46,617 bases of DNA from Rhodoferax sp. GTDB lineage: Bacteria > Pseudomonadota > Gammaproteobacteria > Burkholderiales > Burkholderiaceae_C. A model generated the notes under the pieces. It ran no database searches. It had not been told where the DNA came from and saw nothing but the letters and a program-made list of their open reading frames with translations. A program made the position numbers and the translations under genes. How positions within the stretch are numbered: the stretch's first letter is position 1; each line of letters opens with the position of its first letter. The stretch is taken from the NCBI GenBank assembly GCA_011391545.1, contig JAABQI010000274.1, forward strand, positions 1-46,617, written 5' to 3'. Below, piece after piece: positions 1-46,617 of the stretch.

Positions 1-889
1 GGTGGTGCGTGGCGTAGCTGTAGGTGAGGTGGCCCGAGTGCTCCCATTCGCCAGCATAAAACACACTGTCCCAAGGCACGAACACCTGATCAAAAAGCAC
101 CACGGCGGTGCTCTGGCCGTATTTGCGGCTGAACAGCGGCGCGCCATGCTCCACCTGCTCGCCAGGGCGCCCGGCCGGGCGCGCCACGATGGTGATGCCG
201 GGGGCGTCGACGGGCACGGCACAACAGACGGCAAAATCGGCGTCCTCAAAGCCCATGTTGCGGCACGGCATGACCAGCAGCTCGTGCATATAGGGTGCGC
301 CGGTGACGATGGCCTTGGTGCCACTGATGACGATGCCTTTGGCGTTGCGCGCCACGACGTGCAGATAGCTGTCAGGGTTGGCCTGCTCGTGCGGACGCTT
401 GCTGCGGTCGCCCTTGGCGTCGGTCATGGCAATGCCCAGTGTCAGGTCCTGATCCTGCACCCGGTGCAGGTAATTCAGAAAACGCGCCGTGTTCTCGGAC
501 GTGCCACGGGCGTCGTCGATGCGCGCCGAGACCTGGCCAATGGCATTGAGCGCATCGTGTGTCAGGTAGCGCTGGGCGCAACCGGTTTCCTGGCACACCA
601 GTCGCACCGCTTCGAGCTTGTTGAGCAGGTCGCCGCCGCTGGTATTGATGTGGGTCAGCCGGTTCACCGGCTTGCCGCTGCTGTGCTGAAGCGCCGTCAT
701 GACGGGCGCGTACTGGGGTTTGAGCGCGTAGTCGTAGGTCAGCGCAATGGCATTGATGCCCGGGCCAAAGCCGCGCTCATCGGCCACGCTGGCCACCCGC
801 TGGCCATCCAGAAACACGCGTGGCTTGTAGCGGCGCAGCGACTCGCGGAAGTCGTCGCCGGACATCAGGGTGGCGGTGCGTGTCTTCAT
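1..889 (-). CDS. 4-hydroxybutyryl-CoA dehydratase-like / 4-hydroxyphenylacetate 3-hydroxylase (HpaB) superfamily flavoprotein, C-terminus cut by window edge
   Basis: Reverse-strand reading from ATG at 889 gives MKTRTATLMSGDDFRESLRRYKPRVFLDGQRV...GINAIALTYDYAL...AMTDAKGDRSKRPHEQANPDSYLHVVARNAKGIVISGTKAIVTGAPYMHELLVMP..., typical of the 4HBCD branch of the HpaB superfamily. Absent from the ORF track because it is truncated. Confidence 0.8.
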   Translation of the reverse strand, partial: MKTRTATLMSGDDFRESLRRYKPRVFLDGQRVASVADERGFGPGINAIALTYDYALKPQYAPVMTALQHSSGKPVNRLTHINTSGGDLLNKLEAVRLVCQETGCAQRYLTHDALNAIGQVSARIDDARGTSENTARFLNYLHRVQDQDLTLGIAMTDAKGDRSKRPHEQANPDSYLHVVARNAKGIVISGTKAIVTGAPYMHELLVMPCRNMGFEDADFAVCCAVPVDAPGITIVARPAGRPGEQVEHGAPLFSRKYGQSTAVVLFDQVFVPWDSVFYAGEWEHSGHLTYSYATHH

Positions 890-972
890 GCGGCGGTCTC
901 CGGTTTAGAGTGGTTGAATCAGTCTGCAGCCATGTGTGATTTAAACACTTTCAATTTGATGGGTTCGATCGC

Positions 973-3093
973 ATGCGCTCTGACCCTTGGGAGACAATAC
1001 CCGGACACATGGCAGCAAAACACGACCACATGAAAACTTCCAGGGGCGGCGTGTCCGAACACAGCATCATGCTGCAAACGCCGCTGCTGCGCGGCGCGCG
1101 GCGCCTGCGCATTGCGCTGGTCGGCTTGCCGGGCGCCGGCAAGACCACGCTGTTTGATGCCGTCTCCAGCACCGCGCCACAGACCGGTGAGCTCACCGAC
1201 ACGCACCGCATCTACCGCGCCTGCACGGTGCAGATCGGCCTGGATGAAGCCAGCGTGGTCGACCTGCCGAGCCTGAGCTCCCTGCACCACCTGCAGGACG
1301 AAGACCTGGGCACGCTCAAATACCTGCTGTGGGGCAATGATCGCCCGCCGGTGACGGCGCACGAGCCAGGCGCGCCGCCGACACCGTTCGAGCCGCCGGA
1401 CCTGATCGTTCAAGTGGTCGATGCCACCAATTTGCAGAGCCACCTTGAACTCACGCTGGAGTTGAGCCAGCTTGGCCGCCCGGTGGTGCTGGCGCTCAAC
1501 CACATGGATGCGTTGCACCGCAAGGGCCTGCACATCAACTTGCGCACACTGTCAAGCCAATTGGGCATGCCCGTGGTGCCAATCTCGGCCCTGATGGGGC
1601 AAGGCCTTTCCGAGTTGTTTAAAACAGCGGTGGCCACGGCGCGCCAGGGCATTTGCCCGCTGCCGCAGGCGCCGAGCCCGCACATTGCCAGCAGCCTTGA
1701 TCCGCTCAATAACGCGCTGAAGCAGCCGGACATTGACGCCGCCTTTCGTATGCCCCACCAGTTGCTTTTGATGCTGTTCGCCTCGGGGCATGGCTATATC
1801 GAAGGTGAGTTGCAGGAGCACTTTGCCCTGCTGATGCCGTCCTTCAACGCTCTGCGCAACGCGGCCGGGCTGGGCTTGCCGCGCCCGCTGGCTGAAGAGA
1901 TCCATGCCGACCGTCACCACCGCGCCGCCACCATTTTTGAAGCGGCGCTGCGCCCGGGCCCGCTTGCACCGGGGCGTGGCTGGCGTTTTTGGATGGATGC
2001 GTTCATGCTGCACCGGCGGTGGGGCCTGCTCGCCAGCCTGGCGGTGTTTGCCGGCGTGTTGTTTGTGGTGTTCGAGGTCAGCGGCTGGATCGACGCGCAA
2101 ACCACCCAGCGCCTGATCGAAGCCACCAGCCACTGGCAGCCGCAGTCCACGGCCGGGGTCGTGGCACGGGCCATCCTGGACGGATTGATTGGGCTGACGG
2201 GTATTGTGGTGCCCTACATGCTGCCGCTGTTGCTGCTGCTCATCGCGCTGGAAGAAATTGGCGTGATGCACCGCATCGCTTTTGTGGTGGACCGGGGTTT
2301 TCACAAGATCGGGCTGCACGGCGGCGTGGCCGTGCCATTTTTGCTGGGTCTGGGCTGCAACGTGCCGGCGATTTCAGCCGTGGCACGCACCACCTCAGGC
2401 CGCGAACGCTTGATCGCCTCGGTGCTGATCACCTTCGTGCCCTGCTCGGCGCGCTCGGCCATCATTTTGGCGGTGGCGGGCAAGTACCTCGGCGTGATGG
2501 GCGTGATCGGCATCTACGCGCTGACGCTGGCGCTGATCGCCGTCATGGGGATGTTGCTGGCGCGCCGGCAGCAAGAGGTGGGGCCGGGCCAGGTGCAGGA
2601 GATCCCGCCCTACTCACTGCCCGACTGGCGTGCCATGCTGCACGAGACCTGGGTCCGCTCCAGCGACGTGCTCACCATTGTCACGCCCTTGCTGGTGGGC
2701 GGCAGCGTGGTGCTGGCGCTGCTGGGCCACTTCGGCTTTGATGGCGCCATCAACACGGTGCTGACACCGCTCACCATCTGGTGGCTGGGCCTGCCGCTGG
2801 TGCTGGGGCTGCCGCTGCTGTTTGGCGTGCTGCGCAAGGAACTCTCGCTGCTGATGATCTTTCAGGCGCTGGGCACCCAGGAGATCAACACCGTGCTGGG
2901 CACGGTGCAGATCGTCACCTTGCTGGTGTTCATCACCTTTTATGTGCCCTGCATCTCGACCTTTGCCATCATGCACCGGACGCTGGGACGGGCCCAGGCC
3001 GGGTTTTCGGTGCTACTGTCGGTGGGCGTGGCGCTGCTGCTCAGCGCGCTAGTGCGGCTGGTGATGGGGGTGATGCAGCCGTTTGTAAGCTGA
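973..3093 (+). CDS. FeoB-like ferrous iron transporter / GTPase-linked membrane permease (start uncertain; ATGs at 973, 1009, 1030, 1069)
   Basis: N-terminal G-domain (P-loop GLPGAGKTT, DLPS, LNHMD) followed by multi-TM Gate domains (FLLGLGCNVPAISAVARTTSGRERLIASVLITFVPCSARSAI), characteristic of FeoB. Confidence 0.85.
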   Translation: MRSDPWETIPGHMAAKHDHMKTSRGGVSEHSIMLQTPLLRGARRLRIALVGLPGAGKTTLFDAVSSTAPQTGELTDTHRIYRACTVQIGLDEASVVDLPSLSSLHHLQDEDLGTLKYLLWGNDRPPVTAHEPGAPPTPFEPPDLIVQVVDATNLQSHLELTLELSQLGRPVVLALNHMDALHRKGLHINLRTLSSQLGMPVVPISALMGQGLSELFKTAVATARQGICPLPQAPSPHIASSLDPLNNALKQPDIDAAFRMPHQLLLMLFASGHGYIEGELQEHFALLMPSFNALRNAAGLGLPRPLAEEIHADRHHRAATIFEAALRPGPLAPGRGWRFWMDAFMLHRRWGLLASLAVFAGVLFVVFEVSGWIDAQTTQRLIEATSHWQPQSTAGVVARAILDGLIGLTGIVVPYMLPLLLLLIALEEIGVMHRIAFVVDRGFHKIGLHGGVAVPFLLGLGCNVPAISAVARTTSGRERLIASVLITFVPCSARSAIILAVAGKYLGVMGVIGIYALTLALIAVMGMLLARRQQEVGPGQVQEIPPYSLPDWRAMLHETWVRSSDVLTIVTPLLVGGSVVLALLGHFGFDGAINTVLTPLTIWWLGLPLVLGLPLLFGVLRKELSLLMIFQALGTQEINTVLGTVQIVTLLVFITFYVPCISTFAIMHRTLGRAQAGFSVLLSVGVALLLSALVRLVMGVMQPFVS

Positions 3094-3122
3094 TCCGATA
3101 TTTCCCGCGTTGGGTCGATGGC

Positions 3123-3136
3123 TTGATATTTATCAA
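3123..3136. promoter_or_regulatory. Candidate FNR/ANR-type box TTGATATTTATCAA upstream of nfeD
   Basis: Exact match to the palindromic consensus TTGAT-N4-ATCAA, about 104 nt upstream of the nfeD start codon. Confidence 0.5.
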
Positions 3137-3239
3137 TTGATCCACCGACCGTGGGGCTAGGCTGCACACTTGAGGTGGTTGATTGGCGCGTGTCAGCCAA
3201 GCCACGCTGTCTTGCCACCATATCCATTCTGGAGGTGCA

Positions 3240-4667
3240 ATGGAAAGAGGGTCAGAAGCGAAAGTTGCTGTTGCTTGCCAACTGGGCTTGGTAGGCTTGC
3301 TGCGCTGGTGGTTTTTGGCGCTGGCGTTTTGCTGGACTGCCATGGCGGCCCAGGCTGCGCCGGTGCCAGTGCTCACGGTGCACGATGCGATCGGCCCAGC
3401 CAGCGCCGACTACATCATTCGCGGCCTTGATCGAGCCCAACAAACGGGCGCACCGCTGGTGGTGATTGAGCTCGACACCCCTGGCGGCCTTGACACCTCG
3501 ATGCGCCAGATCATCCGCGCCATTCTGGCCTCCCCCGTGCCAGTGGCGACCTATGTGAGTCCGTCGGGATCGCGGGCGGCCAGCGCCGGCACCTACATTC
3601 TGTACGCAAGCCACATCGCCGCCATGGCGCCCGCCACCACGCTGGGTGCCGCCACGCCGGTCGCGATTGGCCTGCCCGGCTTGCCGCAAACGCCCAAGCC
3701 TGCACCCGCAGAAGGCGTGCCGTCAAAACCGGCCTCAGCGCCCGAAGATCAGGCAAACGCTGCACCCGCGAGCCCGATGACGGCCAAGCAGGTCAACGAT
3801 GCAGCCGCATTCATCCGCGGCCTGGCCGACCAGCGTGGCCGCAACGCTGTGTGGGCCGAGCGCGCCGTGCGCGAGGCTGTGAGCCTGACCGCGGCGGAGG
3901 CGCTGCGCGACAACGTGATCGACGTGGTGGCCAGCGACATCGACGATTTGCTGGCGCAAATTAATGGCCGCAAGGTGCAGGTGGCCGGCGGCGAACTGCA
4001 GCTGCAAACGCGCGGCCTGGCCAGCGTGGCGCAGCCGCCCGACTGGCGCCACCGCCTGCTCGGCGTCATCGCAAACCCGAGCTTTGCGCTGGTGTTGCTA
4101 ATGATCGGGGTCTATGGCCTGATGTTCGAATTTTCATCTCCCGGTTTTGGCGTGCCCGGCACGGTGGGCGCCATCTGCCTGCTGCTGGCGCTGTTTGCAC
4201 TGCAGTTGCTGCCGGTCAACTATGCGGCGCTGGCGCTGATTCTGCTCGGCTTTGCGCTACTGGCCGCCGAACTGGTGACACCGGCTTTTGGTGTGCTCGG
4301 CGTCGGCGGTGTGGTGGCCTTTGTCGCCGGCGGGCTGCTGCTGTTCGACCGCGATGTGCCGGGGCTGGGCGTGCCGCTGCCGCTCATTTTCGGCCTGGCC
4401 CTCACGGCCGCTGCCGCGGTGTTGCTGGGCGGCGGCATGGCCCTGCGGGCGCGCCGCGCACCGGTGGTCAGCGGCGCCGAGCAGATGATCGGCGCGCGCG
4501 GTGAAGTCACGCAAGTGGCCGACGACCAGGCCTGGGCCCGGATTCACGGCGAACACTGGCAAGTACGCGCCAAGACGCCCCTACAGACCGGCCAGCGCGT
4601 GCGCGTGGTCGGCATGACCGACCTGATTTTGCAGGTACAACCCGAAGGAGAACCGCATGATGTTTGA
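3240..4667 (+). CDS. NfeD family membrane-bound serine protease (long form, ClpP-class domain + TM + OB-fold)
   Basis: ATG at 3240 with GGAGG upstream; [46 protein letters not shown] protease motif; C-terminal TM segments and NfeD OB-like domain; followed by slipin. Confidence 0.9.
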
Positions 4668-5436
4668 TTTCAATCTTGGACTGGGCACGATTCTGCTGCC
4701 CCTGGCGCTGGCGCTCCTAGCGGCTTCGGTGCGCATCCTGCGCGAGTACCAGCGCGGCGTGGTGTTCCAGCTGGGCCGCTTCTGGAAAGTCAAGGGGCCG
4801 GGCCTGGTGATCGTGATCCCCGGCCTGCAGCAAATGGTGCGGGTCGATCTGCGCGTGGTCACCATGGACGTCGAACCGCAGGACGTGATTTCGCGCGACA
4901 ACGTCTCGGTCAAGGTCAACGCGGTGATTTTCTTCCGCGTGGTGGCGCCCGAAAAGGCGATCATCCAGGTGGAGGACTACCTCATGGCCACCAGCCAGCT
5001 GGCGCAAACCACGCTGCGGGTGGTGCTGGGCAAACACGAGCTTGACGAAATGCTGGCCGAGCGCGAGCGGCTCAACCTGGATGTGCAGCAAATCCTGGAC
5101 GCCCAGACCGATGCCTGGGGCATCAAGGTGACCAACGTCGAGATCAAGCACATCGACCTCAATGAGTCGATGATTCGCGCCATTGCGCGCCAGGCCGAGG
5201 CCGAGCGCGAGCGTCGCGCCAAGGTGATTCATGCAGAAGGCGAAAAGCAGGCGGCGGTGGCCTTGCTGGAGGCCGCGCAGATGCTGGCGCAGCAGCCCGA
5301 AGCCATGCAACTGCGCTACCTGCAGACCATGACGCAGGTGGCGGGCGACCGCGCCTCGACCATCGTTTTCCCGCTGCCGATGGACCTTTTGGGGCGCCTG
5401 CTCGACAAGCCCCGCGCGCCGACCGAAGGTGTGTGA
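4657..5436 (+). CDS. Slipin / stomatin-like SPFH domain protein
   Basis: [71 protein letters not shown] is a classic stomatin/slipin sequence; overlaps nfeD by 11 nt. Confidence 0.93.
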
Positions 5437-5556
5437 GCGCAGAAAAGCAAGCGACCGTTAACCCTGACCCCCTGTCCACCACACGCACCGCGTCACGCGC
5501 CCGGTTGTCCGGTTGGTTTGAGGGCATGCGCGCGCAGGCCTGTGTGCAGGCCGGAG

Positions 5557-6861
5557 TCAATCGACCAGGTTGTCGGCTACCAGCGCCAGCAGGCTCTCGG
5601 CCCGTTTGTCCCACTGTGCGTTTTTGGCGCCCATCTCGAGCGTGATGAGGCATTGGCCGCAGCTCGTGATGAAACGATTGGCACCCGTCGCCTCAACCTG
5701 TTGCTTCTTGATCTCGAACACCTTCTGGCGCAATGGGGCGGCACGCTGGTTCGACACCACGCCCCCGCCACCACCGCAGCAAAAGGCCATCAAGCCATGG
5801 TCATGGAGCTCGATCAGCTCGACGCCGAGTGCCGCCAGCACGCGCCGGGCCGCCGCTTCCAGCCCGCCCCGGCGCACGATCTGGCAGGGGTCGTGGAAGG
5901 TCGCGGTGTCGCCAATCTGGCGCAGGCGGATGCGTTGGGTGGTGACCAGTTCGTCAAGGAACTCGGTCATGTGAATCACGCGCACCGGCAGCGCCTGGCC
6001 GTACCATTTGGCGGCCTCCCAGCGCGCGGCGCCGTAGGCATGGCCACATTCAGGTAGCAGCACGGTGCTGGCGCCGATCGACACCGCGGTGTCGATGAGC
6101 GCGCGTGTGAGCCTCTCCTGCAGTTCCAGGTCGCCGTTGTTGAAGCCGATATTGGAGGCGTCGAAGCCGCCCTGGTGCATGGTCCATTTGGCCCCGATGT
6201 GATTCAGTATTTTGGCCGCGTCCGCAAGCGCCTTGGTGTTGTCGCCCAGTTCAGCAGGCGCCGCCGTGACGAGAATGTCGGCGTGCGCCAGGTCGCAGGG
6301 AATCTCGATGCCATGCGCCCTGCCCGCCTCGGCAAGGATGTCGGGCAGGTCTTCGCCAGGCGTTGCGGTGCTGCCCCACTGGCGGGCGGCGCGGTCCATC
6401 AGCGCCAGCCGGTCCGGCACCAGTCCGGCCTTGAACATGCCGTGGCGGGCTTCCTTCACCAGCTCGGCAATGTCGATGCCCATCGGGCAGGCCAGCGTGC
6501 AGCGACCACACATGGTGCAGGAGTCGTAGAGCAATTCCTGCCATTGCTGCAGGTCGGCAATGCCGGGCTTTTTGACCAGACCCAGGGCCCGCACCAGTGG
6601 CGCAAACGGGCTGGCCTCACGCAGGTAGGTGCGACGGAACAGTTCGAGCTTGCGGATCGGCGTGTACTTGGCGTCACCCGTGGCCAGGTAAAAGTGACAG
6701 GCCTGGGCGCACAGGCCACAGCGCACGCAGGACTCCATGTGCAGCGCGGCGGTGACACCGAACTCGGAGACGAAGCTGTGCATGGCGGCATCGACGCGCG
6801 CCTCGTCGCTTTGCTCGCCCTGCTGGTCAAAGGCCGCACTGGGTTTGGAAGTGGCATCCAT
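5557..6861 (-). CDS. (Fe-S)-binding protein, HdrD/GlpC-like with CCG domains
   Basis: Start MDATSKPSAAF at 6861; two 4Fe-4S motifs (CVRCGLCAQAC, CTMCGRCTLACPMG) and CCG motifs (CCGGGGG, CGQCLITLEMG). Confidence 0.88.
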   Translation of the reverse strand: MDATSKPSAAFDQQGEQSDEARVDAAMHSFVSEFGVTAALHMESCVRCGLCAQACHFYLATGDAKYTPIRKLELFRRTYLREASPFAPLVRALGLVKKPGIADLQQWQELLYDSCTMCGRCTLACPMGIDIAELVKEARHGMFKAGLVPDRLALMDRAARQWGSTATPGEDLPDILAEAGRAHGIEIPCDLAHADILVTAAPAELGDNTKALADAAKILNHIGAKWTMHQGGFDASNIGFNNGDLELQERLTRALIDTAVSIGASTVLLPECGHAYGAARWEAAKWYGQALPVRVIHMTEFLDELVTTQRIRLRQIGDTATFHDPCQIVRRGGLEAAARRVLAALGVELIELHDHGLMAFCCGGGGGVVSNQRAAPLRQKVFEIKKQQVEATGANRFITSCGQCLITLEMGAKNAQWDKRAESLLALVADNLVD

Positions 6862-7541
6862 CACTCGACCCCCCGATGGCTGAATCGTATGCCGGTGGCA
6901 CCGCGTGAGAAGGCAAACAGAAATGCGTGCATCAGCTTGCCGAACGGAAACCAGATCAGCAGAAGCTCCAGCGTCAGCAGGTGCACCGCCAGCGGTCCGG
7001 GGTAGATCACATGATCGTGCGCCAGGATGACTGCGGAGGGTTCGCTCAGCAGCGCCATACCGGTCAGAATGGGCAGAAAGGTGAGGGTCCAAGTGATCAT
7101 GTCATCGGCGTTCGAAATCATCTTGCGCACCGGGTCGGTCAGGCGCAACCAGAGCGCCAGCAGCAGGGACAAGATGGTGGCGCCAGCCGCAAGGTACATC
7201 ACCCCGTCTGGCAAGGCCGGCCACGACAGCCCGGTCAAGCGGCGAATGAAGGCAATGTGCGGTGCGTAGCCAAAAAACACCAGCGCCAGCCCGATGTGAA
7301 AGACATAGCCATTGAGGCTGATGAGCAGCACGCTCTGACCGAATGCCTTGCGCGGCCACATGCCGCGCCCAATGGCGCGCAACGCAGCCAACCACTTGGG
7401 CGGTGCGCCCTCGCGGGGTGGCGACAGGTCAGGCATTCGCGGGCGTCGTAGCACGCAAAACAGGCGCCACAGCGTGCCCGACACAAACACCACCAAGGCA
7501 AGCGTCAGCGCCGGTCCGCGGGCAAATTCAAGCAGATCCAT
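6861..7541 (-). CDS. NarI/DsrM-like membrane cytochrome b subunit
   Basis: About 5 TM helices, NGYVFHIGLALVFFGYAPHI... and HLLTLELLLIWFPFGKLMHAF; stop overlaps the start of the downstream Fe-S gene (TGATG), suggesting translational coupling. Confidence 0.8.
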   Translation of the reverse strand: MDLLEFARGPALTLALVVFVSGTLWRLFCVLRRPRMPDLSPPREGAPPKWLAALRAIGRGMWPRKAFGQSVLLISLNGYVFHIGLALVFFGYAPHIAFIRRLTGLSWPALPDGVMYLAAGATILSLLLALWLRLTDPVRKMISNADDMITWTLTFLPILTGMALLSEPSAVILAHDHVIYPGPLAVHLLTLELLLIWFPFGKLMHAFLFAFSRGATGIRFSHRGVE

Positions 7542-7660
7542 GGCTCAGTCCTCCATCGCGTTGATTGCGCGCGATGAAACAGACTAACGCACTTGGCGGT
7601 TCCCGCTTTGACAATAAGCAAGTCCGGGCCAGACTCGCCTGGCAACCTGACGCTTGGCCG

Positions 7661-8290
7661 CTACAAGACCTGCGTGACGAAATACAAGCCGGCCTTGACC
7701 ATGGCAAAGAGCACACCATAAATCACCGACCCCGCAGCAGCAGCCGCCGCGAGTCCTGCCAGAACCCAGACGCCGTCGCGCTCGAGCACCCCGAGCGCCA
7801 TCAGGCTGATGGCCAAGGCAGGCAGGACGTTGCCCAAAGGAATCGGCAGAACCAGCAAGACCGCGAGCACCAGCGACAGCAAGCCGACAAGATGATCCAT
7901 CGGCGGCAGGGCCAGCATCGCCAGGCGGGGGCGCAACAGGCTTTCAGCCCGCTGCAGCCAGGGCACGATGCGTTTGACCAATGAAGAAAAATCCGAACGC
8001 GCCATTGAACGATTCGCCACAAATGCGGGCAACCAGGGCGCCCGGCCCATCATCAGCTGGGCCGCCAGAAAGATCAGCGGGGCCCCCAGAATGCTTGAGG
8101 TGCCAGGCGGGGTGGGCAAAACGTTGGGGAAGGCAAAGATGAACATCAGGGCGCCCGTCGCCCGGTCACCAAGAGCAACCAGCAGATCGCTGATGGCGAT
8201 GCGTTCACGCTGCGCATCTTGCGATAACTCCCAGAGAATGCTCGACAACGGACGACCGCCTGGATGTTTTTTTTCGATGAGTTTGAGCAC
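7661..8290 (-). CDS. Exopolysaccharide synthesis ExoD family protein
   Basis: FAFPNVLPTPPGTSSILGAPLIFLAAQLMMGRAPWLP and PMDHLVGLLSLVLAVLLVLPIPLGNVLPALAISLMALGVLERDG are ExoD hallmarks. Confidence 0.88.
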   Translation of the reverse strand: MLKLIEKKHPGGRPLSSILWELSQDAQRERIAISDLLVALGDRATGALMFIFAFPNVLPTPPGTSSILGAPLIFLAAQLMMGRAPWLPAFVANRSMARSDFSSLVKRIVPWLQRAESLLRPRLAMLALPPMDHLVGLLSLVLAVLLVLPIPLGNVLPALAISLMALGVLERDGVWVLAGLAAAAAAGSVIYGVLFAMVKAGLYFVTQVL

Positions 8291-8375
8291 GTTGACATTT
8301 TACAGAGCTGCGCCTTTTCCCAGTCCGCGAAGGACCGCACTGCCACCACAGCTTGCGCCAGCCATGCGACGTTGA

Positions 8376-8837
8376 TCAGCCTCGCATTGCGCTTTCGCGC
8401 TGACCTTCGCGGCCTACCGTGGCCACCAGCAAATCCAGTTCTTCGGAGAGGATGCCCAGCACATCGTCAAATGTCACGATGCCGATCAACTCGTTTTGCT
8501 GGCCGACAACCGGAACGCGGCGCACGCCCTTGCCGCGCATGGTGCGTATCAGGTCGATCAATGAATCGTCCTCGCGGGCGACGACCAGGTCGGTCGTCAT
8601 CACGTCCTCAACGCGCAGGGCACTCGGTGCCAGATCTGCGGCGACCACCGCGGTCACGATGTCGCGGTCAGTGAGCAGCCCGATCACCGTTCGCATACCC
8701 GGCATTTCATCGACGACCACCAGGCACCCGACATGGTTTTCCCGCATCAGGCGGGCGGCCTCATCGAGCGAAGTCTGTCTGAAGGCAATGGTCACGCCGC
8801 GGGTGCAAATTTCGCCTGTGGTCAACTTTTCGCCCAT
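8376..8837 (-). CDS. CBS domain-containing protein (two CBS repeats)
   Basis: MGEKLTTGEICTRGVTIAFRQTSLDEAARLMRENHVGCLVVVDE...VIGLLTDRDIV...VEDVMTTDLVVAREDDSLIDLIRTMRGKGVRRVPVV; start refined to 8837. Confidence 0.9.
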   Translation of the reverse strand: MGEKLTTGEICTRGVTIAFRQTSLDEAARLMRENHVGCLVVVDEMPGMRTVIGLLTDRDIVTAVVAADLAPSALRVEDVMTTDLVVAREDDSLIDLIRTMRGKGVRRVPVVGQQNELIGIVTFDDVLGILSEELDLLVATVGREGQRESAMRG

Positions 8838-9254
8838 CTCGTTCTCCTGGTTGGTTTGTGTGATCGTGCTTCCGAGGGCGCCATGTGGTGAAATTGCATC
8901 TTCATTTCCCCCCTTATGGCACCGAAACAAAATCCCGCACAGATCAGGCAGTTGCCTGCACTGTGTCAACACCATAGCTGATGCACCAGAAAGATGACTT
9001 GAGAATTGTCAGCGTGGCGCTCGGTCAAATGCGACCAACGGCTGCCTTGCCGCAACAGACCGCGGGCAGTGACTTGCATCATGATTTCAGCGGGCGGACC
9101 TAGCGGTGGCACCCGGCTCGCCGTGACCAACCTGCCGGCTGACTGGGGATCGATGGCGGCCGTGCCAATGCCCAGCGAGATCACCGAGCCCAGCAAGGCA
9201 CAAAATGCCAAGGTGTTGGTGTTGGCGGGTCAGGTTCGACGGGTGTGGTTTGCC

Positions 9255-10139
9255 TCAGACCAGATCGCCCAGCCGACCGTGCCATTGCTCCACGCCCTTG
9301 AGTCGCTGCAAACCGGTATCGCCCAGCGCTTGAGCCACTTGTGCTGCCAAAAAATTCAGCACACTGACCGCAGCCACATAGCTGTCGAAAATCGAAGCCC
9401 CGCTGCAGTGGCAGGTCAGGGTCCAGTCGGCGAACGGCAGGTCGGCGGCCCCTGAAGGGTCAGTGACCAGCGCAATGCGGGCACGTTCGGCATGTGCTGC
9501 GTGCAGGGCGGCGGCAAAGGGCGGCATGCGCCGGCGCAAGCCGATGGCGAGCACGACGTCCTGGGGCCCGAGACCAACCAGGCCTTCGGCCAGGGTCTCG
9601 GTGGGCAACGGTGCCAATTCGACACCCGGGCGCAGCAGGCCAAGCTGGGCGCGCGCGTACATCGCCAGCCAGGCGCTATTCCTGAACCCGATGACCACCA
9701 CCCGGCGGGCGCCAGCCAGCGCATCGACAGCCCCGTCCAGATCTTCTTCGGTCAGCGCGGCCAGCGTGCGCGCCAGAATCTGTTGATCTGCCACGATATG
9801 GCTGGCGAAGGCGCTGTGGCGTCCCTGGCCGACCGGTGCGCTGGCTTCCATATAAACCGGTGAGCCCCACTGCTGCGCGTCGCGCGCTTGCGCGCGCGCT
9901 GCCGCATAGCTGGGGTAGCCCAGGCGCTGGATCAGGCGCGTCACGGCCGCCTTGGAGGCGCCGGCATCGGTGGCAAGTTCGGTGGCGGAGTAAGTCGCGA
10001 GTCGGCCCGGATGGTTCAGCAGCAGGTTGGCGACCGCTATTTCGCTCCCCGGCAGCACCTCGTATTTGGCGCGGATACGTTCTTCCAGCGCACTGGGGTC
10101 CGGGGTCGATCGCGTTTTTTTGGGACGGCTGGCAGGCAT
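9255..10139 (-). CDS. MurR/RpiR family transcriptional regulator (HTH + SIS domain)
   Basis: N-terminal HTH_6 (YSATELATDAGASKAAVTRLIQRLGYPSYAAARAQAR) and SIS domain (RRVVVIGFRNSAWLAMYARAQL...). Divergent from the TRAP operon. Confidence 0.92.
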   Translation of the reverse strand: MPASRPKKTRSTPDPSALEERIRAKYEVLPGSEIAVANLLLNHPGRLATYSATELATDAGASKAAVTRLIQRLGYPSYAAARAQARDAQQWGSPVYMEASAPVGQGRHSAFASHIVADQQILARTLAALTEEDLDGAVDALAGARRVVVIGFRNSAWLAMYARAQLGLLRPGVELAPLPTETLAEGLVGLGPQDVVLAIGLRRRMPPFAAALHAAHAERARIALVTDPSGAADLPFADWTLTCHCSGASIFDSYVAAVSVLNFLAAQVAQALGDTGLQRLKGVEQWHGRLGDLV

Positions 10140-10232
10140 GGTGGTGGGCTAAGTTGAGTGGCAGGCACGGGAATTGCTGTGCATATGCCACTGTAGTTCA
10201 TCTTGGCATGACGCCACCCGATCTGATACTGG

Positions 10233-10259
10233 TGTTTTACCTAATATAAAAGTGAAACG
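10233..10259. promoter_or_regulatory. Imperfect inverted repeat TGTTTTAC-N11-GTGAAACG between rpiR-type gene and TRAP operon, candidate operator
   Basis: TGTTTTAC versus CGTTTCAC (reverse complement of right arm), 6/8 identical, in the AT-rich divergent intergenic region. Confidence 0.3.
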
Positions 10260-10345
10260 TTCGTATCAAAATGGTGCAGCTGCCGTTTACCTTGCCCAGT
10301 GATGGTGCGAAGGCGCTGACTTGGGGCATAAATTGAAGGAAAAAA

Positions 10346-10879
10346 ATGACCGATTCCGTTGGATTCACCGGACTTGCAGAGCAGCTTGACCGACTCAGCC
10401 AGCGCCTGGCCTGGCTCACCGACCGCGCTGCGGCGGGCCTGCTGCTGCTGCTGGTGCTTGATGTCTGGCTGGGCGTGGTGGCACGTTACCTGGTGCCCCT
10501 GCCACTCACCTTTACCGAAGAACTGGCGCGCTACCTGATGATCTGGGTGGCACTGCTGGCCGTGTCAAGCTGCATCTCGCGGCGCGAGCACATCGGCGTG
10601 CAGGTGCTGTTCGAGCGCCTGCCTCCCGGTGCCCGACGGGTTCTGCTGGGTCTGCTTGATGCGCTGGGGATTGCCTTTTTTGCCTTTCTCACGCTGTATG
10701 GCATTGGCATGGTGGAGCGCGGCGCCAAGACCTTCACGATGATCTATGGCGCCAGCAAGGCGCTGCCGTTTGCGGCGCTGCCGGTGGGGGCGGCCCTGGC
10801 CACGGTGCAGTTGCTGCTGGTGGCCCTGCGCGACCAGGCCCGTTTGAGCCGTCAACCCAACCAGATGGTGTTTCCATGA
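10346..10879 (+). CDS. TRAP transporter small permease (DctQ family)
   Basis: Four-TM protein with RYLMIWVALLAVSSCISRREHIGVQVLFERLP; 4-nt ATGA overlap with DctM. Confidence 0.93.
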   Translation: MTDSVGFTGLAEQLDRLSQRLAWLTDRAAAGLLLLLVLDVWLGVVARYLVPLPLTFTEELARYLMIWVALLAVSSCISRREHIGVQVLFERLPPGARRVLLGLLDALGIAFFAFLTLYGIGMVERGAKTFTMIYGASKALPFAALPVGAALATVQLLLVALRDQARLSRQPNQMVFP

Positions 10880-12165
10880 CCTTCGTTGCGATTTCGTTTT
10901 TTCTGCTCATGCTGCTGGGCATGCCGATTGGCTATGTGCTGGGCATTGCCGGTGTGATTGGCATGTGGACCATCGACCCGGGCGGGCGGTTTTTTCCGAT
11001 GGCCGCCGAGCGCTTCTTTGCCGGTCTGGACCTGTTCACTTTTCTGGCCATGCCTTTCTTCATTTTGGCAGGCGAAATCATGAACCGCTCGGGCATTACC
11101 GATCGCCTGATCGATCTGGCTGATTCGCTGGTGGGCTACATGCGCGGCGGCATGGCACACACCAACATGGTGGCCTCGGTGATGTTTGCCGGGCTCAGCG
11201 GCGCAGCCACCGCCGATGCCGCGGCCTTCGGCAACACGCTGGTGCCGGCGATGGTCAAAAAGGGCTACTCGCGCCCCTTTGCCTGCGCCGTCACGGCTGC
11301 CGGGTCGATCATCGGGCCGACCATTCCGCCGTCCAACCTGATGATCATTTACGGCTCGCTGATGGGGGTCTCGATTGCCGGCCTGTTTGCCGCGGGCATC
11401 CTGCCCGGCTTGCTGATTTGCCTGGTGTGCATGGCCGTGATCCGGGGTATGGCGAACCGACTGGGCCTGCCCAAGGCCGAGGGGCGGCCCAGCCTGCTGG
11501 CCATCATGCGCGCCTTCAAGGACGGCTTTGCCGCGCTGCTGATGCCGGTGATGATTCTGGGCGCCATTCTGGGCGGAGTCACCACGCCCACCGAGGCCGC
11601 GGCCATTGCGGTGCTTTATGCCCTGGTAATGGGTGTTTTTGTGTACCGCAAGGTGAGCTGGCATGACCTCTCCGAGATGCTGATCCGCACCGCGCGCATC
11701 ACCGGCATTGTTTTTCTGATCATCGCCTCGGCCTCGATCCTGGGCTGGTGGATGACCTTCAACCAGCTGCCACAGGCCATTGCCGCCGCATTCATGACCG
11801 TGTCCGACAACCCGGCCGTGATCGTGGCGCTGATCCTGTCGTTGCTGCTGTTTATTGGTATGTTCATGGACATCAACGCCATGCTGATCATTCTGGCGCC
11901 AGTGCTGGCGCCGCTGACCGTCAGCATCGGCATGGAGCCAATCCATGCCGGCATCATGATCATCCTGGCGCTCAATATTTCACTGATGACGCCGCCGGTT
12001 GGCGCCTGCCTGTTTGTGCTCGCCTCGGTCACCGGCGAGCGCATCGACAAGATCGCGCAGGCACTGTGGCCCTTTCTGATCGCCGAGATTGGCGTGCTGT
12101 TTCTGGTGGCCTACTGGCCCTCCGTCACGCTGTTTGTGCCGCGCCTCATGGGGCTCGTCAATTGA
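10876..12165 (+). CDS. TRAP transporter large permease (DctM family)
   Basis: GMPIGYVLGIAGVIGMW, MPFFILAGEIMNRSGITDRLIDLADSLVGYMRGGMAHTNMVASVMFAGLSGAATADAAAFG, TPTEAAAIAVLYAL. Confidence 0.96.
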   Translation: MTFVAISFFLLMLLGMPIGYVLGIAGVIGMWTIDPGGRFFPMAAERFFAGLDLFTFLAMPFFILAGEIMNRSGITDRLIDLADSLVGYMRGGMAHTNMVASVMFAGLSGAATADAAAFGNTLVPAMVKKGYSRPFACAVTAAGSIIGPTIPPSNLMIIYGSLMGVSIAGLFAAGILPGLLICLVCMAVIRGMANRLGLPKAEGRPSLLAIMRAFKDGFAALLMPVMILGAILGGVTTPTEAAAIAVLYALVMGVFVYRKVSWHDLSEMLIRTARITGIVFLIIASASILGWWMTFNQLPQAIAAAFMTVSDNPAVIVALILSLLLFIGMFMDINAMLIILAPVLAPLTVSIGMEPIHAGIMIILALNISLMTPPVGACLFVLASVTGERIDKIAQALWPFLIAEIGVLFLVAYWPSVTLFVPRLMGLVN

Positions 12166-12232
12166 TCACCCTGTCCCAAGTTTTCCCGTCCCGCTGTTTC
12201 TTTCCATCCTCACCTCAACCTGGAGTATTTGC

Positions 12233-13273
12233 ATGAAGTTATTCAAAAAAGTTACCCTTGCCGCCGCTGCTACCGCGCTGTTGCTGGCCGCCGCACCCGC
12301 GTTCGCGCAAAAGACCATGCGTATTGCCCACCTCAACCCCGAAAGCCCGTTCGAGAGCCACTCGGGCGCAATGGCTGCGGTGTTCAAAAACCTGGTCGAA
12401 ACCGGCACCAACGGCAGTGTCAAGGTGCAGATATTCCCGAACGGCCAGCTTGGCAAGGACAACGAGGTGATCCAGCAGGTGCGCGATGGCATTGTGGAGT
12501 CCACGATTTCGTCCTCGGGCGGTGTCGCCCAGCACTACAAGATGGTCGGCGTGTTCGACCTGCCGTTTGCCTTCCCCAATATCGCGGTGGCTGACAAGGT
12601 GATGGACAAAAACAGCGTTTTCGGCAAGAAGCTGAGCGCTGACCTGGAGGCCAAGACCGGCCTCAAGGTGCTGGGCCTGCTCGACAGCGGTGGCTTTTTT
12701 GCCATCAGCAACTCCAAGCGCCCGATCAAGTCGGTGGCCGACATGGCCGGTCTGCGCATCCGCACCATGACGCTGCCCACCCACGAGACCACGGTCAAGT
12801 CGCTGGGCGGCAACCCCACACCGCTGCCTTGGGCCGAGGTGTACACCGGATTGCAGACCGGCGTTGCTGATGGCCAGATGAATCCGATCCCGATCATTGC
12901 CTTTGCCAAGTTTGACGAGGTGCAGAAGTACCTGTCCATCACCAACCATGTGATCACGCCCTATTTCTGGCTGGTCAATGCCAAGTTCTACGCCGGCTTG
13001 ACGGCTGACGAGCGCCGCGTGGTGGACGACGCCGCCGAGGTGGCGGTGGAAGCCGGCCGGGGCATTTCGCGCATCATCGAGGCATCGACCGAAAAAGGCC
13101 TGCCCAAGCTTGGCAAGAAGATGATCATCAACGCGCTGCCGCCTGCCGAACTCAAGAAGTTCGCCGCCGCTTCGCAACCCGCTGTGCGCAAGGTGATCGA
13201 GGAGCAACTGGGTGCCGAAGGCGTTGCCATGCTGAATGCGATGCTGGCTGATATTGACAAGGCAGCCAAGTAA
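12233..13273 (+). CDS. TRAP transporter substrate-binding protein (DctP family)
   Basis: Signal peptide MKLFKKVTLAAAATALLLAAAPAFAQ; RIAHLNPESPFESHSGAMAAVFKNLVE; ADMAGLRIRTM; PLPWAEVYTGLQTGVADGQMNP. Confidence 0.95.
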   Translation: MKLFKKVTLAAAATALLLAAAPAFAQKTMRIAHLNPESPFESHSGAMAAVFKNLVETGTNGSVKVQIFPNGQLGKDNEVIQQVRDGIVESTISSSGGVAQHYKMVGVFDLPFAFPNIAVADKVMDKNSVFGKKLSADLEAKTGLKVLGLLDSGGFFAISNSKRPIKSVADMAGLRIRTMTLPTHETTVKSLGGNPTPLPWAEVYTGLQTGVADGQMNPIPIIAFAKFDEVQKYLSITNHVITPYFWLVNAKFYAGLTADERRVVDDAAEVAVEAGRGISRIIEASTEKGLPKLGKKMIINALPPAELKKFAAASQPAVRKVIEEQLGAEGVAMLNAMLADIDKAAK

Positions 13274-13286
13274 GGGTGGCATCGGC

Positions 13287-14516
13287 ATGAGCACAGACAT
13301 GTTGACAGGCCCGGGCGTGCGGGCCTGCCGCAACCCGGCGGCAGCCCCGGCACAGGAGCCTTACGGGGCGCAGCGCGCGACGATCCTGAACGAGGCCGGT
13401 TTCGAGGCCGCCCAGCGCGAGATCAGCCAGTGGCCCGGTTATGCCGTGGCGCCGCTGCACGCGCTGCCGGGCCTGGCGGCCAAACTTGGCATTGCGGCGC
13501 TGTTTTACAAGGACGAAAGCGAGCGCTTCGGTCTGAAAAGCTTCAAGGCCCTGGGCGGCGCCTACGCGGTGTACCGGCTGCTGGCGCAGGCGGTGGCGCC
13601 GCACAACGGTGGCGTGCCGGCCAGCGCGGCCGACATCCTGTCGGGACGCTGGCGCGATATCGTCTCCGCCATCACCGTGACCTGCGCCACCGACGGCAAC
13701 CATGGCCGCTCGGTGGCCTGGGGCGCGCAGTTGTTCGGCTGCCGCTGCGTGATCTTTATTCACGCCACGGTGAGCGAGGGGCGCCGCGCCGCCATTGCCC
13801 GTTACGGCGCGGAGGTGGTCCGGGTGGCGGGCAACTACGACGACTCGGTGCGCCATGCCGACGCCCAGGCCCGGGCGAACGGCTGGACCGTGGTCAGCGA
13901 CACCACCTACGAGGGCTACCGCGACATTCCCATCGACGTGATGCACGGCTACGGCGTGATGTCCCGGGAGATCGTGGCGCAACTTGGCGGCGAGCCGCCG
14001 ACCCATGTGCTGGTGCAGGCGGGCGTGGGTGCCATGGCGGCCTCGGTGGCGGCCGCTTTCTGGCTGGCCTGGGGTGAGCACCGGCCCCGGCTGGTGGTCA
14101 TCGAGCCGACCGAGGCTGACTGCCATTTGCGCAGCGCCCTGGCTGGTCATGTTGTGGCGGTCAGCGGCGCGCTCGACACCATCATGGCCGGCCTCGCCTG
14201 CGGTGAGGTGTCTCCCGCTGCCTGGGAGATTGTGGGCGCGGCCGCAGATGCTTTTGTCGCGGTGGAAGACCGCTACGCGATCGACGCCGTGCGCGCCTTT
14301 GCCAACCCGCTGGGCACTGACCCCGCCATTGTCTCGGGCGAGACCGGCGCCACCGGTCTGGCCGCGCTGCTGGCGGCGCAGGACGTGCCGGGGCTGCGCG
14401 AACTGCTCGGCATGAACGCCAGTTCACGCGTGCTGCTGCTTGGCAGCGAGGGCGATACCGATCCCGAGATCTACCAGCGCATCACCGGCAAAACTGCCGA
14501 CGAGGTGCGCGCATGA
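13287..14516 (+). CDS. dpaL: Diaminopropionate ammonia-lyase (PLP-dependent, YgeX-like)
   Basis: LGIAALFYKDESERFGLKSFKALGGAYAVYRLL (PLP-lysine region), TCATDGNHGRSVAWGAQLFGCRCVIFIHATVSEGRRAAIARYGAEVVRVAGNYDDSVRHA; start refined to 13287. Confidence 0.9.
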   Translation: MSTDMLTGPGVRACRNPAAAPAQEPYGAQRATILNEAGFEAAQREISQWPGYAVAPLHALPGLAAKLGIAALFYKDESERFGLKSFKALGGAYAVYRLLAQAVAPHNGGVPASAADILSGRWRDIVSAITVTCATDGNHGRSVAWGAQLFGCRCVIFIHATVSEGRRAAIARYGAEVVRVAGNYDDSVRHADAQARANGWTVVSDTTYEGYRDIPIDVMHGYGVMSREIVAQLGGEPPTHVLVQAGVGAMAASVAAAFWLAWGEHRPRLVVIEPTEADCHLRSALAGHVVAVSGALDTIMAGLACGEVSPAAWEIVGAAADAFVAVEDRYAIDAVRAFANPLGTDPAIVSGETGATGLAALLAAQDVPGLRELLGMNASSRVLLLGSEGDTDPEIYQRITGKTADEVRA

Positions 14517-15754
14517 GTGCCGGCAATTTGCGCATCAACGCCGAACGCCTGCAGTGCCGCCTGCAGGCGCTGGCGGACATTGGCGCCATCGATGGCGGCG
14601 GTTGCTGCCGCCTGGCACTGACCGACGACGACCGGCGCGGGCGAGACCAAGTGGTGGCCTGGATGCGCGAACTCGGGCTGCAAGTGCAGGTGGACGCGAT
14701 TGGCAATGTTTTCGGCCTGCGCGCCGGCTTGCGCGATCTGCCACCTGTGATGAGCGGGTCACATATCGACACGGTGCGCACCGGCGGGCGTTTTGATGGC
14801 AACCTGGGTGTGCTCGGCGCGCTGGAGGTGGTGCAGACCCTGAATGACGCTGGCGTTCAGACCGAGCGCCCGCTGGTGGTGGCGTTCTTTACCAACGAAG
14901 AAGGGGCGCGCTTTGCCCCCGACATGCTGGGTTCACTGGTCTATGCGGGCGGCCTGCCGCTGGCGCAGGCGCTGGAGGTGCGCGCCATCGACGGCGCCCG
15001 TCTGGGCGATGAGCTGGTGCGCATTGGCTACGCCGGCGCGGCGCCGATTGGCGTGTACCAGCCCCACGCCTTTGTTGAGCTGCACGTTGAGCAAGGCCCG
15101 GTGCTTGATGCCGAGGGCATCACCATTGGCGCGGTGGAAGACCTGCAGGGTATCTCGTGGCAGGAGCTGAGCATCACCGGCCAGTCGAACCATGCCGGCA
15201 CGACGCCCATGCGCCTGCGCCACGACGCCGGTTATGCGGCCGCTGCCGTCAGCCATTTTGTACGTGGCCTGACCCGCGACATGGGCGCCGGCCAGGTTGC
15301 CACCGTCGGCAAGATCGACCTGCACCCGAATCTGATCAACGTCATTGCGGCCCGCGCCAAGCTGACTGTAGACCTGCGCAACACCGACGAGGCCCTGCTG
15401 CAGCAAGCCGAGGCGCGGCTGGCCGAGTTTCTCGAAACATTGGCCCGCGACGAGGGTGTGGAGATCACCAGCCGACGGCTGGCGCGCTTTGAGCCCGTGT
15501 GTTTTGACGCGGCTGTGGTGCAGCAGATCGAACGCGTGACCCAGCGCCTGGGCTACCCGCAGCGGCGCATGACATCCGGTGCCGGGCACGACGCCCAGAT
15601 GCTGGCGCGCATCTGCCCGAGCGCCATGATTTTTGTGCCCAGCACCAAGGGCATCAGCCACAACCCGGCCGAGCACACGGCTGAGGCCGACATTGCCGCC
15701 GGTGGCAATGTGCTGTTGCACACGCTGCTGGAACTGGCCCAACAGGAGAATTGA
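14513..15754 (+). CDS. M20-family Zn-dependent amidase/hydantoinase-carbamoylase (N-carbamoyl-L-amino acid hydrolase / allantoate amidohydrolase type)
   Basis: GSHIDTVRTGGRFDGNLGVLGALEVVQTLND, FFTNEEGARFAPDMLGSLVYAG, TSGAGHDAQMLARICPSAMIFVPSTKGISHNPAEHT. ATGA overlap with upstream lyase gene. Confidence 0.92.
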   Translation: MSAGNLRINAERLQCRLQALADIGAIDGGGCCRLALTDDDRRGRDQVVAWMRELGLQVQVDAIGNVFGLRAGLRDLPPVMSGSHIDTVRTGGRFDGNLGVLGALEVVQTLNDAGVQTERPLVVAFFTNEEGARFAPDMLGSLVYAGGLPLAQALEVRAIDGARLGDELVRIGYAGAAPIGVYQPHAFVELHVEQGPVLDAEGITIGAVEDLQGISWQELSITGQSNHAGTTPMRLRHDAGYAAAAVSHFVRGLTRDMGAGQVATVGKIDLHPNLINVIAARAKLTVDLRNTDEALLQQAEARLAEFLETLARDEGVEITSRRLARFEPVCFDAAVVQQIERVTQRLGYPQRRMTSGAGHDAQMLARICPSAMIFVPSTKGISHNPAEHTAEADIAAGGNVLLHTLLELAQQEN

Positions 15755-15757
15755 AAC

Positions 15758-16699
15758 ATGTCCCGAATCGTCACTGTCGGCGCCGCCCAACTCGGGCCGA
15801 TCGCCCGCACCGAGAGCCGCGCCCAGGTGGTGCAGCGCCTGATCGCCCTGCTGACCCAGGGCAAGCAGCATGGCTGCGACCTGGTGGTCTTTCCGGAGCT
15901 GGCCCTGACCACATTTTTTCCGCGCTGGTACTTCGAGGACCAGGCCGAGGTGGATGCGTTTTTTGAGCGCGACATGCCCGGGCCTGAAACCCAGCCGCTG
16001 TTCGAGGCGGCCAAACAACTGGGCGTGGGCTTTTACCTTGGCTACGCCGAACTGGCTGAAGAAGACGGCCAGGTCCACCACTTCAACACCGCCATCACCG
16101 TCGACCAGAGCGGGCTCATTGTTGGCAAGTACCGCAAGGTGCACCTGCCCGGGCACACCGAGCACGAGCCCTGGCGCCAGTTTCAGCACTTGGAGAAACG
16201 CTATTTTGAAACCGGCAATCTGGGTTTTCCGGTGTTCCGCGCGTTTGGTGGCATCTTCGGCATGGCCATCTGCAACGACCGTCGCTGGCCTGAGACCTAT
16301 CGCGTGATGGGGCTGCAGGGCGTGGAGATGGTGTTGATAGGCTACAACACGCCGGTGCATAACCCGCCCGCGCCCGAGCATGACGCGCTTTCGCACTTCC
16401 ATAACGAACTGGTCATGCAGGCAGGCGCCTACCAGAACGGCACCTGGGTGGTGGGCGTGGCCAAGGCCGGCAACGAAGAAGGCGTGCCCCAAATCGGCAA
16501 TTCAATCATCGCCGCACCCTCGGGTGAGATCGTTGCGGCCTGCAGCACCACGGGTGACGAGCTGGCTGTGGCCCGCTGCGATCTTGATCTGACGCTGTCC
16601 TACAAAAACACCACCTTCAACTTTGCCAAGCACCGCGAACCGCAGGCTTACGGCTTGATCGTCGAGCGCAAGGGGGCCATACCGCCGCCGCTTGAGTAG
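15758..16699 (+). CDS. Nitrilase-superfamily N-carbamoyl-D-amino-acid hydrolase-like protein
   Basis: Glu-Lys-Cys triad context: DLVVFPELALTTFFPRWYFED, GKYRKVHLPGHTEHEP, FGMAICNDRRWPETYRVMGLQG. Confidence 0.88.
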   Translation: MSRIVTVGAAQLGPIARTESRAQVVQRLIALLTQGKQHGCDLVVFPELALTTFFPRWYFEDQAEVDAFFERDMPGPETQPLFEAAKQLGVGFYLGYAELAEEDGQVHHFNTAITVDQSGLIVGKYRKVHLPGHTEHEPWRQFQHLEKRYFETGNLGFPVFRAFGGIFGMAICNDRRWPETYRVMGLQGVEMVLIGYNTPVHNPPAPEHDALSHFHNELVMQAGAYQNGTWVVGVAKAGNEEGVPQIGNSIIAAPSGEIVAACSTTGDELAVARCDLDLTLSYKNTTFNFAKHREPQAYGLIVERKGAIPPPLE

Positions 16700-16726
16700 C
16701 GAGCGGGCGCGCTCGTGATAGAAAAA

Positions 16727-16960
16727 TCAGTCCCTAATCGTTTTGGTACATCCCCCAATCAGCGTTGGTACCATAGGCTTGGCGTGGAGTAAACCCTGAA
16801 CTTCGTCGCAGTGGTGCCACTGCAGTAAGTGGCGCTGTGCCGACGTTTCAACGCCTTCGGCAAGGGTGATGAAGTTCAGGCCGAGGGCTATCCAGATGAT
16901 GGCCCGCACCATTACGCGGACATCTTCGTCCGTGGCGATGTCGCGCACTGAAAAGACCAT
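16727..16960 (-). pseudogene. EAL domain (c-di-GMP phosphodiesterase) C-terminal remnant
   Basis: VRDIATDEDVRVMVRAIIWIALGLNFITLAEGVETSAQRHLLQWHHCDEVQGLLHAKPM matches the conserved C-terminal EAL-domain block; no N-terminal EAL motif region upstream. Confidence 0.75.
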
Positions 16961-17072
16961 AAATGCAGATACTGTGCCAGGTACTACGGCGCTTGCGCCA
17001 CCGGAATATCCACGCCCTGGATGCCAGACTCGGTGTGCTTGGCTTCAGAGTTTGCAGAGTTTGATCGGAGCG

Positions 17073-17912
17073 TCAGATGGTGATCCGTGCTGTCGGCTCG
17101 GTGCCGCCCATGCTGGGCGGGCGAAAAACACCGGCATCCTGGTAAAAGACCGGGTCTTGATTGGCGGCCCACCAGCCAGGAACGCCCAGCAACGGCAAAT
17201 GGGCAAAAGGCTTGGCGGCCAATTTTTCGGCACTCAAGTCCCGCGCCAGCCAGGCATCCATGCTGTCAATGGTCGGGGCAGCTGGCAAAACCCGGTAAAC
17301 GTGGGCAGTCATCGACTTTCTTGGCATCACCAGTTTTTCCATCAGGGCGTGGCCAAACAACACCAGATGGGCCTGGCGCCAAAGCGGGCGCAAGTCGCCA
17401 AACAGGCGTTGCCAGTCTTTGGCCACCAGGGCCTGCCACAGGGCGTCGGGGGCTTGCAGCAGGGCCGCATTTTCGTCAAACACCGTCAAGGCATCACGCG
17501 CCGGGCCGCGCACGGGCTGGATGCCGGTGCGTGCAATTTGCGCTGCCTGCAAGGCGTTCAGTCGCTTCTTGGCCAGGGGAAACGCTTGCCACACCAGGCC
17601 GTTGAAAAAGTCGTGCAAGCCATCGCGGGTGGGCACGCGCCCGGTGTCGAAAATGTATTGCTCGTAGGCCATGCCGCCGGGCAACTCGCTTTGTGGCACG
17701 AAGCACACCGGCGCCAATGCCGCCTGGTTGAGCGCAGCAGGCTGCGCCATCCCGTTGCGCACGCTGCGCGCCACGGCTTCGCCCCGGGCGCGCCACGGCG
17801 CCAACCAGGGCGCGGCCCAATCGATCGCATCCACACCAGTGATCGGCAGGGGGCTAACCCGATGGTGTGAATGCCCGCAAATACCGGGCAGGAATGGGTG
17901 CTGTGGCAACAT
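17073..17912 (-). CDS. DUF3025 domain-containing protein
   Basis: IDWAAPWLAPWRARGEAVARSV...FVPQSELPGGMAYEQYIFDTGRVPTRDGLHDFFNGLVWQAFPLAKKRLNALQAAQI. Start trimmed to MLPQHPF at 17912 (long ORF upstream is spurious). Confidence 0.8.
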   Translation of the reverse strand: MLPQHPFLPGICGHSHHRVSPLPITGVDAIDWAAPWLAPWRARGEAVARSVRNGMAQPAALNQAALAPVCFVPQSELPGGMAYEQYIFDTGRVPTRDGLHDFFNGLVWQAFPLAKKRLNALQAAQIARTGIQPVRGPARDALTVFDENAALLQAPDALWQALVAKDWQRLFGDLRPLWRQAHLVLFGHALMEKLVMPRKSMTAHVYRVLPAAPTIDSMDAWLARDLSAEKLAAKPFAHLPLLGVPGWWAANQDPVFYQDAGVFRPPSMGGTEPTARITI

Positions 17913-17975
17913 GGTTGGTGAAAAACTTTGACTGTTTCCGCATTTTGCCGCTTGGCTTGAGGATTTTGAATCGAC

Positions 17976-18788
17976 ATGACTGTACTGAATGCTTGCTTGT
18001 TGCGCCCTGCTGTTACCGCCTGCCTTGTTCTTGTGGCGCAAGCCGGCTTTGCGCAGGACAGCGCGCCAACAGCCACAACCACGCGCGGGAGCTGGGCCAC
18101 AGCACCCAGGCACTCGGCCGGCATCGCGCCCGATCCGGCCCGACTGGCCGACATCGCCATCGTCCAGGTCTATGCCGCACCAACCTATGGCTGGCGCGGC
18201 TTTTTTGCGGTGCACCCATGGATCATCTACAAGCGCAAGGGCGAGACGGCCTACACCCGCTTTGATGTGGTCGGCTGGCGTGCGCCGCAGGTGGTGCAGC
18301 GCAATTACGCCGTGCCTGACGGACTCTGGTACGGCGCAACCCCCGAATTGTTGGTGGACCGCCAGGGTGAAGACGTTGAAGCCGTGATCGACGACATCGA
18401 AGCCGCCATCTCCAGCTACCCCTACGCCAACCAATACCGCACTTTCCCCGGCCCCAACAGCAATACCTTCCTGGCGCACATCGGGCGTCAGGTGCCAGCG
18501 CTCAAGCTCGACTTGCCGGCCAACGCCATCGGCAAGGACTACCGGCCGTTGACGAACCCGGTGGGTGTGTCGTCTTCCGGCTCTGGTCTGCAGATCGCGG
18601 TGCTGGGCCTGCTTGGCGTGAGCGTGGGGCTGCAGGAAGGACTTGAATTCAATGTGCTGGGGCTGAATTTTGGCATTGACCTCAACGCCCCGGCGCTGCG
18701 AGTGCCCTTTTGGGGTCGTTTGGGACTGAAGAATGCCATCACTGCCAATCAGGTTGCAAGCCCGGACCCCGCACTGGCTGGCCGATGA
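17976..18788 (+). CDS. DUF3750 domain-containing protein, predicted exported
   Basis: Signal-like N-terminus; DIAIVQVYAAPTYGWRGFFAVHPWIIYKRKGETAYTRFDVVGW and PYANQYRTFPGPNSNTFLAHIGRQVPAL. Confidence 0.8.
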   Translation: MTVLNACLLRPAVTACLVLVAQAGFAQDSAPTATTTRGSWATAPRHSAGIAPDPARLADIAIVQVYAAPTYGWRGFFAVHPWIIYKRKGETAYTRFDVVGWRAPQVVQRNYAVPDGLWYGATPELLVDRQGEDVEAVIDDIEAAISSYPYANQYRTFPGPNSNTFLAHIGRQVPALKLDLPANAIGKDYRPLTNPVGVSSSGSGLQIAVLGLLGVSVGLQEGLEFNVLGLNFGIDLNAPALRVPFWGRLGLKNAITANQVASPDPALAGR

Positions 18789-18950
18789 GCCGGTGCCGTG
18801 ATCTTGCTCCCGTTTTTCATACCTCTTAGCCACCAGTAATGCGGATTCCCTGCCCTGCTGCTGGCGGAATTGGACCCGCGCAGACTGTCAGCCAAACGGC
18901 AGGGCACCGTGGTCAAATCCAAATTTAGCTCACCCTCAAACTTTCCCACC

Positions 18951-19433
18951 ATGGCTCGCATCCAAATTCGACTCCCCAGTCTCTTCGCCTTTTCCACCGA
19001 CATCACGCTTTACCAGAGCCACCTGAATTACGGTGGACATCTGGACAATGCCCTCCTTCTCACCCTGGTGTCAGAAGCGCGTGTCAGGTTTTTCAAATCA
19101 CTTGGCTACACCGAACTCGACGTCGAAGGCGTTGGAATTCTGGTGTCCGACGCCGCGCTGCAGTACCGCTCAGAGGCGTTTCACGGTGAGGTGATGGTCT
19201 TGCGTTTGGGTGCAACCGACTTGGGCCGCAAGGGCTTCGACATGGTTTGGTCAATGAACGAGCGGTCCACCCAGCGCGAGGTGGCCCGTGGCAAAACTGG
19301 GATCGTCTTCTTCAACTACGAAACCCGGAAAGTTGTCCCGATGCCGGCCACCTTTCGCGACAAACTGACCAGGTTCAAGGCACCCAGTGCTTTGGCGCTT
19401 TGCGTGAACGAACCTGAGAGCACGCCAGCCTGA
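18951..19433 (+). CDS. Acyl-CoA thioesterase-like hotdog-fold protein (4HBT family)
   Basis: TLYQSHLNYGGHLDNALLLTLVSEARVRFFKSLGYTE...VSDAALQYRSEAFHGEVMVLRLGATDLGRKGFDMVW; start refined to 18951. Confidence 0.75.
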   Translation: MARIQIRLPSLFAFSTDITLYQSHLNYGGHLDNALLLTLVSEARVRFFKSLGYTELDVEGVGILVSDAALQYRSEAFHGEVMVLRLGATDLGRKGFDMVWSMNERSTQREVARGKTGIVFFNYETRKVVPMPATFRDKLTRFKAPSALALCVNEPESTPA

Positions 19434-19478
19434 CTGGCCACCCTTCAAGATTTCAGTGGCTGGTTGGACTGATGCCTC

Positions 19479-19967
19479 TCACGGGACGAAGACATCATCC
19501 CGTCTCGCGCATTCAGGTGGCTCGCCATAGCCCGCAGAGCGCACGGTCTGCTCCTGTGAAATCTCGACCTGAAACCATTGACAGAAGTGGTTCTCGTAGC
19601 GATAGCTCCAAACCACACCCCGCGCGCGCCCCAGTGTTTGAGTCTCACTGGGGCGACCCAGGCGCTGACGTACCTCGTCCTGCGCCATGCCTGGCGTGAT
19701 TTGATTGAAGTTCGGCTCGGTCAAAACTTGCTCGGCGCGGGTGGCACGCCCGGCAGCGTCCAGATAGACAAACCATGTGTGATGGCCCATGGGACCCCGA
19801 GGAAACTCAAGACGGCTGCCCGTGGCGGTCTGGCGCACCATGTCCGGCTGACCCATTCGGGCAAGCAATGCGTCGCGATCGATGCCGGTCAGATTGGCAG
19901 GCGGTGCGTAACTGCTGCAGCCGATCAGCATCGACAAACCTATCAAGCTCAAATGTGCAATTCGCAT
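19479..19967 (-). CDS. Predicted lipoprotein, BamE/SmpA-like repeats
   Basis: Signal peptide with lipobox LIGC; repeats DRDALLARMGQPDMVRQT and TPGMAQDEVRQRLGRPSETQ. Confidence 0.75.
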   Translation of the reverse strand: MRIAHLSLIGLSMLIGCSSYAPPANLTGIDRDALLARMGQPDMVRQTATGSRLEFPRGPMGHHTWFVYLDAAGRATRAEQVLTEPNFNQITPGMAQDEVRQRLGRPSETQTLGRARGVVWSYRYENHFCQWFQVEISQEQTVRSAGYGEPPECARRDDVFVP

Positions 19968-20242
19968 AACTGTGACTCCTGCTTTTGTGAAATATGACAC
20001 GATTTAACTGCATTTTGACGACAGATTGAGTGTTCATCAATACCTTGACTGCGTCTGAATCTCCGCTCCCCTTGCAGCAGCTTTTGGAAATTCAATTTCC
20101 CGCGACCTAGATCTGCTCCCGACCAGTTGAAGTCACTCACGGGTGGCCAAGCCACCTGTGATGGACTCAACCGTCCAGCTTCGCGCGCACCATGCAAACG
20201 ACGAAATCCGAACAAGCTAACGCGAAATAGGTCGTTAGGCAA

Positions 20243-21250
20243 CTATTGTTTACGGATCAGTTCTTGATCCCTTCGTTGGGTCGATCCGCGCACCAACAAT
20301 TCACCGCGCAGCACCACTCGTCGCACGGCCCGCTCAGGATAGGTCACCCGTTCCAACAAAAGCCTGATCGCGGTTTGGCCGATTTCATGGGTGGGCTGGC
20401 GGATCACGGTGATGTCAGGCGTGACCAGACTGGTCCATGGCAAGTCGTCAAAGCCGGCCACCGCGGTATCCGTTGGCACATTCACACCCGCGGCCTTGAT
20501 CGCCTCGACGATACCCTGCAGCACCAGTCCGCTGCTGGCCATCAGGGCGTCTGGCATGGGGCTGCGCTGCAGCAGCCTGTCGGCCACTTCGCGGGCGCGT
20601 TCGCTGCGAGGGAGGATCGGCTCGGCCTCAGGCGCCAGGCCGGCCGCTGACATGGCAGCCAGATAACCTTGATGCCGCTGCGGCCCGGTCGAACCCACGG
20701 AGCCATACAGGAAGACGATGCGCCGATAACCCTGCGTGATCAGGTGCTCGGTGAGGCGGTAACCGGCGTCAAAATTGTCCAGCACAACCGCATCGGCATC
20801 AACATCACGCTCGCAGCGATCTACCAGCACCATCGGAAACGGATAGTCTTGCGGCCGCAGGTCATTGAGCAGGGAGCGCGTGGGCGACAGGATCACACCG
20901 CTCACATTTTCGTCGCGCATCATGGCCAGGTAGAACGCCTCCTTGTCGGGGTCTTCATCGGCGTTGCACAAGAACACCCGCATGCCGTTCTGGTAGGCCA
21001 CGTCTTCCACCGCGCGGCTGATCTCGGTAAAGAAGGGGTTGCGGATATCGGACACGATCAGGCCCAGCGTGTCGGTGCGGCCCGAACGCAAACGCCGGGC
21101 CGCCAGATCCGGCCTGTAACCCAGTGACTTGACCGCCGCATTAACGCGCCTGCGCGTCTCGTCGCTGACCCCGGGAACCCCCGAAATCACCCGTGAGACT
21201 GAGGCCGTTGACACCCCCGCCTGTTTCGCCACATCCACGATTTTGACCAT
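20243..21250 (-). CDS. LacI-family transcriptional regulator, probable fructose PTS regulator
   Basis: MVKIVDVAKQAGVSTASVSRVISGVPGVSDETRRRVNAAVKSLGYRPDLAARRLRSGRTDTLGLIVSDIRNPFF; divergent from fruBKA. Confidence 0.92.
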   Translation of the reverse strand: MVKIVDVAKQAGVSTASVSRVISGVPGVSDETRRRVNAAVKSLGYRPDLAARRLRSGRTDTLGLIVSDIRNPFFTEISRAVEDVAYQNGMRVFLCNADEDPDKEAFYLAMMRDENVSGVILSPTRSLLNDLRPQDYPFPMVLVDRCERDVDADAVVLDNFDAGYRLTEHLITQGYRRIVFLYGSVGSTGPQRHQGYLAAMSAAGLAPEAEPILPRSERAREVADRLLQRSPMPDALMASSGLVLQGIVEAIKAAGVNVPTDTAVAGFDDLPWTSLVTPDITVIRQPTHEIGQTAIRLLLERVTYPERAVRRVVLRGELLVRGSTQRRDQELIRKQ

Positions 21251-21268
21251 CAGGCCTCCAGAATTACG

Positions 21269-21284
21269 ATGTAATCGTTTTCAT
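21269..21284. promoter_or_regulatory. Candidate LacI-family operator (ATGTAATCGTTTTCAT) near regulator start
   Basis: Central-CG palindrome-like site sharing sequence with the site at 21408-21425. Confidence 0.5.
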
Positions 21285-21407
21285 TATTGTGCATCAATTT
21301 TCAAAATACATTTGAAATATTCCCACTACAAGGTGCTTTTCAGGGTAAACCCTTAGTTTTTTTCACAAAAAACACTGGCATTTCGATTTAAATTGACTGA
21401 CAATCAA

Positions 21408-21425
21408 AATGTAAACGATTACATT
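21408..21425. promoter_or_regulatory. Candidate LacI-family operator (AATGTAAACGATTACATT) upstream of fruB
   Basis: AATGTAAA-CG-ATTACATT: near-perfect dyad centred on CG as in LacI/GalR operators, about 50 nt upstream of the fruB start. Confidence 0.6.
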
Positions 21426-21475
21426 TAAAACGCCTCAAACCGTTAAAAACGCGATTAACCAGCAAGGAGACACGG

Positions 21476-23959
21476 ATGGAAACCATGACGACCGCCTGCA
21501 TAAGACTGAATGCCCGGGCCAGCAACAAAACCGAAGCAGTGCGCCTGGCCGGCCAACTGTTGGTGGACGCGGGCTACATTGCCCCGGCCTATGTGGAGAG
21601 CATGCTCAAACGCGAGGAGGTGGCCAACACCTTTCTGGGCGCGGGTGTGGCCATTCCGCACGGCATGGTGGAAGACCGGCACCACATTCACCACACCGGC
21701 GTGGCGGTGGTGCAGTTTCGTGACGGTGTCGCCTGGAAAGATGGCGACCAGGCGCAGCTGGTGGTGGCGATTGCCGCCAAGTCGGACGAGCACATTGTGT
21801 TGCTGCGCCGCCTGACGCGCCTGATGCAGCGTCCCCAGAGCATCGAGAGCCTGGTGGCCACCAACGACCCACAGTTGATCGTCAGCACCCTGGCCGACGA
21901 ACCCGTGCCGGTAGCCGCCCCGGCTGTTGACGCGCCCGAGTGGCCCAGCGACGCGCAGTCTGAGTGGACGCTGGACTACCCCAACGGCCTGCACGCCCGC
22001 CCGGCCACCCGCTGGGTGGAAACCGCCAAACGTTTTGCCTGCGACATTCGCGTGTACAAGGCGCAGGAATTTGCCGATGCCAAGGCGCTGACCGGCCTGC
22101 TGTCGCTGGGGGTGACCCGGGGTGACAGCCTGCGCCTGGCCGCCCGTGGCCCGGATGCGCGCCGCGCGGTGGACGCGCTGCTGGATGTGGTGCGCGCCTT
22201 GTCTGCCGATGAAAAGGCCGACGCCGAGCGCGCCCGACGCAACGCGCTGGCCGCCCGCCGCGCTACCCCCGACTGGCTGCCTGGCAACAACCCGCAAGCC
22301 ATCTACGGCATTGGCGCCAGCCCCGGCCTGGCCATCGGCATGCTGGTGCGCCATGTCAGCCACCAGTTTGACGTGCCCGACAAGCCAGGCGACGTGATTG
22401 CCGATGGCGAAGCGCTGGAGTCGTCGCTGCTGGCCATTAACCAGGAACTGCAAACCCTGGAGGCGCAAACCCGCACGCGGCTGGGCGCCGCCGAGGCCGC
22501 CATCTTTACCGCGCACCGCGAGCTGATTGCCGACGCGCAATTGCTGCGTGATGCCATGGCCAACATCCTGCGCGGCCATGGGGCGGCGTGGTCCTGGCAA
22601 CACGCTTTGCAGGCGCGCGTGGAAAAGCTGCAGGCCGTGGCCGACCCGCTGCTGGCCGCCCGTGCGCTGGACCTGCGCGATGTGGGTGAGCGCGTGCTGG
22701 CCCACATGCTGGGCATTGAACGCCATTGCCAGACGCTCAGCCAACCCACCATTCTGGTGGCCGAAGACCTGACGCCCTCTGACACCTTGCAGCTCGACAT
22801 GAAGTATGTCGTTGGCCTTGCCATCAGCAGCGGCGGGCCAACCTCACACACCGCCATTTTGGCGCGCACCCTGGGTTTACCCGCTGTGGTGGCTGCGGGC
22901 AGCGCCTTGCTTGCGGCGCCCGAAGGGCAGTTGGCGATCATCGACGGTGGTCTGGGCGCGGTCTATCTGGAGGCTTCCCAAGCCGACCAGGACGCCGCCA
23001 CCGCCGTGATTGCGCGCCAACTGGCCACCCGCAATGCCCTGCGCGAGAGCCGCTATTTGCCTGCCACCACCACCGACGGCCACACGGTTGAAGTGGCCGC
23101 CAATGTGGCCAATGCCAAGCAAGCCAGCGTGGCGATCGAGGCTGGCGCCGAGGGCGTGGGCCTGATGCGCACCGAGTTTTTGTTTCTGGAGCGCAACAGC
23201 GCGCCAGACGAGGAAGAGCAGTACCGCGTTTACCGTGACATGACCGAAGCCATGGGCGGGCGCACCCTGATCATCCGTGCGCTGGACATCGGCGGCGACA
23301 AAAAAGTGCCTTACCTGAACCTGCCAAAGGAAGAAAACCCTTTCCTGGGGGTGCGTGGCGCGCGCCTGCTGCTGATCCGCCAGGACCTGCTCTACACCCA
23401 GCTGCGTGCGCTGTACCGTGCCGCCGCCCACGGCCCGATCCGCATCATGTTCCCGATGGTCACCCACACCAGCGAGATCGAGGCGCTGAGCGAACACTGC
23501 GAACGCGCCCGCGCCCAGGTCAATGGCCCGCAACTCAAGATCGGCATCATGGTCGAGGTGCCGGCAGTGGCGGTGATGGCAGAAAAGTTTGCCCCGCTGG
23601 TCGACTTTTTCTCGGTCGGCACCAACGACCTGACCCAGTACACCTTGGCCATTGACCGCCAGCACCCGGAGCTGGCCGCGCAGGCCGACAGCCTGCACCC
23701 GGCCGTGCTGGACCTGATTGCCCGCACCGTGGCCGCTGCCAAAAAACACGGCACCTGGGTCGGGGTGTGTGGCGGCTTGGCGGGCGACCCGCTGGGCGCC
23801 CGCATCCTGACCGGCCTGGGGGTGGATGAACTGTCAATGAGCGCGCAAGACGTGGCTGCCGTCAAGGCCACCCTGCGCGGCGACTCGTATGCAGCCATGC
23901 AGCTGCTGGCTCAGCGCGCACTGGCCGCAGGCAGCGCCGATGAGGTGCGCGCACTATGA
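21476..23959 (+). CDS. fruB: Fructose PTS multiphosphoryl transfer protein (EIIA-HPr-EI fusion)
   Basis: EIIA part (VAIPHGMVEDRHHI), HPr part (LDYPNGLHARPATRWV), EI part (GGPTSHTAILARTLGLPAVV; MRTEFLFLER; FSVGTNDLTQYTLAIDR); AAGGAG RBS. Confidence 0.96.
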   Translation: METMTTACIRLNARASNKTEAVRLAGQLLVDAGYIAPAYVESMLKREEVANTFLGAGVAIPHGMVEDRHHIHHTGVAVVQFRDGVAWKDGDQAQLVVAIAAKSDEHIVLLRRLTRLMQRPQSIESLVATNDPQLIVSTLADEPVPVAAPAVDAPEWPSDAQSEWTLDYPNGLHARPATRWVETAKRFACDIRVYKAQEFADAKALTGLLSLGVTRGDSLRLAARGPDARRAVDALLDVVRALSADEKADAERARRNALAARRATPDWLPGNNPQAIYGIGASPGLAIGMLVRHVSHQFDVPDKPGDVIADGEALESSLLAINQELQTLEAQTRTRLGAAEAAIFTAHRELIADAQLLRDAMANILRGHGAAWSWQHALQARVEKLQAVADPLLAARALDLRDVGERVLAHMLGIERHCQTLSQPTILVAEDLTPSDTLQLDMKYVVGLAISSGGPTSHTAILARTLGLPAVVAAGSALLAAPEGQLAIIDGGLGAVYLEASQADQDAATAVIARQLATRNALRESRYLPATTTDGHTVEVAANVANAKQASVAIEAGAEGVGLMRTEFLFLERNSAPDEEEQYRVYRDMTEAMGGRTLIIRALDIGGDKKVPYLNLPKEENPFLGVRGARLLLIRQDLLYTQLRALYRAAAHGPIRIMFPMVTHTSEIEALSEHCERARAQVNGPQLKIGIMVEVPAVAVMAEKFAPLVDFFSVGTNDLTQYTLAIDRQHPELAAQADSLHPAVLDLIARTVAAAKKHGTWVGVCGGLAGDPLGARILTGLGVDELSMSAQDVAAVKATLRGDSYAAMQLLAQRALAAGSADEVRAL

Positions 23960-24936
23960 GCACCACACTTTCTGGTAGCCAGCCACGCGTGATTGCGGTG
24001 GCCCTGAACCCGGCGCTGGACCACACCATTGAGGTCGACCACCTGCGTGCCGGCGAAGTCAATCGTGCCCTGCGTATGCAGGTCGATGTGGGTGGCAAAG
24101 GCATCAATGTCGCCTCGTGCCTGGCAGACTTTGGCGTTGCCAGTGTGGTGACCGGACAAATCGGCAGCGACAACGCCGCCCAGTTCGAAGCCCTCTTTAG
24201 CGCCAAAGGCATCATCAACCAGTGTTTTTATCTGGACGGCCTCACCCGCATCAACACCAAGCTAGTGGACCGTGCCAGCGGCGAGACCACCGACATTAAC
24301 ATGCCTGGCCCGGCGCTTGGCGCTGACGCCATCCAGGCCCTGTTCGAACAACTGCTGGCGCGTATTGGCGAGCTGGTCAGTTCTGGCAGCTGGGTGGTTC
24401 TGTCGGGCAGCTTGCCACCGCTATGGCCCGCCGACACCTACGCGCGCCTAATCTCCCATGTGCATGGTCTGGGCGCCCGGGTGTTGCTGGACGCCAGCGG
24501 TGCTGCCCTAGCCGCGGGCGTCGGTGCGGCGCCCGACATCATCAAGCCCAACCGCTCAGAGCTTTCCGAACTGCTCGGGCGCACGCTTGGCGACAGTGCC
24601 TCGGTCGTCGCCGCTGCCCGCGAACTGCTGGCCAGACCCAATGCACCCGGCACGGTGATCGTGTCAATGGGGGGTGACGGCGCGCTGTTCGTGAACCGCC
24701 AGCAGGCCCTGCTGGCACACCCCATCCCCGCAACCCTGATCAGCACGGTGGGCGCGGGTGATGCCATGGTGGCCGGCATCATCGCGGCCCAAACCGCCGG
24801 CCTGGGTCTGACCGAATGCGCCCGGCTGGCAACCGCGTTTTCGGCAGGCAAGTTGGCGCGCCTTGGCCCCCATCTGCCGGCGCCGGACACCGTTCGTGCC
24901 TTGGCCCAATCGGTTCAGATCAGTTCATTCAGTTAA
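23956..24936 (+). CDS. fruK: 1-phosphofructokinase
   Basis: PfkB family: NPALDHTIEVDHLRAGEVNRALRMQVDVGGKGINVASCLADFG, STVGAGDAMVAGIIAA; ATGA overlap with fruB. Confidence 0.95.
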   Translation: MSTTLSGSQPRVIAVALNPALDHTIEVDHLRAGEVNRALRMQVDVGGKGINVASCLADFGVASVVTGQIGSDNAAQFEALFSAKGIINQCFYLDGLTRINTKLVDRASGETTDINMPGPALGADAIQALFEQLLARIGELVSSGSWVVLSGSLPPLWPADTYARLISHVHGLGARVLLDASGAALAAGVGAAPDIIKPNRSELSELLGRTLGDSASVVAAARELLARPNAPGTVIVSMGGDGALFVNRQQALLAHPIPATLISTVGAGDAMVAGIIAAQTAGLGLTECARLATAFSAGKLARLGPHLPAPDTVRALAQSVQISSFS

Positions 24937-24978
24937 CCCAGCATTTCCCATGTCTTACCTCGTCAAAGGAATACCATC

Positions 24979-26739
24979 ATGTCAAAAATAGTCGCCGTGA
25001 CCGCCTGCCCCACTGGCATCGCTCACACCATCATGGCCGCCGAGGCCCTGCAGCAAGCCGCTGACCGCGCCGGCCACAGCATCCAAGTGGAAACACAAGG
25101 CTCAGCCGGCACCCGCAACACCCTGAGCGCCGCCGACATTGCCGCCGCTGACGCGGTGATCATTGCCGCCGACACCACCGTCAACATCGAGCGTTTTGCC
25201 GGCAAGAGACTGCTCGAAGTGGGCACCGAACCCGCCATCCGCAATGCCGAGTCGTTGATCGTCCAGGCACTGGCATTGGCCAATCCAGGCGCACAGCCTG
25301 CTGTTGCCGCGGCGCCTCCGCGTGACCCGGCCCTGCCGCAAATTGTCGCCATCACCTCCTGCCCGACCGGTATCGCCCACACCTTCATGGCCGCCGAAGG
25401 GCTGGAGACGGGCGCCAAGGCCAACGGGCTGACCATCAAGGTTGAAACCCAAGGCTCAGTGGGCGCGCAAAACACGCTCACCGCCGCTGATGTGGCCAAC
25501 GCCGAGATCGTGCTGATCGCCGCTGACACCAATGTCGACATGAGCCGCTTTGCCGGCAAGCGCATTTATGAGACCAACACCAAAGCCGCCATCAAGGACG
25601 GCGCGCAAGTGGTGCGCACCGCCATGGCAGAAGCCAAAGTCGCCAGCGCCGCGACTGGTGCGGCCTACACCGACCAGGTCAAAGCGGCCAAGGCACAGCA
25701 AAGCGCCAGCCGCACCGGCGCCTACAAACACCTGATGACCGGCGTGTCTTACATGATTCCGTTTGTGGTGGCAGGCGGCCTGCTGATTGCCTTGGGCTTC
25801 GCGCTGGGTGGCATCTATGTCTACGAAGACGCCAACAAGGGCACGCTGGCCTGGACGCTGTTCACGATTGGCGCCAAGAGCGGCTTTGCCCTGATGGTGC
25901 CGATATTGGCCGGTTTCATTGCGCATTCGATTGCCGACCGGCCCGGCCTGGCGCCGGGCATGATCGGCGGCATGATTGCCGCGTCGATTGGCGCGGGTTT
26001 CATCGGCGGGATTGCCGCGGGTTTTCTGGCGGGCTACACCGTCAAGTTCCTCAATGAAAAGATCCAGCTCGGGCGCAACCTGGACGGCCTGAAACCCGTG
26101 CTGATCCTGCCGCTGCTGGGCACCGCCATCGTCGGCTTGCTGATGTATTACGTGGTGGGCGAACCCGTCAGCCTGGTGCTGGCCGCCATCACCACCTGGC
26201 TCAAGGGCCTGCAAGGCTCCAACGCGATCTTTTTGGGTCTGCTGCTGGGTTCGATGATGGCGTTTGACATGGGCGGCCCGGTCAACAAGGCGGCCTATGC
26301 CTTTGCCACCGGCCTGATCGCCAGCGAAGTCTACGCGCCCATGGCCGCGGTCATGGCCGCCGGCATGACGCCGCCGCTGGCGCTAGCGCTCGCCACGGTG
26401 ATCTTCAAGAACCGCTTCACGGTGGACGAGCGTGAGGCTGGCAAGGCCACCGCCGTGCTGGGCATTTCCTTCATCACCGAAGGCGCGATCCCCTTCGCCG
26501 CCAAAGACCCGCTGCGCGTCATCCCGGCGCTGATGATCGGCTCGGCCGTGGCCGGTGCGCTGTCGATGGTGCTGGGCAGCGAACTGCGCGTGCCGCACGG
26601 CGGCGTTTTTGTGCTCCCCATTCCCAACGCAGTGACCAACCTGGGGGCCTACCTGCTGGCCATCGTGGCGGGCACTTTGGTCAGTGCAATTGCCTTGGGC
26701 GCTCTCAAGCGGCCCTTGAACGCAACGGCCGTCAACTGA
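24979..26739 (+). CDS. fruA: PTS fructose transporter subunit EIIBC with two EIIB domains
   Basis: Two [12 protein letters not shown] motifs ([18 protein letters not shown] and [18 protein letters not shown]) followed by EIIC ([44 protein letters not shown]). Confidence 0.96.
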
Positions 26740-27097
26740 TGTCTGCAGCCAGCTTGACCAATGTTGCTGGACTTGAACCGATGACCGACCATACATGGAA
26801 ACGGCGGCCACCACAGCTTGGGACTGCATTTAATCTCGTCTACCGATTCAAGTCCCGGTAGAAATTTTCGTGCGGGCCTACGGCTTCAAGGTAGATCAAG
26901 CGGACAGCCTCATCAAGGGTTTAGCCCAAGAGGTAGAGCATTCCGCCGCCGTGGAATTTGTGCACGCGCAATGCGACAAGGTCACCCTCTTTTTCGTTCA
27001 CCGATCGGTGGGTTGTGGGTGACCGCCCTCTTCCTGGATTTCAAACCCGACTTCGGTCTGCTTCTTGCCGGTGCGGAAGCAATGTTGCTTTTGATCT

Positions 27098-27178
27098 GGC
27101 CTGCCCGCATCCAGGAGAACCCGCCCATCCGCGCTGGAATGCTATAGCCCCAGCCCCTTGCGGGCAGGCCGGGGTTTT
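27098..27178 (+). promoter_or_regulatory. Possible structured leader upstream of mgtC: 11-bp long-range inverted repeat overlapping a terminator-like hairpin
   Basis: GGCCTGCCCGC (27098-27108) is the perfect complement of GCGGGCAGGCC (27160-27170); overlapping local hairpin CCCC-A-GCC...GGC-C-GGGG-TTTT (27148-27178). Confidence 0.4.
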
Positions 27179-27291
27179 CATGCTGATGGCTGATTGATGG
27201 TGTGATACTCAGGCGCATGGGGTTGAAATTCCGGTCTGTTGACCTACGGACTGGCGTCAGCCGCTTCTTCAAATAGCTCAAAGGAGTTCGC

Positions 27292-27819
27292 ATGACGTCA
27301 AGCGGGTGGCAGTTGGTCGGTGAAACCCTCATTTCTGAATTTTCAGATCTGAGCAATGCCGGGGAAGTGACGCGTGTTTTGCTTCGCCTCACGCTGGCCG
27401 CTGTGCTGGGCGGATTGCTGGGCATTGAGCGCGAGAAAAAGGGCAAGGCGGCAGGGGTGCGAACGCACATGCTTGTGGCGATGGGAGCCGCCCTGTTTGT
27501 GCTGCTCTCGCAGCAAACGGGAATGCCCAGTTCTGACCTGAGCCGGGTGGTTCAGGGCATCATTGCTGGTGTCGGTTTTCTGGGCGCCGGCGCCATCCTC
27601 AAGGGAGCCGAAGAGGACAAGGTCACGGGGCTGACCACAGCGGCGGGCATCTGGCTAACCGCTGCCATCGGCGTCGCAGCCGGCATGGGCCGCGAATCCA
27701 CGGCGGTGCTGAGCACCTTGCTGGCGCTGGGCATCTTTACCCTGATGCCGCGCGTGGACCGGCTGCTGGACAAACCGGCAGCCCCGGTCGTTGGTGTGAG
27801 CCCGCCGAACCAGCAATAA
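27292..27819 (+). CDS. MgtC/SapB family membrane protein
   Basis: TLAAVLGGLLGIEREKKGKAAGVRTHMLVAMGAALFVLLS...GIIAGVGFLGAGAILKGAEEDKVTGLTTAAGIWLTAAIGVAAGMG. Confidence 0.95.
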   Translation: MTSSGWQLVGETLISEFSDLSNAGEVTRVLLRLTLAAVLGGLLGIEREKKGKAAGVRTHMLVAMGAALFVLLSQQTGMPSSDLSRVVQGIIAGVGFLGAGAILKGAEEDKVTGLTTAAGIWLTAAIGVAAGMGRESTAVLSTLLALGIFTLMPRVDRLLDKPAAPVVGVSPPNQQ

Positions 27820-28249
27820 ACCCGTGCGGCTCAAGGCAAGCCTTACATGAGACCCATGGTTTGGCAGGTGAGGCCTTGCAGGCGCGGTGTCGTGAAAGAG
27901 GCCTGTGTGGGCGGACGTCCCTTCAAGGAGGTCCCGAAAATCGAGGGGGGACCTAATAATTCACTGTCATGAAGAACTCGGCCTATGGCCCCCTTCCGGT
28001 CCCCTTCTCGCCATATTTTTTGGTCACAATCAAGCCGTATCGGTCACCTTAGACAAAACCGCAGACCATGCCAAAATGCGATAAATCATTGTATTAAAAC
28101 GTTATTTTTTCGTTTCAGCTTGATGAAACAAGTCACATCTTCATTTTTTGGTTACAAGCAGATTTGCCTTGGGTGTGACTTCCATGAAAATCACCTAACC
28201 TACTGATTTAAAACGGCTCTCAAAATTGAATTCCTCAGAAAAAGCGCCC

Positions 28250-30868
28250 ATGGCTCACACGCCCATGATGGCCCAGTACCTGGGCCTCAAGGCGGATTAC
28301 CCGGACACCCTGCTGTTTTACCGCATGGGAGATTTTTACGAGCTATTTTTTTCAGATGCCGAAAAAGCCGCCCGATTGCTCAACATCACGCTGACGCAGC
28401 GCGGCCAGTCGGCGGGTGCGCCGGTCGTGATGGCGGGCGTGCCGTTTCACGCAGTCGACACCTACCTGGCGCGTCTCATCAAGCTGGGTGAATCGGTAGC
28501 CATTTGCGAGCAGGTCGGTGACGTCGCCACCGCCAAAGGCCCGGTGGAACGCAAGGTGGTGCGGGTAGTGACCCCTGGCACATTGACTGACCTGGAACTG
28601 CTGGGCGACAAGACCGAGTCAATGCTGCTGGCGGTGCACCAGGGTGCGCGCAACAACTGCGGCCTGGCCTGGCTGAGCGTCACTCAGGGCGAGGTGCATC
28701 TGGCCGAGTGCACGCCCGATGAGCTGTCTGACTGGGTGAGCCGGATTGCGCCGGGTGAGTTGATCTTCAGCGCCGGAGCCACCTCCGCATTTGAAGCCCG
28801 GCTGCGCAGCCTGACCATGACTGGATCGGTGTCGATTTCGGTGCGGCCCGACTGGCAATTTGATGCCGGCCTGGGTCAGCGCAAGCTGTTGGAGCATCTG
28901 CAAGCAGCCAGCCTGGTGCCCTGGCAAGCCCAGGATCTGCTGCAGGCCCAGGCCGCTGCCAGCGCGCTGCTGGGGTATGCCGAACATACCCAGGGCCGTG
29001 CGCTCACACACATCCACCAGGTGCGAGTGCAGCGCGCGGGCGAACTCATCGACCTGCCGCAAAGCACCCGACGCAACCTGGAACTGCTGCAGACCCTCCG
29101 CGGTGAAGACACGCCCACCCTGTTTTCCTTGCTCGACACCTGCATGACTGGCATGGGCAGCCGCCTGCTTAAGAGCTGGCTGGTGTCACCCAGACGCGAC
29201 CGCACCGAGGCCCAGCAACGCCTGGGCGCAATTGCCGCCTTGCGTGATGGACCGGCCCTTTCGGCAGGCGCCGGGCCCTGGGCAAAGCTGCGTGACAAGC
29301 TCAAGGGCAGCACGGATGTAGAGCGCATCACGGCCCGGATTGCACTGCGCCAGGTGCGACCCCGCGAGCTGGTCGGCTTGCAGTTGACCCTGCAAAAAAC
29401 CGAACTTCTGGCCCCGGTCTTGCAGGGACTTGAGGTCTATTTGACGACTCTGGCCGACAGCCTGTTGCCACCGTCCGGCTGCGCGGAGTTTTTAAGGCAA
29501 GCTATCGATGCCGAGCCCGCAGCGCTGGTGCGCGACGGCGGCGTGATTGCGTCTGGTTTTGACGCTGACCTGGATGAGCTTCGCGCCATCCAGACCAATT
29601 GCGACAGCTTCCTGCTGGATCTGGAAACCCGTGAAAAAGCGCGCACCGGCATTGCCAATTTGCGCGTGCAGTTCAACCGTGTGCACGGTTTCTTTATTGA
29701 AGTGTCGCAAGGCCAGCTCGACAAGGTGCCCGACGATTACCGCCGTCGCCAGACTCTGAAAAACGCCGAGCGCTTCATCACCCCCGAGCTCAAGGCCTTT
29801 GAAGACAAAGCACTCAGCGCCCAGGAGCGCGCACTCGCGCGGGAAAAATTCTTGTACGAGCAAGTGCTGGACCAACTGCAGCCTTTTGTGCCGGCAATGA
29901 CCGAACTGGCGCGCGCGCTGGCCACGCTAGACGCCCTGTGCGCGCTGACCGAGCGCAGCCTGACGCTGGACTGGTGTGCGCCCCAGTTTGCCAAAGAACC
30001 CTGTCTGGACATCGAAGCCGGGCGTCATCCGGTGGTGCAGGCGCGTCTGAATGAGACCAGCGCTGGCGCCTTCATTGCCAACGACACGCATTTAGGCCCC
30101 AAGCAGCGCATGCAGATCATCACCGGCCCCAACATGGGCGGCAAATCCACCTACATGCGCCAGATCGCGGTGATCACGCTGCTGGCCAGCATGGGCAGCT
30201 ATGTGCCGGCCAAACGCTGCCGACTGGGGCCGATCGATGCCATTCACACCCGGATTGGCGCGGCCGATGACCTGGCCAACGCCCAGTCGACCTTCATGCT
30301 GGAGATGACCGAGGCCGCCCAAATTTTGCATGCGGCCACGCCCAGCTCACTCGTTTTGATGGATGAGATTGGCCGCGGCACCAGCACCTTTGACGGCCTG
30401 GCCCTGGCCAGCGCGATCGCAACCCAGTTGCATGACAAAACCCAGGCTTACACCCTGTTTGCCACCCACTACTTTGAGTTGACCGAGTTTCCGGCCAGCC
30501 ACCACGGCGCCGTCAACGTCCATGTCAGCGCCGCCGAGTCGGGCCGCAACATTGTGTTCTTGCACGAAATCCAGCCAGGGCCGGCCAACAAGAGTTACGG
30601 TATTCAGGTGGCACGCCTGGCCGGCATGCCCGCCGCAGTGCTCAACCAGGCCCGCCAGACGCTGGAAGCGCTGGAAGCGCAGGCCTCGCACCAGCAGGCC
30701 CAGATTGATTTGTTTGCCCTGCCCGCAGTGGCCGAAGTCATCACCAGCAGCGCGGTGGAAAATGCGCTGGAAGCCATCAACCCCGATGATTTGAGCCCGC
30801 GCGAAGCGCTGGAAGCCCTTTACCAGCTGAAGAAAATGGGCGCGTTGGCGGAGAGATCGCCAAAGTAG
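28250..30868 (+). CDS. mutS: DNA mismatch repair protein MutS
   Basis: [49 protein letters not shown]; Walker [35 protein letters not shown]. Start 28250 (ATG) preferred over TTG at 28226. Confidence 0.97.
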
Positions 30869-30917
30869 TGACAAAACAAAGGCCTGGCGGTCAAAAACCG
30901 GCAAGCCTTGAAAATAA

Positions 30918-30994
<77 letters not shown>

Positions 30995-31059
30995 ACCTTT
31001 GTATTGTAAACGTTGAACATCGTGCTTTTTGACATGCCATCTGACCATATTCACCATCC

Positions 31060-31824
31060 ATGACCACGGCGCCTGCTCCTTTGCCCTGGCTTGCCAGCGG
31101 CGATGCCTTTCCCCCGGCCGATACGGCTTGGGGAGCCAGCACGCCGGCACCCGGCTTGCTGTGTGCAGGTGCCGATTTATCGGTCAACACCCTTAAAAAC
31201 GCCTATAAAAGCGGCATATTTCCCTGGTTCAGTGCCGATCAGCCCATTTTGTGGTGGAGTCCGGAGCCTCGCATGGTGCTCGAAGTGGAGCAATTCAAGC
31301 TGCATCCTTCTCTGAAAAAAGCCCTGAAAAAATTCAGCAAAAATCCAGACTGCGAGATTCGCATCGATAGCGCATTCACAGACGTCATTCAGGCCTGTGC
31401 GTCCAGTCTCCGGCACGGCACGCGGGGCACCTGGATCGTGCCCGACATGATCAACGCCTACATTGACCTGCACCATGCGGGATTGGCGCACAGCATCGAA
31501 ACCTGGGTTGGGGGCGAACTGGTCGGTGGCCTCTATTGCGTGGCCATCGGAGGGGCGGTGTTTGGCGAGTCGATGTTTCACCGACAGCCCGATGCGTCCA
31601 AAATTGCGCTGGCAGCCCTGGTGAGTCTGTGCCGCCATCATCACATCAGCCAGATTGATTGCCAACAAAACACGGCGCATCTGAAGTCCCTGGGTGCGCA
31701 TGAAATTCCAAGGAGTGAATTTATCAGGCGAGTTCAAAAACTGAGCCAGCGCCCCGCCCTTGACTGGCAATTTCAACCCCTATACTGGCGCGAACTCCCC
31801 CCACTCAAACCGGATTCAGCGTGA
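31060..31824 (+). CDS. aat: Leucyl/phenylalanyl-tRNA--protein transferase
   Basis: GLLCAGADLSVNTLKNAYKSGIFPWFSADQPILWWSPEPRMVLEVEQFKLHPSLKKALKK; GGLYCVAIGGAVFGESMFHRQPDASKIALAAL. Confidence 0.97.
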   Translation: MTTAPAPLPWLASGDAFPPADTAWGASTPAPGLLCAGADLSVNTLKNAYKSGIFPWFSADQPILWWSPEPRMVLEVEQFKLHPSLKKALKKFSKNPDCEIRIDSAFTDVIQACASSLRHGTRGTWIVPDMINAYIDLHHAGLAHSIETWVGGELVGGLYCVAIGGAVFGESMFHRQPDASKIALAALVSLCRHHHISQIDCQQNTAHLKSLGAHEIPRSEFIRRVQKLSQRPALDWQFQPLYWRELPPLKPDSA

Positions 31825-32600
31825 ATCAGTCCCAGGAAACTGCGCTCAAAACGCTTCAGTTCTATTCCACCGCCAACTACCCCTGCAGCTATCTGGATGG
31901 GCAGGTGGCGCGCTCACAGGTGGCCACGCCTTCGCACCTGATTGACACCCGAAGCTACTCGGCCTTGATGCGCAGCGGGTTTCGACGCAGCGGTTTGTTT
32001 TTTTACCGGCCCCATTGCGATCAATGCCAGGCTTGCCAGTCGATTCGTCTGCCAGTGGCGGAGTTCGCGCCCGACCGTAGTCAAAAAAGGGCCTGGGCGC
32101 AGCATGGCAGCCTGCAAATCACAGCCATATCGCCGTCTTTTTCGGAGGAACACTTTGCGCTGTACCAGCGCTACCAGCAGGCGCGCCATTGCGGTGGCGG
32201 CATGGATGCCGATGACGCAGGTCAATACCAGGATTTTCTGATTGACAGCCAGGTGGACTCCCTGCTGGTCGAATTCCGGGAGCCATCGCCTGGTGGCGAC
32301 CCCGGCAAGCTCAAAATGGTGTCGATCATTGACCGGCTCGACGATGGCCTGTCAGCGGTCTATACCTTTTTTGAACCCGAGCCGGGCCGGTGTTACGGCA
32401 CTTACAACGTGCTCTGGCAAATCAACCAGGCCAGCGCCTGGGGCTTGAAATACCTTTACCTGGGCTACTGGGTGGCACAAAGCAGAAAAATGTCGTACAA
32501 AACCCGCTTCAAGCCCTTCGAGTTGCTTGTCCGAAATCAATGGTGTGCCATGGCTGACGCGAGCGCCGAATCCACTGACAATTTTCACAAGATAAAATGA
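31821..32600 (+). CDS. bpt: Aspartate/glutamate leucyltransferase (arginyltransferase family, Bpt/Ate)
   Basis: LQFYSTANYPCSYLDGQVARSQVATPSHLIDTRSYSALMRSGFRRSGLFFYRPHCDQCQACQSIRLPV; GTG start overlapping the aat stop (GTGA). Confidence 0.95.
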   Translation: MNQSQETALKTLQFYSTANYPCSYLDGQVARSQVATPSHLIDTRSYSALMRSGFRRSGLFFYRPHCDQCQACQSIRLPVAEFAPDRSQKRAWAQHGSLQITAISPSFSEEHFALYQRYQQARHCGGGMDADDAGQYQDFLIDSQVDSLLVEFREPSPGGDPGKLKMVSIIDRLDDGLSAVYTFFEPEPGRCYGTYNVLWQINQASAWGLKYLYLGYWVAQSRKMSYKTRFKPFELLVRNQWCAMADASAESTDNFHKIK

Positions 32601-32612
32601 AAGTTCATTTCA
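32598..32612. promoter_or_regulatory. Candidate IclR-type operator TGAAAGTTCATTTCA
   Basis: 15-nt dyad TGAAA-N5-TTTCA overlapping the bpt stop codon, ending 9 nt before the iclR-type start. Confidence 0.4.
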
Positions 32613-32621
32613 GGATATCGC

Positions 32622-33410
32622 ATGCGAAAGATTGACTCTGCCACGACAGCCACACCGACCATCCAGGTCATTGAACGCATGATGACCCTGATGGATGTGC
32701 TGGCCTCCCAGGAAGAAGCCATCTCGCTCAAGGAAATCAGCGCCAAGACCGGCCTGCATCCCTCCACCGCACACCGCATCCTGAACGACCTGGTCCTGGG
32801 CCGGTTTGTGGATCACCCGCAAGCAGGCAGTTACCGTCTGGGCATGCGCTTGCTGGAGTTGGGCAATCTGGTGAAAAACCGGCTCAATGTGCGCGATGCC
32901 GCGCTCGATGCCATGCGCGACTTGCACCGTCTGACACAACAACCGGTCAACCTCAGCATCCGACAGGGCGACGAAATCATTTATGTGGAGCGCGCCTACA
33001 GCGAGCGCTCGGGCATGCAGGTGATCAGGGCCATTGGCGGGCGCGCGCCGCTGCATCTGACGTCGGTGGGCAAGTTGTTTCTGGCGGCGGATGAGCCACA
33101 AAAAGTGCGCTCTTATGCGCTGCGCACCGGCCTGAGCGGCCACACCAAGAACAGTCTGACGCAACTGCCGGCGCTGGAGCGTGAACTGGCCAAAGTTCGC
33201 CGCGAGGGCTACGCCAGTGACAACGAAGAACTTGAGCTCGGGGTGCGCTGCATGGCCGCCGGCATCATGGATGACCAAGGCAAACTGGTCGCTGGCTTGT
33301 CGATTTCAGCCCCGGCAGGCCGGCTGGACGAAGCCTGGTTGCCCAAACTCAAAGCCACGGCCCAGGAAATTTCGGCTCATCTTGGTTACCGGACAAACAA
33401 TCCGGTTTGA
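32622..33410 (+). CDS. IclR family transcriptional regulator
   Basis: VIERMMTLMDVLASQEEAISLKEISAKTGLHPSTAHRILNDLVLGRFV plus IclR effector domain (GGRAPLHLTSVGKLFLA; AAGIMDDQGKLVAGLSISAPAGRL). Confidence 0.95.
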   Translation: MRKIDSATTATPTIQVIERMMTLMDVLASQEEAISLKEISAKTGLHPSTAHRILNDLVLGRFVDHPQAGSYRLGMRLLELGNLVKNRLNVRDAALDAMRDLHRLTQQPVNLSIRQGDEIIYVERAYSERSGMQVIRAIGGRAPLHLTSVGKLFLAADEPQKVRSYALRTGLSGHTKNSLTQLPALERELAKVRREGYASDNEELELGVRCMAAGIMDDQGKLVAGLSISAPAGRLDEAWLPKLKATAQEISAHLGYRTNNPV

Positions 33411-34496
33411 CTAGCCGCCGACATGTGGCGTGTCTGCCATGATGGCGGCCGCATTGGCAGTCGACTCGACCCACTGACGCACCCGCTCGGCGTCACCCAA
33501 ACGACTCAGCTTGCCAGCCGAATCCAGAAAGACCATGATCAACTGCCGGCCGGCCACCTTGGTCTGCATCACCAGGCAGCGCCCGGCTTCCGAGATGTAG
33601 CCGGTTTTTTGCAGGCCAATGTCCCAACTCGGGTTCTTGACCAGCCGGTTGGTATTGTTGAACTGCAGCACACGATTGCCCACAAACACCTGATGACCCG
33701 TTGACGTGGACAGTTCACGCAGCATGGGCTGTTGATGCGCTGCATCAACAAGTTTGGCCAGGTCACGCGCGCTTGACATGTTGTTGCTGGACAACCCCGT
33801 GGGCTCCACAAAACGGGTGTCCTTCATGCCCAGCAATTTCGCCTTGTAATTCATCAGTTGGGTAAAGACCTGCAAACCGCCGGGATAGGTGCGTCCCAGC
33901 GCATGGGCGGCGCGGTTTTCGCTGGACATCAGCGCCAGGTGCAAGAGTTCGCCCCGGCTCAGTTCAGTGCCCACGCGCAGTCGGGAACTGCTGCCTTTTT
34001 CGGTATCGACATCCTGCTGTGTGATGGTGATCATCTCAGCCATGGACAAATTGGCGTCGCTCACAACCAAACCGGTCATCAGCTTGGTCAGCGAAGCGAT
34101 CGGCAAAACTGCCTTGTCATTTTTGCTGAACAGCACTTCCTGGGTGTCCTGGTCGATGACCAGTGCCACACTCGATTTCAAATTGAGATCATCATGGACG
34201 CGTTGCAAGCCCGCCAATTGACCAAAAGACGGCTTGGCAACTGCCACGGCCCTGACAGACACCGCCTTGCGTTTGTTTGCAGCAATTTGTTTGCCTTTGG
34301 CAATTTGTTTGCCGTTAGCGAATTGTTTGGTCACACGGCGTTTGGCGACCACCGCTGTTTTCTTCTGCTTGCTCACGTGGGTCTTGGCAGGCGCCGCATG
34401 CACAACCGGAGACCAGCCGAACCAGCTCAACAAACTCAAAAGACAAATGAAACCACGTACTTTTTTTGAAAAAAAGCTGTTTCTTGCGGTGGTCAT
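33411..34496 (-). CDS. pbpG: D-alanyl-D-alanine endopeptidase (PBP7/PbpG-like, peptidase S11)
   Basis: SxxK PIASLTKLMTGLV, SxN SSENRAAHALG, KTG LQKTGYISEAGRCLVMQ; signal peptide and basic linker. Confidence 0.92.
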   Translation of the reverse strand: MTTARNSFFSKKVRGFICLLSLLSWFGWSPVVHAAPAKTHVSKQKKTAVVAKRRVTKQFANGKQIAKGKQIAANKRKAVSVRAVAVAKPSFGQLAGLQRVHDDLNLKSSVALVIDQDTQEVLFSKNDKAVLPIASLTKLMTGLVVSDANLSMAEMITITQQDVDTEKGSSSRLRVGTELSRGELLHLALMSSENRAAHALGRTYPGGLQVFTQLMNYKAKLLGMKDTRFVEPTGLSSNNMSSARDLAKLVDAAHQQPMLRELSTSTGHQVFVGNRVLQFNNTNRLVKNPSWDIGLQKTGYISEAGRCLVMQTKVAGRQLIMVFLDSAGKLSRLGDAERVRQWVESTANAAAIMADTPHVGG

Positions 34497-34598
34497 GAAT
34501 TTGTCTCCTGAAAGAGCCTCTTGGCGGACGTTCAGTTTAAACCCGAAAGTCCCGATACAGCAAGTACTTGCAAGAGTTTGTTAAACTAATTTGCCACA

Positions 34599-36137
34599 TT
34601 AGCCTTGGGCCGCCACTCGCTCAGCTTGGCTCTGGAGCTTGTTCAGGGCACTCAAGTAAGCTTTGGCGGAAGCCACCACGATGTCGGGGTCGGCGCCAAC
34701 ACCGTTGACGATGCGGCCATTGCTCTGCAGGCGCACGGTCACCTCGCCCTGGCTTTCGGTCGAGCCGCTGATGGCGTTGACCGAATACAGCACCATCTCG
34801 GCACCGCTCTTGACGTTCGCTTCAATCGCCTTGAGCGAGGCGTCCACAGGCCCGTTGCCATTGGCCGTGGCGGTGACCTCCTTGCCGCCGATGGTCATGA
34901 CCACCGTGGCTTGCGGCATCTCGCCGGTTTCGCTGTGCTGCGACAAAGAAACAAAGCCAAACTGGTCATGGCTCTGGGCGACATTTTCCTCGCTGACCAA
35001 AGCCAGAATGTCCTCGTCAAAAATCTCGCTCTTGCGATCGGCGAGTTCCTTGAATTTGGCAAAGGTCAGGTTCACGTCGACTTCGCTTTCCATCAGCACC
35101 CCGAGCTCCGCCAAGCGCTGCTTGAACGCATTGCGTCCGCTCAGCTTGCCCAGCACGATCTTGTTGGCGGTCCAGCCCACGTCCTCGGCACGCATGATCT
35201 CGTAGGTATCACGCGCTTTCATCATGCCGTCCTGGTGAATGCCAGAAGCGTGGGCAAAGGCGTTGGCGCCAACGATGGCCTTGTTGGGCTGCACCACAAA
35301 ACCGGTGGTTTGGCTCACCATGCGGCTGGCCGCCAGAATCTGGGTGGTGTCGATACCCACGTCCAGATCAAAATAATCGCGCCGGGTGCGCACGGCCATC
35401 ACCACTTCTTCCAGACTGCAGTTGCCAGCGCGCTCGCCGAGCCCGTTGATGGTGCATTCAACCTGGCGCGCTCCGCCGATCTTGACACCTGCGAGCGAGT
35501 TGGCCACCGCCATGCCAAGGTCATTGTGGCAATGCACCGACCAGATCGCCTGGTCGGAATTTGGCACACGTTCACGCAGGCGTTTGATAAAGTTGCCATA
35601 CAGTTCGGGAATGGCATAACCCACTGTGTCTGGCACGTTGATGGTGGTGGCGCCCTCCTTGATCACGGCCTCAATCACCCGGCACAGAAAGTCCTCTTCG
35701 CTGCGGTAGGCGTCTTCGGCGCTGAATTCAATGTCGGCCACCCGGTTGCGGGCAAAACGCACGGCCTGCTTGGCCTGCTCCAGAACCTGCTCGGGGGTCA
35801 TGCGGAGTTTTTTCTCCATGTGCACCGGCGATGTGGCAATGAATGTGTGAATCCGCGCCCGGTTGGCGCCCTGCACCGCGTCGGCTGCCAGCGTGATGTC
35901 ACGGTCATTGGCGCGTGACAACGAGCAGACGGTGGAGTCCTTGATGGCATGGGCAATGGCCTTGATGGCCTCAAAGTCGCCATTGGAACTGGCAGCAAAA
36001 CCGGCCTCGATGACATCGACCTTCAAACGCTCCAACTGCCGGGCAATGCGCAGTTTTTCATCGCGCGTCATGGAGGCTCCCGGCGACTGCTCGCCGTCAC
36101 GCAAGGTGGTGTCAAAAATGATTAATTTGTCTGACAT
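34599..36137 (-). CDS. leuA: 2-isopropylmalate synthase
   Basis: [62 protein letters not shown]...[20 protein letters not shown]-terminal LeuA dimerisation/regulatory domain. Confidence 0.97.
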
Positions 36138-36187
36138 GTCATTTCTCCTGGGATGTTTACAAAGGCGATGAAAAGGGTCTTGGCAAT

Positions 36188-36220
36188 AAAAAAGCCCGTC
36201 GCGGATGCTGACGGGCTTTT
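36188..36220 (-). terminator. Intrinsic terminator / attenuator hairpin in leuA leader
   Basis: Minus-strand AAAAGCCCGTC-AGCATCCGC-GACGGGCTTTTTT: stem-loop followed by a T-run, between leader ORF and leuA. Confidence 0.75.
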
Positions 36221-36240
36221 GGGGTTGATGCGATCACGCG

Positions 36241-36294
36241 CTAACCACTCCGCCCGCAGGACGTTGTTGTTAGCAGTAGTGAAAATTGATGCAT
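36241..36294 (-). CDS. Candidate leucine leader peptide MHQFSLLLTTTSCGRSG
   Basis: ATG CAT CAA TTT TCA CTA CTG CTA ACA ACA ACG TCC TGC GGG CGG AGT GGT TAG on minus strand: three consecutive Leu codons, two of them CTA, just upstream of the terminator hairpin and leuA. Confidence 0.65.
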   Translation of the reverse strand: MHQFSLLLTTTSCGRSG

Positions 36295-36358
36295 GACTTC
36301 AATATAGCACAGCTTGAGGTCAAGCTTCGGCTCGCCATGCTTCGGCTGGCGTTCCGCC

Positions 36359-37174
36359 TCATTTGTGCAGGCCGCGTTCGTCAGGTTCATCGGTCGAGGT
36401 GCTGATGACGCTGGTGGGAATGCCCTTGGTCCTGCGCCAGAAATAGATCACATAGCCGCTCAAGCCGTAAACGACGAACAAGGCGAACATCACGATCGGC
36501 GGGTCGATGTTGATGACGGCAATACCGATGGCAATCAGGACGATCACCGCGAATGGCACACTGCGCTTCATCTGGATGTCCTTGAAACTGTAGAACGGCA
36601 CATTCGTCACCATGGTGAGTCCCGCATACAGGCACACGGCAAACATCGGCCACGCCCATTGCGGACCGGCACTGCCCAAATCGGTCATCACCCAGATAAA
36701 ACCAGCAACAATGGCCGCTGCGGCGGGCGACGGCAAACCCTGAAAATAGCGCTTGTCCACCACCGCCGTGTTGACGTTGAAGCGCGCCAGCCGCAAGGCC
36801 GCGCAAGCGCAATAGACAAACGCCGCTATCCAGCCCCAGCGGCCTAGGCCCTTGAGTGCCCACACATAGGCAATCAGGGCGGGCGCCGCGCCGAAAGACA
36901 CCATGTCGGACAGCGAGTCCATTTGTTCGCCAAAGGCGCTTTGGGTATTGGTCATGCGCGCCACGCGACCGTCCAGACTGTCGAGCACCATGGCGCAAAA
37001 AACGCCAACCGCGGCCAGGTCAAAACGGCCATTGATGGCCATCACAATGGCGTAAAAGCCGCCAAAAAGTGCCGCCAGCGTAAAGAGGTTGGGCAGGATG
37101 TAGATGCCTTTGCGACGCTTCTTCAGCATCACACCATCTGCTTGATCCGTGTTGGGTGTGTTCACTTCTTCCAA
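36359..37174 (-). CDS. pssA: CDP-diacylglycerol--serine O-phosphatidyltransferase
   Basis: IYILPNLFTLAALFGGFYAIVMAINGRFDLAAVGVFCAMVLDSLDGRVARMTNTQSAFGEQMDSLSDMVSFGAAPAL: CDP-alcohol phosphatidyltransferase motif. Confidence 0.95.
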   Translation of the reverse strand: MEEVNTPNTDQADGVMLKKRRKGIYILPNLFTLAALFGGFYAIVMAINGRFDLAAVGVFCAMVLDSLDGRVARMTNTQSAFGEQMDSLSDMVSFGAAPALIAYVWALKGLGRWGWIAAFVYCACAALRLARFNVNTAVVDKRYFQGLPSPAAAAIVAGFIWVMTDLGSAGPQWAWPMFAVCLYAGLTMVTNVPFYSFKDIQMKRSVPFAVIVLIAIGIAVINIDPPIVMFALFVVYGLSGYVIYFWRRTKGIPTSVISTSTDEPDERGLHK

Positions 37175-37203
37175 TCGTTTGGTCCAGGGGTGGTGCCCAT
37201 AAT

Positions 37204-37231
37204 AACAAAGGCTACCGAAGTAGCCTTTGTT
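37204..37231. terminator. Strong hairpin between ilvC and pssA with UUCG tetraloop on the minus strand
   Basis: AACAAAGGCTAC-CGAA-GTAGCCTTTGTT: perfect 12-bp inverted repeat; minus-strand RNA has loop UUCG. Confidence 0.75.
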
Positions 37232-37248
37232 CTGAAATCACGCAGGTG

Positions 37249-38268
<1,020 letters not shown>

Positions 38269-38286
38269 TCACTCCGTTAAATTAAA

Positions 38287-38408
38287 CAACCTTGCGGGAC
38301 AGATCTTCAGCTCTGTCCCCAACTAACTAACAACCTTGGGGGACAGATCTTTAGCTCCATCCCCAACTCAATAAAAATGTTGAACAGCGCTTGCGCCCTG
38401 CCCCAACT
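38287..38408. repeat. Three tandem REP-like palindromic repeats (third degenerate) between ilvC and ilvN
   Basis: CAACCTTGCGGGACAGATCTTCAGCTCTGTCCCCAACT (38287-38324) and CAACCTTGGGGGACAGATCTTTAGCTCCATCCCCAACT (38331-38368), 44-nt period; third weak copy ...ACAGCGCTTGCGCCCTGCCCCAACTGAC abutting the ilvN stop. Copy 1 has a perfect 8-bp stem GGGACAGA/TCTGTCCC. Confidence 0.75.
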
Positions 38409-38410
38409 GA

Positions 38411-38902
38411 CTAGACGCGCAGAATCCGCTCACCCCGACCGATGCCGCTGGAGCCGGTGCGCACTGTCTCCAGAATGGCACCGCGCTCGATGGCGTCCAG
38501 AAACGCATCGTTCTTGGTCTGGTCACCCGTCAACTCGATGGTGTAGCTTTTCTCGGTCACATCGATGATGCGGCCCCTGAAAATGTCCGCCATGCGCTTC
38601 ATTTCCTCGCGCTCCTTGCCCACGGCGCGGACCTTGACCATCATGAGCTCGCGCTCTGTGTAGGCGCCTTCGGTCAGGTCCACCACCTTGACCACCTCGA
38701 TCAGGCGATTCAGGTGCTTGGTGATCTGCTCGATCACCTCGTCGGAACCCGTGGTCTGGATCGTCATGCGCGACAAACTGGGATCTTCGGTGGGCGCCAC
38801 GGTGAGCGACTCGATGTTGTAGCCACGGGCCGAGAACAAACCCACCACGCGGGACAGGGCCCCGGCTTCGTTTTCCAGCAATACTGCAATGATGTGTTTC
38901 AT
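38411..38902 (-). CDS. ilvN: Acetolactate synthase small subunit
   Basis: MKHIIAVLLENEAGALSRVVGLFSARGYNIESLTVAPTEDPSLSRMTIQTTG: ACT domain small subunit. Confidence 0.97.
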   Translation of the reverse strand: MKHIIAVLLENEAGALSRVVGLFSARGYNIESLTVAPTEDPSLSRMTIQTTGSDEVIEQITKHLNRLIEVVKVVDLTEGAYTERELMMVKVRAVGKEREEMKRMADIFRGRIIDVTEKSYTIELTGDQTKNDAFLDAIERGAILETVRTGSSGIGRGERILRV

Positions 38903-38904
38903 GA

Positions 38905-40716
38905 TCAGAGGTCCTCCGCGCTCAACAGCATCTCGGTGATGCCCTTGCCCGCCTGCACCATCGGGAACACGTTTTCGGTGGGGTCGGTGCGGAAATCCAT
39001 GAACACCGTGCGGTCCTTCAGCTTGCGCGCCTCGCGCAGCGCCGGCTCCACATCGGAGGCCCGCTCGATCAGCATGCCGACGTGACCATAGGCCTCGGCC
39101 AGCTTGACAAAGTTGGGCAGGGCATCCATGTAGCTGTGGCTGTAGCGGCCTTCATATTCCACCTCCTGCCACTGCCGCACCATGCCCAGATAACGGTTGT
39201 TGAGCGCCACGATCTTGATGGGTGTGTTGTATTGCAGGCAGGTGGAGAGTTCCTGGATGCACATCTGCACCGAGCCCTCGCCGGTCACGCAATAGACCTC
39301 GCTGTCGGGCTTGGCCAGCTTGATGCCCATGGCGTAGGGAATGCCCACGCCCATGGTGCCCAGGCCACCGGAGTTGATCCAGCGCCGCGGCTCGTCGAAG
39401 CGGTAGTACTGCGCGGCCCACATCTGGTGCTGGCCCACGTCCGAGGTGATGTAGGTGTCGGCGTCCTTGGTCATGTTCCAGAGCGTCTCCACCACGTATT
39501 GCGGCTTGATGATGTCGTTTTGACCCGGGTTGTACTTCAGGCAGTCGCGCTTGCGCCAGCCCTCGATGGTGTCCCACCAGGCACCCAGCGCATTGGCGTC
39601 GGGCCTGGTTGCGCCTTCCTTGATCATGGCGATCATCTCGGACAACACGTCCTTGACGTCGCCCACAATCGGAATGTCGACCCTGACACGCTTGGAAATG
39701 CTCGACGGATCGATGTCGATGTGGATGATCTTGCGCTCGTTTTGGGCAAAGTGCTTGGGGTTGCCAATGACGCGGTCATCGAACCGCGCGCCGACTGCCA
39801 GCAGCACATCGCAGTTTTGCATGGCGTTGTTGGCCTCCACCGTGCCGTGCATGCCCAGCATGCCCAGAAACTTGCGGTCGCTGGCGGGGTAAGCGCCCAA
39901 GCCCATCAAGGTGTTGGTGCAGGGGTAGCCCAGCATGTCCACCAGTTCACGCAGTTCGGCTGACGCATTGCTCAGCAGAACGCCACCGCCGGTGTAGATG
40001 TATGGCCGCTTGGCAGCCAGCAACAACTGCAGTGCCTTGCGGATTTGCCCGCCGTGGCCTTTGCGCACCGGGTTGTAGGAGCGCATTTCAACCGTCTGCG
40101 GGTAGCCGTGGTAAGGCACTTTTTTGAACGACACATCTTTCGGGATATCCACCACCACCGGGCCGGGCCGGCCGCTGCGGGCAATGTGAAACGCCTTTTT
40201 CATGGTCAATGCCAGGTCGCGCGCATCCTTGACCAGAAAGTTGTGCTTGACGATGGGGCGGGTAATGCCCACGGTGTCGCACTCCTGGAACGCATCCATG
40301 CCGATGGCGTGGGTCGGCACCTGGCCGCACACGATCACCATCGGGATACTGTCCATGTACGCGGTGGCAATGCCGGTCACGGCATTGGTCACGCCGGGGC
40401 CGGAGGTGACCAGCGCCACACCCACGTCACCCGTGGCGCGGGCATAACCGTCAGCCGCGTGCACTGCCGCCTGCTCGTGGCGCACCAGAACGTGCTGGAT
40501 GGTGTCCTGCTTGAAAAAAGCGTCGTAAATGTGCAGCACGGCGCCGCCGGGGTAACCCCAGACGTACTTGACGCCTTCGGCTTGCAGGGCTTTGACCAGG
40601 ATTTCCGCACCTCTGAGGTCGTGCTCAGCGCCGGTTACGGCGGGCTTGACCTTGGCAGCAGAATGAGAATTTGATGAGTTTGAGACCGAAGCGACTTCGG
40701 CTTTTGTGATTTCCAT
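38905..40716 (-). CDS. ilvB: Acetolactate synthase large subunit (biosynthetic, ThDP-dependent)
   Basis: GAEILVKALQAEGVKYVWGYPGGAVLHIYDAFFKQDTIQHVLVRHEQAAVHAADGYARATGDVGVALVTSGPGVTNAVTGIATAYMDSIPMVIV... Confidence 0.96.
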   Translation of the reverse strand: MEITKAEVASVSNSSNSHSAAKVKPAVTGAEHDLRGAEILVKALQAEGVKYVWGYPGGAVLHIYDAFFKQDTIQHVLVRHEQAAVHAADGYARATGDVGVALVTSGPGVTNAVTGIATAYMDSIPMVIVCGQVPTHAIGMDAFQECDTVGITRPIVKHNFLVKDARDLALTMKKAFHIARSGRPGPVVVDIPKDVSFKKVPYHGYPQTVEMRSYNPVRKGHGGQIRKALQLLLAAKRPYIYTGGGVLLSNASAELRELVDMLGYPCTNTLMGLGAYPASDRKFLGMLGMHGTVEANNAMQNCDVLLAVGARFDDRVIGNPKHFAQNERKIIHIDIDPSSISKRVRVDIPIVGDVKDVLSEMIAMIKEGATRPDANALGAWWDTIEGWRKRDCLKYNPGQNDIIKPQYVVETLWNMTKDADTYITSDVGQHQMWAAQYYRFDEPRRWINSGGLGTMGVGIPYAMGIKLAKPDSEVYCVTGEGSVQMCIQELSTCLQYNTPIKIVALNNRYLGMVRQWQEVEYEGRYSHSYMDALPNFVKLAEAYGHVGMLIERASDVEPALREARKLKDRTVFMDFRTDPTENVFPMVQAGKGITEMLLSAEDL

Positions 40717-41008
40717 GATGAACCTTTGTGAATTTCTCTAACGAAATACCTTGGGTGCTTCTTTGCAAACACTTGTGGTGTTGCATCGAAACTTAAGGCC
40801 AAAACCATGGGCGCATTGATTTCTGCGCCGGACCTTGACCCGTTTGCTTTAATTTGCAGCCAGCATTATGGCACTTGTCAGCCAGCGCCTGCATTTCGCC
40901 CAGCGGCAATGCAATAATTCAGCTCTTTCTTTCAGGTGTCGCGCAGGCTCTAATCAGGGCAATTCGCACCCGGAAAAAGTTTATAACCGACATTAACGCG
41001 CCACCTGA

Positions 41009-41503
41009 ATGCCCCCGAACACCATTACCCCAAGCCTGCTCCGCCGCATGGCCTGCTGGCTTTACGAAGGCATGCTGTTGTTCGGCGTGGTTTTTATAGC
41101 CGGCTACCTCTTCGGCACACTGAGCCAAACCAAAAACGCCATGGACAACCGCCACGCCCTGCAGGCGTTTTTGTTTGTCATCTTCGGCATTTACTTTGTC
41201 TGGTTCTGGTCCAGAGGCCAGACTCTGGCCATGAAAACCTGGCACATCCGGGTGTTGGACCGTGACGGGCAGCCGTTAAGCCAAGGCCGCGCCTTGCTGC
41301 GCTACCTGTGGAGCTGGCTGTGGGTTTTGCCGCCGCTGGTGGTGTCGTGGGGATTTGAGCTCAGGGGCGGCGAAGCCATCGTGATTTTCGTCGGCTGGAT
41401 CGCCGTGTGGTCCATCCTGAGCCGTTTTCACCCTCGCCAGCAGTTCTTGCATGACGCGCTGGCCGGAACGCAACTGGTGGACACCAGCCCGCCAAAGCCT
41501 TGA
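41009..41503 (+). CDS. RDD family membrane protein
   Basis: LLRRMACWLYEGMLLFGVVFIAGYLFG...GQTLAMKTWHIRVLDRDGQPLSQGRALLRYLWSWLWVLPP...HDALAGTQLV. Confidence 0.88.
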   Translation: MPPNTITPSLLRRMACWLYEGMLLFGVVFIAGYLFGTLSQTKNAMDNRHALQAFLFVIFGIYFVWFWSRGQTLAMKTWHIRVLDRDGQPLSQGRALLRYLWSWLWVLPPLVVSWGFELRGGEAIVIFVGWIAVWSILSRFHPRQQFLHDALAGTQLVDTSPPKP

Positions 41504-41527
41504 GCGCCACCCCTCGGCGGGCAAAAA

Positions 41528-43590
<2,063 letters not shown>

Positions 43591-43605
43591 GAAAAGTACA
43601 AGGAA

Positions 43606-44865
43606 ATGATCAAAGGCAAAACAATAGAGGCTGCAAACGATTATGTCATTCGGGTGCTTGATTCGCCTGCCGACGTGGACGCCAGCGCCTGGGACGCCCT
43701 GCTGTTCAGGCAACGCCAGGCCACCCCGTTCATGCGCCATGCGTATTTGAACGCCTTGCATGCCAGCGGCTGTGCCACGCCAGAGACCGGCTGGACGCCG
43801 AAGTTTTTCCTGATTGAGCGTCAGGGCGAACTGCGTGCTGCCTGCGTGCTGTACCTCAAGACCCACTCGCACGGCGAGTACGTGTTCGACTGGGCCTGGG
43901 CCAATGCGTTCGCCCAGCACGGCCTGGCCTACTTTCCCAAAGCCGTGTGCGCAATTCCGTTTACCCCGGTGCCGGGCGCCCGCTTGCTCGCCAAAAGCCA
44001 GGCCGATCGCGAGCAACTGGCCGCCGTGATGCTGGGCTGGTGCCAGCGCCAGCAACTCTCAGGTTTGCACAGCCTGTTTGCCGGTGATGAGGACCTCGCC
44101 GCCTTCGAGGCAACTGGCCTGCTGCTGCGCCACACCGTGCAGTTTCATTGGCACAACACCACGCCGGAGTACGCCGGTTTTGATGCCTTTTTAAGCCAAT
44201 TGGCGCCCGACAAGCGTAAAAAAATACGCCAGGAACGGCGCAAGGTGGCAGACGCCGGGGTCAGCTTTCGCGTGCTGGAGGGCCGCCAGATCAGCCCGGC
44301 CGACTGGGATTTTTTCTACCAGTGCTACGAGCGCACCTATCTGGAGCACGGCAACGCACCCTACCTGAACCGCGATTTCTTCGCCCGCATGGCCAACAGC
44401 ATGCCCGAAGACTGGTTGCTCTTTATTGCCGAGCGCGACGGCCAGGCCATCGCCGCGAGTTTGATCGCCATCAACGCCAGCTGCGTGGCTGGCACCAGTC
44501 AGCAAGGCGCACAAGCGGTTGACCGTGTCGCCTATGGCCGCTATTGGGGTGCCATGGAACGGGTGGACTGTCTGCACTTTGAAGCCTGTTATTACCAACC
44601 CCTGCAATGGTGCATTGCCAACAGCTACCAACGCTTTGAGGGCGGCGCCCAGGGTGAACACAAACTGGCGCGCGCTCTGCTGCCGGTCACCACCAGCAGC
44701 GCGCACTGGCTGGCCCAGCCGCAGTTTTTGGCGGCGGTTGACCGCTATTTAACTGCAGAGCGCGAAGGCATCCAGAGTTACGTGGCCGACCTCAAGCAGC
44801 ACAGCCCGTTCAAACCTGCACCGTGCGCTGAGTCTGCACACCCAAGCCCTGCACACCCAGGCTGA
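43606..44865 (+). CDS. FemAB-like/GNAT-fold protein (peptidogalycan biosynthesis-type, DUF482 / PF04339-like)
   Basis: VYGR-type motifs: WDALLFRQRQATPFMRHAYLNALHASGCATPETGWTPKF, KTHSHGEYVFDWAWANAF, RKKIRQERRKVADAGV, VDRVAYGRYWGAMERVDCLHFEACYYQPLQWCI, RFEGGAQGEHKLARAL. The long upstream extension of the ORF is antisense to nadE. Confidence 0.8.
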   Translation: MIKGKTIEAANDYVIRVLDSPADVDASAWDALLFRQRQATPFMRHAYLNALHASGCATPETGWTPKFFLIERQGELRAACVLYLKTHSHGEYVFDWAWANAFAQHGLAYFPKAVCAIPFTPVPGARLLAKSQADREQLAAVMLGWCQRQQLSGLHSLFAGDEDLAAFEATGLLLRHTVQFHWHNTTPEYAGFDAFLSQLAPDKRKKIRQERRKVADAGVSFRVLEGRQISPADWDFFYQCYERTYLEHGNAPYLNRDFFARMANSMPEDWLLFIAERDGQAIAASLIAINASCVAGTSQQGAQAVDRVAYGRYWGAMERVDCLHFEACYYQPLQWCIANSYQRFEGGAQGEHKLARALLPVTTSSAHWLAQPQFLAAVDRYLTAEREGIQSYVADLKQHSPFKPAPCAESAHPSPAHPG

Positions 44866-45664
44866 TGGTCTGGCCCGCACGCAAGAACACCGGCGGCTTC
44901 TGCCCCATGCCGACACCCGGCGGGGTGCCGGTAGAAATCACGTCGCCGGGCTGCAGACTCATGAACCGGCTCAGGTAGCTGATCAAAAACGGCACCTGGT
45001 ACACCATGGTGGCCGTGCTGCCGTTTTGCATGCGATGGCCGTCCACGTCGAGCCAGAGCGCCAACTGATTGGGGTCGGGCACCTCATCGGCCGTCACCAG
45101 CCACGGCCCCAGCGGGCCAAAGCTGTCGCAGCCCTTGCCCTTGTCCCAGGTGCCGCTGCGGTTCAGCTGGTAATCACGTTCTGACACATCGTTCATCACG
45201 GCATAGCCCGCCACATGTGCCATGGCATCCGCTTCGTCGATGTAACGGCCGCCTTGGCCAATGACCACCGCCAGTTCCACTTCCCAGTCGGTCTTGAGTG
45301 ATCCGCGCGGGATTTGCAGCGCATCGTCAGGCCCGCACAGCGCGCTGGTCCATTTGTTGAACACCACCGGCTCGGGCGGCACCGGCAGGCCGGCTTCTGC
45401 CGCATGGTCGGCGTAGTTCAAGCCGATACAAATACATTTGCCCACCTGCCCCACACACGCGCCCAAGCGCAAATCCTGCTGCGGGAGGCCCGCCACCAAG
45501 GGCAGAGCTTCGAGGTCCAAACTGCGCAAACGGGCCAGACCGGCCGGCAGCAGCACTGCCCCAGCGATGTCAGGCACCAGGGCGCTTAAATCGCGGACCC
45601 GTCCCTGGGCATCCAGCACCCCGGGCTTTTCCTGTCCCGGCGGCCCATAACGCAGCAGCCTCAT
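44810..45664 (-). CDS. Fumarylacetoacetate hydrolase family protein
   Basis: CIGLNYADHAAEAGLPVPPEPVVFNKWTSALCGPDDALQIPRGSLKTDWEVELAVVIGQGGRYIDEADAMAHVAGYAVMNDVSERDYQ...GDVISTGTPPGVGMG. Confidence 0.95.
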   Translation of the reverse strand: MRLLRYGPPGQEKPGVLDAQGRVRDLSALVPDIAGAVLLPAGLARLRSLDLEALPLVAGLPQQDLRLGACVGQVGKCICIGLNYADHAAEAGLPVPPEPVVFNKWTSALCGPDDALQIPRGSLKTDWEVELAVVIGQGGRYIDEADAMAHVAGYAVMNDVSERDYQLNRSGTWDKGKGCDSFGPLGPWLVTADEVPDPNQLALWLDVDGHRMQNGSTATMVYQVPFLISYLSRFMSLQPGDVISTGTPPGVGMGQKPPVFLRAGQTISLGVQGLGVQTQRTVQV

Positions 45665-45671
45665 GTCTGAC

Positions 45672-46208
45672 TTATTTCAGGGAAGCCTGGTAATTGGCAA
45701 TGCCTTCCAGAATTTCCTGCTTGGCGGACTCGGGGCCTTCCCAGCCCAGAATCTTGACCCACTTGTTTTCTTCGAGGTCTTTGTAATGCTCGAAGAAGTG
45801 GGCGATGGTTTTCAGGCGCACCGGGCTCAAATCTTCGGGTTTTTGCCAGCGGGTGTAGAGCGACAAAATCTTGTCGATCGGCACCGCCAGCACCTTGCCG
45901 TCCATGCCGGCTTCGTCTTCCATTTTCAAAATACCAATGGCGCGGCAAGTCACCACCACACCTGGAATCAGCGGCACCGGGGTGATCACCAGCACGTCCA
46001 CCGGATCGCCGTCGCCGCTGATGGTTTGCGGCACATAGCCGTAGTTGGTCGGGTAATGCATGGCCGTGCTCATGAACCGATCGACAAAAATGGCGTGGGT
46101 TTCGTGGTCGACTTCGTACTTGACCGGATCGGCGTTCATCGGGATTTCGATGATCACGTTGAACTGGTCTGGACACTTTGCACCGGGGGTGACGTTATCT
46201 AAAGACAT
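45672..46208 (-). CDS. ppa: Inorganic pyrophosphatase (soluble, family I)
   Basis: [69 protein letters not shown]. Confidence 0.97.
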
Positions 46209-46449
46209 GCTTGTCGCCTTATGTTGAAGTTGGAATTTGAGTTAAATCAGAAACAGTCGGGATTAACCCTGATTTTACTTACTTGCCACTTGCGGATTCT
46301 GAAAAAGCCGATGTTTTGGCGTTACAGTGCGCCGGTTGGCCAATCACTCTTGCCGTACATCAAGACGCAAGCAGTGAGGAAGCAACGCAGCGGTGATGCC
46401 GAATGCGTTGCAACACCATCTCGCGAAACAACAAACTGGAGATTCTTTT

Positions 46450-46617
46450 ATGACAGGCAACTCAGCGCTGATCTTGGCGCTTATCTGCGGCTTGATCGCC
46501 GTCGGCTACGGCTTTTGGGCCCGAAGCTGGATTCTTTCCCAGGACGCGGGCAACGCCCGCATGCAAGAAATTGCAGCTGCCATTCAAACCGGTGCCGCCG
46601 CCTACCTGGCTCGGCAA
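46450..46617 (+). CDS. hppA: Membrane-bound proton/sodium-translocating pyrophosphatase, N-terminus only (cut by window edge)
   Basis: [56 protein letters not shown]: first TM and GAAAYLxRQ motif typical of H+-PPases; TGGAGA upstream. Confidence 0.85.

Follow-up and report, generated by a model that had tools for sequence, protein, structure and literature searches.

Attenuators have been charted chiefly in gammaproteobacteria, alphaproteobacteria and actinobacteria. For the leucine attenuator of Salmonella, experiments support CUA as the control codon (Carter et al. 1986, cited in PMC1183508), and replacement of CUA by CUG reduced the sensitivity of the system (PMC1183508). The rnTrpL attenuator of S. 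meliloti yields a transcript with its measured 5′ end on the ATG of a short ORF; this leader ORF carries the control codons, and an attenuator terminator follows it (PMC7298713). In the LEU element of actinobacterial leuA leaders, a leader ORF with Leu codons likewise precedes leuA, and these codons pair with the leuA Shine-Dalgarno sequence at the base of a pseudoknot (PMC1262725). Finally, leaderless transcripts in which a TA-rich promoter motif replaces the Shine-Dalgarno sequence have been described in a betaproteobacterium, Burkholderia cenocepacia (PMC4603805).

Here we describe a stretch of about 110 bases located 5′ of leuA in a contig of Rhodoferax sp. (the window, i.e., the whole 46,617-nt stretch of DNA that was analysed), in which the coding sequence of a 17-residue peptide with three leucines is followed by a terminator. 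This element is almost certainly a leucine attenuator of the textbook type, and we consider it highly probable that leuA is controlled by leucine-responsive, ribosome-mediated transcription attenuation on a leaderless leader mRNA. The original prediction had placed here a minus-strand ORF (36294-36241) with CTA-CTG-CTA, followed about 20 nt later by a stem-loop with a T-run and then by leuA at 36137; direct reading of the sequence reproduces the ORF to the base, and the hairpin and the gene stand where they had been put. The parts of the locus are as follows.

36301..36311, minus strand: extended -10 promoter element TGTG-C-TATATT, recognised by sequence and conservation.
36295..36300, minus strand: 6-nt spacer between the -10 element and the ATG, a spacing kept across leaders, which places the predicted transcription start on the A of the ATG.
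36241..36294, minus strand: leader ORF MHQFSLLLTTTSCGRSG-stop, lacking a Shine-Dalgarno sequence, with the ATG at 36294 and the stop codon TAG at 36243-36241.
36271..36279, minus strand: putative control codons CTA-CTG-CTA (Leu-Leu-Leu), indicated by sequence and codon bias.
36239..36275, minus strand: hairpin 1:2 of the minimum free energy fold, with arms 36275-36259 and 36255-36239.
36252..36259, minus strand: segment 2, CTGCGGGC, the 5′ arm of the antiterminator in the stalled-ribosome fold, with an invariant GGGC.
36208..36216, minus strand: segment 3, GCCCGTCAG, common to antiterminator and terminator, with GCCCG invariant in alignment A1.
36188..36220, minus strand: intrinsic terminator 3:4 with a T6 tail and arms AAAAGCCCGTC (36220-36210) and GACGGGCTTTTTT (36200-36188).
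36145..36149, minus strand: leuA Shine-Dalgarno sequence AGGAG.
34599..36137, minus strand: leuA, encoding 2-isopropylmalate synthase type 1 by NCBIfam models, with the ATG at 36137.

The stop codon of the leader ORF lies inside the 3′ arm of hairpin 1:2 and is separated from the terminator hairpin by 20 nt. The leuA product matches NF002087 with 892 bits (cutoff 729) and TIGR00973 with 702 bits (cutoff 599). The minus-strand gene order is ilvB-ilvH-ilvC-pssA-leuA, where the first four names are those that we take to apply on recognition of the translations; leuA, pssA and ilvC are found together again in the loci of relatives, and pssA and the leader are separated by about 65 nt. The source genome (3.06 Mb, 79% complete) contains one leader copy by covariance model search, and no leader of the same type was seen before ilvB (positions 40717-41100). 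Directly upstream of the -10 element, at 36312-36325, lies a perfect inverted repeat, GCTTGACCTCAAGC, which reads GCTTGA-CC-TCAAGC; a role as an operator was considered and rejected, the repeat being absent in the closest relative.

The upstream regions of the leuA loci taken from 80 relatives carry the leader directly 5′ of leuA in 50 cases, and these 50 leaders together with that of the window form the covariance model R1. Of the 151 genomes of the window's family, 106 contain a match to the model; in 76 of these the match has E<1e-8, and the weakest matches in the family are less certain. Here the family is called Comamonadaceae after the records of the nearest leuA relatives of the window, which belong to Rhodoferax, Limnohabitans, Acidovorax, Polaromonas and other Comamonadaceae. 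In an order-wide sample, R1 matches 12 of 300 genomes, and outside the family a believable leader was found in only one genus of another family (L117-L119); a further match (L121) is a terminator preceding a tRNA gene and was discarded. In a class-wide sample, all matches fall within the family. Altogether, 87 distinct homologous leader sequences were collected, and the conservation of so many leaders excludes a chance origin. One family genome, G045, contains two strong copies, on contigs C77 and C12.

In six loci (L022, L024, L037, L054, L068 and L079), among them those of Rhodoferax relatives of the window, leuA1 directly follows pssA, and the leader is missing both at this place and from the rest of the genome; in L047, leuA1 also follows pssA without a leader, and the only leader of that genome stands before a separate leuA2 (L134). 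Thus, several independent losses appear to have occurred, and the leader must be dispensable because several Rhodoferax-like relatives have lost it. In L004 (1323-1503), the leader is kept with a seemingly degenerate -10 element (CCCATG versus TATATT or TACATT in relatives), and this is possibly a decaying copy.

In every case checked, the gene 3′ of the leader encodes isopropylmalate synthase, either LeuA type 1 (TIGR00973, the type of the window) or LeuA type 2 (TIGR00970), which are about 25% identical to each other. Genes for type 2 and then type 1 stand in tandem in L014, L018, L026, L029, L030, L034, L036 and others, and in 14 tandem leuA2-leuA1 loci without a leader at leuA1, it precedes leuA2. 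The leader also precedes leuA2 with no pssA detected in L117-L119 and L134. Given that the same leader stands before two distantly related synthases, the switch follows the reaction step rather than one protein lineage.

With respect to the start of the leader transcript, the motif TGTGnTAnAnT is nearly invariant in alignment A1, with the TG present in 85 of the 87 leaders, and the extended -10 element is separated from the start codon by 6 nt in 47 leaders and by 7 nt in another 34 (81/87 in total). The scan recognised no -35 hexamer; by eye, TTGACC can be discerned 11 nt before TATATT, a distance so short that an extended -10 promoter is preferred. If RNA polymerase starts seven or eight bases past the -10 element, the first nucleotide of the transcript is the A of the ATG. 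The leader transcript thus probably begins at the leader ATG or no more than one base away and would be a leaderless mRNA, which would explain the missing Shine-Dalgarno sequence. The lack of a strong Shine-Dalgarno sequence had been noted in the original prediction and recurs across the collection, in which only two of the 87 leaders contain a Shine-Dalgarno-like word; judging from this comparison, its absence is part of a conserved architecture of the leaderless kind and not a weakness, a point that the prediction did not make. Conceivably, a functional leader might instead have a normal 5′ UTR and be translated on transcripts originating further upstream, for example at pssA, and the short distance from pssA makes co-transcription possible. 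Nevertheless, the fixed spacing of the -10 element and the ATG, the missing Shine-Dalgarno sequence in 85 of 87 leaders, and the lack of conservation upstream of the -10 element in A1 all speak against such an arrangement, which we therefore regard as unlikely.

The codon content of the leaders points to leucine as the signal. The Leu run, Leu-Leu-Leu in the window, is present throughout the 87 distinct leaders, whose Leu codons comprise 205 CTA, 127 CTG, 33 TTG, 17 CTT, 9 CTC and 4 TTA; parsing of L004, L028 and L057 from an upstream start slightly distorts these codon counts and the spacing counts given below. CTA thus accounts for 205 of 395 Leu codons (52%) in the leaders, compared with 16 of 2957 (0.54%) in the leuA genes of the fetched loci and one of 175 in six genes of the window, the two reference sets, which bears out the expectation that this codon would be rare; the cognate tRNA-Leu(UAG) is encoded in the genome. 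Selection of CTA merely for pairing with a TAG stop codon was rejected, given that leaders with TAA stops retain CTA, and hence the codon choice has a reason of its own. A threonine signal was likewise rejected, the Thr-Thr-Thr of the window peptide not being conserved. The GGGC of segment 2 begins 9 nt past the last Leu codon in 63 of 87 leaders, and the stop codon lies 8 nt past the end of GGGC in 81 of 87. The usual footprint of a ribosome fits these spacings, such that a ribosome stalled in the Leu run would be expected to leave segment 2 open and a ribosome at the stop codon to cover it.

Apart from the Leu run, the peptide is conserved only in the Gly-Arg that the RNA segment GGGCGG specifies, and its N-terminus varies freely; the Gly codon is GGG in 86 of 87 leaders as against 9.5% in leuA, and fixation at this synonymous position points to selection at the RNA level. 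These features weigh against the possibility that attenuation is secondary to a functional small peptide or to a terminated RNA acting in trans as a small leaderless mRNA. There is a precedent for such functions in S. meliloti: rnTrpL, which is the terminated, leaderless RNA of an attenuator, acts in trans, and a role is also described for its peptide (PMC7298713). For the present leader, we consider such a reading, with attenuation secondary, very improbable.

The RNA folds expected of an attenuator are predicted for the leader. The terminator hairpin has an energy of -19.8 kcal/mol (z -6.5; whole leader, z -4.1), and across the leaders 98.4% of the cells of its stem are paired, with changes on both sides in 4 of 10 pairs and 30 cells changed on both sides compared with 8.5 in shuffles. 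When a stalled ribosome is represented as a 31-nt block, then, whichever of the three Leu codons the block sits on, nascent RNA extending through segment 3 folds into the 2:3 antiterminator, CTGCGGGC:GCCCGTCAG, with -20.5 kcal/mol, whereas with the block at the stop codon the terminator alone is predicted to remain. On the complete RNA, the terminator beats 2:3 even with the stalled block, so that the choice must fall during transcription, i.e., be kinetic. Other attenuators switch kinetically as well. Comparison of the pairing energies of each leader's own partners with those of permuted partners gives z values of -4.0 for 1:2, -1.3 for 2:3 and -11.8 for 3:4, which retain shared ancestry and are not probabilities; the 2:3 antiterminator is without covariation support because segments 2 and 3 hardly vary. 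A simple scan for promoters and terminators found neither the leader promoter nor the terminator, plausibly because its rules ask for a -35 hexamer and allow hairpin loops of at most 8 nt.

From the sequence parts, their conservation and the predicted folds, we infer the start site, translation, stalling, termination and leucine response of the following scheme. RNA polymerase would start at, or within about one base of, the leader ATG, from the extended -10 promoter in the pssA-leuA gap, and a ribosome would load on the 5′-terminal AUG without a Shine-Dalgarno sequence. With ample charged tRNA-Leu(UAG), the ribosome would reach the stop codon and cover segment 2, allowing the 3:4 terminator to form and transcription to stop before leuA. 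Under leucine shortage, the ribosome would stall on the CTA and CTG codons, segment 2 would pair with segment 3 before segment 4 is made, and, with 2:3 formed, no terminator would arise and leuA would be transcribed. This scheme predicts that leucine is sensed only by transcripts from the dedicated promoter, and that transcripts running in from ilv-pssA, in which the AUG is internal and lacks a Shine-Dalgarno sequence, are mostly terminated at any leucine level.

Least credible is the notion that the hairpin is a mere terminator of the ilvB-ilvH-ilvC-pssA operon, with the leuA promoter after it and an accidental ORF before it: it is true that pssA and leuA flank the hairpin and that the simple scan finds no sigma-70 match on either side of it, but a conserved promoter-like element and a Leu-rich ORF under strong codon and spacing constraint precede the hairpin, the approximately 50 nt between it and leuA are poorly conserved, and the leader is also found before leuA2 where no pssA was detected. 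The core of the original prediction, a Leu-codon attenuator before leuA, is instead supported by conservation, codon bias, compensatory changes and alternative folds. The comparative analysis that it called for reveals conservation of the leader ORF, the Leu codons and the rare CTA among relatives, along with compensatory changes in the terminator stem; folding yields the antiterminator with the ribosome parked on the Leu codons; and, as for a transcription start downstream of the leader, which had been named as contrary evidence, the promoter-like element stands immediately 5′ of the leader ATG and not downstream of the leader.

In most relatives, the terminator loop additionally pairs with a segment past the terminator, and the covariation is clear. 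In 56 of the 87 leaders, a 9-nt stretch that comprises the terminator loop and the first bases of arm 4 matches, at 8 or more of the 9 positions, a stretch beyond the T-run (segment 5, roughly 6-25 nt past the T-run start), and these matches come in 35 sequence combinations. Covariation between loop and segment 5 includes C-G, A-T or T-A at position 4, C-G, T-A, A-T or G-C at position 2, and A-T, G-C or G-T at position 8. The energies of own 4:5 pairs compared with permuted ones give a z of -11.9, close to that of the terminator, versus -1.1 and -1.5 for control regions, of which the downstream one includes failed folds and is a weak control. The criterion of 8 out of 9 is itself weak, being reached also by 23% of cross-species pairs with different arms, and accordingly it is the energy test and the matched changes that carry the argument. 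A T-rich stretch follows the helix of loop and segment 5 in 34 of the 56 leaders. Examples of the helix include L039 (1232-1503), L042 (1316-1503), L075 (1259-1503), L086 (1501-1700), L113, L116 and others; the pairing is absent from the leader of the window and its closest relatives. Segment 5 is made later and therefore has no effect on the first terminator decision. We tentatively suggest, as a possibility that falls somewhat short of even chances, a five-segment chain in which 1:2 and 3:4 are exchangeable for 2:3 and 4:5, or a pseudoknot on read-through RNA. If so, segment 5 would provide a further level of regulation once the termination decision has been taken, in the form of a read-through clamp, a second weak terminator or an effect on mRNA stability.

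Searches of Rfam at the gathering threshold yield no family for the element, and only a tRNA gene passes in the window. A permissive search of the window and five relatives gives no match to RF00512 (Leu_leader; threshold 50 bits) at the element, and no T-box or riboswitch model is found there, the weak matches listed being of other kinds. No published description of the leader was found in the open-access papers searched, and its priority is uncertain. The leader thus represents a leucine attenuator that is large, well conserved in a family of betaproteobacteria and absent from Rfam, and it would combine attenuation with leaderless translation. It resembles the enterobacterial leu leader (leuL; RF00512) in the use of CTA, the counterpart of the CUA control codon of Salmonella, but differs in the peptide, the lack of a sequence match, the absence of a Shine-Dalgarno sequence on the leader ORF, and the control of a lone leuA (or leuA2-leuA1) beside an ilv-pssA cluster. 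Its arrangement is that of rnTrpL, with a short ORF that carries control codons and on whose ATG the transcript would begin, and with a subsequent attenuator terminator; however, the amino acid is Leu here and Trp there, the alphaproteobacterial sequence is unrelated, and the 5′ end measured in S. meliloti is a predicted one here. Like the actinobacterial LEU element, it places a leader ORF with Leu codons before leuA, but in lieu of the pseudoknot at the leuA Shine-Dalgarno sequence, it has an intrinsic terminator with a T-run and a classical 2:3 / 3:4 switch.
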